Assembly: GCA_026988115.1 (NCBI GenBank)
Contig: JALSLV010000030.1
Location: forward strand, 1 to 64,000
Length of the DNA: 64,000 nt
Reading direction: 5' to 3'
Source of the DNA: Lysobacterales bacterium
GTDB taxonomy: Bacteria > Pseudomonadota > Gammaproteobacteria > Xanthomonadales > Marinicellaceae
The position numbers and the translations under genes were made by a program. Position 1 is the stretch's first letter, and every line of letters starts with the position of its first letter. A model generated the notes under the pieces. That model saw only the letters and a list, made by a program, of their open reading frames with translations. It searched no databases and was not told where the DNA came from. Shown here piece by piece: positions 1 to 64,000 of this stretch.

Positions 1-786
1 TATTCACAAGCTGTAGTTTCAAGCAAAGGCGAGTTAATTGCTCATATCGGTCAAGGCAACCGCAAAGATGTGCGTAATGCCGTAGAAGCGGCACGCAAAG
101 CCACAGGCTGGACCAACACAACTGCACATAACCGCGCACAAGTGCTTTATTTTATAGCCGAAAACTTAAGTCTTCGCAGTGATGAATTTGCTAAAAACAT
201 TCAATCCATCACAGGCGTTACAGCTAAAGATGCCCAACGTGAAGTCGATGTCAGCATCGAAAGATTGTTTTATTATGCCGCCATAGCCGATAAATTTGAC
301 GGACAAGTGCACACGGTTCCAGTCAGAGGCGTTGTACTTGCCATGCCTGAAGCCAATGGCATCATGGGCATTGTTTGCCCTGATGAAAATCCATTACTTG
401 GTTTTGTCTCACTAATGGCAGCCACTATCGCAATGGGTAATCGAATTGTGATGATTCCATCGCAAAACTACTCATTAACGGCTTTAGAGTTCTACCAAAT
501 CCTTGAAACATCCGATGTTCCTGCAGGTGTGGTGAATATCATAAGCGGTGACAAAAATGAACTCGCACGCACTCTAGCCGATCATTATGAAGTCGAATCC
601 GTGTGGTATTTCGGTGATGCCGAAGGTTCTACCATGGTTGAAAAAGCCAGTGCCGACAACCTCAAACGAACATGGGTCAACAACGGCAAAGCCAGAGATT
701 GGTTTGATAACACCCAAGCACAAGGCAAAGAGTTTTTAAACCAAGCCACCGATATAAAAAATATCTGGACGCCATATGGGGAGTGA
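1..786 (+). CDS. Aldehyde dehydrogenase family protein, C-terminal part (5' end outside window)
   Basis: The reading frame is open from base 1, so only the last 261 residues are visible. They resemble an aldehyde dehydrogenase fold: a substrate/NAD-binding stretch with PDENPLLGFVSLMAATIAMGNR at about residues 120-145, a DVPAGVVNIISGD turn, and a short end. The family's catalytic cysteine and ELGGK glutamate motifs are absent from the visible part. The segment ends soon after the Rossmann half, which fits the catalytically idle second ALDH-like domain of double-domain proteins. That is inference, since the first half is not in the window. No downstream partner gene is coupled to it; repeats begin within about 40 bases of the stop. 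Confidence 0.75.
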   Translation, partial: YSQAVVSSKGELIAHIGQGNRKDVRNAVEAARKATGWTNTTAHNRAQVLYFIAENLSLRSDEFAKNIQSITGVTAKDAQREVDVSIERLFYYAAIADKFDGQVHTVPVRGVVLAMPEANGIMGIVCPDENPLLGFVSLMAATIAMGNRIVMIPSQNYSLTALEFYQILETSDVPAGVVNIISGDKNELARTLADHYEVESVWYFGDAEGSTMVEKASADNLKRTWVNNGKARDWFDNTQAQGKEFLNQATDIKNIWTPYGE

Positions 787-820
787 AAAGAAGTAACGCA
801 AAGTTTTTTTAAATAAAACA

Positions 821-860
821 CGTCATTGCGAGGGAGGAACGACCGTGGCAATCTCCTTGG
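821..860. repeat. Dispersed intergenic repeat (CGTCATTGCGAGG...GGCAATCTC type)
   Basis: This stretch begins CGTCATTGCGAGG and ends GGCAATCTCC. The same pair of half-sites recurs, in the opposite orientation, at about 2211-2242, 2400-2434 and 3346-3382. All copies lie between genes. Function unknown; it looks like a small palindromic mobile repeat. Confidence 0.7.
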
Positions 861-967
861 GTATCGTATTTTAAAGAAGAAACACAGTGGTTCGCGGAAA
901 AGACACGGAGTTGCACAGAGGTTTTTTATTATAATTTAATTTTTCTCATGTTTTGAGAATGTCTTTT

Positions 968-985
968 ATTATTATTATTATTATT
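968..985. repeat. Trinucleotide microsatellite (ATT)6
   Basis: Six perfect ATT units, followed by TTTA-type repeats to about 995. It lies in the non-coding stretch between the ALDH fragment and the MITE-like element, so it is not a coding phase-variation tract. Confidence 0.8.
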
Positions 986-998
986 TATTTATTTTTAA

Positions 999-1167
999 CT
1001 AGTGCTTGACCGAGAAAGTATTCGTAGCGAGGGAAAGTCTGGTTTTAGGCAATAATTTCTCATTATTTGAGGAGAATAGCTTGCTATTTGACGAGAATAA
1101 GGAGGAATTTTGTCAAAATCCAGCTTTTCCGCAGTAGAATATTCTTTCTCGGTCAGGCACTAACTAG
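999..1167. mobile_element. MITE-like element, copy 1 (terminal inverted repeats)
   Basis: The left end reads GTGCTTGACCGAGAAAG. The right end, read on the other strand, gives GTGCCTGACCGAGAAAG, so about 16 of 17 bases match as a terminal inverted repeat. Flanking bases show a TAACTA direct repeat, and CTAG occurs at both edges. The interior (AGAATAGC...GCTATTTG, then AAATCCAGCTTTTC) matches the element at 53369-53534. It has no convincing coding capacity of its own and is probably mobilised in trans by an IS transposase not seen here. It supplies the sequence just upstream of the gene at 1184. Confidence 0.8.
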
Positions 1168-1183
1168 CAAAGAGAAATTTATT

Positions 1184-1414
1184 ATGAAACGTAAACTGAT
1201 AATTGAATTGGACTCTGAAACAACGGAAAATTACTTAAAGTGGTTAGAGCCAATTCATCAACATTGTGCAGAAGCCAATTGTGAGTTCCCTGGTTTTAGT
1301 CTTAAACTTGACATCTACCCAACAATTTCAGAAATTGCCTACGGAGTTAATGAAGATAAATTAACAGAACTTGGGAATGTGAGCTTGAAACTTGTTGACT
1401 GTATAGAAGATTAA
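1184..1414 (+). CDS. Hypothetical protein, 76 aa
   Basis: I do not recognise this protein. It is a small acidic protein beginning MKRKLIIELDSETTENYLKW, with no signal peptide or membrane segment. I chose the ATG at 1184 because the frame upstream runs through the MITE-like element ending at 1167, so the longer reading from 1067 is an artefact of the insertion. It ends 3 bases before the next gene, which suggests co-transcription of a two-gene cassette. The surroundings are repeats, as in a recently acquired accessory patch. A defence or toxin/immunity role is possible but unsupported. Confidence 0.6.
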   Translation: MKRKLIIELDSETTENYLKWLEPIHQHCAEANCEFPGFSLKLDIYPTISEIAYGVNEDKLTELGNVSLKLVDCIED

Positions 1415-1417
1415 AAA

Positions 1418-2125
1418 ATGAAAATTAAAAAACTTTCAGATTTAGAAAATCATTTACCAAATATTAATAATTATTATAATAAGTTAAAAGATGATAAGTT
1501 ACGTGAACACACATATCTTTCAACATACCCTGAAATCATTAAATTTTCCCAAAATTCCCAATTGAATGACGTTCAAACATTTAAAATGCTTGCGTTAATG
1601 ACATATGCTTGGATGCCTCGTGTTTTACGTATTGATGATGAATATTTAGTTTGTGCAGCATCACAATTATCAAAAGCTAAGGACATTACAAAGAATAATT
1701 ATAAAGAAATAAAAATCCAACCAATTGCCGATTGCTTACATTCTTTAGTTGGTGCATCAAAAATATTACATTTCATTAATCCAGAGGTGTTTCCAATTTG
1801 GGATAGTAAAATTCAAATAATTGTAGGTGAAAACAATAATAACTATACCATGAAAAAATCAGAAAATTATTATCGTTATGTTGATATAGTTTATTCACTT
1901 ATAGAAAATAAAAAATTCTATTCATTTTATAAAAAATACAATCAAGCTAACCACAAAAGATTAAAAAGTATGAATATCGAACAATATGATGTATCTCCAG
2001 TACGAGCTATTGAAGCATCTATATTTGAAATGGCTAATAATTATAGTTTAGATGTACACTTTAATAGAATGGGAACCCTGCAAATCAACAGTGTTTCAGG
2101 AGTTTCGATAATCAATGCGTTCTAA
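1418..2125 (+). CDS. Hypothetical protein, 235 aa, 3' end overlapped by a dispersed repeat
   Basis: A soluble, very AT-rich protein with no signal peptide. A central block resembles a pattern I have seen in uncharacterised bacterial proteins: a mid-protein YAWMPRVLR followed by ASKILHFINPEVFPIWDSKI at about residues 113-132. I cannot name the family. The last 12 or so codons (from about 2089) lie inside a repeat that recurs between genes at 3226-3391, so the original C-terminus has probably been replaced or extended by repeat sequence. It directly follows the 76-aa gene and is likely co-expressed with it. Confidence 0.6.
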   Translation: MKIKKLSDLENHLPNINNYYNKLKDDKLREHTYLSTYPEIIKFSQNSQLNDVQTFKMLALMTYAWMPRVLRIDDEYLVCAASQLSKAKDITKNNYKEIKIQPIADCLHSLVGASKILHFINPEVFPIWDSKIQIIVGENNNNYTMKKSENYYRYVDIVYSLIENKKFYSFYKKYNQANHKRLKSMNIEQYDVSPVRAIEASIFEMANNYSLDVHFNRMGTLQINSVSGVSIINAF

Positions 2126-2252
2126 ATCGGTGGGCGAGGCCACACCCTACAAAAACTCTGTGAATCTCTGTGTTCCTTGTCAGTTTTAAACAAAATTGCG
2201 ATACTCAATGAGATTGCCGCGTCGTTCCTCCTCGCAATGACGCCATTTTTTT
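2089..2252. repeat. Long dispersed repeat, copy A
   Basis: About 165 bases starting CAGTGTTTCAGGA and ending near GCAATGACGCC, closely matching copy B at 3226-3391. Both contain an AATCAATGCGTTCTAAA block, a REP-like hairpin, an ACAAAAACTCTGTGAATCTC block and the GCAATCTC-type repeat. Copy A runs into the 3' end of the gene at 1418-2125. Confidence 0.8.
2128..2150 (-). repeat. REP-like hairpin with GTAG head
   Basis: On the minus strand it reads GTAGGGTGTGGCC followed by TCGCCCACCG, so GGTG..GG and CC..CACC pair as a stem behind a GTAG tetranucleotide. This is the architecture recognised by REP-associated tyrosine transposases, and one such gene lies at 29016-29984. Confidence 0.65.
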
Positions 2253-2440
2253 TATTCTTTGCGCTCCTTTGCGCCTTCTTTGCGACCTTTGCGTTCCGCT
2301 TTAAAAAACTCTGCGTAACTCTGCGCTTTCTCTGCGCTTTCTCTGCGCTTTCTCTGTGAACCTCTGTGTTCCTTAGCAGTTTCAAACAAAACCACGGTTC
2401 CCAAGGAGATTGCCACGTCTTTCCTCCTCGCAATAAAGAG
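2253..2440. repeat. Low-complexity and repeat-derived intergenic block
   Basis: Short tandem reiterations of TCTGCGCTT/CTTTGCG type at about 2265-2360, including three near-identical CTCTGCGCTTT units, then a further GCAATCTC-type repeat at 2400-2434. Open frames across it on both strands have repetitive, compositionally odd translations and are not credible genes. No promoter or gene is seen from 2126 to 2543. Confidence 0.6.
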
Positions 2441-2543
2441 TTTTAGTTCAATATAAATTGTTCTAAAGTGGTTTTGGTAAAGCTTGAGCCGCCTTAAAAT
2501 AAGCGGTGACATCCATTGAAATTATTTTTAAGTACCCATAATT

Positions 2544-2843
2544 TTATAAATGTAATCCAAAATCCATGTTCTGATGCAATATTCCTAATATTTCTATAAA
2601 GTTTTTACTTTTACGATAAAAAATTACGTGCTTTCCTTCTGGATAACTTAAATAATTGGGTTTAATATCTTCACGAGAATAACCAATATCAGGGTTGTGG
2701 GATAACCAGATAAAGCGGTTATTCAGTGCTGTTAAATAAACACTACGTTTTTGTTTACCCCATTTGTTTTGGGTGTAGCGTGCGATTTGTTTAAGGTCAT
2801 TTAATGCATTTGGAGTAAGTTTAAATCTATTTTTGGTTGGCAT
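2544..2843 (-). CDS. parE: RelE/ParE-family toxin
   Basis: About 99 residues from the ATG at 2843. The protein has the ParE-type layout: a helical hairpin with LTPNALNDLKQIARYTQNKW, then the beta-sheet core ending YPEGKHVIFYRKSKNFIEIL, typical of the RelE/ParE fold. Family members act on gyrase or on ribosome-bound mRNA; ParD pairing favours the ParE branch. It overlaps the upstream antitoxin gene by 17 bases, so the pair is translationally coupled with the antitoxin first. I preferred the ATG at 2843 (MPTKNRFKL) over 2855. The pair sits in a repeat-rich patch. Confidence 0.85.
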   Translation of the reverse strand: MPTKNRFKLTPNALNDLKQIARYTQNKWGKQKRSVYLTALNNRFIWLSHNPDIGYSREDIKPNYLSYPEGKHVIFYRKSKNFIEILGILHQNMDFGLHL

Positions 2844-3090
2844 CGTATTCAGCATCCATTTCTGCTATCAAACCAGTTAAGCTGTAATTTGCAAACTCTC
2901 CTTTGTCAGCTTGTGCTTCACTTGCGGCTAAATGTTCGCGCAAGGCTTTTAATTTTCTTTCATTAATTTCTAATAATCGCAAACCAGCACGAATAACTTC
3001 ACTAGTCGAATGAAATCGCCCTGTATTCAGTTGCGAATTGATAAAAGTTTCAAAATGATTACCCAGTGAAATACTTGTGTTTTTAGCCAT
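2827..3090 (-). CDS. parD: ParD-family antitoxin
   Basis: An 87-residue protein with an N-terminal ribbon-helix-helix DNA-binding segment (SISLGNHFETFINSQLNTGR at residues 6-25, then STSEVIRAGLRLLE). The charged C-terminal tail would wrap the toxin. This is the ParD/CopG-like type II antitoxin pattern. It normally represses its own operon and neutralises the toxin encoded just downstream (2544-2843). It starts with ATG at 3090, and the region upstream to 3200 is AT-rich and could hold the promoter. Confidence 0.85.
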   Translation of the reverse strand: MAKNTSISLGNHFETFINSQLNTGRFHSTSEVIRAGLRLLEINERKLKALREHLAASEAQADKGEFANYSLTGLIAEMDAEYDANQK

Positions 3091-3202
3091 AATGGTATCA
3101 AAAATGTTTGAATGCTTAAAATTATACCAATTATTGGTAGTTTTTCAATTGTTATTTCAATTATTAATCTTATAATATCTTTGATTTAAGTAAATATCCT
3201 CC

Positions 3203-3287
3203 GTAAGATGGGCTCCGCCCATCGGCAGTGTTTCAGGATTTTTGTTAATCAATGCGTTCTAAAGTGGTGTGCGAAGTTGCACCCTAC
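3203..3287. repeat. BIME-like pair of opposed REP hairpins
   Basis: A plus-strand hairpin at 3203-3225 reads GTAAGATGGGCTCCGCCCAT. About 38 bases later a minus-strand hairpin (3264-3287) reads GTAGGGTGCAACTTCGCACA. Two GTA(A)G-headed hairpins in opposite orientation form a BIME-like unit. A similar pair lies at 23739-23821. Confidence 0.65.
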
Positions 3288-3391
3288 AAAAACTCTGTGA
3301 ATCTCTGCGTTACTTATCAGTTTTAAACAAAATTGCGATACTCAATGAGATTGCCGCGTCGCTTCGCTCCTCGCAATGACGCCTTTTTTAC
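3226..3391. repeat. Long dispersed repeat, copy B
   Basis: Close match to copy A (2089-2252), including the AATCAATGCGTTCTAAA, AAACTCTGTGAATCTC and GCAATCTC-type segments. Here it is wholly intergenic and abuts the displaced recN tail at 3398. Confidence 0.8.
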
Positions 3392-3397
3392 TTATCC

Positions 3398-3466
3398 CAA
3401 CATAAACGCTTTGGCTTGTTCTAAGGTAGTTTGTGTGATGGTTGAACCACCAGACATACGGGTTAG
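3398..3466 (-). pseudogene. Displaced copy of the recN 3' end
   Basis: Read on the minus strand this encodes RMSGGSTITQTTLEQAKAFM, then Leu-Gly-stop. This matches the last codons of recN (3994-4062), with about 8 differences in 69 bases, several at codon third positions. It has no start and no upstream recN sequence. It lies about 600 bases downstream of the true recN end, on the far side of the small gene at 3638-3988, so it looks like the old gene terminus left behind after an insertion or replacement. Confidence 0.8.
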
Positions 3467-3637
3467 ATTGTGATTCTCGCTCCCACGATGTATAGCAGTA
3501 ATTAAATGAAGGCTGTCAAAACCAAATGAATCATTACGCATTCCCACACGGAGCGTGAGGAACGAGTTTGCGTTCTTTTTATAGTGTTAAACTCATTTAA
3601 AAAAGTTTAAGTCGCTGGGCGAGGATACACCATAATA
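3467..3637. other. Non-coding stretch with decayed REP-like hairpin
   Basis: No gene seen. Bases 3613-3634 (minus strand GGTGTATCCTCGCCCAGC) resemble the REP hairpins nearby but have lost the GTAG head. The rest is unremarkable debris between the displaced recN tail and the next gene. Confidence 0.4.
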
Positions 3638-3988
3638 TTATGGATATAATCTATTTTTTGCTTGTTTAGTTAGGTAAGTAATAATTGGTTTTGCAGATTG
3701 TATTTGATATAAATGTTCAAGAAAGCATGTAGAAATGGCATTTTCTAAGACGTCATTTTTAGTTACAGATTGATTAATAAGTTCAGCAAAGTGGATTAAA
3801 TTTTTATTTGAAATTGTGCTGTGATATTTTCCGTAGTAATAGGTAAAATCTTGGAATAAGCCATGTAAATTTTGTCTATTGGGATCAAGTTCTTCAAATA
3901 GTTCATCTTGAAATTCGGGGAATAATTTCATTATAATATTTGATACCTCATTAAAATCCCTTTTTGTTAATTTTAATTTTGACATCAT
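3638..3988 (-). CDS. Hypothetical protein coupled to recN, 116 aa
   Basis: Start and recN stop overlap as TAATG, so this gene is translationally coupled to recN. The protein is small and helical, with no signal peptide. A middle segment NLHGLFQDFTYYYGKYHSTI is followed by ENAISTCFLEHLYQI. The latter pattern resembles small immunity-like proteins, but I cannot assign it with confidence. It lies between the true recN end and a displaced copy of that end, so it probably arrived by insertion and is not an ancestral RecN partner. Function unknown. Confidence 0.6.
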   Translation of the reverse strand: MMSKLKLTKRDFNEVSNIIMKLFPEFQDELFEELDPNRQNLHGLFQDFTYYYGKYHSTISNKNLIHFAELINQSVTKNDVLENAISTCFLEHLYQIQSAKPIITYLTKQAKNRLYP

Positions 3989-5640
3989 TAATTCAACATA
4001 AATGCTTTGGCTTGTTCTAGGGTGGTTTGTGTGATGGTTGAACCGCCTGACATGCGGGCGAGTTCTTGGATGCGTTGGTTGTTATTGAGTCGGTCCACCG
4101 AGCTTTCGGTCAAACCATTGACTTCGGTTTTACTCACGAGGTAATGGTGGTGTGCCAGTCCTGCTACGTGAGGTAGGTGAGTGACGGCGAAGACTTGTTG
4201 TTTGTTGCTGAGTTTACGCATCAATTTGCCGACAGTTTCGGCGACAGCTCCTCCGATACCGGCATCGACTTCATCAAACACAAAGCTCGAGGATTGGTCT
4301 TGTTTTTTGCATATTTCTATGGCGAGTGCAATTCGTGATAACTCACCACCTGAGGCGGTTTTGGACATCTTTTGTGGGGCTTGTCCTGGGTTCATGATGA
4401 CTTCAAAATCACAATTATCTTGCCCTAATAATGAAATGTTTGCCTCTTTGTTATGCTTGATTTGTACAATAAAATGTGCTTTGTTTAATCCTAGTTTTTG
4501 AATAACTTGGGTGACATTATTGCTAAATGTTTTGGCAGTTTGGATTCGCTTATTTGATAATTGTTGAGATTTTTTAACGTATTTTTCTTCAATTTTAGTT
4601 AAATTTTCCAATAACTTGGCGCGTTTTTGTTTTTGTGAATCATTTAACTCCAGCTTCTCTGTTAGGTCAAGATGGTGTTGGTAAAGATTTTCAGCATTGA
4701 CTTGGTGTTTGCGTGCTGTGCTGTATATTTGGTCTAAGCGATTTTCGATTTCGTGTAATTTTTCGGGATTAACTTCGACTTGACTGTGTTGTGCTTGGAT
4801 TTCCGTTTCGATTTCATTTAAATTAATAGAGACTTCATCCAACATAGTTAAGATTTCACTCAAATCTATGCCTTGTATTTCAGTTAATGACGCAGTAATT
4901 TCGGCAATGACTTGGGTGACATTGTTATGGTCGCCATTTAACAAAGCCAGTGATTTATCCATGTTGCTTAAGGTGTCAACCGCACCAGTTAAGGCTTTTT
5001 GTTGTTGGTGCAGTTTATCCAGTTCATTTTCGGTCAAATTTAACTGTGATAATTCTTCAAATTGATAACGTAATAATTGGCTTTCGGATTCGTTCAATGC
5101 TCCTGCTAATTCAATTTCTGATAGTTGTGTTTGTGTTTGTTTGTGTTGTTGGTAAAGTTCTGCTACTTGAGTCAATAAATCCTTATAATCACCCGTTTCA
5201 TCAATAACAGCAAGCTGGTATTTGGCATTGTTGAGTTTAATTTGATCGTGTTGCCCATGAATTTGCACTAATAATTCACCCAATTGCTTTAGACTGGCAT
5301 TGGTGCAAGGTCTGGAGTTGAGCCATGATTTAGATCGTCCATCAGCAGTAATAACTCGCCTAATTTCAATTTCATTTGTTTCATCAAAGTCCAATTGTGC
5401 TAACCATTGCTGTGCTAATTTATTTTGGCTGATGTCGAATAGGGCTATTATTTCGCACTTTTGTTCGCCACTGCGAATGACTGAATAGTCCGCTCTATTA
5501 CCAAGTATGAGTGATAAAGCACCCACAATTATGGACTTGCCTGCTCCAGTTTCTCCAGTAAAGGCTTGAAAGCCACTAGAGAAATCCAAATCCAGTTGCT
5601 TGATAAGAACATAATTTTTTATAAAAAGTGACTTTAGCAT
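3988..5640 (-). CDS. recN: DNA repair protein RecN
   Basis: A 550-residue SMC-like ATPase, close to the usual RecN length (about 553). It acts in double-strand break repair. The Walker A motif GETGAGKS is at residues 29-36. A long helical coiled-coil middle (about 150-370) is followed by the ABC signature SGGELSRIALAIE and Walker B/D-loop FVFDEVDAGIGG. It is transcribed away from grpE, a common gammaproteobacterial arrangement. I looked for a canonical LexA box (CTG-N10-CAG) in the 60-base intergenic region and found none, so SOS control is not evident here. The 3' end appears to have been involved in a duplication (see 3398-3466). Confidence 0.97.
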   Translation of the reverse strand: MLKSLFIKNYVLIKQLDLDFSSGFQAFTGETGAGKSIIVGALSLILGNRADYSVIRSGEQKCEIIALFDISQNKLAQQWLAQLDFDETNEIEIRRVITADGRSKSWLNSRPCTNASLKQLGELLVQIHGQHDQIKLNNAKYQLAVIDETGDYKDLLTQVAELYQQHKQTQTQLSEIELAGALNESESQLLRYQFEELSQLNLTENELDKLHQQQKALTGAVDTLSNMDKSLALLNGDHNNVTQVIAEITASLTEIQGIDLSEILTMLDEVSINLNEIETEIQAQHSQVEVNPEKLHEIENRLDQIYSTARKHQVNAENLYQHHLDLTEKLELNDSQKQKRAKLLENLTKIEEKYVKKSQQLSNKRIQTAKTFSNNVTQVIQKLGLNKAHFIVQIKHNKEANISLLGQDNCDFEVIMNPGQAPQKMSKTASGGELSRIALAIEICKKQDQSSSFVFDEVDAGIGGAVAETVGKLMRKLSNKQQVFAVTHLPHVAGLAHHHYLVSKTEVNGLTESSVDRLNNNQRIQELARMSGGSTITQTTLEQAKAFMLN

Positions 5641-5700
5641 ATTGAAATTTGAGTAATAAACATTATATAAGCGCCTGTTATTGTATCTATATTACAGAGA

Positions 5701-6270
5701 ATGAACAAGATGAATGAAGAAACCCCTAAAAAAGAAGTGGATATTGAAGAAGTTATGGATAACCTCAATAATGCAGAAGATGTATCTGAAGCCGAAATAG
5801 AGTCTGAAATTGTGGAAGAAGAAATTCAACGCGATGATGAAGTGGCTAAATGCAAAGAAGAAATAATTCGCCTGCATGCGGAGATGGATAATATCCGTAA
5901 ACGCAATGCTCGTGAGTTGGATAACTTACGTAAATATGCGATTGATCGTTTTGCTAAAGCTTTGCTTCCCGTTGCCGATAGCATGGATAAGGAGCTTGAG
6001 GCTTTTGAGAAAGATGGCGTTGAAATGACGGTTGAACAAATGGTTGAGGGAACTAAAATGACACAACATGTGCTTAATAAAGTGCTCAAAGATAATGGCA
6101 TGAAAATTATTAATCCAGTTGGTGAAAAATTCAACCCTGAATTTCATGAAGCCATGACACAAATCCCTAATCCTAATTTGGCTCCCAATACGATTGTGGA
6201 TGTATTCCAAAAAGGTTATATCTTAAATGGTCGCCTTGTACGTCCTGCAATGGTTGTTGTTTCTAAATAA
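5701..6270 (+). CDS. grpE: Nucleotide exchange factor GrpE
   Basis: GrpE releases ADP from DnaK. The protein has an acidic N-terminal tail (residues 1-55), the long dimerisation helix (RLHAEMDNIRKRNARELDNL, about 54-73), and the C-terminal beta-domain with FNPEFHEAM and a VVDVFQKGYIL-like segment near the end. At 189 residues it has normal size. An ATG at 5710 (MNEETPKK) has the better-spaced upstream AGAGA, so translation may begin there. dnaK and dnaJ do not follow; a terminator at 6290-6327 ends the unit, so grpE is monocistronic here. Confidence 0.97.
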   Translation: MNKMNEETPKKEVDIEEVMDNLNNAEDVSEAEIESEIVEEEIQRDDEVAKCKEEIIRLHAEMDNIRKRNARELDNLRKYAIDRFAKALLPVADSMDKELEAFEKDGVEMTVEQMVEGTKMTQHVLNKVLKDNGMKIINPVGEKFNPEFHEAMTQIPNPNLAPNTIVDVFQKGYILNGRLVRPAMVVVSK

Positions 6271-6289
6271 GACTTTTTCAAAAGCAAAT

Positions 6290-6327
6290 AAAAATGGCAT
6301 TCCAAAAGGATGCCATTTTTTATTTTT
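6290..6327 (+). terminator. Rho-independent terminator of grpE
   Basis: Stem AAAATGGCAT / ATGCCATTTT with a 9-base loop, followed by a T-rich run, 20 bases after the grpE stop. It is nearly symmetrical (A-run before, T-run after), so it may also stop transcripts from the opposing fad operon. Confidence 0.9.
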
Positions 6328-6376
6328 GTAATCTGGATCCTATAACCTAAAACCTGTCACCTGATACCTGAAAAAA

Positions 6377-7570
6377 CTACAACGCCTCAATAATGCCAGC
6401 AGCACCCATACCAGTACCAATACACATGGTTATCATGCCGTATTTTCCACCAGTTCGGCGCAAGCCGTGAATGGCAGTGGCAGCTCGGATTGCGCCTGTT
6501 GCACCTAATGGATGACCTAATGCAATAGCGCCACCATTTGGATTGACTTTATCGGTATCTAAATTTAATTCACCAATAACAGCCAAAGATTGAGCGGCAA
6601 AGGCTTCATTGAGTTCAATCCAATCCATGTCTTGGACTTTTAATCCAGCAAGGTCTAACACCTTTGGAATGGCTTTTATTGGCCCAATACCCATAATATC
6701 AGCAGGAACACCCGCGACAGAAAATCCGTGGTATTTGGCTATTGGGGTCATGTTGTAACGCTTTAAGGTTTCTTCATTAACCAACAACAATGAACCTGCT
6801 CCATCACTCATTTGTGATGAGTTACCTGCGGTGACCGAACCACCCATCTTGAACACAGCACGCAATTTGTTTAACACCTCAATTGAAGTGCCTTTACGTG
6901 GACCCTCGTCATTTTCAACCGTTTTTGTAGAGACGATAGTTTCGGCCTTGGCTAAGTCAGGTGTGCGTGATTCAATGGTATAAGGCGCGATTTCATCTTT
7001 AAAATAGCCTTTTTCGATGGCATTTAAGGCACGCATATGTGAATTGTAAGCAAATTCATCTTGGGCTTGACGCGATACCTTCCATTGGTCAGCGACATTT
7101 TCGGCAGTAATTCCCATGCCATAAGCAATGCCGATGTTATCATCTTCAAACACTTTTGGGTTCATGGTGACTTTATTGCCCATCATTGGCACCATGCTCA
7201 TGGATTCTGTTCCACCAGCAATGGCGCAGTTCATTTGCCCTGTGGCAATTTGTTGAGCCGCAATAGCAATGGCTTGTACGCCTGATGAACAAAAGCGGTT
7301 GATGGTCATGGCAGGAACGGTATCAGGAATACCAGCAAGTAAGCTGGCGATACGGGCAATATTCATGCCTTGTTCACCCTCAGGCATGGCACAACCAATG
7401 ACCACATCGCCGATTTCATTTTTATCAAAATCAGGGTGGCGTGCAAGCATGGTTGACATACAATGCGATAATAAATCATCAGGACGGGTTTTGTTAAACA
7501 TGCCTCTTGGTGCTTTACCAACAGGAGTTCTTACGGCTTCTACGATATAAACGTCTTGTACTTGTTTCAT
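6377..7570 (-). CDS. fadA: Acetyl-CoA C-acyltransferase (3-ketoacyl-CoA thiolase)
   Basis: A 397-residue thiolase that performs the last step of beta-oxidation, cleaving 3-ketoacyl-CoA with CoA. The nucleophilic Cys94 is in NRFCSSGVQA. The second active-site signature NGGAIALGHPLGATGA (His near 355) and the C-terminal CIGTGMGAAGI cysteine are intact. It lies 13 bases downstream of the fusion enzyme at 7584-9950, so the two enzymes form a functional pair in one transcript. The arrangement multifunctional enzyme-thiolase with a FadE-type gene resembles the fadN-fadA-fadE grouping of other bacteria, which is why I use the fadA symbol. Confidence 0.95.
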   Translation of the reverse strand: MKQVQDVYIVEAVRTPVGKAPRGMFNKTRPDDLLSHCMSTMLARHPDFDKNEIGDVVIGCAMPEGEQGMNIARIASLLAGIPDTVPAMTINRFCSSGVQAIAIAAQQIATGQMNCAIAGGTESMSMVPMMGNKVTMNPKVFEDDNIGIAYGMGITAENVADQWKVSRQAQDEFAYNSHMRALNAIEKGYFKDEIAPYTIESRTPDLAKAETIVSTKTVENDEGPRKGTSIEVLNKLRAVFKMGGSVTAGNSSQMSDGAGSLLLVNEETLKRYNMTPIAKYHGFSVAGVPADIMGIGPIKAIPKVLDLAGLKVQDMDWIELNEAFAAQSLAVIGELNLDTDKVNPNGGAIALGHPLGATGAIRAATAIHGLRRTGGKYGMITMCIGTGMGAAGIIEAL

Positions 7571-7583
7571 AATATTTCTCCTA

Positions 7584-9950
7584 TTAGTTGCGAAGGGGTT
7601 TGCCAGTTTTTAAGGTGTGTTCAATTCGTGCCAATGTTTTTGGCATCTGAATCAACTCGATAAACAATTTGCGCTCTAAATCGAGCAAATATTGTTCACT
7701 CACGCGCGAATTGCTATCAACATCACCACCAGAGATTACTGTGGCAATTCGTACAGCAATTTCATAATCGTGAGGGCTCATCATGCGACCTGCCATCATG
7801 TTGGCAAGTATCATTTTCATGTTGGCAATACCTGCTTGACCACAAACGCGAATGTTTTGGTCTTCGGCTGGTGCGCGATAACCTTTGGCGTGTAACCATT
7901 TGACCTTCTCTTTGGCAACATACAAGACTTCGTGAGAGTTAAACACAATGTCGGTGCATGGTTTGAGCAGTTTCCATTTTTTGGCTTCTAAGCCAGAACC
8001 AGCAACTTGCGCCATCGCTACGAGCTTGAAGAAGTGTTCAATTTGAGGGTACAAATCTCCTGTTTCAAAATCCTCAGATGTGCGTCGGGCAATCTCTTTG
8101 AGTCCGCCACCTGCAGGCAATAAACCAACACCGGCTTCAACCAGACCAATATAGGACTCAAATGCAGCCACAACAGATGTGGCATTCATGGAAAATTCAC
8201 AACCGCCACCCAATGCCATACCTCGAACGGCAATAACCGTTGGCACCTTGGAAAATCTTAATGTTTGAGAAGTTTGTTGGAAGGTGTTAACTAGGTCTTC
8301 GACTTCATCAACTCGCCCTTCTGCTACAGCTTGGAGCGCAGGGGCTAGGTTTGCGCCCAAGGTAAAGGGTTCGGTTGTTTGCCAAATAACCAAGCCTTTA
8401 TAATCGGCTTCGGCAATTTTAACGGCTTTTTGAATGCCTGCTAAAACACCAGTTGTAACGATGTGTTTTTTGGTTTTAAAACTGGCTATCAAAACGCCAT
8501 CGCCCATGTGCCACAAACGAATATCATCGTCTTCGTGCACGGTTGTGCCATAATCGGACTTTTCACCGATGGTTAATTCTGGGAATAACTGGCGTTTAAA
8601 GACGGCTAAATCTGGTCGGCCTTGGAATGACTTGGTTTTGGGTGCGTATGAACCTTCGGCGGTGTGAATGCCATCAATTTCGGCAACCCACTCAGGTAAA
8701 GCGGCTTGCACCATGGTTTTGCCATCTTTCATGTCTTGGTTTATCCACGAAGTGACTTTTTTCCAATCGGCAGCTTGCCAAATTTCAAATGGTCCTTGTT
8801 TCCAACCAAAGCCCCAGCGAATGGCAAAATCCACTTCACGGGCATTGTCAGCAATTTCTTCTAAATGGTAAGCTGAATAATGGAATAAATCGCGGTACAT
8901 GCTGTATAAAAATTGTGCTTGGTTTGAATTTGATGCGCGTAATTGTTCAAAACGCTCAACTGCATTTCTATTTTTTAAAATAGCCAAGACTTCATCGTCG
9001 ATTTTGGCATCTTGTAGGCGGTATTCTTTCTTTTTAATGTCTAAGATTTTTATATCTCTGCCTTCTTTTTTATAAACACCTGCACGTGTTTTGGCACCCA
9101 AGGCTCCTGCTTGAATTAAATCCGTTAACCACGAAGGCAGTTTGTAGTGTTTATTCCATGGGTCATCTGGCAATCCATTAAGCATGGTATTGACGGTGTG
9201 GTTTAAGGTGTCTAAGCCAACCACATCTGCGGTTCTAAACGTGGCGGATTTGGCTCGTCCAATTAATGTGCCAGTTAAAGCGTCGACTGTTTCCAATGGA
9301 ATGTTGAATTTCATGCCGTGATAAATGGTGCAAATAATGGAAAACACACCAATGCGATTGGCAATGAAATTGGGTGTGTCTTTGGCATTAACAACGCCTT
9401 TGCCAAGAGTTGATGACATGAACTCAGTTAAAGCAGTAATTACATTCGCATCAGTTTTTTTAGTTGGAATAATTTCAACCAAATGCATATAGCGTGGTGG
9501 ATTGAAAAAATGCACACCACAAAATTGGTGTTTTAGTTTTTCAGGAAAAACTTCAGAAAGTGCATTAATACTCAAACCAGATGTATTGGTGGCAAAAATG
9601 GCATCGACTTTGATGTAGTCTTCGATTTTATCGTACAAAGATTTTTTAATGTCCATGCGTTCGACAATCGCTTCGATAACTAAATCCACTTCGAGTAATT
9701 TTTCTAAATCGGTTTCGTAATTGGCTGGTTGTATCAGTTGTGTCACCGATTTATAACCCAAAGGTGCGGGCTTTGCCTTGCCCAACATTTTGATGGCTTT
9801 GTTGATAATTGCATTTTTGTCTTTGCCTTCACTTGGCAAGTCAAAAAGGATGACCGGAATGCCTGCATTGGCAAAATGGGCAGCAATTTGTGCTCCCATA
9901 ACGCCAGCACCAAGTATGGCGGCTTTTCTCACAGTATAGTTATTTTTCAT
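7584..9950 (-). CDS. fadN: 3-hydroxyacyl-CoA dehydrogenase / enoyl-CoA hydratase fusion (FadN-type)
   Basis: About 788 residues carrying two beta-oxidation steps. The order is dehydrogenase first: an NAD-binding Rossmann motif AAILGAGVMGAQIAAHFANAG at the N-terminus, NTSGLSINALSEVFP, then HFFNPPRYMHLVEIIPT. The enoyl-CoA hydratase domain follows at about 470-660, with ALGGGCEFSMNA and GLVEAGVGLLPAGGG. This domain order is that of FadN-like proteins, opposite to E. coli FadB. I chose ATG at 9950 over the TTG at 9962. It overlaps the end of the upstream FadE-like gene by 11 bases, indicating coupling. Confidence 0.93.
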   Translation of the reverse strand: MKNNYTVRKAAILGAGVMGAQIAAHFANAGIPVILFDLPSEGKDKNAIINKAIKMLGKAKPAPLGYKSVTQLIQPANYETDLEKLLEVDLVIEAIVERMDIKKSLYDKIEDYIKVDAIFATNTSGLSINALSEVFPEKLKHQFCGVHFFNPPRYMHLVEIIPTKKTDANVITALTEFMSSTLGKGVVNAKDTPNFIANRIGVFSIICTIYHGMKFNIPLETVDALTGTLIGRAKSATFRTADVVGLDTLNHTVNTMLNGLPDDPWNKHYKLPSWLTDLIQAGALGAKTRAGVYKKEGRDIKILDIKKKEYRLQDAKIDDEVLAILKNRNAVERFEQLRASNSNQAQFLYSMYRDLFHYSAYHLEEIADNAREVDFAIRWGFGWKQGPFEIWQAADWKKVTSWINQDMKDGKTMVQAALPEWVAEIDGIHTAEGSYAPKTKSFQGRPDLAVFKRQLFPELTIGEKSDYGTTVHEDDDIRLWHMGDGVLIASFKTKKHIVTTGVLAGIQKAVKIAEADYKGLVIWQTTEPFTLGANLAPALQAVAEGRVDEVEDLVNTFQQTSQTLRFSKVPTVIAVRGMALGGGCEFSMNATSVVAAFESYIGLVEAGVGLLPAGGGLKEIARRTSEDFETGDLYPQIEHFFKLVAMAQVAGSGLEAKKWKLLKPCTDIVFNSHEVLYVAKEKVKWLHAKGYRAPAEDQNIRVCGQAGIANMKMILANMMAGRMMSPHDYEIAVRIATVISGGDVDSNSRVSEQYLLDLERKLFIELIQMPKTLARIEHTLKTGKPLRN

Positions 9951-12300
9951 AATTGTTTCCAAAATGGTTAGTTAATTTGATTTCTAAGATGCTTATGTAA
10001 GCCTCTCGCAGTTGTTCTGATTGTTCGACACTAAGGATGCCTGCTGCCAAACATCGGTTGATTAAAAGTTCGTAATTGTCAGTGGTTACGGGTGTCCCTG
10101 TTGCATTGGTTACGGCAATTTCAGCAGAAGCTGCCTGATTTAAATTTTGTTTTGCTTGGTATATTTTCTTTAAAAAAGGGGAATAATGGCTAAATGGACT
10201 ACTGCTGTTTCCATCTGATTGGCATATTTCTTCAATATTGTTGTGGATGGGTTTGTTGGCATTAATAAAATGATAAGGTCGCCCTGTTGGGAATAATAGC
10301 AGTTTGATTAACAGGGTTGGAATGCGATTGAATGCTAAGTTTATGGTGTTTTTTAGTGCATTTTGAGAGGCGTATAACTCATTCTTCAAGGTGAGTTTGG
10401 CTAACCTTTTTGTATGCGTGTTGTCACTGCTTGAAACATAGTAATCATAAAGCCCAATGGAGGATACAATGTGTTGAATGCAATTACCAAGATGGCTGGC
10501 AAAACTGGTGTTGATTTTGTGTTTAAATGTCCAGTTAATAAGCGTAATATCGGATAAAAAAGCAAAGCTACAACTCATGCGCTTAATCATGTATTTGTAT
10601 TTATTTTTTTGAAAAAATAATCGCCCAACAAAGGATGTTCGTAATGAATAAAGCCACACTTTACTCAGGTTTTGTAGAATATAACCAACGTGTTTAACAA
10701 TTAACTGATCAAATGCTTTTGCTGAACTTTTATTGGTTGGGTTCATCAATAATTCTACTTCTTGAGAATAATACGGGTGGCAAGCCAAAGAAGCTTTTTT
10801 AATTAATGGCAATTGATTGATTTCATGGCTCATGCCATCAAGTTCAGTTGCTAGGTGGGCGACTTTATAAAAAGAGCGCACCTTGCTTTCGGTTTTGATG
10901 TTATGCGAATTTGATCCTAAAATTCCCCGCAATAAGCTCAGTTGGTTCATTGTTTGAGAAATGTGAGTTTCTTTGTTTAAAATTGATGTGAATTTTAACA
11001 AAGGGTCTTCTAAATTATTATGTAAGGCCATTTTGTTAGCGAGCTGCAGTTTTAAGCATTGACTAAATTGCTCATTAAGTTTAGATAAAACCACTCGAAA
11101 ACTTAAGAGTTGTCTGCCATTTTGTTTTTGCAGGTGAGCAAAGTACCACGAAGTTAAGGTGGCTGTTTTATTGGTTGGAATTGATGTAGCAAGTGGCCAA
11201 ATATTACTGGCGTGGCATTGGTTTTTATAGAGGTATTCTAGTCCTTTTCCGATTCCGTGTTCTTCATTGATAATGTGGGTCAATGGTATAAAGACATTGT
11301 TGCCAGTGCAGGAAAAATAATGCAAAAAGTCGTCGTAGGCTTTTAAGCCTTTTTTATAAGTGACATTTTTAATTTCCTTGTTGATAATGCAAATGGCAGT
11401 TCCTAAGTTAGTTTTGTTTTTAAATTGGTTGTTAAAATCTTTGATATTGACATTAATGTAAAAACAATTAGATTGCGAAGTGCCAAGTAAGATGACGTCT
11501 TGGAAAGACACTCGTATGCCCATAATTTCTTTATTTTTAACGAACTTTTTTTCAATTCTGCCTTCAATAGAGGATTTTTGCGAATCGAGAGTTTCGTAAA
11601 GAGAAGTTGGCTTAAGGAAGGGCAGCATTTTAGCAGAAGCAAAAAGTGGCAGGTATTTCTCTTTTTGTTTACGACTGGCAAAATGGTGTATAAAGCTTGT
11701 TAAAGAGTCTAAATTTAAAATGCCGATAATTGCTGAAATTATTGGGTTAACTTTACCAATATTGGTTAATGTTTGTGATATGTCACTACTTGAAAAACCT
11801 TGCCCATTATAGCATTTATTGATTAATAATGCGGTAGCACCCAAAGCAGATAGTTTGTTTATTTTGGTAAAATTGTTTATTTTCGAATCCATTATAATGG
11901 AGTAAAACTCAGCTTCTTGTGGAATGCTTTGTCTTGTTTCTGCTTTATGTTTTAGTTTAATGAACTGTGGTTTTCCCTGAAAGATTGAGCGTTCGAATTC
12001 AGTGGAAAACCACCCATTATCTATTCTTTTGAAGTTTTGCCAATTTGAATTGGCTTTTTTCAATGCATGAAAGATAGGCTTAGTTATAAGCTGGAGTCGC
12101 AGTTTGTTAATGGTTAAAATTAAAGTAATAATTGTTGTGGGGATGATGAGAAATAAAAATTGATTTTGAGAGATTAATGAAAAAAACTTAAATGCCAATA
12201 TAAAACCCACAAAGGCTAGTGAAAAATACGTAAGTTTCACAAAATAAAAACTTGATAGCAGAGTTAAGAGAGTCAGAATTAAAAGAAGCAGAGTCATCAT
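9940..12300 (-). CDS. Divergent FadE-like acyl-CoA dehydrogenase homologue, possibly inactive
   Basis: A 786-residue protein with the overall plan of E. coli FadE (about 814 residues): two or three N-terminal hydrophobic segments in residues 1-65, a long acyl-CoA dehydrogenase-like body, and a C-terminal part with KLLLFPTGRPYHF. Recognisable landmarks include NVFIPLTHIINEEHGIGKGL and ACHPYYSQEVELL. However, the FAD/substrate signature near the TEPEAGSDA position reads LKPTSLYETLDSQ, and the segment where FadE has TVEGAN with the catalytic glutamate is shortened and lacks it. It therefore may have lost dehydrogenase activity. It is co-transcribed with the regulator upstream (5-base gap) and the fusion enzyme downstream. 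Confidence 0.75.
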   Translation of the reverse strand: MMTLLLLILTLLTLLSSFYFVKLTYFSLAFVGFILAFKFFSLISQNQFLFLIIPTTIITLILTINKLRLQLITKPIFHALKKANSNWQNFKRIDNGWFSTEFERSIFQGKPQFIKLKHKAETRQSIPQEAEFYSIIMDSKINNFTKINKLSALGATALLINKCYNGQGFSSSDISQTLTNIGKVNPIISAIIGILNLDSLTSFIHHFASRKQKEKYLPLFASAKMLPFLKPTSLYETLDSQKSSIEGRIEKKFVKNKEIMGIRVSFQDVILLGTSQSNCFYINVNIKDFNNQFKNKTNLGTAICIINKEIKNVTYKKGLKAYDDFLHYFSCTGNNVFIPLTHIINEEHGIGKGLEYLYKNQCHASNIWPLATSIPTNKTATLTSWYFAHLQKQNGRQLLSFRVVLSKLNEQFSQCLKLQLANKMALHNNLEDPLLKFTSILNKETHISQTMNQLSLLRGILGSNSHNIKTESKVRSFYKVAHLATELDGMSHEINQLPLIKKASLACHPYYSQEVELLMNPTNKSSAKAFDQLIVKHVGYILQNLSKVWLYSLRTSFVGRLFFQKNKYKYMIKRMSCSFAFLSDITLINWTFKHKINTSFASHLGNCIQHIVSSIGLYDYYVSSSDNTHTKRLAKLTLKNELYASQNALKNTINLAFNRIPTLLIKLLLFPTGRPYHFINANKPIHNNIEEICQSDGNSSSPFSHYSPFLKKIYQAKQNLNQAASAEIAVTNATGTPVTTDNYELLINRCLAAGILSVEQSEQLREAYISILEIKLTNHFGNNYEK

Positions 12301-12304
12301 TTAT

Positions 12305-12931
12305 TTATTTTGATGGAGTCAAAGAAGCTAATGCAAATTCGATTAATTCATTACAACAAAGGTTGAAATAATCTGATTCACTCAAATCTGATGTTTTGCT
12401 CGATGCCCCAAAATCTGCCATGACGTATATGAGTGCCCCCATAATGAAGTGAAAACGCCAAAAGACAGTGCTCTCACTCAGGTGAGGGCTTGATCTTTGA
12501 ATGGATTGTGCAAACCTTTTTATTATGTCTGCGTACCTTTTACTCAGTAAATTGTGTAGGAACTCACTTTTTTCAGCGTAAGCACGAGCAAGAACAAGCA
12601 TAAAACGTTTACCACCTTGGTGCTTGTCGTTACTCATGGTTAAAGCGGGGGCTATAAATGCTTTTAAGATATGTTTTAAATTGCAGGGTTTTAGAGTTCC
12701 ACTTTCTAGCTCATCCAAAAGATTGACGCGTAATTCGAACAGAGTATCAAGCCTTCTTTCTAACATCATTTCAATTAATTTTTCCTTATTGCCAAAATGG
12801 TAATTGACTGCAGCTAAATTTGTCTTAGCATGAGTGCTAATGGTGCGCAAAGAAATACCTGAAAATCCTTTTTCTGAGATAAGTTTTTCCGTTGTATTAA
12901 GAATTCTTTCTTTGGTTGATAGGACTGTCAT
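12305..12931 (-). CDS. TetR-family regulator, PsrA-like
   Basis: A 208-residue TetR protein. The N-terminal HTH (STKERILNTTEKLISEKG, then NLAAVNYHFGNKEKLIEMML at about 35-54) closely resembles PsrA, the fatty-acid-responsive repressor of beta-oxidation genes in Pseudomonas and relatives. The C-terminal ligand-binding half is helical. It is the first gene of the fad operon (regulator, FadE-like, FadN-type, thiolase), which supports a role in sensing long-chain acyl groups. A candidate operator lies 60 bases upstream at 12991-13008. Confidence 0.88.
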   Translation of the reverse strand: MTVLSTKERILNTTEKLISEKGFSGISLRTISTHAKTNLAAVNYHFGNKEKLIEMMLERRLDTLFELRVNLLDELESGTLKPCNLKHILKAFIAPALTMSNDKHQGGKRFMLVLARAYAEKSEFLHNLLSKRYADIIKRFAQSIQRSSPHLSESTVFWRFHFIMGALIYVMADFGASSKTSDLSESDYFNLCCNELIEFALASLTPSK

Positions 12932-12990
12932 TATTAAAGTGTTTGTTGTGATTATATGGCTATTTTATCTGATTGAATTTTCTATTACAA

Positions 12991-13008
12991 TTCAAACGTT
13001 CGTATGAG
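12991..13008. promoter_or_regulatory. Candidate PsrA-type operator
   Basis: The sequence TTCAAACGTTCGTATGAG contains CAAAC-N4-GTATG. This differs at one position from the (G/C)AAAC-N2-4-GTTT(G/C) pattern described for PsrA. It lies between the PsrA-like gene and ndk, where autoregulation would be expected. Assignment is by pattern only. Confidence 0.45.
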
Positions 13009-13064
13009 GGGAGAAAAACTATTGGAAAAGTAAAACTTATGCATAAATCTTACGCAAAAGCATG

Positions 13065-13070
13065 TATAAT
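13065..13070 (+). promoter_or_regulatory. Probable -10 element of the ndk operon
   Basis: A perfect TATAAT in the context CATGTATAATCG. No good -35 is visible at normal spacing. Transcription from here gives a leader of about 140 nucleotides before ndk, AT-rich and with a small hairpin near 13182-13200; no known riboswitch recognised. Confidence 0.55.
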
Positions 13071-13218
13071 CGCGGTTTTTAGGATTAATCTAACGAAATC
13101 TTAAGGTTTTGATTCAAAATAAATCAAGGGTAAGTTAAAATGTTAGGTTAAATATTTTGTGTAACGTTAAGAAAATAAAAGAATATTTTCTTAAATATTA
13201 AGTGGAGTTAAAATAATT

Positions 13219-13644
13219 ATGGCAGTTGAACAAACATTGTCTATCATAAAACCAGATGCAGTAGCAAAAAATGTTATTGGACAAATTTACCAAAGATTCG
13301 AAGATGCAGGTTTAAAAATCATTGCATCAAAAATGAAACACCTAAGCCAGCAAGAAGCCGAGGGCTTTTACGCTGTACATAAAGAGCGTCCTTTTTTTGC
13401 AGATCTTGTCACATTTATGACATCTGGTCCTGTTATGATACAAGCTTTACAAGGCGATGATGCAATTGCTAAAAACCGTGAATTAATGGGTGCAACAAAC
13501 CCAGCAGAAGCCGAAGCTGGTACAATCCGAGCTGATTTTGCAGAAAGTATAGATGCCAATGCAGTTCATGGATCAGATGCTCCAGAAACGGCTGCGGTAG
13601 AAATTGCTTATTTCTTTGCTAGTACTGAAGTTAACCCTAGATAG
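13219..13644 (+). CDS. ndk: Nucleoside diphosphate kinase
   Basis: A 141-residue enzyme of full family length that transfers the gamma-phosphate between nucleoside triphosphates and diphosphates. It opens with [20 protein letters not shown] and has the active-site histidine in [13 protein letters not shown] (about residue 117). The start ATG has AGTGGAG 10-15 bases upstream. It is followed after 17 bases by rlmN, the usual gammaproteobacterial order ndk-rlmN-pilW/pilF. Confidence 0.98.
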
Positions 13645-13661
13645 TTCTCTAAAGTAATAAT

Positions 13662-14750
13662 ATGTCAGAAGAAAAAATAAATCTTCTCGGCTTAGACCGA
13701 GTTGCACTGGAAAAGTTATTTGCCAAGATTGGTGAACAAAAATACCGTGCAACTCAGTTTATGAAAGGACTCTACCATCACTACGAATCAGATTTTGATA
13801 ATTATACAAATTTTAGTAAATCTTTGCGTTCAAAGATGCAACTATTTTCAACACTTGAAGTACCGCATGTTGTCAGCGAAAAAATTTCAAAAGATGGAAC
13901 AATCAAGTGGTTAATGCAGATGAACGAAGGCAATGCCATCGAAACGGTTTATATTCCTGAAAAAAACAGAGGCACTTTGTGTATTTCGTCTCAGGTTGGT
14001 TGTTCATTGAATTGTACTTTTTGTGCAACTGGCGCTCAAGGTTTTAACCGCCACTTAACTACGGCTGAAATAATTGGGCAAGTGTGGATTGCTGCTAAGC
14101 GATTAGGGCAGTCGACAAAAAATAGAAAACTGACCAATGTTGTGTTAATGGGAATGGGAGAACCACTAGCTAATTATTCACGGGTACTTCCTGCTTTACG
14201 TATTATGTTGGATGATTTTGGTTTTGGGTTGGCATCACGCCGTGTAACCGTCAGTACTTCGGGTATGGTTCCCTATATTTATAAGCTTAATGAAGATATT
14301 GAAGTTTCATTAGCGGTTTCATTACATGCGGCAACTGATGAGTTGCGCAGTGAAATAATGCCTATTAATAAAAAATATAACATCGAAACACTTTTAAAAG
14401 CATGCAAGGATTTTGTTAAGGATAAAAGGAAAGCTAAGATTACATTTGAATACACTTTAATAAGAGGTGTTAATGATAAACCTGAACACGCAAGAGCTTT
14501 AGTTAAACGACTTAAAAATATTCCATGTAAAATAAACCTCATTCCATTTAACCCTTTTCCAGGCAATAGTTTTAAACGTTCATTACCAGAATCAATAGAA
14601 TTGTTTCAAAACATCTGCGAAAAAAGCCGAATAGTTACCACGGTAAGAAAGGTAAGAGGTGATGACATTGATGCTGCTTGTGGTCAATTAGCTGGAGAGT
14701 TTTACGATCGAACTCGCCGTTCCAATCAAATTCAACTGAAGGTTTCATAA
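13662..14750 (+). CDS. rlmN: 23S rRNA (A2503)/tRNA (A37) C2-methyltransferase RlmN
   Basis: A 362-residue radical SAM enzyme that methylates A2503 of 23S rRNA and A37 of some tRNAs. The CxxxCxxC cluster motif GCSLNCTFCATGAQGFNRH has its cysteines at 114, 118 and 121. The GMGEPLANY motif and the C-terminal resolving cysteine in DIDAACGQLAGEF are present. It sits 4 bases before the pilW-type lipoprotein gene in a compact operon. Confidence 0.97.
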   Translation: MSEEKINLLGLDRVALEKLFAKIGEQKYRATQFMKGLYHHYESDFDNYTNFSKSLRSKMQLFSTLEVPHVVSEKISKDGTIKWLMQMNEGNAIETVYIPEKNRGTLCISSQVGCSLNCTFCATGAQGFNRHLTTAEIIGQVWIAAKRLGQSTKNRKLTNVVLMGMGEPLANYSRVLPALRIMLDDFGFGLASRRVTVSTSGMVPYIYKLNEDIEVSLAVSLHAATDELRSEIMPINKKYNIETLLKACKDFVKDKRKAKITFEYTLIRGVNDKPEHARALVKRLKNIPCKINLIPFNPFPGNSFKRSLPESIELFQNICEKSRIVTTVRKVRGDDIDAACGQLAGEFYDRTRRSNQIQLKVS

Positions 14751-14754
14751 AGTC

Positions 14755-15537
14755 ATGGCATTTAAAAGCATAGTTCTATCATTTTTCATCGTATTAGTTA
14801 GTTCATGTGCTTCATCAGGCGGCTCGAAACACAGCAATAAACGAACAGAAAACATCAAAGCAGCCAAGACTAACTCGGCAGAAAAAATTAATGTCGACTT
14901 AGGCGTGGGTTACCTCAAGAGGGGGAAAGAAGGTGACATTGATGTTGCGATTAAAAAATTCAAGAAAGCGATTAAAATTAATCCAACCTATGCATTAGCT
15001 CATTCTATGTTGGCGACTGTTTACGATAGAAAAGGCTTGTTTGACAGTGCTGAATTTCATTATAAAAAATCCCTCAAATACAACAATGGCAATCCGAATA
15101 TTGTTAATAATTATGCCAATTTCCTGTGCCAAAGAGGTAAGTATACTCAAGCCATTGATAAATATAAGGAAGTGATAGGTAATCCAAAATACACAACACC
15201 GGCATCAGCTTATGAGAATGCAGGTGTTTGTGCGATGAAAGCCGATAAACTCGAAGAAGCTGAAAACTATTTCAGAGAGTCATTAAAACTCAATAATAAA
15301 TCAGCCAATTCACTCTATTATTTATTAACTATGTACCTCAAAAAAGGAAATTACATGAAGGCGCGTGCATTTTTGCAGAGGTTAGAGCAAGTGGTGCAAC
15401 CATCTGAGAAAATTCTGGCAGCAGGTTATCAAGTTGAAAAAGGATTAAATCACACAAAGCTCGCCAAAAATTATTTGACCCAATTGAAGAACAGATTTCC
15501 CCAGTCTGAGTCCCTAAAACTAATCCAAGAGAAGTAA
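14755..15537 (+). CDS. pilW: Type IV pilus biogenesis/stability lipoprotein PilW (PilF-type TPR protein)
   Basis: A 260-residue lipoprotein. The signal peptide ends in a lipobox VSSC (Cys19), followed by a Ser/Gly-rich linker and tandem TPR repeats from about residue 45 (GYLKRGKEGDIDVAIKKFKK, NPTYALAHSMLATVYDRKG and onward). Its place between rlmN and rodZ is the conserved position of PilF/PilW, which helps assemble PilQ secretin at the outer membrane. No other pilus genes occur in the window. A 3-base gap to rodZ indicates coupling. Confidence 0.9.
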   Translation: MAFKSIVLSFFIVLVSSCASSGGSKHSNKRTENIKAAKTNSAEKINVDLGVGYLKRGKEGDIDVAIKKFKKAIKINPTYALAHSMLATVYDRKGLFDSAEFHYKKSLKYNNGNPNIVNNYANFLCQRGKYTQAIDKYKEVIGNPKYTTPASAYENAGVCAMKADKLEEAENYFRESLKLNNKSANSLYYLLTMYLKKGNYMKARAFLQRLEQVVQPSEKILAAGYQVEKGLNHTKLAKNYLTQLKNRFPQSESLKLIQEK

Positions 15538-15540
15538 AAC

Positions 15541-16446
15541 ATGAGTTCAAATGAAAACAATAATAATAACTTAAAAACATTACGAATTGATAAAGGATTG
15601 TCTATTGAAGAAGTCGCGGAAGAACTAAAATTATCGACAGACGTGATAAAAAAGTTGGAAAGTGGTCAATTTTCAGAATTAGGTGCATTTCCCTATGTGC
15701 GCGGTTATCTAATTAATTATGCAAAATTATTAGGTGTTGATGCTCAGGTATATGTAGATAAGGTTCCAAAATCAGAAATAAATATTCCTCTAGTCAACAC
15801 CAGTCACAGTATGGCAAAAGGAATTAAATTAAAGCGTCGTTCTAAAAGTATAGTCAGTTATGCTTTAGGCACGTCTATCCTGATTGCCGTCAGTGTTAGT
15901 GGTTGGTTTGTGTTGAAAAACTACATGAAAAATTCAAAAGCGGCACACAGTATCGAAATTGTTGAAACCGACAGTTTGGAAATTACCCCGCAGGAAAATA
16001 GTGCTTTAGAAAATGAAATGAAAAGTGTGAAAGATGACAATTACCATTATTCATCGTTAATTCCAAGTTTGGAAAAGTCAAATAATAATCCAGAGGATTC
16101 TCAGGAAATTCAAACCCCGTCAATTCAAACTAATTCAGCGGATGAAATGAATTTAGAGATTCCGCAAAAAATAGAACAAGAACCCAAACAAAAACCGCCG
16201 AGCAAATACACTATTTCAATAACAGCAGCGCAAACAAGTTGGGTGAAAGTTGAGAACAATGAAGGGAAGAAGTTACTCAATGACTTGTTAAAACCTGGTA
16301 CAATTGTGTTAGAGTCCGAAGAACCTGTGCATTTTCGAATAGGAAATACTAAAGAAGTTAAAATCGAAATCAATGGAAAACCAATTAATTTGAATGAATT
16401 TTCAAAAAAGAATATAGCGGATTTTAATTGGCCGCTTAAGGGATAG
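15541..16446 (+). CDS. rodZ: Cytoskeleton protein RodZ
   Basis: A 301-residue bitopic membrane protein that links MreB filaments to the cell-wall elongation machinery. It has an N-terminal Cro/CI-like HTH (about 13-75, GLSIEEVAEELKLSTDVIKKL), a basic juxtamembrane patch KLKRRSKS, one membrane span (about 103-124), a low-complexity Pro/Gln/Ser linker, and the periplasmic DUF4115 beta-domain (about 220-300, ISITAAQTSWVKVENNEGK). In E. coli ispG follows; here hisS follows directly and ispG is absent. Confidence 0.95.
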   Translation: MSSNENNNNNLKTLRIDKGLSIEEVAEELKLSTDVIKKLESGQFSELGAFPYVRGYLINYAKLLGVDAQVYVDKVPKSEINIPLVNTSHSMAKGIKLKRRSKSIVSYALGTSILIAVSVSGWFVLKNYMKNSKAAHSIEIVETDSLEITPQENSALENEMKSVKDDNYHYSSLIPSLEKSNNNPEDSQEIQTPSIQTNSADEMNLEIPQKIEQEPKQKPPSKYTISITAAQTSWVKVENNEGKKLLNDLLKPGTIVLESEEPVHFRIGNTKEVKIEINGKPINLNEFSKKNIADFNWPLKG

Positions 16447-16533
16447 TAATTATCTCAACTCAAGTTCATTCTTTGATTGAATTATATTTGTTTTGATTTA
16501 AAATAAAATTTCTACAATATACAGAGTTTAGAT

Positions 16534-17808
16534 TTGAATAAGAAAATTTCACGATTAAGAGGAATGTACGATGTTTTACCTGACGAGAGTTGGATTTGGC
16601 AAAGGATTGAACACATCGTAGAAGAAACTTTCCAATCGTATTCTTACCAACAAATTAGGTTTCCTATTGTTGAAAAAACCCAACTTTTTCATACCACAAT
16701 TGGCGAAGCAACCGATGTTGTGGAAAAGGAAATGTTTTCTTTTCAAAGCCGCTCAGGTAATTCAATTAGTTTAAGACCTGAAGGAACGGCGGGTTGCGTT
16801 CGAGCAGTTATTCAAAACCAGTTGTGTAATAGAGGGGCGACTCAAAAGCTCTGGTATATCGGTCCTATGTTTAGGTACGAGAGACCGCAAAAAGGCAGAA
16901 ATCGCCAATTTACTCAGATTGGAGCAGAATATTTTAATGTTGAATCCGCTCATGCTGATGCTGAACTTATTTTAATGACCGCTCGATTATGGAAAAACCT
17001 TGGACTGCCAAACATTCAATTAGAAATTAATTCCTTAGGAACGAGTCAGTCACGTAAAGCTTATCGCGAAGTTCTGATTGCGTATTTCCAACAACACAGT
17101 GAGCTGCTGGATGAAGATGCACAAAGACGCCTATTAACGAACCCGCTAAGAATTTTAGATTCAAAAAACCCAAATATGAAAGAAATGATTAACAATGCTC
17201 CACTGTTAAGTGACTATTTGGATGATGAGTCAAAAGAGCACTTTCAACAGCTCAAATCAATTCTCGATGCCTGTAAAATCAGCTATAAGATAAATCCAAA
17301 ATTAGTGCGGGGTTTAGATTATTATTCAAAAACTGTGTTTGAATGGATTACAACAGATTTAGGCTCACAAGGAACAATCTGTGGTGGAGGTCGTTACGAT
17401 AGCCTCGTTGAACTACAGGGAGGTAAGCCAACTCCTGCTGTGGGATTTGCAATGGGCGTGGATCGCATTGTCGAAATTATCAAAGATTTAAAGTTATGGC
17501 AGAACAACAATGAGTCCAAAACATACCTGATAGTTGATAAAGAAGTCGCCATGGAAACAGCTTATAAATTGTCAGAAAAAATCCATCAGGCTTTGCCACA
17601 ATTAAAGCTTTTTATGAACCAGAATCCAACAAGTTTTAAGGCGCAATTTAAAAAAGCAGACAAAATGGGTGCTCAATTTGCTATTATAGTCGGACAAGAG
17701 GAAGCCAAATCAGGAAAAATTACCCTAAAATACTTAAGGAATAAAGAAATCGGGCAGCAAAGTTTTGAGTTTGCAGAGTTTGTGAGCTTTATGAATAAAC
17801 AGCAATAA
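16534..17808 (+). CDS. hisS: Histidine--tRNA ligase
   Basis: A 424-residue class II synthetase of normal length. It uses a TTG start at 16536-16538 or a nearby codon; the frame opening at 16534 gives MNKKISRLRGMYDVLPDESW, which matches the family N-terminus. Motif 2 (YIGPMFRYERPQKGRNRQFTQIG), the histidine-specific GLDYYSKTVFEW and GTICGGGRYDSL motifs, and the motif 3 region AVGFAMGVDRI are present, followed by the anticodon-binding domain. An 87-base gap from rodZ could hold a promoter. The following gene encodes a SPOR protein, not the usual yfgM/bamB. Confidence 0.97.
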   Translation: MNKKISRLRGMYDVLPDESWIWQRIEHIVEETFQSYSYQQIRFPIVEKTQLFHTTIGEATDVVEKEMFSFQSRSGNSISLRPEGTAGCVRAVIQNQLCNRGATQKLWYIGPMFRYERPQKGRNRQFTQIGAEYFNVESAHADAELILMTARLWKNLGLPNIQLEINSLGTSQSRKAYREVLIAYFQQHSELLDEDAQRRLLTNPLRILDSKNPNMKEMINNAPLLSDYLDDESKEHFQQLKSILDACKISYKINPKLVRGLDYYSKTVFEWITTDLGSQGTICGGGRYDSLVELQGGKPTPAVGFAMGVDRIVEIIKDLKLWQNNNESKTYLIVDKEVAMETAYKLSEKIHQALPQLKLFMNQNPTSFKAQFKKADKMGAQFAIIVGQEEAKSGKITLKYLRNKEIGQQSFEFAEFVSFMNKQQ

Positions 17809-17818
17809 TGAGGTTATT

Positions 17819-18766
17819 ATGGATCTAGCATTAAAACAAAGATTAGTTGGCGCATCGGTTTTGATAGCCTTAGCCGTCATATTTTTACCCTTATTATTTG
17901 ATGGTTCAACTCAAGAAAGCAATCAAAGTATAACAATTGAGATTCCACAAGAACCACAAGAGTTAACACAAAAAGTGTTGTCTATTGATGGAAATACCAA
18001 AACTAATAAGGCAGAGCTGGAAATCAAAAAAGAAGTCATTGCTGACAAGCCGCCGATTAAAAAACAAGAAACTATTGTCGAGATTGTTGATAACTCAGAA
18101 CCTAAAAAGCCAGTGGTTATTGGCAAAGAACAACCCAAAAAGGAAGTTGAAAAAATAGTCGATACTCCTAAAGAGAAACCTCAAACACAAAAATCTAAAA
18201 AGACTCCGGAAGTCCTTACAGACAATAACCTAGGGAATGCAAATGTCAGTTATCGAATAAAACTGGGAGTCTTCTCGGAGGTTAAAAATGCACAAAAAAT
18301 TAAAGCAAAACTTATTCATAATGGCATCGATGCGATTGTTGAAAAAGAGGCTGCCACTGGTTTATATAAAGTCTATTCCAAGCAGTATGTAAACTTAGCA
18401 CGCACCAAAGAACTGAATAAAAAAATTCAAAATCTTAAACTAAAACTGGGTAAAACAAGCATAGAAACACTCGATGAAAGTGCCAGTGATGATGCTCAGA
18501 TGTTATTGGATACAGGATGGATAGTGCAAATAGGTTTGTTTTCAAGTCAACAAAACTCGATAAAGTTGCGCGATAAAATACGTAAAAAAGGATTCGTCAG
18601 TTTTGTGGATTCCATCACCACCTCAAGCAATAAAAAAATGTATCGGGTTAGGGTCGGGCCATTTGCAACAAGAGACGAAGCACTATCAGAACAAAAGAAA
18701 GTTAAGAAGACTATGAATCTCAAGGGCATTGTCAAGCCTCATGAAAAACAAAAAGTAGTGCTTTAG
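17819..18766 (+). CDS. SPOR-domain cell division protein, DedD-like
   Basis: A 315-residue protein with an N-terminal membrane anchor (about 11-27), a long charged Lys/Pro/Glu-rich linker, and two SPOR-like modules: about 142-210 (YRIKLGVFSEVKNAQKIKAK) and 233-310 (WIVQIGLFSSQQNSIKLRDK). SPOR domains bind denuded septal peptidoglycan. Its place just before cvpA and purF is that of E. coli dedD, though DedD has a single SPOR domain, so this looks like a duplicated-module version. Confidence 0.88.
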   Translation: MDLALKQRLVGASVLIALAVIFLPLLFDGSTQESNQSITIEIPQEPQELTQKVLSIDGNTKTNKAELEIKKEVIADKPPIKKQETIVEIVDNSEPKKPVVIGKEQPKKEVEKIVDTPKEKPQTQKSKKTPEVLTDNNLGNANVSYRIKLGVFSEVKNAQKIKAKLIHNGIDAIVEKEAATGLYKVYSKQYVNLARTKELNKKIQNLKLKLGKTSIETLDESASDDAQMLLDTGWIVQIGLFSSQQNSIKLRDKIRKKGFVSFVDSITTSSNKKMYRVRVGPFATRDEALSEQKKVKKTMNLKGIVKPHEKQKVVL

Positions 18767-18776
18767 GAGAAAAGCA

Positions 18777-19418
18777 ATGAACTGGTTAGATTATGTGTTT
18801 TTAGCTATTTTGGGTCTTTCCGTTATTATCAGTTTATTTCGAGGTTTAACTCGAGAGGTTTTTTCATTAGTCATTTGGGCAGGAGCCTTTTGGATAGCCT
18901 ATCATTTTGTTGATACAGGAGCCAATGCCTTAAGCAATTATATCGAGTTGCCCTCGGCTCGCCATTTAATCGCTTTTGTTGCTTTATTTATTGCAGCATT
19001 GATTATTGGAGGAATCATTAATTTTATTATTGGCAAGCTCATCAAGTCAACAGGGTTAAGTGGTACAGATCGATTTTTTGGAATGTTTTTTGGTGCTATG
19101 CGCGGCTTAATTGCGATAGTTGCTATTACCTTCTTTGTGCAAGCCACTCCTTTATCAGAAGACCCGTGGTGGCAACAATCAAAATTAGTTCCTTATTTTA
19201 CTAAAGTTTCAGAATGGGCAAGGGAAAATATGCCCGATCAGTTTAAAAACTACTTTTCCTTCTTGGAAACAAAAAAAGCAGAAGAACAGGAAAACAATAA
19301 AAAAGACTCCAATGGCATGGAGTCACTAATTAAAAAAATTGTAAACGAATCAAAAGATTTGCTGCCAGAAACCAACAATCAAAAACAAGACGAACAAAAT
19401 TCTTCTGAGGATAATTAA
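18777..19418 (+). CDS. cvpA: CvpA family membrane protein
   Basis: A 213-residue protein with four hydrophobic segments in the first 130 residues (starting MNWLDYVFLAILGLSVIISL) and a charged C-terminal tail. It is in the conserved dedD-cvpA-purF order. CvpA is named for colicin V production and supports envelope homeostasis; its molecular role is unsettled. The stop codon abuts the ATG of purF, so the two are coupled. Confidence 0.93.
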   Translation: MNWLDYVFLAILGLSVIISLFRGLTREVFSLVIWAGAFWIAYHFVDTGANALSNYIELPSARHLIAFVALFIAALIIGGIINFIIGKLIKSTGLSGTDRFFGMFFGAMRGLIAIVAITFFVQATPLSEDPWWQQSKLVPYFTKVSEWARENMPDQFKNYFSFLETKKAEEQENNKKDSNGMESLIKKIVNESKDLLPETNNQKQDEQNSSEDN

Positions 19419-20885
19419 ATGTGTGGAGTTATCGGCGTAGTTAGCCAAAAACCTGTCGCAACAACCATTTACGAATGTTTAACCGTTTTGCAACACCGTG
19501 GTCAAGATGCCGCAGGAATTGCAACTTGCGAAAAAAGACGCGTGGCACTGGTTAAGGACAATGGCTTGGTTCGAGATGTTTTTAATGCAGAAAATGTCAA
19601 GAAGTTACATGGAAACATGGGCATCGGACACACGCGTTACCCAACAGCAGGCGGTGACAATCGCTTGGAAGCACAACCTTTTTATGTTAATTCTCCTTAT
19701 GGAATTGCTTTGGCTCACAATGGCAATTTAATCAATACAAAGCAATTACGTAATGAACTATTTGAACAAGACCGTAGACACATAAACACAGGCTCAGATT
19801 CAGAAGTTCTACTCAATGTACTGGCACATGAACTGCAAAAAAATAGCGAGCCTATACTAAAGGCGAAACATGTATTTGATGCTATTACGGCATTAAATAA
19901 ACGCTGTATTGGCGGATTTGCCGTGGTTGCAATGATTCCTGGTCATGGAATTATCGGGTTTCGTGATCCAAATGGAATAAGACCTCTGGTATTGGGTAAA
20001 CGCATTGTTAATAACCAAGATGAATATATGTTGGCATCCGAAAGTGTAGCTTTAGATTTACATGGCTATAAATTGGTCAGTGATGTGGCTCCAGGCGAAG
20101 CGGTATTAATCGGTATTGATGGTAAGTTATATAGGCAACAATGTTCAACGGTTAAAAATCATACGCCATGCATTTTTGAATTTGTTTACTTTTCTCGTGA
20201 AGATTCAATAATTGACAATATTTCTGTCCATAAAGCCCGATTGCGTATGGGGGAGGCTTTAGCAGAAAGAATCATCAAAGAGATTCCAGAACACGACATC
20301 GATGTGGTCATCCCAATACCTGATACCGCGCGTTCTAGTGCCATTCCTTTGGCTTATGCATTAAATGTTAAATTCCGAGAAGGGTTTGTTAAAAACCGCT
20401 ATATTGGACGCACCTTTATTATGCCAGGTCAAGAAGAGCGCGTTAAATCGGTTAGGCGTAAGCTTAATGCGATAGATTTAGAATTTAGAAATAAAACAGT
20501 GTTGCTGGTGGATGATTCCATTGTACGGGGCACGACTTCAACACAGATTATCCAAATGGCACGAGAGGCAGGTGCTAAAAAGGTCTATTTTGCTTCAGCA
20601 GCCCCTCCTGTTCGTTACCCCAATGTTTATGGAATTGATATGCCTGCAGCGAATGAGCTAGTTGCGCACAACAGAACAGAGCAAGAAGTGTGTGAAATAC
20701 TTGGGGCAGATAAAGTTTTTTACCAAAGTCTCGATGATTTAATTTTGGCCTGCTCGGATGATAACAAATACGTGACTCAATTTGATACTTCTTGTTTTTC
20801 AAACGAGTATGTTACCGAAATTGATGCCGATTACCTTCAACAACTCGAAGTGAATAGAAGTGACAAAGCCAAACAACAAGCCTGA
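19419..20885 (+). CDS. purF: Amidophosphoribosyltransferase
   Basis: A 488-residue enzyme for the first committed step of purine synthesis, PRPP plus glutamine to phosphoribosylamine. Translation starts MCGVIG, so Cys2 becomes the N-terminal glutaminase nucleophile without a propeptide. The glutaminase domain has GHTRYPTAGG and AHNGNL, and the PRTase domain has the PRPP loop VLLVDDSIVRGTT. Its end overlaps the start of ubiH by 26 bases. Confidence 0.98.
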   Translation: MCGVIGVVSQKPVATTIYECLTVLQHRGQDAAGIATCEKRRVALVKDNGLVRDVFNAENVKKLHGNMGIGHTRYPTAGGDNRLEAQPFYVNSPYGIALAHNGNLINTKQLRNELFEQDRRHINTGSDSEVLLNVLAHELQKNSEPILKAKHVFDAITALNKRCIGGFAVVAMIPGHGIIGFRDPNGIRPLVLGKRIVNNQDEYMLASESVALDLHGYKLVSDVAPGEAVLIGIDGKLYRQQCSTVKNHTPCIFEFVYFSREDSIIDNISVHKARLRMGEALAERIIKEIPEHDIDVVIPIPDTARSSAIPLAYALNVKFREGFVKNRYIGRTFIMPGQEERVKSVRRKLNAIDLEFRNKTVLLVDDSIVRGTTSTQIIQMAREAGAKKVYFASAAPPVRYPNVYGIDMPAANELVAHNRTEQEVCEILGADKVFYQSLDDLILACSDDNKYVTQFDTSCFSNEYVTEIDADYLQQLEVNRSDKAKQQA

Positions 20886-22092
20886 TTATGACGTCATTAT
20901 CGTAGGTGGTGGTATGGTTGGAATGGCAGCGGCTTTAAGCCTGTCACAACTTAATTTATCCATTGTCTTACTTGAAAGCAGAGTAGTACAGGGTGACTCA
21001 CATCCTAGCTATGATGATCGAACCTTAGTCGTTAATCAAGCATCGGTGTGTTTTTGGAAAAACTTAGGGATTTGGCAAAGAATTGAACAAAACATAACAC
21101 CAATAAATAAAGTGCATGTGAGCAACAAAGGGCATTTTGGTTCGGTTAATTTTGATAAGGATGAACTCAATGTGGCGGCTTTGGCGTATATTGTTGAGGC
21201 AAAAATTCTGGGCTTTGCTTTAAAACTTACCTGTGAAGAAAATGAACTGATTAAAATCATTGCACCAGCTTCTTTTAAACAGATGCAATACAAAAAAGAT
21301 TCTGTTGAGGTAACTTACAGTGTGGGAGAAAACATCCATACAATTTCCAGCAAACTGATGCTAGCAGCCGATGGTATCCAATCAGGTATTCGTAAACAAC
21401 TCGAATTAGAAACACGAATAAAATCCTACCAGCGAACTGCTATTATTTGCAATATCACCCCAGAATACAAACACAACAACTGTGCTTTTGAGCGATTAAC
21501 TGACAAAGGACCAACTGCACTATTGCCCTTTGTGAGTAATCGCTGTGGCTTTGTTTGGTCGATGGAAAATACCCAAGCTCAAGCGATTTTGGATTTGTCC
21601 GATGAAGATTTTCTTCATAAAGCGCAACAACAATTTGGTTACCGATTAGGCAAGTTTATTAAAGCAGGAAAACGCTCCAGTTATCCTTTATATTTGGTGA
21701 CAGTTCCACAACAAGTTAAAAATCGTGTGATTTTGATTGGCAATGCCGCCCATGGCATGAGTCCTGTCTCTGCGCAAGGCTTAAACTTGGCAGTTCGAGA
21801 TGTGGCTCGACTATTTGATGTAATAAAAGAAATAACCCATAAATCCCAAGACATTGGTGCAGAAGAAACTTTAAATGCCTACCAAAATGCCATCAATACC
21901 GATCAACAGCAAACCATGCGATACACCGATGACCTCATGTCTTGGTTTAAAATAGATGAGCCTATTGTTGCGGCATTACGGTCAATCGGTTTGTTTACCT
22001 TAAACCAATCAAAGTATTTAAAACAAGAGCTGTTTCACCGTGCCTCTGGCTACCGTGGTGAAATTCCACAACTCTTGAGGAAAAAAGCATGA
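20860..22092 (+). CDS. ubiH: 2-octaprenyl-6-methoxyphenol hydroxylase (UbiH)
   Basis: A 410-residue flavin monooxygenase of ubiquinone biosynthesis. It has the N-terminal dinucleotide-binding motif DVIIVGGGMVGMAAA, the middle LMLAADGIQSGIRK segment and the second FAD motif VILIGNAAHGMSPVSAQGLNLAVRDV. The start is a GTG inside the purF end. Its stop overlaps the ATG of the next hydroxylase as ATGA. The pair matches the ubiH-ubiI (visC) arrangement of gammaproteobacteria. Confidence 0.92.
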   Translation: MTKPNNKPDYDVIIVGGGMVGMAAALSLSQLNLSIVLLESRVVQGDSHPSYDDRTLVVNQASVCFWKNLGIWQRIEQNITPINKVHVSNKGHFGSVNFDKDELNVAALAYIVEAKILGFALKLTCEENELIKIIAPASFKQMQYKKDSVEVTYSVGENIHTISSKLMLAADGIQSGIRKQLELETRIKSYQRTAIICNITPEYKHNNCAFERLTDKGPTALLPFVSNRCGFVWSMENTQAQAILDLSDEDFLHKAQQQFGYRLGKFIKAGKRSSYPLYLVTVPQQVKNRVILIGNAAHGMSPVSAQGLNLAVRDVARLFDVIKEITHKSQDIGAEETLNAYQNAINTDQQQTMRYTDDLMSWFKIDEPIVAALRSIGLFTLNQSKYLKQELFHRASGYRGEIPQLLRKKA

Positions 22093-23255
22093 AACGTGTG
22101 GATATAATCATCTCAGGTGGTGGCATGATAGGTTCGATTGCTGCTGTTGCTGCGAGCAGACAAGGCTTGTCGGTTTTGCTTATTGAAGCCCAAGCTATTG
22201 ATACGATTCAACAGAAATCACCTCGGGACTTACGCGTATCAGCCATCTCTGCTGATAATATCAATTACTTAAAAGAGTTAGGCATATTTAATCATCTGCT
22301 TCAAGAGCGAATCCAATCGTATAGTAAAATGCAGGTTTGGGATAACCGTGGAGATGGAGAGATTGCTTTTGAGGTTGACTATGCTCAGCAAGATTATTTG
22401 GGTTATTTATTGGAAAATAACAACCTAGTACAAGCTGCTTGGAATTGTCTGGATGGTCAATGCGAAACATTGCAACAAGCACAAATAAAGACCATAGAAA
22501 ATGAAGGTTCACAAATTCGAGTAGAATTAAGCAATGGAGATAAATACAAATCACGTTTACTAATCGCAGCAGAAGGGCGAAATTCCTTTGTTCGTGCATT
22601 TACACAAATCAAAACCAAAGAAACTTCGTACCATCAAAAGGGTTTGGTGTCTTATATCAAAATTGAAAATGCACCTACACAAACCGCACTTCAAGCTTTT
22701 AACGCAGGTGGGCCGATTGGAATATTACCGATTAATGAAGCGGAAAAAATATTTTCAATTGTATGGAGTTTGCCACAATCACAAGCTGTGCATTGGTTAG
22801 AATGTGAGCAAAAAACATTTGAAAAAGGGGTGAAACAAGCCATTGGTAAAGATTTTGGAAGAATAATTTTACTCTCAAAACGAGCCGCTTTTCCGCTCAC
22901 TCAATTATACGCACAAGAATATTTCAAAAAGCGTATTGTGTTGTGCGGAGACAGCGCTCATGGCGTACACCCACTTGCAGGGCAAGGCGTTAATCTGGGT
23001 ATCGGTGATATTCAACAATTGTTCAAAGTTCTTGAGCCATCTGTGCTAAAAGATAATGACTTGTTGCACCAAGCCTTGCGCAAATACCAAAGAAGACGTA
23101 TCTCAAAAGTCAAAGAAACCTCAGAAATGATGTCGCTACTTCACCACCTCTTTAAAGACGATGAACACATTAAAAAACCATTGCGGAATATCGGATTAAA
23201 GCTTATAAACTCCCTACCAATTAAAAACTGGTTAGCAGGGCAGGCTGGGAGTTGA
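22089..23255 (+). CDS. ubiI: Ubiquinone biosynthesis hydroxylase, UbiI/UbiF type
   Basis: A 388-residue paralogue of UbiH with the FAD motifs DIIISGGGMIGSIAAVAASR and RIVLCGDSAHGVHPLAGQG (then VNLGIGDIQ). In the pathway UbiI carries out C5 and UbiF C6 hydroxylation; sequence alone does not fully separate them, so the exact position is inferred from its location next to ubiH (visC position). It is translationally coupled to ubiH. Confidence 0.85.
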   Translation: MKRVDIIISGGGMIGSIAAVAASRQGLSVLLIEAQAIDTIQQKSPRDLRVSAISADNINYLKELGIFNHLLQERIQSYSKMQVWDNRGDGEIAFEVDYAQQDYLGYLLENNNLVQAAWNCLDGQCETLQQAQIKTIENEGSQIRVELSNGDKYKSRLLIAAEGRNSFVRAFTQIKTKETSYHQKGLVSYIKIENAPTQTALQAFNAGGPIGILPINEAEKIFSIVWSLPQSQAVHWLECEQKTFEKGVKQAIGKDFGRIILLSKRAAFPLTQLYAQEYFKKRIVLCGDSAHGVHPLAGQGVNLGIGDIQQLFKVLEPSVLKDNDLLHQALRKYQRRRISKVKETSEMMSLLHHLFKDDEHIKKPLRNIGLKLINSLPIKNWLAGQAGS

Positions 23256-23259
23256 TGGC

Positions 23260-23730
23260 ATGAATCAACTTAATAGAGCATTTAACTACTTAACAGTAAT
23301 ATGTTTAATTTGTGTAGTGAGTGTTTCAATTACATATGCATATGATAAAAATGCAGACCCTAAAATTGATTATTTGCAGTCAATAAAGTCCGCACAACAA
23401 TCAGGAAAATTAGTATTGATAGTATTTGGAGCGAATTGGTGCAAAGATTGCAAAGCCTTTGATAAGCAAATTAAAAGAAAATTGAAAGAGGTAATCAAAG
23501 CAAACTATGAATTAGTGAAAGTTGATGTAGGTAATTTTGATAGAAATTTAGATTTTGTTTCAAAATTTGGTAATCCTATTTCAAATGGTATTCCATCAAT
23601 AGTTATTGTAAACAATGAAAAAACAATACTCTTTGCAACAAAAGCAGGCGAATTTGCATCAATGAGAAATATTGATGAAGACAGTCTTCTTGATTTCTTT
23701 ATTGCAATGTCATCTAAGTTAAAGAAATAG
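23260..23730 (+). CDS. Exported thioredoxin-like protein
   Basis: A 156-residue protein with an N-terminal signal peptide or anchor (about 10-28) and a thioredoxin fold. The active-site motif is WCKDC in FGANWCKDCKAFDKQI, and the conserved cis-Pro segment is NGIPSIVIV. It resembles the thioredoxin_7/DUF255-like secreted group, probably acting as a periplasmic thiol reductase or oxidase. It starts 4 bases after the ubiI stop, so it may share the transcript, but no functional link to ubiquinone synthesis is evident. Confidence 0.85.
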   Translation: MNQLNRAFNYLTVICLICVVSVSITYAYDKNADPKIDYLQSIKSAQQSGKLVLIVFGANWCKDCKAFDKQIKRKLKEVIKANYELVKVDVGNFDRNLDFVSKFGNPISNGIPSIVIVNNEKTILFATKAGEFASMRNIDEDSLLDFFIAMSSKLKK

Positions 23731-23738
23731 ATAACTCT

Positions 23739-23821
23739 GTAAGGTGGGTTTACCCACCATTTTAGAACACTATATTTATCGAGGCTACTCAAACAAAGTC
23801 GGTGGGCATGGGTCTCCCTAC
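23739..23821. repeat. BIME-like pair of opposed REP hairpins between convergent genes
   Basis: Plus-strand hairpin GTAAGGTGGGTTTACCCACC at 23739-23758, and minus-strand hairpin GTAGGGAGACCCATGCCCAC within 23800-23821. Orientation and spacing mirror the 3203-3287 pair. Located between the convergent thioredoxin-like and pruA genes, it may also limit read-through. Confidence 0.7.
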
Positions 23822-23847
23822 AATTCTTATTTTTAGGACTGGTATTA

Positions 23848-25476
23848 TTAACCTAAAAAAGGATAACAGTAATCTGTTGGTGGCACAAACGTTTCTTTTA
23901 CCGTTCTTGGAGACATCCAACGGTATAAATTCAATGCACTACCTGCTTTATCATTAGTTCCTGATGCGCGTCCGCCGCCAAAGGGTTGTTGCCCGACCAC
24001 TGCACCAGTTGGTTTGTCGTTGATGTAGAAGTTACCTGCGGCAAAGCGTAACTTATCAGTCATATGGTTAATTACATAACGATCTTGAGCCAGTATTGCT
24101 CCTGTTAAGGCGTAAGGTGAGCCTTCATCGCACAATTCTAAGGTTTCATCTAACTTGTTATCATCGTATACAAGGATGGTTAATACTGGTCCGAATATTT
24201 CTTCAACCATAGTTTTGAATGTCGGGTTAGTGGTTAAAATAACAGTTGGTTCGATAAAATATCCCACCGATTTATCACAACCACCACCCATAATGACTTC
24301 GGCATCATCGGCATCTTTGGCATATTGAATAAAACCTTCAATCTTATCGAATGAACGCTCATCAATGACAGCGTTAATGAAATTGCTAAAGTCACGGGTT
24401 GAGCCCATTTTGAAATCAGCTAAATCTGCGGCTAAATAATCCTTAACTTGCCCCCAAATTGAAGCTGGAATATAAGCTCGGCTTGCTGCTGAACACTTTT
24501 GCCCTTGGTATTCAAATGCCCCACGAGAAAGTGCAGTTGCCACAGCTTTTGGATCGGCTGAGTTGTGGGCAAAGACAAAATCTTTTCCGCCTGTTTCACC
24601 CACCATACGTGGATAAGTGCGATAACGGTCGATGTTGCCACCGACTTCTTTATAAATATGTTGGAAGGTATTTGTTGAACCGGTAAAATGCACACCCGAT
24701 AATTCAGGACGTGGTAAAAGCACGCGACCGGCATCAGGACCATCGGCTGCCACCATGTTGATGACTCCGTCAGGAAGACCGGCTTCTTTAAAAATTTCCA
24801 TCAAAATGTGTGCAGATAGCATTTGCGTTCCTGACGGTTTCCAAACCACCGTATTGCCACACATAGCAGGTGTAGCAGGTAAATTACCGGCAATGGCAGT
24901 GAAATTAAACGGTGTAATGGCTAATACAAAGCCTTCAAGCGGACGCCAATCCAATTGGTTCCAAACACCCTCAGATGATACAGGCTGTTGGATCATTATT
25001 TGCTGATAAAAATAAGCATTGAAACGTAAAAAGTCGATAAACTCACATGCCGCATCAATCTCGGCCTGCATACAATTTTTCGATTGCCCTAACATTGTCG
25101 CGGCATTTAAGGTGTTGCGGTAAGGTCCTGCCACTAAATCAGCTGCACGTAAAAACACAGCCACACGTGATTGCCAAGGCATTTCACGCCATTTTTCTTG
25201 AGCCGCAATGGCTGCATCTGCTGCATCATTGAGTTCTTTATCCCCTGCCAAATAAGACACACCCAAAACATGTGCATGTTTATGCGGCATCACAACATTT
25301 TCAGTTTTATCAGTAAACACATCTTGCCCATTAATAACACAAGGAATTTCATATTTGGTGGCTGCCATCTTATCCCATTGGGCTTGTAAAGCTAAGGTTT
25401 CATTAGAGCCAGGTGCGTATTGTTTAATCGGCTCGTTTATAGGAGTAGGAACATTAGGAATGTGTGAACTTATCAT
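23848..25476 (-). CDS. pruA: L-glutamate gamma-semialdehyde (1-pyrroline-5-carboxylate) dehydrogenase
   Basis: A 542-residue monofunctional aldehyde dehydrogenase that oxidises glutamate semialdehyde to glutamate in proline breakdown. The active site is intact: GETGGKDFVFAH with the general base, and FEYQGQKCSAASRAY with the catalytic cysteine (about residue 320). FGPVLTILVYDD and QQPFGGGRASGTNDKAGS are family signatures. It is a stand-alone enzyme; proline dehydrogenase is not adjacent. A palindromic repeat (25487-25563) begins only 10 bases upstream of the ATG. Confidence 0.96.
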   Translation of the reverse strand: MISSHIPNVPTPINEPIKQYAPGSNETLALQAQWDKMAATKYEIPCVINGQDVFTDKTENVVMPHKHAHVLGVSYLAGDKELNDAADAAIAAQEKWREMPWQSRVAVFLRAADLVAGPYRNTLNAATMLGQSKNCMQAEIDAACEFIDFLRFNAYFYQQIMIQQPVSSEGVWNQLDWRPLEGFVLAITPFNFTAIAGNLPATPAMCGNTVVWKPSGTQMLSAHILMEIFKEAGLPDGVINMVAADGPDAGRVLLPRPELSGVHFTGSTNTFQHIYKEVGGNIDRYRTYPRMVGETGGKDFVFAHNSADPKAVATALSRGAFEYQGQKCSAASRAYIPASIWGQVKDYLAADLADFKMGSTRDFSNFINAVIDERSFDKIEGFIQYAKDADDAEVIMGGGCDKSVGYFIEPTVILTTNPTFKTMVEEIFGPVLTILVYDDNKLDETLELCDEGSPYALTGAILAQDRYVINHMTDKLRFAAGNFYINDKPTGAVVGQQPFGGGRASGTNDKAGSALNLYRWMSPRTVKETFVPPTDYCYPFLG

Positions 25477-25486
25477 TTTATTCTCG

Positions 25487-25563
25487 CGTCATTCCTGCGA
25501 AGACAGGAATCTTAATTATTTAACAGCAACCACCAAGAAATTCCTGCCTTCGCAGGAATGACG
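25487..25563. repeat. Inverted-repeat element in the pruA leader
   Basis: Left arm CGTCATTCCTGCGAAGACAG (25487-25506) and right arm CTGCCTTCGCAGGAATGACG (25544-25563) are near-perfect inverted copies separated by about 37 bases. It starts about 10 bases from the pruA ATG, so it would sit in the 5' leader and could fold next to the ribosome binding site. It looks like a small dispersed intergenic repeat. Confidence 0.8.
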
Positions 25564-25711
25564 GTAATTTTGATGTATTTTAATTCTTTTTTATCGTTAT
25601 AACAATTCAAAGCAGTCAAACATCAATGCTTTTTATCAAAAGTTAATAGTGGTTTGAAGATTAAACGGTTTGTGTGTGGAGTTTTCTGGCTAGTCCAAAG
25701 CTTAGGAACAA

Positions 25712-26159
25712 TAAGCTACCAATACGGTGCACGCGGCAACCGCATCAGCGATAGCACTATTAGCAATGGCATCTGCAAAAGCTTCATGCAAAAAGACAGA
25801 CTGGGCTCAACCAAACAAATTCTTGACGAAACAGGACAAGTATTGCATACTAAGAGCTACGAGGCTTTTGGAAAGCCAAGAAACCGCTATAGATTTAGCA
25901 TCCAATGTGTTTTATTGGTAAGTGGGATTTATCCCACTTAAAGCAAAGCTAAAACTAGGAAAATAATGATAAATTTCGACATTCCAACAAAATCAAATCC
26001 TTCGATTCCATTGATTCCTTTGATTCCTACATTTAAAAGATTTTGGTCTTTGAGGTATGCTGGTAATAAGGCTTTGCATAGTGTTAAATATGAAAACACG
26101 CATTCTAATTACACTAAGCCTTCAAACCCAAGCAATAAGGGTACTGACCCCTTAAACTC
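25712..26159 (+). pseudogene. RHS/YD-repeat remnant, tandem copy A
   Basis: The start encodes SYQY-x-ARGNRISD in YD-repeat style. After an internal deletion and frameshift it encodes LGSTKQILDETGQVLHTKSY and EAFGKPR, the conserved core region of RHS proteins. The frame breaks, so no intact protein is possible. A REP-like palindrome (25918-25940) and a GGGTACTGACCCC motif close the copy. It is about 95% identical by eye to copy B, 26186-26632. No other gene is seen between 25564 and 26640. Confidence 0.8.
25918..25940 (+). repeat. REP-like palindrome, GTAAGTGGG type
   Basis: GTAAGTGGGATTTATCCCAC is a 9-base stem with a two-base loop behind a GTAAG head. The same sequence is found at 26391-26411 and, inverted, at 29991-30011 immediately after the tyrosine transposase gene. 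Confidence 0.75.
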
Positions 26160-26185
26160 AATAAGGGTACTGACCCCTTAAACTC
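26134..26185. repeat. Two tandem 26-bp units at the RHS copy junction
   Basis: AATAAGGGTACTGACCCCTT plus AAACTC occurs twice in a row here and once more at 26607-26632, the end of copy B. Each unit contains an interrupted palindrome (AAGGG...CCCTT). It marks the duplication junction and may have mediated the tandem duplication. Confidence 0.75.
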
Positions 26186-26632
26186 TAAGCTACCAATACG
26201 ATGCACGCGGCAACCGCATCAGCGATAGCGTATTAGCAATGGCATCTGCAAAAGCTTCATGCAAAAAGACAGACTGGGCTCAACCAAACAAATTCTTGAC
26301 GAAACAGGACAAGTATTGCATACTAAGAGCTATGATGCTTTTGGAAAGCCAAGAAACCGCTATAGATTTAGCATCCAATGTGTTTTATTGGTAAGTGGGA
26401 TTTATCCCACTCAAAGCAAAGCTAAAACTAGGAAAATAATGGTAAAATTTGACAATCCAACAAAATCAAATCCTTCGATCTCATTGATCCTTTTGATGCT
26501 CACATTTAAAAAATATTGGTCTTCGAGGTATGCTGTTAATAAGGCTTTGCATAGTGTTAAATATGAAAACAAGCATTCTAATTACACTAAACCTTCAAAC
26601 CCAGGCAATAAGGGTACTGACCCCTTAAACTC
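26186..26632 (+). pseudogene. RHS/YD-repeat remnant, tandem copy B
   Basis: Second copy of the unit at 25712-26159, again starting SYQYDARGNRISDS and containing LGSTKQILDETGQVLHTKSY and DAFGKPR. It carries single-base differences and its own REP palindrome at 26391-26411. It ends 40 bases before the IS1380-type transposase gene. There is no toxin tip or immunity gene, so these are decayed RHS debris. Confidence 0.8.
26391..26411 (+). repeat. REP-like palindrome, second copy
   Basis: GTAAGTGGGATTTATCCCAC, identical through the stem to 25918-25940, within RHS copy B. Confidence 0.75.
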
Positions 26633-26671
26633 ATTATTTATCAACATGCCGGGAACAGCACTCATCAAGTT

Positions 26672-27985
26672 TTAAGTGGCGTTTAAGCGATTGGCAATAA
26701 GCATAAATTCTTCCTGCCATGGATAAGAGCTTGAGAACATGAATTTTATTCGTCTTGTGTTTTTTACAATCACCGCCCCAATCTTAAGTAGTTTAAGTCG
26801 TATTGTTGTCATTTGAGACTTGGCAAACTTTGTTCCCTTTAAAGCTGTTCTGCGCATATTTTCTAATAATACATACCCAATAGATGACAACATTAATCGA
26901 AACTGATTTGCCCACCAGGCACTTGCACTGGTGCGATCTGCAAACAACCCTAATTGCTGTTCTTTGATTCTGTTTTCTATATCCCCACGAGCACAATAAA
27001 CGTCCTCATATAATGTTTTAGCATCACCATCAAGATTGGTTACAATAAATCGCGGGTTGGCTCCTTTAGGTAAGTGTTCAATTTTTGAAACGACTCTTCT
27101 TTTGTGTTTCCAACTTTTGGCTCCATATTCAAGGTCTTTAAAACACCTTTGTGGCTCTTTTGTTTTTTTAGATTCAATCTCCATAAGCTCCATTTCATTT
27201 TCAACCATACCCTTAAGAACGTTGTTTTTAGCCAGTCCGACTATATATTTAACATCATGTGAGTCACACCAATCCAACATCTTATGACGACAAAAACCAC
27301 CATCGCCTCGAAATATGATTTTTACATCAGGCCACTGCCTCTTAAATCTTTTTACCAAAAGCGATAGTATTGCCCATGTATGTTTTGCTCCATCAATATT
27401 GCTAGGGCGTAAATAACTGACCAGAAGTTGATCCTTACAAAAAACATACAATGGCAAAAAACAATAGTGATCATAATATCCATGAAAGAACTTACCTTCT
27501 TGATTGCCATGAGTTGGATCATCTGTTGCATCAAAATCTAGAATGAGTTCTTTTGGTGAGGTGGTAAATGAGTTGATGAATATTTCAACTAATACCTCAT
27601 GCATCATGACAATTTCTTTTTTATCAATACGGTTTTCAAATCGACACAATGTTGACTGACTGGCTAAAATATCTTCTTCATCAATGACTGTTTGAAATGC
27701 AATATCGTTTCTCAATTGGGTATGATCATTGAGATCCTCGTACCCTAAAACTATTGAATAGACACGTTGACGCAACAAACTTAATTGGCTGTGTTGGATA
27801 AATTTTGGGTTCCTCGGATCGTTAATCACTTTATTTATGGCTTTAGTTAAACCAATCTTTCGGTCACTTTCACGCAACAATAACACACCCGCATCACTGG
27901 TTATGTCTCCTCCAGAAAATTCTCCTTGGATAATTTTACGATTTAATGCTTGAAATTCAATTGATTTTTGGTTACGATTTGTCAT
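26672..27985 (-). CDS. IS1380-family transposase
   Basis: A full-length 437-residue DDE transposase with an uninterrupted frame. The N-terminal block GEFSGGDITSDAGVLLLRES is typical of IS1380. The catalytic residues appear in ILDFDATDDPTH (first Asp), IIFRGDGGFCRHKML (second Asp) and YCARGDIENRIKEQQLGLFA (Glu). ATG start at 27985. It lies between RHS debris and REP-like debris, so it joins a patch of mobile DNA. The putative outer end on the start-codon side is at 28070-28082; I could not find a matching end on the other side. Confidence 0.92.
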   Translation of the reverse strand: MTNRNQKSIEFQALNRKIIQGEFSGGDITSDAGVLLLRESDRKIGLTKAINKVINDPRNPKFIQHSQLSLLRQRVYSIVLGYEDLNDHTQLRNDIAFQTVIDEEDILASQSTLCRFENRIDKKEIVMMHEVLVEIFINSFTTSPKELILDFDATDDPTHGNQEGKFFHGYYDHYCFLPLYVFCKDQLLVSYLRPSNIDGAKHTWAILSLLVKRFKRQWPDVKIIFRGDGGFCRHKMLDWCDSHDVKYIVGLAKNNVLKGMVENEMELMEIESKKTKEPQRCFKDLEYGAKSWKHKRRVVSKIEHLPKGANPRFIVTNLDGDAKTLYEDVYCARGDIENRIKEQQLGLFADRTSASAWWANQFRLMLSSIGYVLLENMRRTALKGTKFAKSQMTTIRLKLLKIGAVIVKNTRRIKFMFSSSYPWQEEFMLIANRLNAT

Positions 27986-28069
27986 GGTAGCCTTTTTGTT
28001 TATTTCTTTATAAGTAATTGAATTATAACATATTTACAAGGCTGCCACTGTAGTATTTTAAATGGACTA

Positions 28070-28082
28070 TGAAATATTCAGG
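28070..28082. repeat. Putative terminal inverted repeat of the IS1380-type element
   Basis: TGAAATATTCAGG, read from outside as CCTGAATATTTCA, 85 bases upstream of the transposase start. It begins with CC as IS1380 ends do. The same 13 bases occur twice, head to head, in the palindrome at 47412-47443. No equivalent was found at the transposase 3' side (26633-26671). Confidence 0.5.
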
Positions 28083-28426
28083 CTAGCGACATGTAGGATG
28101 AACCACGCCCATCTGTAGTATTTAGACAGCATCAATGATCAAAAGAAAATCAAATCCTCCGAACCCATAGTAAGGCGTCAGTTCTTTTAAATGATTTTGT
28201 GCTACAATATCTTCTTTTATAGATATAAATATGTCAAGAATAAAAATAAGAGTACTGATATTCCCCCTTTTTCATGACACTCTTTTTCAACGGGTCAAGC
28301 GATGAAATATATTTTAAAAAAAACTGGTTTGTCAGAAATTATGAAGAAAAATATAAAGGACTGATTTGACTCTAGTATGGACTTCAGGTATAAGAAAGTT
28401 AGTGTATACAATTATCCAAAACTCTT
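28083..28426. other. Gene-free stretch with a degenerate REP-like hairpin
   Basis: Bases 28093-28113 (GTAGGATGAACCACGCCCAT) resemble a decayed GTAG-headed hairpin. Around 28246-28270 is an imperfect version of the GTACTGA..CCCC motif seen in the RHS repeats. I see no gene here. Confidence 0.4.
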
Positions 28427-28783
28427 ATGAATAGTCAAAATTACAAGAAATACTCTAAAAGCGAACTTGAAGAAATTATTAAAAATACGAATAAAGATTT
28501 ATATCCCAAGAGATATAAACAGGTTGAGCTTTTAATAAAAGATTTTCAGAAAAGAGAAGAGTCAAAACAAAAAGAATCTAGAGTCGAAAAAAAAATTGAC
28601 TCTTTTGGTTGGGGAATCTTTTTTACCTTTGGCACATTCTTTGTTTTAATATTTGGTTCCTTTCCTTCAAGATTTCAAAATAATCAGACAGCAACTTTAA
28701 GTATTGAATTACGACTCCTTTTTGCTTTTATATTTTTAATTTTAGCAGTAATATTTTTTTATAAACATATTAGAAAAAAGTGA
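28427..28783 (+). CDS. Hypothetical membrane protein, 118 aa
   Basis: Not recognised by name. Residues 1-50 are a charged helical segment (KYSKSELEEIIKNTNKDLYP), resembling short leading helices seen in several small membrane proteins. Two hydrophobic spans follow (about 64-80 and 92-113), with a basic C-terminus. It is a lone gene between mobile elements and is very AT-rich, which suggests acquired DNA. Confidence 0.55.
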   Translation: MNSQNYKKYSKSELEEIIKNTNKDLYPKRYKQVELLIKDFQKREESKQKESRVEKKIDSFGWGIFFTFGTFFVLIFGSFPSRFQNNQTATLSIELRLLFAFIFLILAVIFFYKHIRKK

Positions 28784-29015
28784 AAAAGGTTTAAAAGTTT
28801 AAATAAGCTTAAGGAAATATACTGGGAAGTAATACTCAAGGACATATATGAACGCCCCCTTCAGGTCAAGTCTTATTTCATGATTTAGATAATGGTTTCG
28901 GACATATATTCGGCCTATTTGTGAGGAATGTACTGGGACACCCATTGTAAAATAATCGTGAAATGCGTATAATGGGTCTTATGTTAATAGGAAGAATAAG
29001 ATTTAGGAGTAATTT
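28784..29015. other. Leader region of the tyrosine transposase gene
   Basis: Non-coding. It contains two GGACATATAT direct repeats (about 28841 and 28900) and a TACTGGGA motif occurring twice (about 28819 and 28930). AGGAGTAATTTATG just before 29016 gives a strong ribosome binding site for the downstream gene. Confidence 0.45.
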
Positions 29016-29984
29016 ATGACAGTACCAAGACGAAGTTTAATATCCTTATCGGATACACCGTATTACCACTGCTACGTGCGCTGTGTTCGGCGGGCTTTTT
29101 TGTTTGGCGATGACAAATACACTGGGGTTAATTACGACCATCGCCGCGAATGGATTCGCGAGAAAATATTATCCCAAACCGATGTCTTTGCTATTGACTG
29201 CTGTGCTTATGCGGTGATGTCGAACCATTATCACGTAGTGCTTTTTGTGGATGAACAAAAGGCTAAGGACTGGGATAGACGTGAGGTTTTGCGTCGTTGG
29301 AAGCAGCTGTATAATTTATCTTACCTTACTGAAAAATACTATAACAAAGAAGCACTTAGCAAAGCAGAGATTGATGCCATTTATGTCAATATCGAACTGT
29401 ATCGCGAACGTTTGATGGATATTTCATGGTATATGCGCGGCATAAATGAGTCAATCGCACGACGCTCAAATGCCGAAGATAACTGCAAAGGAAGATTCTG
29501 GGACGGACGATTTAAATCTCAAGCATTATTGGATGAACAAGCTTTACTGACTTGCATGGCGTATGTGGATTTAAACCCAATTCGAGCCAACATGGCGCAA
29601 ACACCTGAAGAATCAGATTACACCTCAATTCAAGAAAGAATAACTAATAAGCAAACCAAACTCAAACCCTTTGGAGCCAGTCAATGTAACAGCAATAAAT
29701 ATGAGATTCCATTTGCCTTAGATGATTACCTAAGCTTAGTAGAAACCACAGGCAGAGCCATAATAAACGAACACAAAGGCTATATTCCAGAAGAATTGCC
29801 CGATATTTTGCAAAGACTGGGTTTAAATAATGATACTTGGCTGAATCAAATCAAATATTTCGATAAATGGTATTACAAAGCCATCGGCACCGTAGATAAT
29901 CTAAAAAAATACTGCAAAAACCTAAAACAGAAGTACATAAAGGGTTTGCCTAAGACTTCAAGCGTAAAAAGTGCTTTAAACTAG
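29016..29984 (+). CDS. REP-associated tyrosine transposase (RAYT, Y1_Tnp family)
   Basis: A 322-residue IS200-like HUH endonuclease relative. It starts with SDTPYYHCYVRCVRRAFLF and has the HUH motif MSNHYHVVLFVD (His71 and His73). The helix with the probable catalytic tyrosine is ALLTCMAYVDLNPIRA, and GRFWDGRFKSQALLD is typical of this long RAYT group. Single-copy RAYTs process REP hairpins headed by GTAG-type tetranucleotides. Several GTA(A)G hairpins are in this window, one starting 7 bases after its stop. It is probably a domesticated, non-self-mobilising transposase. Confidence 0.9.
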   Translation: MTVPRRSLISLSDTPYYHCYVRCVRRAFLFGDDKYTGVNYDHRREWIREKILSQTDVFAIDCCAYAVMSNHYHVVLFVDEQKAKDWDRREVLRRWKQLYNLSYLTEKYYNKEALSKAEIDAIYVNIELYRERLMDISWYMRGINESIARRSNAEDNCKGRFWDGRFKSQALLDEQALLTCMAYVDLNPIRANMAQTPEESDYTSIQERITNKQTKLKPFGASQCNSNKYEIPFALDDYLSLVETTGRAIINEHKGYIPEELPDILQRLGLNNDTWLNQIKYFDKWYYKAIGTVDNLKKYCKNLKQKYIKGLPKTSSVKSALN

Positions 29985-29990
29985 ACTTGG

Positions 29991-30011
29991 AGTGGGATAA
30001 ATCCCACTTAC
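29991..30011 (-). repeat. REP-like palindrome directly downstream of the RAYT gene
   Basis: On the minus strand it reads GTAAGTGGGATTTATCCCAC, the same hairpin as at 25918 and 26391. Its position 7 bases after the transposase stop supports it as the cognate substrate. Confidence 0.75.
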
Positions 30012-30158
30012 CAGATTGGCTTCGTTAGGTTTTAAATAACCATGAAAGGCTAAATGGTTCTAAAAGCCATCACTACCGTGGATGTAATGGTCAAGTTTTA
30101 TCTCTATGAAATAGGCATAAGTAATAATCAATTTCAGTGGATTGATTTTTATGGTTTG

Positions 30159-31538
30159 TTACTGGTTTTTATCCCTTCTTCTTAAATAATTCAACAAGTC
30201 GATTCGGGTTATGAGCCCTAAAAATTTATTGTCATCATCTTTGACTATGGCTATTCTGCCTTGGTCAAATATGGGTAATAGTTTGGCTAATGGACTGGTC
30301 ACTGGCATAAATTCGAGGTTTTTGGTCATAGCTTTGGAAACTTCGTCTTCAAATTTTGCATTGTCATCATAAACATACATCATGACATCAGATTCATCGA
30401 TTATGCCAACAATTTCATCACCATCCATAATAGGTAGTTGTGAGACATCATACAATTTCATACGTTGGTAAACGGTGGAAAGTGTTTCATGTGGACGCAT
30501 AACAATTAGGTCATTGCTTTGGTAGGGGCGTGAGATTAAATCGCGTAAGTCGCCATGTTGTTCGACTTCAATAAAGCCATTGTCCATCATCCAATAGTCG
30601 TTGTACATTTTTGAGAGGTATTTATTGCCTGTGTCCGCTACTAAGGCGACTACACGTTTTGTTCTAGTTTGTTCTTGGCAGTATTTTAAGGCTGCTCTCA
30701 TGACTGTACCTGTTGATGAGCCACCTAATACGCCTTCTTTGGCGAGTAATTCTCGAGCAGCTTCAAAACTTTCTTTGTCGGAGACGGCGTAAGCTTTTGT
30801 CACCAGTGAGAAGTCTGAAATGCTTGGTAAAAAGTCTTCACCAATGCCTTCGACTTTCCATGAGCCACTTTTATTGGATAAGTTCTTTTCATTGATGTAC
30901 TCGGCTAAGATACTGCCAACAGGATCGGCCAGAATCATTTCTACTGTTGGATCTTTTTCCTTTAAATAAGCAGTCAAGCCTGACATTGTTCCACTAGAGC
31001 CTACGCCAAAAACAATGGCATCTATGTTGTCATCCATTTGCTGCATAATCTCTGGGCCTGTGGTGTCTATATGGGCTTGTGGGTTATCTGGATTGCCAAA
31101 TTGATTGATAAAATAGGCATTTGTTGTTTTTTCTGCTATAGACTTGGCTAAATCTTGGTAATATTGTGGATGCCCTTTGGCGACATCGGATCGGGTTAGG
31201 ACAATTTCTGCACCCATGGCTTTGAGGTTAAATATTTTTTCTTTACTCATTTTATCAGGAATGACAAGTATCAGCTTATAGCCTTTTTGTGCGGCAACCA
31301 GTGCTAAGCCTATGCCTGTATTGCCTGCGGTGCCTTCAACCAGTGTGGCTCCAGGTTTTAAATCACCTCGGTCTTCTGCTGCTTGAATCATAGATAAACC
31401 AATTCTATCCTTAATTGAACCGCCTGGGTTTTGATTTTCGAGTTTTAAATATAACTCACATGGACCTGTGTCCAAATGATTGACTTTGAGCATTGGCGTA
31501 TTGCCAATTAATTCGAGCACCGAATTAACTATTTTCAT
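30159..31538 (-). CDS. cbs: Cystathionine beta-synthase (PLP enzyme with CBS pair)
   Basis: A 459-residue protein. The N-terminal PLP domain resembles cysteine synthase, with the PLP lysine in GGSIKDRIGLSM (about 43), the substrate loop EGTAGNTGIGLALVA and the phosphate-binding GSSTGTV. A C-terminal pair of CBS domains (about 335-455) could sense adenosyl ligands. The length and CBS pair favour cystathionine beta-synthase of the trans-sulfuration route over plain CysK/CysM. Condensation of homocysteine with serine is the expected reaction. No cystathionine lyase is adjacent. Confidence 0.88.
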   Translation of the reverse strand: MKIVNSVLELIGNTPMLKVNHLDTGPCELYLKLENQNPGGSIKDRIGLSMIQAAEDRGDLKPGATLVEGTAGNTGIGLALVAAQKGYKLILVIPDKMSKEKIFNLKAMGAEIVLTRSDVAKGHPQYYQDLAKSIAEKTTNAYFINQFGNPDNPQAHIDTTGPEIMQQMDDNIDAIVFGVGSSGTMSGLTAYLKEKDPTVEMILADPVGSILAEYINEKNLSNKSGSWKVEGIGEDFLPSISDFSLVTKAYAVSDKESFEAARELLAKEGVLGGSSTGTVMRAALKYCQEQTRTKRVVALVADTGNKYLSKMYNDYWMMDNGFIEVEQHGDLRDLISRPYQSNDLIVMRPHETLSTVYQRMKLYDVSQLPIMDGDEIVGIIDESDVMMYVYDDNAKFEDEVSKAMTKNLEFMPVTSPLAKLLPIFDQGRIAIVKDDDNKFLGLITRIDLLNYLRRRDKNQ

Positions 31539-31559
31539 GTTGTCCCCTGAGGTGTTAAG

Positions 31560-32525
31560 TTATTGTAGAATGATTATTTCGACACGTCTGTTTTTTGCTT
31601 TCCCTGCTTTAGTCGTGTTTTCTGCCACTGGAAATTCTTCACCCATGCCAACGGCATTAATGTTTTTGGCAGCAATACCATTTTTTATCAACAAGGCTTT
31701 TACGGCTTCGGCTCTTTCTTGTGAGAGTTGTAGGTTTAACTCATTCGAACCAGAGCTGTCCGTATGTCCTTCTATTCTGACTTTTTTATTTGGATAAGTG
31801 TTGATAAATGCCACTACTTTTGAAAAGTTATCAACGGCTTCTTGTTTAATAGTGGATTTGCCAGAATCAAATACAAAATCTCCCAACGTCATCATCAAGC
31901 CTTTATCTGTTTTTTCTGTCGCAATTGAATTGAGTTTTCTGCGTAAGGATTGGGCTTCTTCATTGGCTAATTCTGCTTCTTGTTTTGCCAGTTCTGCTTG
32001 TTCTGCTTGTGCTTGTGCGTAGGCTTTAGCGGCTTGTGTTTCTTGCTTGGATAGTTCGGCTTCATTCTGACTGTTTTTTGCCAACAGTTCAGCCTGTTTT
32101 GCTCGTTCATAAGCACGTTGGGCTTCTTCTTGTTGAGCAATAAGCATCATGCGTGCCAGTTCGGCATCGTGACGTGCCAGTTCTGCTTGTGTTTTTGAAA
32201 TGTTGACTTCCAATTGTTGTGCTTTTTCTTTTTCTTTTTTGATTTCGTTTTTAATCCATTGCTCTTCAGCAACCAATCGAGCAAAAGCTATATTGTGTTT
32301 GGCTTGATAAAGAGCTTGTTCTCTATTTTTGCGTTTGACCTTGTTATTAATGAGTGCTTCTACAGATTTTTTAGCGATTTGTTTTTCTGTTTTTGCAAAC
32401 CCTTTGTATTTTTTATCATGGATTAAGTTGTTGTAATCCGTTTCTAATCCAGCATAATCGAGCTGTTTCTTTTTGGCAAAGCTGTGTGTGCTAACCAAGA
32501 GGATAAGAATTATAACTAAGCGCAT
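31560..32525 (-). CDS. OmpA-family protein with long coiled coil
   Basis: A 321-residue exported protein. The signal peptide is at 1-18. A long alanine/glutamate/glutamine-rich helix (about 70-200) likely forms a coiled coil. The C-terminal OmpA/MotB peptidoglycan-binding domain (about 205-320) carries FDSGKSTIKQEAVDNFSKV and the signature RIEGHTDSSGSNELNLQLSQ followed by ERAEAV. It should tether the envelope to peptidoglycan. Its ATG touches the stop of the upstream small gene (32525-32896), so the pair is coupled. Confidence 0.9.
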   Translation of the reverse strand: MRLVIILILLVSTHSFAKKKQLDYAGLETDYNNLIHDKKYKGFAKTEKQIAKKSVEALINNKVKRKNREQALYQAKHNIAFARLVAEEQWIKNEIKKEKEKAQQLEVNISKTQAELARHDAELARMMLIAQQEEAQRAYERAKQAELLAKNSQNEAELSKQETQAAKAYAQAQAEQAELAKQEAELANEEAQSLRRKLNSIATEKTDKGLMMTLGDFVFDSGKSTIKQEAVDNFSKVVAFINTYPNKKVRIEGHTDSSGSNELNLQLSQERAEAVKALLIKNGIAAKNINAVGMGEEFPVAENTTKAGKAKNRRVEIIILQ

Positions 32526-32896
32526 TATAATTGCTCCTTTAATTCATCAAGTATTTGCTGATTTTCTAAGTTTTTATTTTGAATACTTGAAAGTTGTGAA
32601 TTGAGTTTATTCACTTCTGAACGTTTTTTAATAATTTTTAAATCAGATTTAATTTCTCTAATTAATTTGTTAAAAAGTTTCTTATTGCGTTTTTTCTTTG
32701 CTTCTTTAGCTAAAATTACTTTCTTTTCAACAGCACTCATTTCTATCGGTGCAGAATCAACATAACCTTGTTCATAGGCATGGCTAATCAATTTTTGCAC
32801 GACGAGAATTTCATCTACTTTGGGCTTTTTCGCCTGCACTGAAGAGGCAAAAAGAAGAATTGTGCCAATTATTAGATTAATTGCTGTTTTACTCAT
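32525..32896 (-). CDS. Small exported helical protein (DUF4398-like)
   Basis: A 123-residue protein with a signal peptide ending VQAKK (about 22-24), followed by a charged helical region (KKVILAKEAKKKRNKKLFNK). DUF4398-type small lipoproteins or periplasmic proteins often precede OmpA-family genes in this way. Family assignment is tentative; the coupling to the OmpA-like gene (one-base overlap) is clear. Probably a partner in the envelope. Confidence 0.65.
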   Translation of the reverse strand: MSKTAINLIIGTILLFASSVQAKKPKVDEILVVQKLISHAYEQGYVDSAPIEMSAVEKKVILAKEAKKKRNKKLFNKLIREIKSDLKIIKKRSEVNKLNSQLSSIQNKNLENQQILDELKEQL

Positions 32897-33001
32897 GTTT
32901 TAACTATCTGTTTAACTAAACTTTTCTATTTTCTTGTTTATTTAGACATTTATCAAGTATAAAAATTCAAATCTGGTAAATATACGATAAAATATATCAC
33001 C

Positions 33002-33601
33002 ATGAAATTTATGTTTTTATTTTTAATTCTGTTTTTTTGTGGCATTACCCAAAGCAATGCCAAGTCTTTGCGTGTCTATAAACACATCGACAAAGAGGGG
33101 ATTATCCATTATTCTTCAAAAAAACCCCGAAACCACCATTACAAGATTATTAATGTTAAGTGCCCAGAATGTGGGTGGAAAAATAGTGTTAACTGGAAAA
33201 AAACGCCTCTAATTACGGGTAAATTTGAGAAAGAAATTAAAGCAGCCTCTAAGAAATTCGGAATTACACCATCCTTAATCAAGGCCATTATTCATGCGGA
33301 ATCGAGTTTTAAACCTGATGCTCAATCCAGTGTTGGAGCCCAAGGTTTAATGCAGCTAATGCCAGCCACTCAAAAAATATATTCGGTAAAAAATCCATTC
33401 AATCCAAAACAAAATATTCATGCAGGAACGGCATTAATAAAACGTTTATTAAAAACCTACAATAATAATTTGAGTGTCGCTTTAGCCGCCTATAATTCGG
33501 GAGAGGGTGCCGTTAAAAAATACAATAACACTGTTCCTCCCTATGAAGAAACCGAAAACTATGTCAAACGAGTAAAAATTTTACAAAAACGCTATAAATA
33601 A
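33002..33601 (+). CDS. Lytic transglycosylase (SLT domain) with N-terminal DUF4124-like segment
   Basis: A 199-residue exported enzyme. Signal peptide 1-20; an N-terminal KHIDKEGIIHYSSKKP segment of the DUF4124 type; a CPECGW pair of cysteines; then the SLT domain from about 75. The catalytic glutamate is in AIIHAESSFKPDAQSSVGAQ, followed by GLMQLMPATQ and ALAAYNSGEGAVKKY. It cleaves peptidoglycan glycan strands, forming 1,6-anhydro-muramyl ends. It stands alone and diverges from the OmpA-like pair. Confidence 0.92.
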   Translation: MKFMFLFLILFFCGITQSNAKSLRVYKHIDKEGIIHYSSKKPRNHHYKIINVKCPECGWKNSVNWKKTPLITGKFEKEIKAASKKFGITPSLIKAIIHAESSFKPDAQSSVGAQGLMQLMPATQKIYSVKNPFNPKQNIHAGTALIKRLLKTYNNNLSVALAAYNSGEGAVKKYNNTVPPYEETENYVKRVKILQKRYK

Positions 33602-33633
33602 GTCTGGATTTGGGCTTGATAGATAGGTGGATA

Positions 33634-34023
33634 TTATTTATCCTCTTCATAAGGAAATTTCACATGACCCAGTCGCACTAAAAATACCGCAATGGTGAGA
33701 ACCAAAAGTGTGATTCCAATGCCCAACATATCCCAAGGAGCTAACTCTTTTGAACCTAAAATAATGTAACGAGCCAACGCTACAATGGCGATATAAATAG
33801 GAAATCTTACTGGCAACATGTTTTTTTGATAGTAAATGCCAATCATGGTGATGACTTCCAAATAGATAAAAAGCAACAATAAATCACTCAAAGCGACTCT
33901 GCCATGTTGAACCATAACCCAAACTTCTTGTCCGATAGCAATAATGGTAGCAATGGATATTATGACTAAACCAGTGATTTCAAGGATTTTTAAGATTTGT
34001 TGAAAGATATTATTGTTTTGCAT
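33634..34023 (-). CDS. psiE: Phosphate-starvation-inducible membrane protein PsiE
   Basis: A 129-residue protein with four hydrophobic spans and the PsiE-type loop EVWVMVQHGRVALSDLLLLF, followed by FPIYIAIVALARYIIL. The family name comes from induction in E. coli phosphate starvation; the function is unknown. It overlaps the end of the upstream serine hydrolase gene by 14 bases, indicating co-transcription. Confidence 0.88.
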   Translation of the reverse strand: MQNNNIFQQILKILEITGLVIISIATIIAIGQEVWVMVQHGRVALSDLLLLFIYLEVITMIGIYYQKNMLPVRFPIYIAIVALARYIILGSKELAPWDMLGIGITLLVLTIAVFLVRLGHVKFPYEEDK

Positions 34024-35095
34024 TTTTCCTCTCTCTTTTCTTTAATTGAACTAACTTCTTACGCAATTTATAAAGTCCTTTTATTTGATTGGATTTGGCA
34101 GAATTCATCATAATCACTATCGCTAAGTCATCATCAGGCATTACAACTGTGTGGCAATAAAAAGTAGCTGCACTGCCATCGTGATAGCTTACTTTTTTAT
34201 TTTCTAATAATTTGTTGCCCCATCCATAAGCATAATTTTCTCTGCCAAAATGTAATTTTTGATAACTTTGGGTCGTTAAATAATTGTTTTGTCCACGCAA
34301 ACCTTTGAGGTTCATTTGGATGAATTGTGCATAATCCACAATATTCATGGATAAATCTCCAGCAGCAGCAATGTAATCCTCTAATTTGTATTCATCATCT
34401 GGAGGTAAGGGTTTATTTTGAAAAAAACTATTTATATGCCCCCAAGGGTTGTCAATTGACTCTTTATTCGGAAAACCCAGAAAAAATTCCAATCCTAATT
34501 TTTGCATGGTTGCGATAAGTTCGTCTTCAAATGATTTGTTTGAAACTTTATCAATCATCATGGCAATAATTGCGTAATCGGCATTGGAATAAGTGCCTTT
34601 CTTGATAGGTTTGTAAGTTAAAATATGTTTAACGAATTTGTACCTTTTCTCAATAATGTTACCTTCAAATTTTGGTAACATTAAGAAAGCTAATCCACTA
34701 GTGAAAGCAGGGATTCTAGCATTATGAGAAAGAAGATTATCCAATGTTAAGTCGTTGAATTTTGGGTTAATTTCCTTTAACTCTGGATACAAGTCATATA
34801 AAGAAGTTGTGAGACTGAGCTTGCCTTGTTCAACCAATTTCATAGCAATAAATGCGGTAAATGCTTTGGTGTTTGAACCCAGATGAAATTTATCGGTTAA
34901 TTGAACTTGATGATTGCCATTTATTTTATTGGTTCCGATGACTTCATTTTGAATGCCATGGCTGCTAATGATACTTGCGGCTAAGGCGGGGATATTGGTT
35001 TCTTGGCGCGTTTCTTCCAGTAATTTTTTTAAATTAATGTCTTGTGCAAAGCAAAAGTCACTTATAAAAATCAATACGAGAAGGAATAATTTCAT
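34010..35095 (-). CDS. Exported serine hydrolase of the class C beta-lactamase family
   Basis: A 361-residue protein with signal peptide 1-17. The family's SxxK motif is SNTK in HLGSNTKAFTAF (about residue 74), the YxN motif is YSN in GTYSNADYAII, and the third box reads HDGS in place of the classical KTG/HxG. This superfamily includes beta-lactamases, D-aminopeptidases and esterases; the sequence does not show which. It overlaps tyrS by one base (TAATG type) and psiE by 14 bases. Confidence 0.85.
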   Translation of the reverse strand: MKLFLLVLIFISDFCFAQDINLKKLLEETRQETNIPALAASIISSHGIQNEVIGTNKINGNHQVQLTDKFHLGSNTKAFTAFIAMKLVEQGKLSLTTSLYDLYPELKEINPKFNDLTLDNLLSHNARIPAFTSGLAFLMLPKFEGNIIEKRYKFVKHILTYKPIKKGTYSNADYAIIAMMIDKVSNKSFEDELIATMQKLGLEFFLGFPNKESIDNPWGHINSFFQNKPLPPDDEYKLEDYIAAAGDLSMNIVDYAQFIQMNLKGLRGQNNYLTTQSYQKLHFGRENYAYGWGNKLLENKKVSYHDGSAATFYCHTVVMPDDDLAIVIMMNSAKSNQIKGLYKLRKKLVQLKKRERKNAKQ

Positions 35096-36294
35096 TATTT
35101 TACCGTAATCTTAGCAAATTTACGTTTTCCTACTTGGAAAATCCCTTGAGTCCCTGCTGTGATTTGTTGTTTAGGGTTCGAGACTTTTTGACCATTAATG
35201 CTCACTGCATTTTGTTTAACCATACGCATGGCATCTGAAGTACTCACACACAACCCTGCGTTCTTGAGCAATAAGGCCAGACCGATTTCGCCGTTTTCTA
35301 AAGAGTCGATGGTTATCTCTGGGATGTCATCAGGGATAGCTCCTTTTTGGAACTGGTTTTTAAAGCCCTGTAATGCGCCTTCGGCGGCTTGTTTTCCATG
35401 AAAGCGTTCAACAATTTCAAGTCCAAGGATAAACTTTATATCTCTGGGGTTTTTGCCGTCTTTCATTTCTTGTTTAAAAGTGGCAATCTCACTGTTTGAT
35501 TTAAAGCTTAACAAGTCAAAATAACGCCACATGAGTTCATCAGAAATTGACATGATTTTACCAAACATATCCTTTGGTTCGTCTTCTATGCCGATATAAT
35601 TGCCCAATGATTTGGACATCTTTTGCACGCCATCAAGCCCTTCGAGTAATGGCATGGTCATGACCACTTGTGGCTCTTGTCCAAATTGACCTTGTAAGGT
35701 TCTGCCCATGAGTAAGTTAAAAGTTTGGTCGGTTCCACCTAGCTCGACATCTGTTTTCATAGCTACTGAGTCATAACCTTGAACCAGTGGGTACATAAAT
35801 TCATGAATGGCAATGGGTTGTTGTGAAGCAAAACGTTTAGAAAAATCATCGCGTTCCAACATGCGGGCAACCGTATAACGTGAAGCCAAATCAATCATGC
35901 CACCGGCACCCAGTTTATTCATCCATGTGGAGTTAAAGGCAATTTTTGTTTTGTCTTTGTCTAAGATTTTAAAAATTTGCTGTTGGTACGTCTCAGCGTT
36001 TTCATTGACTTGTTCACGAGTCAATATTTTACGCGTATCACTTTTCCCCGTAGGATCACCTATCATGCCTGTAAAGTCACCAATCAAAAAAGTAACTTCG
36101 TGACCAAGCATTTGAAATTGTCGCATTTTATTAATCAATACGGTATGACCAATGTGTAAATCGGGCGCAGTCGGATCAAATCCTGCTTTTATCTGTAAAG
36201 GTTTGCCTTTTTTAAGCTTTTTCTCTAGTTCTTCGAGTTTAATGACATCTTGCGTGCCACGAGTAAGTAAATCTAAAGATTCTTGTATTGACAT
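35095..36294 (-). CDS. tyrS: Tyrosine--tRNA ligase
   Basis: A 399-residue class I synthetase. The HIGH motif is [10 protein letters not shown] (about residues 40-50). The tyrosine-binding region [19 protein letters not shown] and the KMSKS motif [14 protein letters not shown] are intact. An S4 RNA-binding domain is at the C-terminus ([19 protein letters not shown]). The divergent spacing to the M23 peptidase gene matches the tyrS/peptidase/anmK neighbourhood common in gammaproteobacteria. Confidence 0.97.
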
Positions 36295-36421
36295 TGAGTT
36301 TCCTTGTATTGATTTTAAAAATGCCTATTTTAACTGAAAATTTAGTTTAATAGTAAGCATCTATTGACGAAATTGATTAACTATATTATCTTTGCCACTG
36401 TTTTAATACAAATTATTACTT

Positions 36422-37789
36422 TTGCGAAACAAACCAACACAAGCTGTCTTTAAAAATACCAGTCACTCTCCGGTTAAGCGTTCTTATAAACTCAATAAAC
36501 AACCCGTTTTTGTTATTGTTGCCTTTGTCGTTATTTTGAGTTTATTGTATGCATTTTCGGGACCTTCTGAAAAAGAAAATAATCCTCCTGTACAAATCCA
36601 AAATGTTGATTTGAATTTGCCCAGCGCTCCCTTGCTAAGTTATATTCCTGAACAAATTCAAGACGTAGAAACGCAGTGGCAGTATGTTACCGTTAAGAAA
36701 GGACAAACCTTATCTAGTATTTTTGACGACATAGACTTGTCTCAATCGCTGTTGTATAAAATCATTCACATCGATAAAGAAGCCAAAAAACTGACTAAAA
36801 TTTTCCCCGGTGCATCCATTGGTTTTGTTAAAGATGAAGGTGGTCAGTTTAAACAGTTGAAATATAAATTGTCCGAGACCCAAGAGTTATTTGTTAAACA
36901 AGAAGGCGAACAATTAACCTCGAAGGTCGTGGAGTTGCCGCTTGAGACGACTATTCACAGTGCAAAAGGCGTGATATCGGGTTCGTTATTTAATGCTGGA
37001 AAAAAAGCGGGATTAACTGACAATATGGTTATGCAATTGGCAAATATTTTTGCATGGGATATTGATTTTATTTTGGATATTCGTAGTGGCGATAAATTTA
37101 GTTTGATTTATGAAAAAATTGAACAAGACGGTGAATTTATTCGAGACGGTAAAATATTGGCAGCTTCTTTTACCAACCAAGGAGAAACGTTCACCGCTGT
37201 AGCCTTTGATGATGGCAATGGAGTCAGTTATTACAACCCTGAAGGGCGCAACATGAAAAAAGCCTTTTTGCGCGCACCACTTAATTTTTCGTACATCTCT
37301 TCTAATTTTAATCCAAAACGATTCCATCCAGTACAAAAAAGAGTCAAGCCACACCGCGGAATTGATTATGCTGCCCCTCGCGGCACGCCCATTTATGCGG
37401 CTGGTGATGGTAAAGTTATTCGTTCGGCTTACAGCAAATACAATGGTAACCATATTTTTATCAAACACCCCAGTGGCATTGTGACAAAATACCTGCATTT
37501 GACTAAAAGATACGTAAAAAAAGGACAGCGAGTTAAACAAGGTAAAACTATTGGAACTTTAGGTTCAACTGGGATGGCAACGGGTCCTCATTTACATTAC
37601 GAATTTGTCTTAAATGGTGTGCATCGAAATCCTCGGACAGTAAAACTGCCGAAAGCCAGTCCATTGAAGAAAAGCAAAATGCCAGAATTTAAGAATTATG
37701 CAGAGCCCATTCTTTCACAGTTAGATAGCTTGAATTTTGATGCAAAACACATTGCCCAAACAAAGATTGCCAAAACCAAAAGCTCTTGA
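36422..37789 (+). CDS. M23 family metalloendopeptidase with OapA/LysM-like N-terminus
   Basis: A 455-residue membrane-anchored or periplasmic peptidoglycan hydrolase starting at TTG. One membrane span (about 30-45) is followed by a LysM/OapA-like region (YVTVKKGQTLSSIFDDIDLS). The M23 domain has the zinc ligands in KPHRGIDYAAPRGTPIYAAG and the second motif in GPHLHYEFVLNG. The family includes MepM-type endopeptidases that cut peptide cross-links. Its stop overlaps the TTG start of anmK (TTGA), linking it to wall recycling. Confidence 0.93.
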   Translation: MRNKPTQAVFKNTSHSPVKRSYKLNKQPVFVIVAFVVILSLLYAFSGPSEKENNPPVQIQNVDLNLPSAPLLSYIPEQIQDVETQWQYVTVKKGQTLSSIFDDIDLSQSLLYKIIHIDKEAKKLTKIFPGASIGFVKDEGGQFKQLKYKLSETQELFVKQEGEQLTSKVVELPLETTIHSAKGVISGSLFNAGKKAGLTDNMVMQLANIFAWDIDFILDIRSGDKFSLIYEKIEQDGEFIRDGKILAASFTNQGETFTAVAFDDGNGVSYYNPEGRNMKKAFLRAPLNFSYISSNFNPKRFHPVQKRVKPHRGIDYAAPRGTPIYAAGDGKVIRSAYSKYNGNHIFIKHPSGIVTKYLHLTKRYVKKGQRVKQGKTIGTLGSTGMATGPHLHYEFVLNGVHRNPRTVKLPKASPLKKSKMPEFKNYAEPILSQLDSLNFDAKHIAQTKIAKTKSS

Positions 37790-38883
37790 GTTATTATATC
37801 GGCTTATTATCAGGAACCAGTGTCGATGGCATTGATGCCGCACTTGTTCAAATCACAGAAGATGAAATAACTGTTGTTGCGATCCATGAACAAGCATTTT
37901 CAGCTGAGTTGAAGCAACAAATTCAGGATTTAATCAAAACAGGGCAAACAACACTCACCAATTATGCCAATTGTGATGTTAAATTGGCAGAGGAGTTTTC
38001 AACGGCGGTAAAAGTGCTGTTAGTCAAATCAAACTTTAAGGCAGAAGATGTTGTCGCCATCGGTTCACATGGTCAAACTATTTACCATCAGCCAAATAGT
38101 GAAAGTCAGGATAAATGCACGACTATTCAAATAGGGTCACCACATACTATTGTAGCAAAAACAGGCATTGATGTGGTTACCAATTTTCGCTTGATGGATA
38201 TGGCATTAAAAGGACAAGGTGCGCCTTTGGCACCGATATTACATAAAAAACTTTACCTTCAGAAGCAACAAAATAGAGCGGTAATTAACCTTGGCGGCAT
38301 TGCTAATGTGAGTTTTCTAGGTAAAGATTTTCCTCAAGTTGTGGGTTACGATACTGGTCCTGCTAATTGTTTGTTGGATGAGTGGATAAGTATTCATCAG
38401 AACAAAACTTACGATAAAAATGGAGTTTGGGCCCAACAAGGAAAACTAAATAAAGAATTATTGCAAGCCATGTTATCCGATGATTATTTTCAAAAATCAG
38501 CACCCAAAAGTACGGGCAGAGAATATTTTAATCGACAATGGATTGAAAACTTTAAAACACAACTTAAAGCAACTTCAGCAATTGATATTCAAACCACATT
38601 AACTCACTTAACGGCACAATCAATCGCCTTGGAAATAAAAAAACAGCCTGTCACAATAGATAAAATTATTTTGATGGGAGGTGGTGCATTTAATGCCTAT
38701 CTCGTTGATTTGATTCAAGACTATTCGCAAACGAGGGTGGAAATTGCCAAAAATGCCAATTGGATAGAAGCTATTTTGTTTGCTTTTCTTGCAGATTGCA
38801 GAATAAAAAATAAAAGATTGGATTTATCCAGCATTACTGGCAGTCAAGAGCCTTTACTGCTTGGTGATATTATTAAAAAATGA
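37786..38883 (+). CDS. anmK: Anhydro-N-acetylmuramic acid kinase
   Basis: A 365-residue sugar kinase that phosphorylates and opens 1,6-anhydroMurNAc released in wall turnover. It starts at TTG as MSYYIGLLSGTSVDGIDAAL, the family N-terminus. The ATP-binding and substrate motifs GSHGQTIYHQP, GYDTGPANCLLDEW and ILMGGGAFNAYL are all present. It is translationally coupled to the upstream M23 endopeptidase. The neighbouring lytic transglycosylase at 33002 would generate its substrate precursor. Confidence 0.96.
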   Translation: MSYYIGLLSGTSVDGIDAALVQITEDEITVVAIHEQAFSAELKQQIQDLIKTGQTTLTNYANCDVKLAEEFSTAVKVLLVKSNFKAEDVVAIGSHGQTIYHQPNSESQDKCTTIQIGSPHTIVAKTGIDVVTNFRLMDMALKGQGAPLAPILHKKLYLQKQQNRAVINLGGIANVSFLGKDFPQVVGYDTGPANCLLDEWISIHQNKTYDKNGVWAQQGKLNKELLQAMLSDDYFQKSAPKSTGREYFNRQWIENFKTQLKATSAIDIQTTLTHLTAQSIALEIKKQPVTIDKIILMGGGAFNAYLVDLIQDYSQTRVEIAKNANWIEAILFAFLADCRIKNKRLDLSSITGSQEPLLLGDIIKK

Positions 38884-40129
38884 TAAAATCGTCTGCTTTG
38901 TACCACATTGGGATAATACATTGCAAAACAACGAAGCCATTCAAGCCATATTAAAAGACCAACCGCACCAAGTTATTTCACAAGACGGCATTAATTTCAT
39001 TATCTTGGGCACAGCTCATGTGTCACAAACCTCTGTTGATAAGGTTAATGAATTACTAGATACCACAGAGTTTGATACCGTTGCTATAGAGTTGGATGAC
39101 ATGCGTTTTGATGCCATGACCAATCCCGATAAATATAAAAATATGGATTTAATCCAAATCATTAAAAACAAACAAACTGGTATGATAGCCGTTAACTTAG
39201 CCTTATCTGCATACCAAAATCGTTTGGCAGAGCAATTGGGTGTCGAACCAGGTGCCGAAATGAAAGCGGCAATTACCCAAGCTAATGATAAAGGTTTAAC
39301 TTTATGGAAAATTGACAGAAATATCCGCACCACCATGAAACGTGCGTGGCGCAATATGAAGTTTTTGGACAAAATGGGTTTGATTTTTAGTTTTGGCGGT
39401 TTTTTTGAAAACGAAGAAATCTCTGCCGAAGAAATTGAAAAACTCAAAACAGGTGATGTACTAGAGAGTACTTTTTCAGATTTTGCCGATGAATCACAGC
39501 CGCTTTACACCAGTTTAATTCATGAACGTGATAACTACATGGCAGCTCGTTTACTGCAAGAAACCAAAGAAACAGACTCAAAGAATATTCTTGTTGTCAT
39601 TGGAGCAGGGCATTTAAAAGGCATGAGTCAGGCAATAAAGGACAAAATAGATGCCGATAAAACAGTTGCTGAATTGGATATTATCCCACCAGGAGCTAAA
39701 TGGGTTAAATTTATTCCTTGGATAATTACAGCGGTTATTATTGCTGGGTTTACCATTGGTTTTAGCCGATCACCAGAACTTGGCTGGGATTTAATCAAAA
39801 CATGGGTATTATTTAACGGCGTATTAGCTGCTGTTGGCGCTGCGGTTGCCCGTGCTCATATTGTTACCATTATCACAGCCTTTTTTGCAGCACCAATTAC
39901 CTCTCTCAATCCAGCGGTTGCTGCAGGCATGGTTGCAGCCTTGGTTGAAACTTATTTCAGAAAACCCAAAGTTAGCGATTTTGAAGCCCTGCAAAAAGAT
40001 GCAACAGAACTAAAAGGCTGGTTCAAAAACCCAGTGACAAGAATATTACTGGTCTTTATCTTAACTAACTTGGGATCAGCAATTGGCACATGGGTTTCTG
40101 GTTTTAAAATTGCCGCAGCATTGGTTTAG
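38861..40129 (+). CDS. TraB/PrgY-family membrane protein
   Basis: Up to 422 residues. The N-terminal TraB/GumN-like domain has FIILGTAHVSQTSVDKV, TVAIELDDMRFDAM and VVIGAGHLKGM (conserved GTAH, E and GH motifs of this metal-dependent family). The C-terminal third has several membrane spans (about 280-420). The frame opens at 38861 inside anmK, but homologues usually start closer to the GTAH motif, so the TTG at 38921 is a plausible true start. Related proteins handle pheromone peptides in enterococci and occur widely; the role here is unknown. Confidence 0.85.
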   Translation: MVILLKNDKIVCFVPHWDNTLQNNEAIQAILKDQPHQVISQDGINFIILGTAHVSQTSVDKVNELLDTTEFDTVAIELDDMRFDAMTNPDKYKNMDLIQIIKNKQTGMIAVNLALSAYQNRLAEQLGVEPGAEMKAAITQANDKGLTLWKIDRNIRTTMKRAWRNMKFLDKMGLIFSFGGFFENEEISAEEIEKLKTGDVLESTFSDFADESQPLYTSLIHERDNYMAARLLQETKETDSKNILVVIGAGHLKGMSQAIKDKIDADKTVAELDIIPPGAKWVKFIPWIITAVIIAGFTIGFSRSPELGWDLIKTWVLFNGVLAAVGAAVARAHIVTIITAFFAAPITSLNPAVAAGMVAALVETYFRKPKVSDFEALQKDATELKGWFKNPVTRILLVFILTNLGSAIGTWVSGFKIAAALV

Positions 40130-40249
40130 TTTTTTGACCCACTTGCTTCGCACGGCAAAGTTCTCATGTAGTAAAATTAATTAAAATACCCATGTCATAA
40201 ATTTTCTATAAAATCCGTATTAATAACTAGGTATAACAAATACGGTTTA

Positions 40250-41662
40250 TTGATGGGTTATTTAGTTAAGTTTTTAGCAGTTTCTTTTGTCTTTTTATTC
40301 AACACACAACTTTGTGCTCAGGATATAGTTCTGGTTAAGGATATTGTGCTTGGAGTCAATTCTAGTTCTCCTCAATTTCTTGTTGATTTCAACGGGGAGC
40401 TTTATTTTGGAACATCAATGACAAGTGGTTTATGGAAAAGTGATGGAACAGAATTAGGAACGGTTCAAGCAGAAGGTATTGTTACCATTGGTTCAGACTT
40501 TGTTTCTGAGTTGCAAGTTTATAATAACAAGCTTTATTTTAATACTTTTTTGAATAAAGCATTTTGGTCAAAAGATACAGGTATTGATAATGCAACTATA
40601 GTGGCGACTCAATTAGCGGCATTGAGTGCTGGAAGTTATACAAGCACGACTTTAGCCTCTGATTTCTTGATATTTGGTGGTGCAGATTACTCAGTTGCAG
40701 GCAACCCTGTTAACTTGTTTCGCAGTGATGGAACTATGGTGGAAGAGTTTGGTGTTTTTATTAGTAATAGCAGTGGGCCTATTCCATTTTTTATTGGCAA
40801 AGTGGGTAATAATTTACTGTTTTCAGCTATCGAGACAGCAACGGGTAGAGAGCTATACAGTACCGATGCAACCACAGCAACGACTCAACGATTAACCGAT
40901 ATTTTCCCCGGTTCGATAGGAGGGCTTACTGATGTCACTGGTGGTTTAGGAGGTAATATTTTAAATGGTGAATTCTACTTTTCTGGTTTTTCACCAGATG
41001 GCAAAAGAATATGGAAAACAGATGGTACAGCATTAGGTACAGTAGTAGTCGATGATTTGACTATGGATTACCGTAACCCGTCCTATTTAACTCAATACAA
41101 TAACTCAATATTCTTCTTTGCAAACTCCAGTTCAAATCCTGTTGATCAATTATGGAAAGTCTCATCAGGTGATACCGCACCAACACTATTAACAACAACA
41201 CCTTTTTCAGCATCCAGTGCTTGCACAGGTCATTCTTCAATGATTAATAATGGCATTCTTTATTTTCCTTATGAAGGCAACTCGGCAGGCTGTGAATTGT
41301 GGCGCAGTGATGGCACACAAGCTGGTACATTCCAGTTAATTGATATAAATCCAGGTTCAGATAGTTCGCATCCAAGATTATTATTAAGCTCGAATAATGT
41401 ATTATATTTTAGTGCACTTAAAGCAGACTTCGGTTTTGAAATATGGAAAACAGACGGAACCCAGGCAGGAACAACGATGCTAGCAGATTTAAACCCTGGG
41501 ATTGCCAGTAACCCGACCTATCAAATGGTAGAAAGTGGAGGAATAGTCTATTTTATGGCTGTTGATGGCACGACAGGAAGTGAACTTTTTAAACTAGACT
41601 TTCCACCACCGTCGGATGATTTGTTTACCGATGGGTTTGAAGATGTTGGACCTATTTTGTAA
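40250..41662 (+). CDS. Exported ELWxxDGT-repeat protein with C-terminal DGFE motif
   Basis: A 470-residue protein with signal peptide 1-24. The body is made of repeats of the ELWxxDGTxxGT type, for example LWKSDGTELGTV, IWKTDGTALGTV, LWRSDGTQAGTF and IWKTDGTQAGTT, which presumably form a beta-propeller-like surface structure. The end, DDLFTDGFEDVGPIL, has the [F]-x-DGFE tail that terminates three other exported proteins in this window, here followed by six extra residues. Function unknown; surface or secreted location inferred. Confidence 0.8.
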   Translation: MMGYLVKFLAVSFVFLFNTQLCAQDIVLVKDIVLGVNSSSPQFLVDFNGELYFGTSMTSGLWKSDGTELGTVQAEGIVTIGSDFVSELQVYNNKLYFNTFLNKAFWSKDTGIDNATIVATQLAALSAGSYTSTTLASDFLIFGGADYSVAGNPVNLFRSDGTMVEEFGVFISNSSGPIPFFIGKVGNNLLFSAIETATGRELYSTDATTATTQRLTDIFPGSIGGLTDVTGGLGGNILNGEFYFSGFSPDGKRIWKTDGTALGTVVVDDLTMDYRNPSYLTQYNNSIFFFANSSSNPVDQLWKVSSGDTAPTLLTTTPFSASSACTGHSSMINNGILYFPYEGNSAGCELWRSDGTQAGTFQLIDINPGSDSSHPRLLLSSNNVLYFSALKADFGFEIWKTDGTQAGTTMLADLNPGIASNPTYQMVESGGIVYFMAVDGTTGSELFKLDFPPPSDDLFTDGFEDVGPIL

Positions 41663-41670
41663 TAAATAAA

Positions 41671-42150
41671 TTATTTTTTTGTTTTATTCAGCTTAATTAA
41701 TTCTTGCAGTATTTTTTCGTTTGTTGAGCGGGTGGCAATAACAGAACTAAGGATGGCTGCCATCCAATAAAGAATACAAAAGACTGCTAAACTCAATGCA
41801 ATAATTGTAAAGCCTGCACTTGCTGGTGCTTTAGTCGCTAAGGAACTTAATCCAGAAAAAAGGAGAAGGATTGAGCTTGAAAAAGCTAACAGGACGAGTG
41901 CAATAATTAAATTGGCTCCCATAAGTCTTGGCGAGGGCAAATCATCATCACCATATATCAAATAATCTGTATTCGTTCTTAAGGCTTGTGAAAGTGAAAA
42001 CAAAGCTGTCCCTTGGGGTAAATTTTCTCCGCTTTCCCATTCTTGAATATTCTGTTCTTCAACCTGGCACAGTGAGGCTAGATCTTCTTGAGAAAGACCA
42101 AGCTTTTCACGTGTTTCTATAATTCTTTTTCCTATAATTCTTGTGGTCAT
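41671..42150 (-). CDS. XRE-family HTH protein with two membrane segments
   Basis: A 159-residue protein. Residues 8-62 form a Cro/CI-type HTH (REKLGLSQEDLASLCQVEEQ). Two hydrophobic segments follow (about 78-103 and 112-137), then a short charged tail. Membrane-tethered XRE proteins of this type may be transcription regulators held at the membrane. It is convergent with the ELWxxDGT gene (8-base gap) and upstream of no obvious partner. Confidence 0.8.
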   Translation of the reverse strand: MTTRIIGKRIIETREKLGLSQEDLASLCQVEEQNIQEWESGENLPQGTALFSLSQALRTNTDYLIYGDDDLPSPRLMGANLIIALVLLAFSSSILLLFSGLSSLATKAPASAGFTIIALSLAVFCILYWMAAILSSVIATRSTNEKILQELIKLNKTKK

Positions 42151-42238
42151 TTTATTTTCCTTTTATCCAAATTCCGAAATTGAACTTTTCTGCATTAAGA
42201 GTCGAATTCTACTTTATCAGAGAAATCTTGACTACTAA

Positions 42239-43645
42239 TTATTTAGAAGCCCCATTTTTATTTGTTTCATTGAGTAATTTGTAAGCCATGACAAACAATA
42301 CCAGTAAAACAACTGAAAGAATTACCCAAAACATCCATTTTGCATAATTAGAATTTTCTTGATTTGTTGATTTATTAATGGATAAGTTGTTTGTTTTTTG
42401 CGTAAATTCATAGCTTTTAATCAATATGACATTTGAAGAAAAGAGTGTTTTCCTTAATTCTTCTGGTATCTTGTCATACCAATGACTTGAGAGGGGCATC
42501 AACTTATTTGAGTTTTTATAGATTAATGTAAAAGGCGCATTGCCTTGTGCCAAAAATTCAACTTTATGTCGTCGCCATTTCATTTTAATGTTTTTTACTG
42601 ATTTGACATCTATATTGTCATCAAATTGGAGCTGCCATAATCGCTTATTTGATGGTCTTATTTCTATGGTATTATTTTTTACTGTTATCCCTTTTGAAGT
42701 CATTGAATAAATAGTGCCTTGTCCTTCAAATATACCTCTAGATCGCAGACGTTTAACCTTTTCTCGAGAATACAGTTTCACATCTGTTATGACGTTTTCT
42801 TGGTTAAAACTAAGGATAAAAGCATCCAATGTGTATACTCCCCCTATTGATAGCCTTATTGTCTTATCGTTTTGAACAGCATAACCGGCAACATTCTTGA
42901 TTTGCTGACTTTTCTTAACCAATTGGTCAACTTGTATGGCTTTTGCCTGTAACACTTCGGGCACTAGCGCTTGAGAAAAAATGACTTTATAATAGCCGTA
43001 AGCGCTTTGGTTGAGCGCTAATTTGTTTTTTAATATAACTCTTGAGTTGGTATTAATTTCGATTAATTGTTGATTTTTTTTAATTAGATTCCAATGCGAC
43101 AAGTCGTTGCTGGCAAACAAGTCTACGGTAAAAATTCTATTGCCCTGTGTTTTATAATGCCAGTCAAGCTCAAGACTCTCAATCTTTTGCCCTTTTAGAA
43201 TCGTTGCATCAATAATAATTTGTTTTGGGTCTTTGATTTCTAAATTTTCTAAATAATGGCTCAGTGTTTTTGAAGTCGTTAGCGTATAATCTTTATAGGT
43301 TCCATCAATTGTTGTTTGTGTTTGTTGACTGTCTGTTTTTTTTGTAATGGTTTTATTTAATTTAAATACAGGCAGAGTTGTTTGGCTATATTTTAGAAGG
43401 ACTTCATCCGTTGGAAAATAAACCCGCATGGGCACAAAATCGCCAGTTGCATTGATAATCCTCATGTCTCGCAAATCAGGGTACAAAGAATTTTCATAGA
43501 CCTCATCGGGAACATCAAACTGATAGCCACTGGCATTGCCCTTTAACTGAAGTGTCATTTGTTTTTTATAATCACTAATATCTTTAACCTTTGCAGACAA
43601 ACAGAAACTAGCCAAAAGTGCCATCATTGTAATAAATTTATTCAT
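42239..43645 (-). CDS. DUF3999 family exported protein
   Basis: A 468-residue protein with signal peptide 1-18, a large beta-rich periplasmic region (with GNASGYQFDVPDEVYENSL near the N-terminus), and a C-terminal membrane span (about 440-460) with a short basic end. DUF3999 genes usually follow DUF2339 genes, as here, with a one-base overlap. The pair presumably acts together at the membrane; biochemical function unknown. Confidence 0.88.
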   Translation of the reverse strand: MNKFITMMALLASFCLSAKVKDISDYKKQMTLQLKGNASGYQFDVPDEVYENSLYPDLRDMRIINATGDFVPMRVYFPTDEVLLKYSQTTLPVFKLNKTITKKTDSQQTQTTIDGTYKDYTLTTSKTLSHYLENLEIKDPKQIIIDATILKGQKIESLELDWHYKTQGNRIFTVDLFASNDLSHWNLIKKNQQLIEINTNSRVILKNKLALNQSAYGYYKVIFSQALVPEVLQAKAIQVDQLVKKSQQIKNVAGYAVQNDKTIRLSIGGVYTLDAFILSFNQENVITDVKLYSREKVKRLRSRGIFEGQGTIYSMTSKGITVKNNTIEIRPSNKRLWQLQFDDNIDVKSVKNIKMKWRRHKVEFLAQGNAPFTLIYKNSNKLMPLSSHWYDKIPEELRKTLFSSNVILIKSYEFTQKTNNLSINKSTNQENSNYAKWMFWVILSVVLLVLFVMAYKLLNETNKNGASK

Positions 43646-46600
43646 TACTCTTCTTCTTTAAATTGATCTTCAAAAACTGTTGCCTTTAATTTATCCTTAT
43701 TAATATCAGGAGGCAAGGGAGAAAAGTACCCAACCAATGACAATAATAAACCAACCGATAAAAACGCAACAATTCGAGCAATCGTACCAGATGCTGACAT
43801 ATCAACTAAAAACAGTTTAACAACAACTGCTACTATTAACCCCAAACCAGTTAACCAAACGATTCGCCATTGTTTCTTTGAGGCCAAAACCATTAAAACA
43901 ACAGCTGTTAATGACCAAAGTATGCTGAAAGCCGATTGCACCATAAATGATGAAACCATGGCATTGAAGTTATAATCAATGCCGTACCAATAGTGAAAAA
44001 CCCGTAGCATACTGGCATTGAGTAAGACAAAAGCTGTTATTGGTAAAGAAATCATCGCTAACTTGTTAACCTCATGACTCAAATGCAATACACGAGAGGA
44101 CAAAACTTTCCAAGCAAATAATATAAACAAGATGCCTGTGATATCCAATAGGTTAATAATTGGCAAATAACTTATGAGAGTTGATTGACCCGCAGGAGCC
44201 AAATTTACCGCTACAAGCATTAGCCACGTGATAGAAAATAGCAGCATTAAACCGTGTTGAAAATAACTTGTTGAATAGGCATTAAAAGGCCATATTTTCC
44301 TGTTCCTTATTTTAAATAAACCCATGGACAATAGCATGGTCATTACTATTGGCGAAGCGTGATACCAAATGGTATGGCTGCCAAAGAAGTGTTTGATTAA
44401 CTCACTAAATTCAAATACGATAATAAAAGCAAACAGCAGTAAACTCGCCAGATGATACCACCTCTTAAATACCATTTTATTGTTATCGTAGATTTTTAAA
44501 ATCCAATAATTAACAACAACCGATAATCCCCATGCAAAAAGCCCATAATTGCTATGAAATTTATATTGATAGCTGAAAATGAAGTAGGCCATTAGAAATA
44601 AATAGGGAGTAAATACATAGGATAAATAATGCATGGTTTTCCAATTTAATTTATGCGCTATGACAATCCACAATACAAACGAAAAGGACATGAAAACCAG
44701 TGATAAGTTGATAACACTTATTCCATATAAATATGTAAATATCTCATGATGACCCGTAAATACCCATGCGATAATGCCTATGAACCACATTATATTTGAT
44801 ATTTGCATCGGATTAGAACGCGAGTTTGGCGATACTTTACTTTGCCAATACCAAGACATGAGCAGATGAGTCAATGAATAAATAGTTAAGCCAATAAAAG
44901 GAATATTTGCCATCACAGGTAAGGTTTGACTTGATTGTGGAATTTCAGTCACAGGTAAAATCATCAACAAAGTGACCAAAGCTGATGCCAACTTATGTGT
45001 ATTAAGCTTTAATTTATTAGCTGTAAATAACAACAAGAATGCGGTAATCGCGAGAAACAGTTCGAGTAATATAAATTTGTTATCAGGGTAGTAGCTGATA
45101 ATTTCCATAGACCAAACATACAACCAACTGCATAAACCAGTGACTAAATACACTAGACCCATAATAGAAAAAGAAGAGGGCAGTTTATGTCTGCTCTCAA
45201 AACTCCAATACCATGATAAATACAAATGATAAGCCGACAAAGTTAACAAGCCAATAAAGCTAATATTCAGAAACATTCTGTCATTTAAATTCACCACTGG
45301 CATGTAGGGAACAATAACCATTAACATCAAAAATGAAACAACAATAGAAAGTTTTTTGACTAGTTTGAATTTTATTTTATCCGCAATAGATAACAATGCA
45401 AAGCTAGACAGAGCCAAAAATAACTGAGAAAGAATCAGGCGATTACTCGAATAATGGTAATGGATTTCAAACATTCCGCCATACACCCACCAAAAAACTG
45501 AGAGTAAACACATAAGAGGAGCAATTAAATTTCGTTCTATCTTAAACAGTTTCTGGTGGTGGTTGCGCACATAAAGTGCAATAAAAGCAGTTGATATAAA
45601 GATAATTAAAGCACCAATATAATCCGCATTGAGCCATGGCATTAAAGCACGTGATAATTTAGCTTCAACAAAATAAGCCCCCATACCCAAAAGAGTCAAC
45701 CCATAACCACTTAATCGTGGCAATAGACGCAATTGCCGAATACCAACCCATAATAAAGCACTTCCCTCAGCAGTCCACATAGCGGAGGTCACTCTCCCAT
45801 CAAAACCAAGAGGAATTGCTAAAGTGGCAAAACCAATGCCTAATGCCACAAAAGATTCAATTAAATCTTTCATGTAGGGTTTTTTCATGAGTTTTATAAT
45901 GTAGGCAAATACAACATAAAAAACACCCAATGCCAAAGCAGAATAGGCTAAACCATATTCGCTATCCTTCATCAGTGCTGCTTGCAATGCAAAGCCAACA
46001 AGTGGTGTGCCAAAAATGATAGTTCCATCATTTATGCCTTTTAGTTTTGGTGGTTGTTTAATGGCAAATAGAACCGCAATAAATGTATAAAGCAAGAAGT
46101 AAGCGATTAAAAATGGCTCAACACTGATTATATACTCAGGTTTATAGTACTTAAATCCCCAAAGCGAACCAATACCAAATGTTGCGACAAAACCAATAAC
46201 ATTAAGAATTCGCCACGACTTAAACCACGAAATGGCAAACACCCCAATATTAAGTAACAAGTAATAGGAAAACAACTGAACATGGCTTCCATGACCTGTT
46301 GAGGTTAATATTGGAGCCGCAAAACCGCCAATCATTCCTATCACCGCCAGAGCCATAGAGTCTTGAAGGATGGCTAACATTGCGGATATACAGACAATGC
46401 CAATCAACAAAAACAATACCACATGTGGGGCAATCAAGCCATGCAAACGCAAGGCTGCAAACAAAGTCAGGTATAATAAGCCTATGCCACCTCCTTGTAA
46501 GCTCAAAGCGAATCCGGGACGTTTTTTGCGCAATTTCCAACCCAATACCAACATAACTAAGCAAGCAAAACTTATACCAATATAGCGGTATTCGACCGGT

Positions 46601-47304
46601 ACAACTGTTCGTTCTGCCACGTATTTCAACAAAAAAGCAACGCCAATAAACAACAACAACATCCCTGTTCTAACCAGTGAGTTACCACCAGTAAAATACC
46701 CAACGACTAAAGATTTAACCTTTTTAAAAGCAATTTCAACTGGTGATGGTTTCAGTATAATGGGTTTGGATTTTTCTTCTTCAATTGGGTTGATGATTGG
46801 TTCGTCTTGCGCTTGTGCCTTCTGGTTATTATCCTTTTCAACCTTATCCAACATCCATGGATTTCTGTCTTTAACACTTTCTTTGTGTTGTTCTTGATTA
46901 ACTTTGGGAATTGATTCTTCAATATGAGGATTCCCTGCTATTTTTTCAGCAAAGACATCAGTATCCCGTTTAGCGCCCTGTGATTGTGTATCAGTTGTTG
47001 GTGAATTTTCAGCAATAAGTTCTGCAATGATTAAGGATTCCATCTCATCGGAGTCATAATTTTTTTGCTTGTCAGCACGTTCTGCATCTTCCTTGAAAGT
47101 TTCATTCTCATCTTCTTGCCGAATACTTGTGCTATTAACGGCTTTATCTTTTAATTGTCCTTCAAGTTTAAATACCCTTGTTTTTAACTCGTATAATTGC
47201 CACAACAAGTAAGCAACAATTCCTCCAATTAAATAACCGTATCCTTCTTGGTTCATAGCTCCAAAAACAAAAAAACCAACAATAAACGCAATAACACTTT
47301 TCAT
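43645..47304 (-). CDS. DUF2339 family polytopic membrane protein
   Basis: A 1219-residue protein. An N-terminal membrane segment and a coiled-coil stretch (YELKTRVFKLEGQLKDKAVN) are followed by an acidic, low-complexity linker to about residue 190. More than twenty hydrophobic segments then fill the rest, including the conserved start GNSLVRTGMLLLFIGVAFLL. DUF2339 proteins are large putative membrane proteins of unknown function. It is coupled to the DUF3999 gene downstream. Confidence 0.9.
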   Translation of the reverse strand: MKSVIAFIVGFFVFGAMNQEGYGYLIGGIVAYLLWQLYELKTRVFKLEGQLKDKAVNSTSIRQEDENETFKEDAERADKQKNYDSDEMESLIIAELIAENSPTTDTQSQGAKRDTDVFAEKIAGNPHIEESIPKVNQEQHKESVKDRNPWMLDKVEKDNNQKAQAQDEPIINPIEEEKSKPIILKPSPVEIAFKKVKSLVVGYFTGGNSLVRTGMLLLFIGVAFLLKYVAERTVVPVEYRYIGISFACLVMLVLGWKLRKKRPGFALSLQGGGIGLLYLTLFAALRLHGLIAPHVVLFLLIGIVCISAMLAILQDSMALAVIGMIGGFAAPILTSTGHGSHVQLFSYYLLLNIGVFAISWFKSWRILNVIGFVATFGIGSLWGFKYYKPEYIISVEPFLIAYFLLYTFIAVLFAIKQPPKLKGINDGTIIFGTPLVGFALQAALMKDSEYGLAYSALALGVFYVVFAYIIKLMKKPYMKDLIESFVALGIGFATLAIPLGFDGRVTSAMWTAEGSALLWVGIRQLRLLPRLSGYGLTLLGMGAYFVEAKLSRALMPWLNADYIGALIIFISTAFIALYVRNHHQKLFKIERNLIAPLMCLLSVFWWVYGGMFEIHYHYSSNRLILSQLFLALSSFALLSIADKIKFKLVKKLSIVVSFLMLMVIVPYMPVVNLNDRMFLNISFIGLLTLSAYHLYLSWYWSFESRHKLPSSFSIMGLVYLVTGLCSWLYVWSMEIISYYPDNKFILLELFLAITAFLLLFTANKLKLNTHKLASALVTLLMILPVTEIPQSSQTLPVMANIPFIGLTIYSLTHLLMSWYWQSKVSPNSRSNPMQISNIMWFIGIIAWVFTGHHEIFTYLYGISVINLSLVFMSFSFVLWIVIAHKLNWKTMHYLSYVFTPYLFLMAYFIFSYQYKFHSNYGLFAWGLSVVVNYWILKIYDNNKMVFKRWYHLASLLLFAFIIVFEFSELIKHFFGSHTIWYHASPIVMTMLLSMGLFKIRNRKIWPFNAYSTSYFQHGLMLLFSITWLMLVAVNLAPAGQSTLISYLPIINLLDITGILFILFAWKVLSSRVLHLSHEVNKLAMISLPITAFVLLNASMLRVFHYWYGIDYNFNAMVSSFMVQSAFSILWSLTAVVLMVLASKKQWRIVWLTGLGLIVAVVVKLFLVDMSASGTIARIVAFLSVGLLLSLVGYFSPLPPDINKDKLKATVFEDQFKEEE

Positions 47305-47411
47305 AGAACAGTTCTTTAAAGATTAATAATTGATTCGATCATATAACAACTTCTGTTTTAAAAGAAAAGTAATTTGAAGAAGTAGCATATCTCAATACTT
47401 GAGGTTTAGTA

Positions 47412-47443
47412 AACCTGAATATTTCAAATGAAATATTCAGGTT
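47412..47443. repeat. Perfect 32-bp palindrome matching the IS1380-type end
   Basis: Arms AACCTGAATATTTCA and TGAAATATTCAGGTT around a central AA. There is no T-run on either side, so it is a poor terminator. Each arm contains the 13 bases that form the putative outer end of the IS1380-type element at 28070-28082. It lies between the amidohydrolase stop and the DUF2339 start. Confidence 0.8.
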
Positions 47444-47468
47444 AATAGATTCATCCTTATGCGAGTTA

Positions 47469-50400
47469 TTATTCAAAATAGAATTTTTCTCGCTTTACCT
47501 CATCAGGGAAAACTTGATTCATGGTGGCAGCATCATACAAACGACCGTTTTGCATCACTTGGTCAATTTTGTCCGAATTGCGAATATTATCTAAAGGATT
47601 TTTATTCAGAATAATTAAATCGGCCAGTTTTCCAACCTCAAGTGAGCCCAAATCTTTATCCATGCCAATGTATTTGGCTCCATCAATGGTGGCAGCTCGA
47701 ATAACATTGAGTGGCGACATGCCGCCTTGGGCAAACATCCACATTTCCCAATGCGCACCTAATCCTTCGCGTTGTCCGTGAGCTCCTAGCATCACTTTGA
47801 CCCCTGCTTTTTGCAGCTTGGTTGCCACTTGGGCATTCTTAATGTGGTTGTAATCTTCAATTGGGGCTTTGTCACGGCGCACGGAAACGGGTTCGAGGAT
47901 AAAACTCGGCACATATTTCGATAACAAAGGATGCTTCCAGACATCGGTGGTATCGTACCAGTATTTTTCTCCCCAAATGCCACCATATCCAACTATCAAA
48001 GTTGGTGTGTAAGCCGTTTGCGATTGTGACCAGAGTTGCACCACATCATCGTAAATCGCTGCCACAGGGATAGAATGCTCAATACCTGTGTGCCCATCGA
48101 CTATCATGTTGAGGTTGTGTTGCAATAACGAACCACCTTCAGGAACAACCATTAAATTGGTTTGACGAGCCGCTTCAATAACTTGTTGGCGTTGTTCACG
48201 GCGTGGTTGGTTGTAGGATTTTACCGAAAAAGCCCCAACATCTTGCATCCGTTGCAAGTGTCCAATAGCATCATCTAATGAATTAACTGGTGCGCTTATA
48301 AATTGGGTTGCACCATAAAGAATTGTGCCCGTTGAAAACGTGCGTGGTGCGACAATCACACCAGCTTGTTGCATTTCGGCAGCGGAAAATACCGCAGCGG
48401 TATCGGCTGATGGGTTATGTTCGGTGGTGACACCAAAAGCCAGATTGGCATAAGCGTGCCAATTGGTTTGTGGTGTGAGTTGGTTATTGGCATAGGGTCC
48501 ATGCCAATGCACATCGACAATACCAGGCATGATGGTTTTGCCTGTGACATCAATAGTTTTAGCACTTGATTGAATGTTTTCACCAATTTCTACAATGCGG
48601 TTATTTTTTATCAAAATATCGCCCTTTTCAATCACTTCATCGCCATTCATGGTGATGATACGTGCACCTTTTAATAAAACACTTGCTTGTGGAATATCGG
48701 CTTTGACAGCAAAATTGATTAATGTTGTTTGTGGTTTATTGTCTTTGTTGCCACCCAAATATTCAAATTTGTCTGCCAGTTTTTGTTGGTAAACAACGGG
48801 TCCTAACGCCCACGATAATTCGCTTGAATTATGCAGCCACGTCAAATAATTGCCTGCATTTTTGGAAAATTTTTGTAACGGTAAATTACTGGCTTTTGAA
48901 CCTGTTGAGATAAACTTGCCACTTTGGATAAATGGCGTGACATAGACTTGAAAATTTTGAATAAATGCCAACCATTTATTATCAGGCGAAACGCTATAAT
49001 TGCTTATCCACGTGCCTGAATAATGTTTTTCGCCTTTATTTCCCGATAAATCGGTGCTTTCTAGTTGGGTGGTGATGACTTCGCCTTTTTTGTCGGATGT
49101 GGTGAAGAATACCCGTTTTGAACTCTTGGCAAAGAATGGCTCTGAACCATTTTTAGTGATTAAACTGCGTTTGCCCGATTTACGGTTGATAACAAAAATT
49201 CCTTTATCCTGCGAATACAAAGGCGAAGTTAAATAACCACCACCAATGGCTTGAAAAACCACTGTTTTATTGTCGGCAGAAAGACTTGGATTGATGTAAT
49301 GCCCGGGTTTTTTAGTAATTTTTTTCGATTTTCCTGAAAGCGTAGCAATTTTTACTGCACCTAAGTCTTTATCATTCCATGTGACATAGACGATGCTTTT
49401 GCCATCGGGTGAAAATTTAGGGTACATTTCAAAGCTGCCTGTTTGTTTGGTTAGCCTTTTTGGCTTGCCGTTGGGCAATTTAACTGTATAAAGATAGCCA
49501 AGGGATTGAAACACCGCCATCTTGCCATCGGGTGATTTGTGTAACCAACGCAGCATTTTGGCAGTAAATTGTTCGGGTGCTGGATTGACCTTGACCTTAA
49601 CCGCTTTAGAAATTTTGCGGGTGTCATCCACCTGAAAAGGAATATCGGTGACTTTTTTAGTGGCAACATTTATGCGATGGATTTTACCTTTGGCATAAAA
49701 GACAATGTCTTTGCCGCCATTTGTCCAAGCAAAAGTGGGATAAACGCCATGGATTGCCCATGTTTCTTGCATATCGCGTTCTAAATTATCATAGATTGCA
49801 GTGAGTTTTCCGCTTTCTCGGTCTTGCAAAAATAGCGTTGATTGGTTACGAACCCGACGCACAAAGGCTAAGGTTTTGCCATCGGGTGAAGGCGTTGGAC
49901 GCACCGCACCGCCAGGCCCTGAAACCCATACTTCTATTGCCCCTGTTTTTAAATCAATCGCCTCAATATCATAAATCATATTGTGTGAGTCTTTGGAATA
50001 CTCAAAATATTTGCCCGGTGTGGCATCACGTGAGTACAAAACATACTTACCATCGGGGGTGAAAATTGGTTCGCCCAAGTCTTTTTGTTCATTGGGACGT
50101 TTGTTGAGTTGCACGCCATCGCCACCTGATTTGTGGTACATCCAGATTTCACCTGCTCCAATCGAGCGCATACCTGTAAAATGTTTCCTAGCGATAATGT
50201 ATTGCCCATCCATTGACCATGCGGGTTGATTAAGCAGTCGAAATTTTTCTTTAGTCACTTGTTTTTGGTTGGAACCATCGGTATTCATCGTCCAAATATT
50301 ATCCCCACCTCCTTGGTCGGTGGTAAAAGCGATGGATTTGCCATCAGGTGAAAACCTCGGTTGCATATCCCATGCCATTGAGTTGGTGATGTTGGTGGCT

Positions 50401-50636
50401 TTACCGCCAGTAATGGGCATGGTGTAAATATCACCCAGCAAATCAAATGTAATGCTGTTTCCCTGAGCATTAACATCCACGTTCATCCATGTGCCTGTGG
50501 ATGTTTTGATTGTAGCGAGTGTGGTTTCACCTGGAGGATTATTGACATCCCATTTAGGTTTTTCTTTATCAGTTTTATCTTCACTAAAAGAAGGGGAAGC
50601 AATTAAAAGTATTAACAACAGAATAAAATGTTTCAT
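47469..50636 (-). CDS. Exported amidohydrolase with N-terminal TolB-like beta-propeller
   Basis: A 1055-residue protein with signal peptide 1-18. Residues about 40-640 contain repeated TolB/WD40-like motifs (PRFSPDGKSIAFTTDQGG, PSPDGKTLAFVRR, PKFSPDGKSIVYVTWND). The C-terminal 400 residues form an amidohydrolase: the metal-binding start MPGIVDVHWHGPYANN, EHNPSADTAAVF, and the closing LADLIILNKNPLDNI. This two-part family acts on unknown, possibly peptide or cyclic amide, substrates in the periplasm or outside. It diverges from the methyltransferase gene. Confidence 0.88.
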   Translation of the reverse strand: MKHFILLLILLIASPSFSEDKTDKEKPKWDVNNPPGETTLATIKTSTGTWMNVDVNAQGNSITFDLLGDIYTMPITGGKATNITNSMAWDMQPRFSPDGKSIAFTTDQGGGDNIWTMNTDGSNQKQVTKEKFRLLNQPAWSMDGQYIIARKHFTGMRSIGAGEIWMYHKSGGDGVQLNKRPNEQKDLGEPIFTPDGKYVLYSRDATPGKYFEYSKDSHNMIYDIEAIDLKTGAIEVWVSGPGGAVRPTPSPDGKTLAFVRRVRNQSTLFLQDRESGKLTAIYDNLERDMQETWAIHGVYPTFAWTNGGKDIVFYAKGKIHRINVATKKVTDIPFQVDDTRKISKAVKVKVNPAPEQFTAKMLRWLHKSPDGKMAVFQSLGYLYTVKLPNGKPKRLTKQTGSFEMYPKFSPDGKSIVYVTWNDKDLGAVKIATLSGKSKKITKKPGHYINPSLSADNKTVVFQAIGGGYLTSPLYSQDKGIFVINRKSGKRSLITKNGSEPFFAKSSKRVFFTTSDKKGEVITTQLESTDLSGNKGEKHYSGTWISNYSVSPDNKWLAFIQNFQVYVTPFIQSGKFISTGSKASNLPLQKFSKNAGNYLTWLHNSSELSWALGPVVYQQKLADKFEYLGGNKDNKPQTTLINFAVKADIPQASVLLKGARIITMNGDEVIEKGDILIKNNRIVEIGENIQSSAKTIDVTGKTIMPGIVDVHWHGPYANNQLTPQTNWHAYANLAFGVTTEHNPSADTAAVFSAAEMQQAGVIVAPRTFSTGTILYGATQFISAPVNSLDDAIGHLQRMQDVGAFSVKSYNQPRREQRQQVIEAARQTNLMVVPEGGSLLQHNLNMIVDGHTGIEHSIPVAAIYDDVVQLWSQSQTAYTPTLIVGYGGIWGEKYWYDTTDVWKHPLLSKYVPSFILEPVSVRRDKAPIEDYNHIKNAQVATKLQKAGVKVMLGAHGQREGLGAHWEMWMFAQGGMSPLNVIRAATIDGAKYIGMDKDLGSLEVGKLADLIILNKNPLDNIRNSDKIDQVMQNGRLYDAATMNQVFPDEVKREKFYFE

Positions 50637-50679
50637 AGCTATGGTATCATTGAAATTTATTAGCCGATAATTTTATCAC

Positions 50680-51312
50680 ATGAGCTGTCCATTATGTTTG
50701 AATAAAACCATTGATTTTTATCATCAGGATAATCAACGAGATTATTGGCAATGTGTGCAGTGTGAATTGGTGTTTGTGAAACTAGAGTTTCAGCTTAACT
50801 CCCAACAAGAAAAGGACATTTATGATTTGCACCAAAACAACCCAAATGATTTAGGTTATCGAACTTTTTTGAATAAATTACTTATTCCTTTACAAAAAAA
50901 ACTACCAAAAGATGCCAAAGGCTTAGATTTTGGTAGTGGTCCAGGTCCTGCAATTTCGGTCATGTTTGGAGAACAAGGTATCTCTGTTGAAAATTATGAT
51001 ATTTACTATGACAATCACCCTGAATTATTACAAAAGGAATATGATTTTATCACTTGCACAGAAGTGGTTGAACATTTGTATAACCCACACGAAGTCTTCT
51101 CGCAATTAACTGCAATGCTTAAATCAGGTGGTTTACTTGGAATAATGACGAAAAGAGTCATTAATAAAGAAAAGTTTCGCAACTGGCATTATAAAAATGA
51201 CCCAACACATGTGTGTTTTTATAGCGATGAAACCTTTGAGTTTATAGCAAAGCAGTGGAATTTTATATTAGAGTTTGTATCAGAAGATACTTTGATTTTG
51301 GAGAAAATTTAA
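50680..51312 (+). CDS. Class I SAM-dependent methyltransferase with N-terminal zinc-ribbon-like motif
   Basis: A 210-residue protein. The N-terminus has two CxxC pairs (CPLC and CVQC, residues 3-6 and 27-30) as in zinc ribbons. The SAM-binding motif I is GLDFGSGPGPAISVM (about 85-99), then TCTEVVEHLYNPHEVF as motif II-like. It belongs to the methyltransf_23 group; the substrate is unknown. The start ATG lies 43 bases from the divergent amidohydrolase start, and a strong terminator follows at once. Confidence 0.88.
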   Translation: MSCPLCLNKTIDFYHQDNQRDYWQCVQCELVFVKLEFQLNSQQEKDIYDLHQNNPNDLGYRTFLNKLLIPLQKKLPKDAKGLDFGSGPGPAISVMFGEQGISVENYDIYYDNHPELLQKEYDFITCTEVVEHLYNPHEVFSQLTAMLKSGGLLGIMTKRVINKEKFRNWHYKNDPTHVCFYSDETFEFIAKQWNFILEFVSEDTLILEKI

Positions 51313-51314
51313 GC

Positions 51315-51343
51315 AAAAAAAAGAGCAACTCAGTTGCTCTTTT
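51315..51343 (+). terminator. Rho-independent terminator, copy 1
   Basis: A-rich run then AAGAGCAACTCAGTTGCTCT and TTT, beginning 3 bases after the methyltransferase stop. The same hairpin with the same flanking A-run is repeated at 51624-51653 next to cspA. Confidence 0.9.
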
Positions 51344-51348
51344 AGAGA

Positions 51349-51567
51349 ACATGGCTGTGCACTTAACTCCTGTTTCATACACTGTAAGTTTATTTTCTTT
51401 ATATAATACAACAGGTTATAAAATATTAAATAAATAACTGTTATTTTGGGTTGTTGACTTTAGTCAACGCTCTTAAAAGGTTGGCTAAAGCCAACAACCC
51501 TAATGAATATAAATTATTTGTTCGGTACATTGAAAGTGTGAAACAGGAAAATAGTGCACAGCCATGT
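51349..51567. mobile_element. 219-bp MITE with terminal inverted repeats and TAGAGA target duplication
   Basis: Both ends read ACATGGCTGTGCACT inward, followed by similar TCCTGTTTCA blocks, so the terminal inverted repeats are about 30 bases. A 6-base direct repeat TAGAGA flanks it (51343-51348 and 51568-51573). The interior holds two opposed hairpins, GTTGACTTTAGTCAAC and GTTGGCTAAAGCCAAC. No coding capacity. It has split or separated two copies of a terminator hairpin. Confidence 0.85.
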
Positions 51568-51623
51568 TAGAGAATCCAGTGGAAATGAATTGGCGGTGTG
51601 GATTAAGACTTAAAATATCTAGA

Positions 51624-51653
51624 ACAAAAAAAAGAGCAACTCAGTTGCTCTTT
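51624..51653 (-). terminator. Rho-independent terminator, copy 2 (cspA)
   Basis: AAGAGCAACTCAGTTGCTCT flanked by an A-run and a TTT-run, 27 bases beyond the cspA stop. The A-run on its left becomes a strong U-run for the minus-strand transcript, so it terminates cspA well. It is near identical to 51315-51343. Confidence 0.9.
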
Positions 51654-51679
51654 CTTCGAATTATTGTGTAAATTTATAT

Positions 51680-51886
51680 TTATACAACAGTTACATTTGC
51701 AGCTTGAGGACCTTTTTGGCCGTCTTCTACGTCAAATTCAACCGCTTGTCCATCAGACAAAGTTTTGAATCCATCACTTGCAATAGCTTTGAAATGTACG
51801 AATACATCGCTGCCGCCTTCACGTTCGATAAAACCGAAACCTTTCTTCTCATCAAACCATTTTACTGTACCAGTAGTCTTACTCAT
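51680..51886 (-). CDS. cspA: Cold-shock protein (CspA family)
   Basis: A 68-residue cold-shock domain protein, full length. RNP1 is KGFGFIE and RNP2 is DVFVHF, the RNA/ssDNA-binding surfaces. GGAG lies about 9 bases before the ATG. The upstream leader (51887 to about 52000) is long and can fold, for example around the AACTCACTTTTGAGTT hairpin at about 51929-51944, as in cold-regulated csp mRNAs; I cannot prove a cold box. Which CspA paralogue it is cannot be decided here. Confidence 0.95.
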
Positions 51887-52263
51887 TTGGAAATCTCCAT
51901 TAAAATTTTAAATCTATAGCTAACTCAAAAGTGAGTTAACTTGTTGTTGCTGTGAAATCTGGAACTTACTTACGTGGAACTGTTGAATGAAACTAAAGAG
52001 ACATTAAAATCGTATAAACATAAATAGTAGCTGTTCGTCTTACCAGCCATTGCATTTTACCCGATTTAAACACGATAACCACGTTAAAAAGTGAAATAAA
52101 TAGATAATTGTTATGAAATAAGCCAAATAAGGCGTATTTTTCACCTCAATTTATGAAATAGTGTGGTTTTAAAAACCATTATTATTGGCTTTATTAAGGA
52201 TTTAACTTCACAGGATTCATTTATTTGTGGGTTTTAAGCAATAAAAACTTTAAAATAGCACGA
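51887..52263. other. Gene-free region between cspA and the Fe-S scaffold gene
   Basis: It holds the cspA leader with a small hairpin, then AT-rich sequence leading to the gene at 52264. No additional gene or repeat recognised. Confidence 0.5.
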
Positions 52264-52707
52264 ATGGATATCAAGCAACTTTATAAAAAAACAATTTTAG
52301 AACATAACCGTAATCCGCGCAATTATGGCACACCTGAATCTTTTACTCATAAGGCAGAAGGATTAAACGCGATTTGTGGTGATCAGGTGTTTGTTTTTAT
52401 TAAAGTTGAACAGGGCGTGATTACGCAAATGAATTTTGATGGGGAAAGTTGTGCGATTTCTACCGCTTCCTCTTCGTTGATGACGGAGTTTTTGAAGGGT
52501 AAAACAGTGGATGAAGCTAAAGGTTTGTTTGCTGATTTTTGTCAATTAATGGATAAAAAGTCATCTGTTGAGTCAATTGATTCTTTGGGTGAAGTTAATA
52601 ATATGGCGGGAGTTAAAAAATTTCCTGCTCGGATTAAGTCCGCAACATTGTGCTGGCACGCCATGAACGCAGCTTTGCTGGGTAATGAAACGGCAACTAC
52701 TGAATAG
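52264..52707 (+). CDS. sufU: SufU/NifU-like iron-sulfur cluster scaffold protein
   Basis: About 147 residues from the ATG at 52264 (MDIKQLYKKTILEHNRNPRN). Three conserved cysteines appear in the expected contexts: NAICGDQV, GESCAISTASSSLMTEF and SATLCWHAMNAAL. The insertion between the second and third cysteines matches SufU more than IscU. It would accept sulfur from a SufS-type desulfurase. The usual sufBCDS genes are not next to it in this window. I preferred the inner ATG over the longer frame at 52225. Confidence 0.88.
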   Translation: MDIKQLYKKTILEHNRNPRNYGTPESFTHKAEGLNAICGDQVFVFIKVEQGVITQMNFDGESCAISTASSSLMTEFLKGKTVDEAKGLFADFCQLMDKKSSVESIDSLGEVNNMAGVKKFPARIKSATLCWHAMNAALLGNETATTE

Positions 52708-52721
52708 TTACAGCACCGCGC

Positions 52722-53555
52722 TCATTCAAACCCATCTGAAAATACACTTTGCTGGATAACATGAATAATCCCTGTTGAGCTTGAGTGAGTGGCACAATGA
52801 AAGGGGATTTCTTGTGGGTTGTCAAAACGCACATAAATATTCCATGGGAATCCAGTTGGGTTTGATGAGGTGTTGTTGGTGCCATCACCATCACAACCAA
52901 TAGCACAAATTAAACTGTTGTCATCGGCAACAAAATTATGCGAACCGCCATCATTAAGCATGTTGATTATTTCTCCAACTTGAATGGTCAAATCCATGGG
53001 ATTAAATTGATTGCTAGTGGTTGCATGCAATTCATGAACAGGCACAGAAGTTGGTTCAACAACAGTCACAGAACCTTGCATGCCAAATCCAACATGAGGT
53101 TCACAGATATAACTGACAAAGCCAACCTTTCTAAAGGTGACTTCACTGACCCATAGATTGGTTGAAGGATTGCCGTTTCCTCCTTCTCCATCACAGCCGT
53201 TGGCACAACGGAAGCTGTTATCTTGTGCTTTAACATTGTGTCCTCCACCCGTATTTATCCAACGAACGGTGTCTCCCGCTTCAATCTGAATGTTGGCAGG
53301 GGTAAAGACGTTGCTCGAAACCATCACCTCATGAATGGTTGCAAAGCTTGGCAGGCTAAATAACAAGACTAGGAGCTTGCCCAAGAATAGGAATCGTGAT
53401 GAAAAGAAGTTGGGTTTAGGGCGATTTATCGCTTTTTTGAGAAGAATAGCACGGCTATTTGCCGAGAAAAAGCGGAAAATAGCACAAATCCAGCTTTTCT
53501 GTAATAGATTATCTGTTCTCGGGTAAGCTCCTAGGGCGTAGTTAATATTTTTCAT
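52722..53555 (-). CDS. Exported two-domain cupredoxin with DGFE tail; signal peptide split by a mobile repeat
   Basis: 277 residues from the ATG at 53555. Two plastocyanin-like domains follow the leader. Domain 1 shows copper ligands in GGGHNVKA, YICEPHVGFGM (His, Cys, His, Met). Domain 2 has GGSHNFVA and PFHCATHSS, without an obvious Met. Each domain has a C-x-x-GCDG-x-G loop (FRCANGCDGEG and LICAIGCDGDG). The protein ends SVFSDGFE, the tail shared with other exported proteins here. Codons for about residues 9-62 derive from the repeat at 53369-53534; without it the leader reads MKNINYALVLLFSLPSFA, a standard signal peptide. Confidence 0.85.
   Translation of the reverse strand: MKNINYALGAYPRTDNLLQKSWICAIFRFFSANSRAILLKKAINRPKPNFFSSRFLFLGKLLVLLFSLPSFATIHEVMVSSNVFTPANIQIEAGDTVRWINTGGGHNVKAQDNSFRCANGCDGEGGNGNPSTNLWVSEVTFRKVGFVSYICEPHVGFGMQGSVTVVEPTSVPVHELHATTSNQFNPMDLTIQVGEIINMLNDGGSHNFVADDNSLICAIGCDGDGTNNTSSNPTGFPWNIYVRFDNPQEIPFHCATHSSSTGIIHVIQQSVFSDGFE
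53369..53534. mobile_element. MITE-like element, copy 2, inserted in frame in the cupredoxin gene
   Basis: Inverted ends CTAGGAGCTTGCCCAAGAAT and, from the other side, CTAGGAGCTTACCCGAGAAC. The flanking CTAG (53369-53372 and 53531-53534) looks like a target duplication. The interior AGAATAGCACGGCTATTTG and AAATCCAGCTTTTC match copy 1 at 999-1167. Net insertion is 162 bp, that is 54 codons, so the host frame is kept. Confidence 0.85.
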
Positions 53556-53740
53556 GTCGCAACTATAACTCAAGTAATTGTAAAGAATTGTTAATTAACC
53601 ACTGTATTTGTAAGGTTTGCAGCAAACTGTGACTGTATTCGCATAATTCAAACTGTTTTTTGTTAGCATAAGTCAACAAATAGTGTTTTAGATATGAAAT
53701 AAACTAATTTCACGTCTTTTATTATAAAAGAGGAATACCT

Positions 53741-55501
53741 ATGAATACCGTTAAACGTAAGTACCATAATCGTCCAGAGATGAATTTGGCAGATAAATTT
53801 AATGCACCTATTGGAATGGAAAAAAGTAAAACTGCAAATAAAGCTTCAATTCCTTTAAATCACAAATCTCTTGATTTTTCACCATCAATCATCCCGACTC
53901 CAAGTTTAATTCATCGAGTCTTAACTAAAATGGGCTATGGCTCGACACCTGATTTAATCGCACATATTCAAACATTATCGGGAGTAACTGATAATGATAA
54001 AATATTATCTTATATTGACGAACAATTAAACCCAAGTTTAATTGATGACAGTGTAGTGGATGCACTACTAACCCATGGTTATCAGACACTTAATAAAACA
54101 CGCACACAATTATTTCAAGACCATTACCGTCGCCCTGATGGGGTTGAAATTCCATGGGATTTTCATGTATTGCCAGGATTTGAAACATTTTATGCAACGT
54201 GTGTGCGTGGTACTCAAAGCAATAAGCAATTATTAGAAGTTATGGCTGACTTTTGGCATAACCATTTTAACGTCTACATGGATGCTGATGGAATTCCACC
54301 CATGTTTGTGCATTATGATCGCGATATTATTCGTCCTGATGCTTTGGGTAATTTTCGTTCGATGCTTGAAGGCGTTACAAAAGCGACGTGTATGTTGGAT
54401 TATTTAGGCAATGCTTACAATCATAAAGACCAACCAAATGAAAATTATGCCCGTGAAATTTTAGAATTACACACCATTAGTGCAGAGAATTATTTTGGTC
54501 ACATGAATCCAGCTGACGTGCCTGTTGATTTACAAGGCAGAAAAACAGGGTATGTTGAGGCTGATGTGCAAGAAATGGCTCGAGCATTAACAGGTTGGTC
54601 CTATAGTGGAGCAGATTATGAACCCAATGCAACGGGTGAATTCCTCTATCGTGATAGTTGGCATGATAAAGGCGACAAAACAGTCATGGGAAACATTTAT
54701 TCCTTTAATGCAGCTACTCCAGAGTCCGATGTATTGGAAATTTTAGATTATTTGGCTGAACACCCTGCAACCAATGAATTTTTAGCTAAAAAATTATGCA
54801 AACGTTTTATTAGTGACAATCCACCTCAATCAATTATTGATGCAGTTAAGACAACATTGCATAATAACTGGCAAGCTTCAAATCAAATTCAGTTGGCAAT
54901 GGAAACTCTATTGAAATCAAATGAATTTCTTACAACGTGGGGTGAAAAAATAAAACGTCCTTTTGAACGCGTTATGTCAGCCATGCGACAAATTGGTTAT
55001 TCTTATGATTTTGACCCAACACTAAACATGTCAGATGACCATTTTTGGGCATTTTATAACTCGGGACATATGCCTTTTTATTGGACTTCTCCCAATGGTT
55101 ATCCGGATGTTAAGTCACATTGGTTGGGGTCATCAAGCATGATGGCAACCTGGCGTTATATACAAATGATTAGTCAGTGGCATGTTAATTACGATGAAAA
55201 CCTACCAAACTACAATGACATTCTCAATATAACCTTGAACCAATTTCCTAATCCATTAGATAGAACGGCCAATAATATTGTTGATTATTGGTTTGAACGC
55301 GCTTGTGGGTTACCACCTGATACGGTGATGAAAGAAAAATTGACGGATTTTATGTCTTATTTGGACTACACCAATCCTGTTGTGTCAAATAAAGACATTC
55401 CTATTGACTTCAGTGTTGAGGATTGGCCAAGCTATAATCAAGAACGATTGTTTGCTGTGGTTTCAACAATATTTTTAACTTCTGAATTTAATTACAGGTG
55501 A
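53741..55501 (+). CDS. DUF1800 family protein
   Basis: A 586-residue protein in the usual DUF1800 layout: LIHRVLTKMGYGSTPDLIAH near residue 60, then EVMADFWHNHFNVYMD, NENYAREILELHTISAENYF, MARALTGWSY, and FLAKKLCKRFISDNPP with KSNEFLTTWG. It lacks a clear N-terminal signal peptide but precedes a Tat-type DUF1501 gene, a standard pairing; function unknown. AGAGG lies 10 bases upstream of the ATG. It overlaps the longest reading of the DUF1501 frame by 4 bases. Confidence 0.9.
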   Translation: MNTVKRKYHNRPEMNLADKFNAPIGMEKSKTANKASIPLNHKSLDFSPSIIPTPSLIHRVLTKMGYGSTPDLIAHIQTLSGVTDNDKILSYIDEQLNPSLIDDSVVDALLTHGYQTLNKTRTQLFQDHYRRPDGVEIPWDFHVLPGFETFYATCVRGTQSNKQLLEVMADFWHNHFNVYMDADGIPPMFVHYDRDIIRPDALGNFRSMLEGVTKATCMLDYLGNAYNHKDQPNENYAREILELHTISAENYFGHMNPADVPVDLQGRKTGYVEADVQEMARALTGWSYSGADYEPNATGEFLYRDSWHDKGDKTVMGNIYSFNAATPESDVLEILDYLAEHPATNEFLAKKLCKRFISDNPPQSIIDAVKTTLHNNWQASNQIQLAMETLLKSNEFLTTWGEKIKRPFERVMSAMRQIGYSYDFDPTLNMSDDHFWAFYNSGHMPFYWTSPNGYPDVKSHWLGSSSMMATWRYIQMISQWHVNYDENLPNYNDILNITLNQFPNPLDRTANNIVDYWFERACGLPPDTVMKEKLTDFMSYLDYTNPVVSNKDIPIDFSVEDWPSYNQERLFAVVSTIFLTSEFNYR

Positions 55502-55506
55502 GCAAG

Positions 55507-56844
55507 ATGAAAAAAATAAACAGAAGAAATTTTCTTAAAAAAGCAGGGCTTGTGTCTCTAGGTGCGGTTGCTGGTGTTCAGGTTGGTTTTGGAAACACTA
55601 TTTTGAGAGGTAAAGGTGCGGGCAGTAATGAGCTTTTAATATACGTTCAACTCAATGGCGCAATGGATGGTCTAAATATGGTGCCGCCGCGCACAGGTGC
55701 AAATTACTCCGAATATGCCAATGTTTTAAGACCTGTGATTCATATTCCCAATACCCAATCACTGGCTCTCAATGGAGTGGCTGAGTTCGGTTTGCATCCC
55801 TTAGCAACAGGCATGCAGAGCTTATTTAATGCCAATAAACTGGCAATAATTCATGCCACAGGTTTAATGCAAGCCAATCGCAGCCATTTTGTGTCCACGG
55901 CATTGATGGAACAAGGCGTGCAAAGCACAGCAAGCAATTATGGTACGGGTTGGATAACGCGGTATTTTGAAAGTTCAGAAACAACTCCACCAAATCCAGT
56001 AATTCCATCATTAGTACCGTCCTACGATAACACGGATGCTATATTAGGCGACCCAGCAGCTTTAGTCATGGGTTCATCAACAGAGTTCAGTCTCAACCAA
56101 GGACATTGGGCGTGGGAAAGTGCTATGCAAGACACCATAACTCAAATATTTTCTAATCCAGTTAATACCGAGGATAGGGTGGCTGCCCACACGTTAAACT
56201 CCTCTCAAGTCATACAAAATATTTTTGATGATGTCAACAATCCTTATGTTCCAGAAAACGGAGCGGTTTATCCAACAGGCTATTTTGGTAATCAAACCAA
56301 AGCGGTGGCTCGAATGTACAAAGCCAATGTGGATTTAGAAGTGGCGTATATTCAAACTGGTGGTTGGGATACTCACGTAAATCAAGGAACTGGCATCACA
56401 GGACAATTTGCCGATTTAGTCAAAGAGTTATCTGATGGGCTCAATGCTTTGTATTTGGATTTAACGGCAAGCAATGCTGGTAAATTTACCATCATCGTTC
56501 AAAGTGAGTTTGGTAGACGGGCTTATGAAAACACAGATCAAGGCACTGATCATGGTTATGGTAATCCCATGTTTGTCGTTGGTGATAATGTTAATGGAGG
56601 ATTTTACGGGCAATTTCCTGGTCTTACTCCTGCGGAATTGTTTGAAGGCGATGATGTTGCAGTAACCACCGACTACCGCCATGTTGTTACAGAGGTGTTA
56701 ATGCGTAGAATGAAAAACCGATACCTTGGGCATGTATTTCCTGGTTATAATAACTATTCACCATTGGGCATTGTCACTGGTAATGATTTAGTCCCTGATT
56801 ATAATTTTGAGTTGGATAGGATATTTAACTCTGGGTTTGAGTAG
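55507..56844 (+). CDS. DUF1501 family exported protein with SGFE tail
   Basis: About 445 residues from the ATG at 55507, which has GGTGAG just upstream; the GTG at 55498 is less likely. The leader NRRNFLKKAGLVSLGAVAGV has twin arginines, as in Tat signals. The body has NGAMDGLNMVPPR, GLMQANRSHFVSTALMEQG, GGWDTHVNQ, SEFGRRAYENTDQGTDHGYG and TDYRHVVTEVL, the DUF1501 (sulfatase/alkaline phosphatase-like fold) hallmarks. It ends DRIFNSGFE. It forms an operon with the DUF1800 gene. Confidence 0.92.
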   Translation: MKKINRRNFLKKAGLVSLGAVAGVQVGFGNTILRGKGAGSNELLIYVQLNGAMDGLNMVPPRTGANYSEYANVLRPVIHIPNTQSLALNGVAEFGLHPLATGMQSLFNANKLAIIHATGLMQANRSHFVSTALMEQGVQSTASNYGTGWITRYFESSETTPPNPVIPSLVPSYDNTDAILGDPAALVMGSSTEFSLNQGHWAWESAMQDTITQIFSNPVNTEDRVAAHTLNSSQVIQNIFDDVNNPYVPENGAVYPTGYFGNQTKAVARMYKANVDLEVAYIQTGGWDTHVNQGTGITGQFADLVKELSDGLNALYLDLTASNAGKFTIIVQSEFGRRAYENTDQGTDHGYGNPMFVVGDNVNGGFYGQFPGLTPAELFEGDDVAVTTDYRHVVTEVLMRRMKNRYLGHVFPGYNNYSPLGIVTGNDLVPDYNFELDRIFNSGFE

Positions 56845-56845
56845 C

Positions 56846-57565
56846 TTAGATTGATATATACTGCCACCCTTTGAGTAAATGCGTGGCAACAAAATCCACA
56901 GCTGAAGGCACAACCTGTGCATTTGCCATTAAATTGACAGGTTTGCCTTCTTTTTTGCGTCGGTACATGGTGTTATTGCAAGCAATAAATTTAATAGAAG
57001 GGTATTGTTGACTCAATAGGGCTATTTTCTGTTCAAATGGGCTAAGTGATTTATCCAATAAATCCAAACCTTCTGCACTAGTGACTACATAAACCTGTCC
57101 ATTACTGGCTTGGTGTTCTTGAGCCAATGTTTCGGCTTTATAGAGGACTTGAGTCATTTTTTCTGGTTGGGAAGAGCTTAAAAACACAATGTATTTATCT
57201 TTTTGAATGGCCACTTGTTGGTTGACTATTTGAGTTTTTACAAGCGATTCTGTGTGGTTATTGGCAATATAGAAACCACTGGCTAATGTTAAAATAAAGG
57301 CAAAGAACGCACTGGCTATTTTTAAACTACCAGCGTGTTTAGTGAAGAAGTTTTTCGAAGATTTTTGCTTGAATTCATGCAAGGGATAAGCCGTTTTAAC
57401 CAAATCTTTAATGCGATAAATTTCACAGACCTCACTGCTTAATTGTGGGTCTTTGTCAAGCATTGATAATATTTCTTCTCTTTCATGAACCGGTAGTTGC
57501 CCATCTGCTAGGGCATTGAGCATGTTTTGTATTTTAGTTTCTTGGTTGGTTTTGTTATTTTCCAT
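56846..57565 (-). CDS. Anti-sigma factor with periplasmic DsrE-like domain
   Basis: A 239-residue single-pass protein. Residues 1-80 are a cytoplasmic RseA/anti-sigma-like helical domain (MLNALADGQLPVHEREEILS); no zinc HxxxCxxC motif is seen. A membrane span occupies about 82-101. Residues 122-239 resemble a DsrE/DsrF fold, with the family's cysteine at Cys196 in KFIACNNTMYRR and the typical end QVVPSAVDFVATHLLKGWQY. It overlaps the ECF sigma gene by 11 bases. I infer that the outer domain senses a thiol or sulfane-sulfur signal and releases the sigma factor. This fusion is not one I know as described. Confidence 0.8.
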   Translation of the reverse strand: MENNKTNQETKIQNMLNALADGQLPVHEREEILSMLDKDPQLSSEVCEIYRIKDLVKTAYPLHEFKQKSSKNFFTKHAGSLKIASAFFAFILTLASGFYIANNHTESLVKTQIVNQQVAIQKDKYIVFLSSSQPEKMTQVLYKAETLAQEHQASNGQVYVVTSAEGLDLLDKSLSPFEQKIALLSQQYPSIKFIACNNTMYRRKKEGKPVNLMANAQVVPSAVDFVATHLLKGWQYISI

Positions 57566-58112
57566 TGTTAACTAACCTCTTTAAATGATTGGTTTTTTTT
57601 GTGGTATTTGCAAGTTCGATGCCAATTAATTTGTTTTTAAGTTGAGAGCGAGCTCGGTTTAAACGACTCATCACTGTTCCAATGGGTATGCCTAATATAT
57701 CGGATGCTTCATTATAACTGTTTTCTTCTAAGTCAATGAGTGTAATTACCTGTCTTTGATTTAGAGGAAGCATTTCTATGGCTTTTCTGACTCGGTCAAC
57801 TAAATGCAATTGATTAAACTTTTTTTCAGGGCAATGGTGGCTAATCAGCTCGATATTATCTATGTCTAGGGAAGGTTTTTTGGAACGCAAATAATGCATC
57901 CAGCAATTGTTTAGAATTTTAAATAACCAGGCATTTAGCACACTAAAATCTTTGAGTTGATTGTGCTTCTTTAACGCTTTAGTAATGGTTTCTTGCACCA
58001 AATCATCTGCCAACATGGCATCGGAACACCAAGCATAAGCAAGGCGATAAAGGCGAGGTCTAAACTCGGCAATTTTTCTTTCTAATTTTCTTTTATATAA
58101 TAATTTAAACAT
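57555..58112 (-). CDS. ECF-type RNA polymerase sigma factor
   Basis: About 185 residues from the ATG at 58112 (the frame opens earlier at a TTG). Region 2 is FRPRLYRLAYAWCSDAMLAD followed by DLVQETITKALKK. Region 4 is LPLNQRQVITLIDLEENSYN with IPIGTVMSRLNRARSQLKN as the recognition helix. It is co-transcribed with its anti-sigma factor. A promoter-like GGAATAA-N15-CATCTT lies 24 bases upstream of the ATG and mirrors one on the opposite strand, suggesting self-regulation plus control of the divergent genes. Confidence 0.93.
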   Translation of the reverse strand: MFKLLYKRKLERKIAEFRPRLYRLAYAWCSDAMLADDLVQETITKALKKHNQLKDFSVLNAWLFKILNNCWMHYLRSKKPSLDIDNIELISHHCPEKKFNQLHLVDRVRKAIEMLPLNQRQVITLIDLEENSYNEASDILGIPIGTVMSRLNRARSQLKNKLIGIELANTTKKTNHLKRLVNNGK

Positions 58113-58135
58113 ACTTAATCTCAATTGTACTAACT

Positions 58136-58163
58136 AAGATGCTTTAGAGTTGTTTTTTATTCC
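58136..58163 (-). promoter_or_regulatory. Putative ECF promoter of the sigma/anti-sigma genes
   Basis: On the minus strand: GGAATAA (58163-58157), 15 bases, CATCTT (58141-58136). The start of transcription would fall about 17 bases before the ATG at 58112. The same motif and spacing occur on the plus strand at 58189-58216. Confidence 0.65.
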
Positions 58164-58188
58164 AAAAAAATTAAAAAAACAAATAAAG

Positions 58189-58216
58189 GGAATAAAAACA
58201 GCAAGTAATGCATCTA
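58189..58216 (+). promoter_or_regulatory. Putative ECF promoter of the dsrE-like/porin/rhodanese genes
   Basis: GGAATAA (58189-58195), 15 bases, CATCTA (58211-58216), about 60 bases before the ATG at 58277. Both elements share the -35-like hexamer, the AAA(A)CA that follows it, the G just before the -10-like box, and the exact spacer with 58136-58163. Confidence 0.65.
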
Positions 58217-58276
58217 GATTGTTAAGTGAATTAATATTTTTAATTCTTTATTATTAGTTATAACCAGAGAAAAGTC

Positions 58277-58714
58277 ATGAATATAAAACAAAAATTTATT
58301 AGCTTTTTAGTCTTATTTGCTTTAATTGTAAATGCATCTTTTGCATTTGCAGAAAATGAATTTGCTGAAAAACATATCGTCTTACAAATCAGTGATGCCA
58401 GTCGCCAACAATTAGTGTTAAATGTTGCCAACAATCTCATTAAACACTATGGGCCTGATAGCGTGCAAATAGAAATTGTTGCTTTTAGTTCTGGTTTAAA
58501 ATTGTTATTTGAAAACAATGAAATATCTTCGCCACGCATTGATAGCTTAGTCTCTAATGGAGTTAAATTTAGTGCTTGTTCTAATACGTTAGCAAAAATG
58601 ACTAAGAAAATGGGTAAAAAGCCAGAATTACACAAAGATTCTATTTTAGTATCAGCTGGAGTTGTAAGAATAATAGATTTAGTTGATCAAGGTTATACCT
58701 TAATCAAGCCATAA
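58277..58714 (+). CDS. Exported DsrE-family protein
   Basis: A 145-residue protein with signal peptide 1-25 (ends ASFAFA). The mature part is a DsrE/DsrF-like domain. Its only cysteine, Cys101, is in GVKFSACSNTLAKM, the position used for sulfur transfer in DsrE-like proteins. The C-terminus ILVSAGVVRIIDLVDQGYTL is the usual family ending. It resembles the C-terminal domain of the anti-sigma factor encoded opposite, so the two may bind the same ligand. First gene of an apparent operon with the porin and rhodanese. Confidence 0.85.
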   Translation: MNIKQKFISFLVLFALIVNASFAFAENEFAEKHIVLQISDASRQQLVLNVANNLIKHYGPDSVQIEIVAFSSGLKLLFENNEISSPRIDSLVSNGVKFSACSNTLAKMTKKMGKKPELHKDSILVSAGVVRIIDLVDQGYTLIKP

Positions 58715-58735
58715 AATAATTTAAAGGGGAGAGTT

Positions 58736-60118
58736 ATGAAAATAAAATTACAGATAGCATTAGTAGGTACACTTATTATGACCAGTCACTATGGCTTTGC
58801 GGTAGATTGGGTGTCTTTACAAGGTTTAGAGGGTGTTAAAAAAGAATCAGCCGTAAAAATTTGGGGCTTTTTAGAGCCAGAATATGCACGAACTGATGGA
58901 ACTGAACTAAAAGCAGGGCCTTATGCAGGTCAAGAAGCGGCTTTTAATCAAATAAGACCCAACCAAAATACCAATTCAAGTTTTAATGTTTTTAGAGCGC
59001 GTTTAGGTGTTCGTGGGCAATATGATTACAACAAAATCAATTATTTCTTCTTGTCAGAATTTGGAAATAATGGGATTACCAGAAAAGACGGGCCACAATT
59101 GACTGATGCCAGTGTGACGTTGAATTACATTAAAAACATGCATATTCGTTTTGGTCAATTTAAGTCACCGCAAGGCAATGAAGCACAAAAAGCCATTCAT
59201 ATATTTGATTGGAATCGTTTCTCAAATGCAACCGACAGGTTGTTATTAGAGCGTTTTACTGATGGTAATAATGGTTTGCGCCCTGATGGAAATGGAGGCA
59301 CGAAAGATGTGGCTAATGGTTTAAATGGCCCCATTGGTGCTTTTAGGGATATTGGTGTGCAATTTTTTAATACCTTTACCAATGACAGCAAGCGTGAATT
59401 TACCTATGCGGTGATGTTTGGTAATGGCAATGGCATAAGTCGTAGCGATAATAACAATAACAAAGACGTGTATGTTTTATTATCAACCGAACAAGTTTAT
59501 GGCGGCAGAGGTCCTCGTCGTCAAGGTTTTAAAACCTATGTTTGGTATCTTGATGGCAAAAGAACCTTTGATTACGTAAATGGCTCAAAAAGTAATCAAG
59601 AATTTGACCGCACGCGTTATGGAATCGGAACAACCTACAGAAAAAATAATATACGTTTTTCAGCAGAATACGTTAAAGCGGATGGCATGATTTTTAACGG
59701 TGTTGAAGGGGGAGCGGTCGCGGGAACTTTAGCCAATAATCCCAACATTCCAATAGCCAACCTTAGAACGGCCTCGCTTAATTATTTAGTGGATAATAAA
59801 TCCGATGGTTGGCAATTAGATTTTGGATACAAGGTTATGCCAAAGTTAGAATTGGCAGCACGTTATGATGTGTTAAACAATGCTACTGACGGCTTGTCAA
59901 CTGGCGGAGTTGATCCTTCAGCAGGTGGCGATCCCGAGCGAAAATTTGAAACATTTGCCCTTGGTGCTCAGTATTTTTTCACCAAGAAAACACGAGCAAT
60001 TTTCAATTACGAATTCAGAAATGCTGAAGCTCCCAACCAAGCCAGTGATTCGAATGCAAATAAAATACTGGCTGGAATGGATGATCGGTTAACCTTTCAA
60101 ATACTTCATATTTTTTAA
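58736..60118 (+). CDS. Outer-membrane porin (porin O/P-like)
   Basis: A 460-residue protein with signal peptide 1-22. The mature part is beta-rich with typical porin strands (SFNVFRARLGVRGQYDYNKI, MHIRFGQFKSPQGNEAQ, LAARYDVLNNATDG) and ends in an aromatic residue (LTFQILHIF), as expected for Bam-dependent insertion. It resembles the phosphate-selective porin O/P group; the actual substrate is not shown. GGGGAG lies 8 bases before the ATG. It follows the DsrE-like gene by 21 bases and is likely co-transcribed. Confidence 0.85.
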   Translation: MKIKLQIALVGTLIMTSHYGFAVDWVSLQGLEGVKKESAVKIWGFLEPEYARTDGTELKAGPYAGQEAAFNQIRPNQNTNSSFNVFRARLGVRGQYDYNKINYFFLSEFGNNGITRKDGPQLTDASVTLNYIKNMHIRFGQFKSPQGNEAQKAIHIFDWNRFSNATDRLLLERFTDGNNGLRPDGNGGTKDVANGLNGPIGAFRDIGVQFFNTFTNDSKREFTYAVMFGNGNGISRSDNNNNKDVYVLLSTEQVYGGRGPRRQGFKTYVWYLDGKRTFDYVNGSKSNQEFDRTRYGIGTTYRKNNIRFSAEYVKADGMIFNGVEGGAVAGTLANNPNIPIANLRTASLNYLVDNKSDGWQLDFGYKVMPKLELAARYDVLNNATDGLSTGGVDPSAGGDPERKFETFALGAQYFFTKKTRAIFNYEFRNAEAPNQASDSNANKILAGMDDRLTFQILHIF

Positions 60119-60144
60119 GCTATTTGAAGCTATAAATCTAACAA

Positions 60145-60171
60145 CTAAGACTTGAAGACTTCAAGTCTTAG
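60145..60171. repeat. Intercistronic hairpin between porin and rhodanese genes
   Basis: Perfect 12-bp stem: CTAAGACTTGAA, loop GAC, TTCAAGTCTTAG. No T-run follows, so it is not a standard terminator. It ends 10 bases before the ATG at 60182 and may protect or tune the downstream message. Confidence 0.75.
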
Positions 60172-60181
60172 TGATATTAAA

Positions 60182-60775
60182 ATGAGAAAAATGAAATTAA
60201 ATTATCAAATATTTTGGATGAGCATTTGTGTTTCTTTGCTTTTTGCTAGCACAGTAATAAGCGCAATGCCTCCGATTCCAAAAAGCAAACAAACAACGCT
60301 CGAGTTATATGTTTTGGCAGCTCAAGCCAATGAAATGAAAAATAACAATCCAAAGAAAGTGCTATTTGTCGATGTAAGAACAAGAGCAGAAGTTGCATTT
60401 GTCGGAATGCCATCCAATGCAGATGCGAATATTCCCTATATGATAGTGGGCGATTGGGATGAGTGGGATGAAGAAAAACACACTTTTAAATTGTTTCCTA
60501 ACAGTAACTTTTTGACGTATTTTAATGATTATATCTTAGAACATGGATTTAACAAATCCTCCACCATTATTCTCATGTGTCACTCGGGAAATCGAAGTGC
60601 TGGTGCGGTTAATCTGTTAGCACAAGTGGGTTATACAAAAGTCTACAGTGTTATTGATGGCTTTGATGGTTGGACACAGGAAGCAGTAAGCAATGATACA
60701 GCAAAAGGTTGGAAGCGGTCTGGGTTGCCCTGGACAAAAAAACTCAATGAAGAAAAAATGTACATGGAATTTTAA
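60182..60775 (+). CDS. Exported rhodanese-like sulfurtransferase
   Basis: About 197 residues from the ATG at 60182, with a hydrophobic leader (about 10-27). The rhodanese domain shows VLFVDVRTRAEVAFVGMP and the active-site loop MCHSGNRSAGAV with catalytic Cys133, followed by VIDGFDGWTQEA. Rhodaneses move sulfane sulfur through a cysteine persulfide. Its placement after a secreted DsrE-like protein and porin suggests a periplasmic sulfur-handling unit. The frame opens at a TTG at 60152 within the hairpin, which is an unlikely start. Confidence 0.88.
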   Translation: MRKMKLNYQIFWMSICVSLLFASTVISAMPPIPKSKQTTLELYVLAAQANEMKNNNPKKVLFVDVRTRAEVAFVGMPSNADANIPYMIVGDWDEWDEEKHTFKLFPNSNFLTYFNDYILEHGFNKSSTIILMCHSGNRSAGAVNLLAQVGYTKVYSVIDGFDGWTQEAVSNDTAKGWKRSGLPWTKKLNEEKMYMEF

Positions 60776-60783
60776 CTGTAAGC

Positions 60784-60814
60784 GAATCACTAAGTTCTAT
60801 TGACTTAGTGATTC
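60784..60814. terminator. Hairpin between convergent rhodanese and DUF1501 genes
   Basis: Perfect 12-bp stem GAATCACTAAGT / ACTTAGTGATTC with a 7-base loop, 8 bases after the rhodanese stop. The following sequence is only moderately T-rich, so termination efficiency is uncertain, but the location fits a bidirectional terminator. Confidence 0.6.
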
Positions 60815-60862
60815 TAATTGACTCAATTTAATTTATTAAATCGCAAGCTTAATGTTTAGGTT

Positions 60863-62248
60863 TTATTCAAAACCATCTTTATACACTAAACCGGGGTCAT
60901 TATTAAAATCTGGTTCAATAGCAGAACCTGATACGACGCCAAGCGGGTTGTATTCATTTTCAGGATATCCAGGGAAAATTTGATGAATTTGGTTGTTATG
61001 CAATCGTTTTAATAATATTTCAGTCCAGACATTGCGGTAATCAACAGTGCCTCTTAAATCCGCTCCTTGAAATAAATCGGCAGGAGCCAGCCCCGGCCAT
61101 TGCCCATATTGTTGACCGCCATTAACACCACCACCGATAACCAAAGAGGTGTTTGCCCAGCCATGATCAGTGCCGGCATCGGCATTGTCATGTGCGCGGC
61201 GACCAAATTCTGAATAGACTAACATGGTGGTTCTTTCTGCCCAAGTTCCTCCACCTGGAGCCAATACGTCTAAATCAGTAAAAAAGGCTTTAAATGCTTC
61301 AGAAATATCACGAACATTGTCATAAAATCCTTCTCCAACCACTAGATTTCTTTGATTATTGTGCGTGTCCCATCCGCTGCGATCGCATTGTCCAATTCTT
61401 ACCCCTGTTTCTTGTTTAATTAATTGTGCCATAATTTGCAACTCTTCACCAAAACCAGTTAATCGTGTTGGGTCATCGGCTCGAACTGGATAAGCTGCGC
61501 CATTATCAGGAGGCGCATTAAAATCAACTTGTTCAACAATGGCAACAGCTGCCATGGCTTGTTCGCCAGCAGCATCCAACTCGTTTGTTCCTGCGCTATA
61601 AATATCTGCCAGTGCCTGTTCTTGGTCACTGTTAAAATTGTTAGCATTGGTCGTATCAAAATCAAATGAACTGGGATAGCGTAATGAAACAGCTGATGGC
61701 TCACGTAACAATGAAAAAGTCACATTTGATTCCGTTACGACAACGGGTAAAGGAATTGCGGCAGGGTAATTTGTGGCAGTTGATAAATGCCGTGTTAACC
61801 ACCCGGTTTGGGTGAATCGATTGCCAGGTGTACCAAGTTCTGCATAACGTTGGGCTTCAAAATGACTGCGGTTGACCTCGTAACTGGGTAGTCCACAGGC
61901 TCGAATAATAGCTAAATCATTTTGTTGGTAGAGATCTTGCAAAGGACCTGCTGCAGGATGAAGACCAAAACCTTGCCCTACCGAAAGCAATTGACTACTT
62001 GGAATCATTGTTCCATTTGAGCGTAAAGCTTCATAATGTCCTCGATCAGGGTGTCCATCCATTGGTGTAAATAGACTTAAGCCATCCATACCGCCACGGA
62101 GAAATACAAAAATGAGTATGTTGTCAGAATAGTTGTTAGCAGAGCCAGCGGCAAATGAAACGTTAGGCAGACTTGCAGCTGTTGCCAGTGATGATGCGGC
62201 AGCACCTTTTAAAAATTTTCTTCTGTTTATCTTGTTAAAATTTGTCAT
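60863..62248 (-). CDS. DUF1501 family exported protein with DGFE tail (second copy)
   Basis: About 461 residues from the ATG at 62248, which has AGGAGA 8 bases upstream. The Tat-like leader is NKINRRKFLKGAAASSLATA. Key blocks: FLRGGMDGLSLFTPMDGHPD, ACGLPSYEVNRSHFEAQRYA, SGWDTHNNQRN, YSEFGRRAHDNADAGTDHGW and TVDYRNVWTEILLKRLH. It ends GLVYKDGFE. It is a paralogue of the gene at 55507-56844 and lies downstream of its own DUF1800 partner with a 16-base gap. Confidence 0.92.
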   Translation of the reverse strand: MTNFNKINRRKFLKGAAASSLATAASLPNVSFAAGSANNYSDNILIFVFLRGGMDGLSLFTPMDGHPDRGHYEALRSNGTMIPSSQLLSVGQGFGLHPAAGPLQDLYQQNDLAIIRACGLPSYEVNRSHFEAQRYAELGTPGNRFTQTGWLTRHLSTATNYPAAIPLPVVVTESNVTFSLLREPSAVSLRYPSSFDFDTTNANNFNSDQEQALADIYSAGTNELDAAGEQAMAAVAIVEQVDFNAPPDNGAAYPVRADDPTRLTGFGEELQIMAQLIKQETGVRIGQCDRSGWDTHNNQRNLVVGEGFYDNVRDISEAFKAFFTDLDVLAPGGGTWAERTTMLVYSEFGRRAHDNADAGTDHGWANTSLVIGGGVNGGQQYGQWPGLAPADLFQGADLRGTVDYRNVWTEILLKRLHNNQIHQIFPGYPENEYNPLGVVSGSAIEPDFNNDPGLVYKDGFE

Positions 62249-62264
62249 GTAAGGTTCTCCTGTT

Positions 62265-64000
62265 CTATCGACGTATGGCATCTGGGGACATCATGATGAG
62301 TCCTATAAGTGTATAGACAACGCGTTGGTAAGTGCTTGAATTTGATAAGTTATTGGTGTCGGTTAAATCGTGTATAGACTGGTTCGCTGTTGCTCCACTT
62401 TTGTTCATAACGTAAGTGATGAGTTGAGTTCGCGTGTTGGCATCATAAGCGTAACCTCGCAAATGCAACATCCATGTATCAACTAACTGCGTAGGTGTGC
62501 GATTCACCGTGCTTGGAATCAAGGTGTTGGATTGTTGAGCTAAGTTAAAATAACGCAATCCACCAAGAATTCCTGTATCGGGATCATCGTAAGTGCTGGC
62601 ACTTCTATTGAGAAAGTACGTGATTGTACGCCACGAGGTGACTAAAGGAGCTGTTCCTGACCACAGGGCTTTTTCATCGGGATAGCCCGTTGGGTCATCG
62701 TAGTTAAAAGGTTTTTGTCCTGTATCATCTAACCGACCAAAAATACTGTTACTTGGCGAGTGGTCATCACGAAAATCAATATCGATATCTGTGGCTCTCA
62801 TGGACGCGATAATGTTTTCTAAAGGACGTTTAACTTTAGTTCCCCAAGTGGTTTGGAATTCTGGTGAAAGAAGTATATGCCGATAGACTTCTTTTAGTTG
62901 ATTGGCATCGTTGCGGCGATTATAAAATTCATCTGCTGTGCTTGATACTAGACTCGCAGGTGGGTTGTCTCCAACCAATCGTGTGCATAGTTTCCATGCA
63001 ATAAATCGAGCGGTGCCATAATGATTGGCTAAGTAGCTTAACACATCGGTGACATCATTTTCTCCTCCGTCAACGCCAATGCTAACATCAAGCACATTAA
63101 TTGGGTTGGCAGCATGGTCATCATAATGTTGGTCGCTTCTAAATAAAAAATTACCTGTATCGGCTGCTCCCCCCGTGCCATCGGCAATACTCCAGCCTGT
63201 TAGAGCGCGTGCAAATTGGAAAACATCAATCTCAGTATAACCCGTGCGTTGTCCTTTGCTGTTATTGCCTAGCGTATTAGGGTCAACGGCACCATAATAA
63301 TTTTCAATAGCCCCTAATGTATGTAATTCTAAAACCTCTCTTGCATAGTTTTCGTTGGGATTGGGCCATGAGTTGCGGTAGTTATCTAAATAAAACAACA
63401 TGCTTGCTGTTTTTGAATTGGCTAGTAACATATCGTAAAAATTGCCAAAGATATGACCTCTTATTTGGCGATCGTATTCTGGTAACATGCTTCTGATGAC
63501 ATCACGATTGCCTTTTACATTGAAGTGATTAAACCAAAAATCTGCTAGTAACTCTCGCAATTGCCATTGGCTATATGTGCCTCGTAGAATTAAAAGTCTT
63601 TCCATTTGGTAACGAGGTCTGCTCTTGGTACTGTATTCATTGGCTCCGGTATAACGGACATGTTCTGTCCATAATTGTGCCGCTGTTTTATTAATTGTAT
63701 CATAGGCAGAACCGCTATTTAAAAATCCTGACATGCGTGCATCCACTTCTGTATCGGTAGAAGTGGGATTGAGTTGAGTATCAACCCAACTTGCTAAGCG
63801 CGTTGCATCATCTGCCCCAAGAGCATTAAATGCATCAATATCACCAGGGCGAGGACCAAAGGCTGCTTTGTTATAAACCAAAGCTCCAAGAGGGGGCACA
63901 TTGACTACAGAAGGAAGCATGATTGGTGAGGGTTTTAAAGTTTTTAATCCACTGAATTGGGGTGCAATAGCATCGGCTTTAGCTTTGTTGGAAAATCCTA
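62265..64000 (-). CDS. DUF1800 family protein, N-terminus beyond window
   Basis: The frame has no stop up to base 64000, so the start probably lies outside; an ATG at 63920 exists but homology begins close after it and the preceding codons also look coding (FSGLKTLKPSPIMLPSV). Family blocks: KAAFGPRPGDIDAFNALGAD, ELLADFWFNHFNVKGNRDVI, NENYAREVLELHTLGAIENY, FARALTGWSI and ILLSPEFQTTWGTKVKRPLE. It pairs with the DUF1501 gene downstream, in mirror orientation to the pair at 53741-56844. Confidence 0.9.
   Translation of the reverse strand, partial: GFSNKAKADAIAPQFSGLKTLKPSPIMLPSVVNVPPLGALVYNKAAFGPRPGDIDAFNALGADDATRLASWVDTQLNPTSTDTEVDARMSGFLNSGSAYDTINKTAAQLWTEHVRYTGANEYSTKSRPRYQMERLLILRGTYSQWQLRELLADFWFNHFNVKGNRDVIRSMLPEYDRQIRGHIFGNFYDMLLANSKTASMLFYLDNYRNSWPNPNENYAREVLELHTLGAIENYYGAVDPNTLGNNSKGQRTGYTEIDVFQFARALTGWSIADGTGGAADTGNFLFRSDQHYDDHAANPINVLDVSIGVDGGENDVTDVLSYLANHYGTARFIAWKLCTRLVGDNPPASLVSSTADEFYNRRNDANQLKEVYRHILLSPEFQTTWGTKVKRPLENIIASMRATDIDIDFRDDHSPSNSIFGRLDDTGQKPFNYDDPTGYPDEKALWSGTAPLVTSWRTITYFLNRSASTYDDPDTGILGGLRYFNLAQQSNTLIPSTVNRTPTQLVDTWMLHLRGYAYDANTRTQLITYVMNKSGATANQSIHDLTDTNNLSNSSTYQRVVYTLIGLIMMSPDAIRR

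Follow-up and report, generated by a model that had tools for sequence, protein, structure and literature searches.

What does a locus that pairs an ECF sigma factor with proteins of a sulfur-carrying fold respond to? To our knowledge, the means by which sulfur oxidizers of this class sense extracytoplasmic thiosulfate or sulfane sulfur are poorly understood. The block at positions 56846-60775 of the window (the whole stretch of 64,000 nucleotides analyzed here) had been proposed as a sulfur-sensing envelope circuit of five genes. On balance we favor reading it as an ECF switch that acts across the membrane and responds to reduced sulfur compounds, in which an anti-sigma factor with a DsrE domain would act as the sensor. 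Of the original prediction, the DsrE fold and the synteny stood up to analysis, and a shared promoter element and an association with sox genes were found in addition, while the rhodanese did not hold its place as a core member.

All five genes were found as open frames, with the sigma factor, anti-sigma factor, DsrE-like protein, porin and rhodanese present where they had been claimed. On the minus strand, the gene for the ECF-type sigma factor P0002 (57555..58112, 185 aa) is directly followed by that for the anti-sigma factor P0001 (56846..57565, 239 aa), a membrane protein, the two genes overlapping at 57555-57565. The plus strand carries the DsrE-like protein P0003 (58277..58714, 145 aa), the outer-membrane porin P0004 of OprP/OprO type (58736..60118, 460 aa) and the rhodanese P0005 (60182..60775, 197 aa). 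P0002 scored above the Pfam cut-offs for Sigma70_r2 (E 2.2e-11) and Sigma70_r4_2 (E 2.4e-14) and above the NCBIfam cut-off for TIGR02937; its most likely start is the ATG at 58112, and a TTG at 58124 opens the longest frame.

The N-terminal half of P0001 was helical in the predicted model and was followed by a membrane helix at residues 83-104 (57254..57319, minus strand), also apparent as hydrophobic sequence. Among anti-sigma models P0001 matched only LIMLP_03685_anti-sigma, at E 0.00078 and with 18.7 bits where the cut-off is 200, and zf-HC2 was matched by 15 of 65 anti-sigma relatives at E 0.01. From the hydrophobic stretches we infer an N-inside orientation, with the DsrE domain probably outside the membrane. 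The earlier claim of an outer DsrE-like domain was borne out by prediction as to its fold, its position being suggested by the hydrophobic stretches.

Residues 122-239 (56849..57202, minus strand) are predicted to fold as a DsrE domain, as had been proposed, the model and the fold searches being in agreement. The DsrE half of P0001 was unrecognized by Pfam, NCBIfam and PHROGs. In Pfam, PF02635 gave no match to the window protein even at E 1 and matched 11 of 65 relatives at E 0.01; because its gathering score was not reached, the fold is claimed and not membership of the Pfam family. A profile of the relatives searched against PDB sequences matched MTH1491 at E 2.4e-21 over columns 123-239, with cysteine on cysteine. 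In the predicted model, residues 121-239 formed one block with pLDDT 95-98, for which the best fold match by Foldseek and VIA-align was also MTH1491 (1l1s; Z 17.2, with 110 residues aligned at an rmsd of 1.7). The ten top rows had Z values of 11.7-17.2 and the eleventh, the first unrelated one, only 6.7; seven of the ten were titled DsrE-like, YchN, DsrEFH or Tus, and 1l1s, 2pd2 and 2fb6 carry titles without a family name. The entry 8uja was titled as a designed cage in the fold search and as DsrE-like in the profile search. Residues 122-239 thus share their predicted fold with MTH1491, ST0148 (2pd2), YchN, DsrEFH and TusBCD, and with MTH1491 and ST0148 also the aligned cysteine, whereas the solved proteins of the DsrE/DsrF fold are free-standing or complex-forming and carry no anti-sigma fusion.

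Both cysteines singled out earlier, Cys196 in P0001 (codon 56978..56980, minus strand) and Cys101 in P0003 (codon 58577-58579), were found at those residues. Cys196 was invariant in three overlapping alignments (45/45, 80/80 and 65/65), even though the 64 aligned relatives were just 18-30% identical to the window protein; it aligns with the cysteine of MTH1491 and is a putative equivalent of the sulfur-carrying cysteine of DsrE/TusD. A tree separated 45 anti-sigma DsrE domains from 40 free-standing DsrE proteins with SH-aLRT 99, a value obtained under program warnings of long branches and few columns. The window protein itself deviates at four near-invariant sites, with F128 replacing the H of the relatives (62/65), S163 their N (59/65), D171 their R (59/65) and H229 their R (61/65), which counts against the switch reading.

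P0003 fell below the Pfam cut-off (E 0.0021) and matched MTH1491 at 2.3e-9. Its hydrophobic N-terminus suggests that it is secreted, and Cys101 was kept in 77 of 78 free DsrE-like proteins. No Pfam match and no sensible PDB sequence match was found for P0004 itself, and PF07396 was matched by 7 of 14 aligned porin relatives. The predicted model of P0004 is a beta-barrel with OprP (2o4v) as the best Foldseek match, which points to an OprP-like porin.

The arrangement of the core genes was conserved, as the earlier proposal had implied. The sigma gene stood immediately upstream of the anti-sigma-DsrE gene in 45/45 and 78/80 loci, both exceptions being contig ends, and where there was room a divergent dsrE was present in 29/43 and 54/71 loci, with a porin next to it in 25/25 and 34/48; the two locus sets have nine anti-sigma proteins in common. 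By the criteria used, the divergent dsrE was missing from 14/43 and 17/71 roomy loci and the porin from 14/48, which counts against the switch reading. As judged from sequence, the block of sigma factor and anti-sigma-DsrE opposite dsrE-porin is one that recurs class-wide.

Both divergent promoters carry an ECF-type element, GGAATA-N16-C(A/G)TC, in the form GGAATA-N16-CATC before the sigma/anti-sigma operon (58137..58163, minus strand) and likewise before dsrE-porin (58189..58215, plus strand), with the GGAATA boxes back to back. At the level of promoter sequence, the shared element thus agrees with the proposal that the divergent operon is not independent of the sigma factor. The element was present toward sigma in 66 of 74 regions, toward dsrE in 54 and in both directions in 53, against shuffle means of 0.15, 0.095 and 0, the pattern having been picked by eye from the same regions later counted. 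Within the 64 kb window it occurred at these two places only (up to one mismatch, spacer 16). Across 70 module genomes the strict element turned up at 22 sites, spread over 16 genomes, compared with 5 backward controls, and 19 of the 22 adjoin a module by coordinates; its presence in just 16 of 70 genomes speaks against the switch reading. In 14 genomes a looser element yielded 35 sites compared with 9 controls; of the 35, we place 9 next to a module and 6 in front of a different gene. The seven other exact sites in the window's own genome all lie inside ORFs, and the regulon there therefore looks local. The element also stands upstream of soxX and soxB in one relative (G658) and of soxX in another (G562). 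The invariant cysteine, the class-wide synteny and the paired promoter element place this locus beyond chance.

The link to sulfur oxidation is strengthened by genome content, by adjoining sox and transporter genes and by the element before sox genes. In a draw of 369 genomes, 64 had the full-length protein and 63 of these carried soxB, versus 87 of the 305 others (Fisher p 6.5e-28, in a test that ignores shared ancestry), or by genera in 50/51 versus 65/221. Since 87 genomes carry soxB in the absence of the full-length protein, soxB does not need the switch. SoxA- and SoxB-type genes adjoin 4 of 44 modules and a sulfur-transporter family adjoins 5 of 44. Titles name a genus for 33 of 80 named loci, and 32 of these 33 we take to be sulfur oxidizers. 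As the relatives go with sulfur-oxidation genes, the switch may be the sulfur sensor of many sulfur oxidizers.

Under the switch reading, the anti-sigma DsrE domain would lie in the periplasm and, at rest, the N-terminal half would keep the sigma factor at the membrane. Periplasmic sulfane sulfur or a thiosulfate-derived group would load Cys196, directly or through the secreted DsrE, and the loaded domain would alter its shape, partner or protease sensitivity such that the sigma factor is released. Once freed, the sigma factor would transcribe its own operon and dsrE-porin, and in some relatives sox genes too, the products of dsrE-porin serving perhaps in anion uptake, sulfur buffering or relay. 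We only tentatively extend this to a full relay, in which sulfane sulfur from a Sox carrier or polysulfide would pass to the secreted DsrE and on to Cys196, the freed sigma factor inducing a porin for anions along with its own sulfur carrier, and also sox genes in part of the sulfur oxidizers of the class. If true, this would be a transmembrane sulfur relay not known to have been described, in which a sulfur-trafficking fold receives the signal that controls a sigma factor.

No description of a sigma/anti-sigma-DsrE block was found in the literature searched. The regulators described there comprise ArsR repressors, sulfite-linked ECF pairs and two-component systems (PMC12423496, PMC3511301, PMC6527743, PMC12194929, PMC5093147). 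In the available parts of these sources, RpoE1 and RpoE4 of Sinorhizobium meliloti (ECF26) and their anti-sigma factors are activated on thiosulfate or taurine metabolism and control sulfur oxidation (sorT) with autoregulation, the proposed signal being sulfite (PMC3511301, PMC6527743). These are likewise ECF sigma/anti-sigma pairs tied to sulfur oxidation, but by description their target is a sulfite dehydrogenase rather than dsrE-porin or sox and their anti-sigma factors are described by COG5662; in the available text of PMC3511301 the sole string matching DsrE was DsRed. In Hyphomicrobium denitrificans, sox is regulated through cysteine-sensed sulfane sulfur by SoxR/sHdrR with SoxT1B, described as repressors of the ArsR type that a membrane transporter supplies, in contrast to the membrane anti-sigma-DsrE and sigma factor here (PMC12423496). 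A sensor of that type, a DNA-binding repressor with a pair of sensing cysteines, was rejected for P0001, which has no ArsR match in Pfam and consists of a helical half, a membrane helix and the DsrE domain. TspS/TspR and RsrS/RsrR of acidithiobacilli also regulate sulfur oxidation genes, but as two-component systems, for which the portions available mention neither an ECF nor a DsrE component (PMC12194929, PMC5093147). The present block offers a candidate that is widespread and comes with a sensor domain that can be named, a single invariant cysteine and a promoter element that predicts targets. It makes the question directly testable, being concrete and having sequenced Thiobacillus, Guyparkeria and Thiohalobacter strains among its hosts. 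If the reading is true, a sulfur-carrier fold missed by Pfam and NCBIfam in the window protein would be a signaling domain.

The DsrE domain could instead bind no sulfur of its own and be a docking site, in a hetero-oligomer like DsrEFH or TusBCD, for the secreted DsrE, which would carry the sulfur and be a co-regulator in the manner of RseB for RseA. Like P0001, RseA is an anti-sigma factor of the membrane that extends to the outside and may work with a periplasmic partner, as far as the accessible part of PMC8103513 describes it, and Pfam RseA_N touched only 1 of 65 anti-sigma relatives here. The frequent position of free dsrE opposite the sigma gene under the same promoter type, its well-kept cysteine and the heteromeric complexes among the fold matches (2hy5 DsrEFH, 2d1p TusBCD) suit docking; we nevertheless think it rather unlikely, as mere docking would not need Cys196, which is invariant too, and some loci have no divergent dsrE. 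We know of no DsrE domain in the outer part of RseA. An ordinary envelope-stress or porin-homeostasis system, with DsrE as a generic domain on the outside and only host lifestyle behind the sulfur link, would accommodate the porin as the most regular neighbor of divergent dsrE and the missing SoxA in the window's genus, but appears improbable given the element ahead of soxX in two relatives and of soxB in one of them, the soxB association, the invariant cysteine at the DsrE-family position and the second DsrE under the same promoter. Least credible to us is a sensor at Cys47 (57425..57427, minus strand), in the presumably cytoplasmic and sigma-binding half, reacting with cytoplasmic sulfane sulfur or thiol stress while the outer domain just tunes, although the conservation of Cys47 counts against the switch reading: Cys47 was conserved in 60 of 65 aligned proteins, the window protein included, but was missing in five where Cys196 was in all, and a purely cytoplasmic sensor would have no need of a fused DsrE with an invariant cysteine past the membrane helix.

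A reading confined to the window's genus is that the switch there no longer serves thiosulfate oxidation but has been re-tuned to handle sulfane sulfur, the rhodanese having joined its target block. We regard this as possible but doubtful. By family model SoxA was found in 0 of 4 tested genomes of the genus, own genome included, and canonical Sox thiosulfate oxidation is therefore an unlikely output in the own genome; the four changed positions and the local regulon also fit re-tuning. The missing SoxA counts against the switch reading as well. A SoxB-type protein is present, which argues the other way; in the genus SoxB was above cut-off in 7 of 11 genomes and the full-length module occurred in only 2 of 11, a mismatch that weighs against the switch reading. 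The rhodanese matched Pfam PF00581 (E 6.5e-11) and PDB 2fsx (2.9e-19), has the CHSGNRS loop intact as described earlier, and may be secreted, judging by a hydrophobic stretch. It adjoins the module in 2/44 and 0/80 loci, namely the window and its congener G010, which favors re-tuning and makes it an accessory outside the conserved core. A strong hairpin precedes the rhodanese in both genomes, making its co-transcription doubtful; the terminator-like hairpin in the window (60145..60171, plus strand) has perfect 13-bp arms and no T run, and that of G010 has a T run. As an upstream TTG at 60152 lies inside the hairpin, the ATG at 60182 is the most likely start of the rhodanese.

The module consists of an ECF sigma factor gene (57555-58112, minus strand) which overlaps the anti-sigma factor gene behind it (56846-57565, minus strand), and of a divergent plus-strand side carrying a small DsrE-like gene (58277-58714), a porin gene (58736-60118) and a rhodanese gene (60182-60775). 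The sigma factor and the rhodanese were recognized by Pfam. The free DsrE protein was matched by Pfam at E 0.0021 only, no Pfam family was found for the anti-sigma factor at the Pfam cut-off, and NCBIfam gave a weak anti-sigma match to residues 18-113 of the latter (E 0.00078).

The original prediction of a DsrE-like C-terminal half in the anti-sigma factor was borne out by profile, predicted fold and structure searches, which agreed. A profile of 42 relatives matched the MTH1491 structure over columns 123-239 (E 2.4e-21), with cysteine aligned to cysteine. A model for which the window protein was aligned with 64 named-locus proteins (mean pLDDT 85.3, pTM 0.57, with a poor linker) contained a helix at residues 83-104 and a block with pLDDT 95-98 from residue 121 onward, and its best Foldseek match was 1l1s (E 4.9e-7, TM 0.88 by target length). 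With VIA-align, ten rows scored Z 11.7-17.2 and the next row 6.7, most of the ten being titled DsrE-like, YchN, DsrEFH or Tus; no family was listed for residues 1-117, a region which this search barely probed. These predictions identify the C-terminal half as a DsrE domain, which would lie outside the membrane because one hydrophobic helix follows the N-terminal half.

When genome contigs were scanned with the window anti-sigma protein alone no relative was obtained, as the sequences are too divergent for that method. A 42-row alignment (A3) held no pattern conserved enough and a narrower alignment (A4) was used instead; its pattern found at least 171 relatives among 594 stretches, and 80 of these were kept as named loci. 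In the first search 5 of 61 genomes matched: an anti-sigma-DsrE gene facing a divergent DsrE gene was present in the window's own genome, in a congener (G010) and in G038 and G048, which both belong to another family, and G001 carried a free DsrE only. The order draw gave matches in 9 of 398 genomes and the class draw in 81 of 369 at E 1e-8, with a full-length match, by our own reading, in 64 of the 81. In the phylum draw of 398 genomes, scored on up to seven candidates per genome, full-length matches were found in three (the window's own, G961 and G1012), all of the window's class, and the other matches listed were partial. Forty regions were fetched, from 5 order-draw genomes and from 35 class-draw genomes with a full-length match (out of 63, the window's own not counted), mostly the best-scoring ones; together with the window, G010, G038 and G048 they made up 44 loci with 45 anti-sigma genes. 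DsrE-like matches in plasmid records of Azospirillum, Rhizobium and Indioceanicola (three inspected of ten) were not taken as members because they were short and without the anti-sigma half. One genome, G476, held three full-length copies of the anti-sigma-DsrE protein, and one locus, L089, held two tandem sigma/anti-sigma-DsrE pairs.

The cysteine of the anti-sigma DsrE domain, Cys196, was invariant, being kept in 45/45 proteins from the genome draws, in 80/80 from the window and 79 named loci and in 65/65 of the folding alignment, the last two alignments overlapping in their sequences. D21, G97, W234 and Y236 were among other residues also invariant in the 80-row alignment, and Cys47 of the N-terminal half, absent from the original prediction, was kept in 60/65. 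The equivalent cysteine of the divergent free DsrE was present in 77/78 rows, the remaining row having a gap at that column. The window protein itself departs from its relatives at four near-invariant positions: F128 (His in 62/65), S163 (Asn in 59/65), D171 (Arg in 59/65) and H229 (Arg in 61/65). In a quick, unrooted tree, for which the program cautioned that columns were few and that long branches meet, the DsrE domains of 45 anti-sigma factors were split from 40 free-standing DsrE proteins by one branch (SH-aLRT 99), which would suit a single origin of the fusion.

The sigma gene lay directly upstream of the anti-sigma gene in 45/45 cases in the 44 loci and in 78/80 named loci, the other two being at contig ends. 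Where over 900 nt were available, a divergent dsrE was present in 29/43 and 54/71 loci, and a porin came next in 25/25 and 34/48 where more than 1500 nt remained beyond dsrE; over-long ORFs in GC-rich loci may conceal some neighbour genes from these counts, and the two sets share nine anti-sigma proteins. A cultured sulfur oxidizer, Guyparkeria hydrothermalis R3 (L157), is among the carriers of the entire block, with porin, dsrE, sigma and anti-sigma genes. The neighbourhood proposed originally thus recurs as sigma/anti-sigma-DsrE facing dsrE-porin, but the rhodanese does not belong to the recurring part: its profile matched only the window and G010 (2/44 and 0/80 loci). G010 carries all five genes, with flanks that differ from the window's. 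Between porin and rhodanese there is a perfect inverted repeat with 13-base arms (60145-60171, z -4.6), and at the same place G010 has an unrelated hairpin of equal strength (z -5.8) with a T run behind it. Because a strong hairpin separates the two genes, transcription from the porin may continue only weakly into the rhodanese.

The intergenic regions between sigma and dsrE were compared in a set of 74 distinct sequences (84 minus 10 near-copies). An ECF-type element, GGAATA-N15..17-C(A/G)TC, picked by eye from these same 74 regions, pointed to sigma in 66 of them and to dsrE in 54, with 53 regions carrying it in both orientations; the spacer was 16 at 64 sigma-ward and 50 dsrE-ward sites. 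In 200 dinucleotide shuffles the corresponding means were 0.15, 0.095 and 0 and the maxima 2, 2 and 0. The G038 and G048 regions lacked the element in this exact form. In the window it lies at 58137-58163 (minus strand, toward sigma) and 58189-58215 (plus strand, toward dsrE), both with spacer 16, and no further site with up to one mismatch was found within the 64 kb. As the same element precedes both divergent units, both are probably read by the sigma factor of the module.

With respect to a wider regulon in the window's own genome, GGAATA-N15..17-CATCT occurred exactly at 9 sites against 1 control, and the 7 sites outside the module, all inside ORFs, were taken as chance; no site was found near its soxB. 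Across 70 module-bearing genomes the strict element gave 22 sites in 16 genomes versus 5 controls, and 19 of the 22 adjoin the module as judged by class-draw match coordinates. The other three, inspected by eye, were two before TPR-like frames and one pointing away from a DsrE gene; the TPR-like frames (L250 and L263, two species of one genus) are similar to each other and are a possible further regulon member. A looser element in 14 module-bearing relatives gave 35 sites versus 9 controls, of which 9 were beside the module (5 by locus inspection, 4 by class-draw coordinates), 6 before another gene, 18 in ORFs or without a downstream gene and 2 left unplaced. The six preceded soxX (two), soxB, a free DsrE, a thioredoxin-like gene and a haloacid dehalogenase gene. 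In G658 one copy of the element lies about 205 nt upstream of soxX, which by eye is followed by a SoxY-like frame, and another some 155 nt upstream of the SoxB match, this second site being called by judgement as it sits within over-long frames; in G562 the element stands just before soxX, again by judgement, within a short 85-aa frame. A second free DsrE-like protein is encoded in the window's genome (contig C26, 26275-26658; L237:8267-8737; E 1.4e-16), where the element was not found in L237, and a relative of it in G001 (L005) is beside a similar AAA-type frame, the neighbours being named by eye.

Within the class draw, soxB was present in 63/64 genomes with the full-length protein and in 87/305 others, 17 genomes with a non-full-length match being counted among the latter (Fisher p 6.5e-28; by genus 50/51 versus 65/221; both the test and the genus counts ignore shared ancestry). 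soxB was called with TIGR04486 at E 1e-100 in 150 genomes, 148 of them above the curated cut-off, and G451 was the one full-length-protein genome without it. Among the titles of the 80 named loci a genus was given in 33 and none in 47; 32 of the 33 were Thiobacillus, Thiohalobacter, Sulfuricella, Sulfurimicrobium, Sulfuriferula, Thioalkalivibrio, Thiogranum, Halothiobacillus, Guyparkeria or Sideroxydans, which are sulfur oxidizers, and the remaining one was a MAG titled Rhizobium. With neighbour families each named from one representative (SoxA and SoxB above cut-offs, SoxAX-binding protein below its own), soxA- and soxB-type genes adjoined the module in 4/44 loci (three of one genus), and a transporter family above the Pfam Sulf_transp cut-off and below those for TsuA did so in 5/44. 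A secreted-looking thioredoxin-like family was near the module in 7/44 (as at L059 and L052); in the single case of L195 a similar protein is directly behind the element. In the window's genome a SoxB-type protein scores 697 bits against a cut-off of 550, and SoxA at E 0.001 was found in none of this genome and three congeners (0/4) and was present in G038 and G048. Within the genus, SoxB was above cut-off in 7/11 genomes and the full-length module present in 2/11. Given the lack of SoxA in these four genomes and the presence of the module in only 2/11, the output of the switch in this organism looks local and not canonical Sox.

Pfam Porin_O_P was matched by 7 of 14 aligned members of the porin family and not by the window porin, for which sequence search alone gave no sensible PDB match. 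Its model was a beta barrel (pLDDT 79.3) with OprP as best PDB match (E 2.4e-14, TM 0.51-0.56), and many general porins scored nearly as well. A preference for anions would be in keeping with a role in taking up thiosulfate or other oxyanions of sulfur.

The architecture, invariant cysteine, conserved block and shared promoter element fit a membrane ECF switch which would answer to reduced sulfur outside the cytoplasm. Such sulfur would be the signal and would be loaded onto Cys196, the free DsrE would have a role in signalling, and the sigma factor would then be released, both that role and the way of release being our proposal. ECF control of sulfur metabolism has been described for S. meliloti RpoE1/RpoE4, which respond to sulfite-generating compounds (PMC3511301); the accessible part of that text names no DsrE, whereas here a DsrE domain is a feature of the anti-sigma factor. 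Sulfane-sulfur sensing of sox is described for ArsR repressors (PMC12423496), and in a Sideroxydans transcriptome thiosulfate raises sox and dsr genes, with no sigma factor named in the part accessible (PMC8788666). In the literature searched, which covered main texts and few subscription papers, no description of an anti-sigma factor fused to DsrE was found.

On each side of the module, and pointing toward it, is one of two similar-looking gene pairs (53741-56844, plus strand; 60863-63920, minus strand), each encoding a large protein and then a protein with an RRxFLK start; these may be DUF1800/DUF1501 pairs. Three proteins with ends near 56842, 60865 and 52724 carry short similar C-terminal tails (NSGFE, KDGFE and SDGFE) and begin with hydrophobic N-termini or RR-type starts; the tails are possibly a sorting tag.
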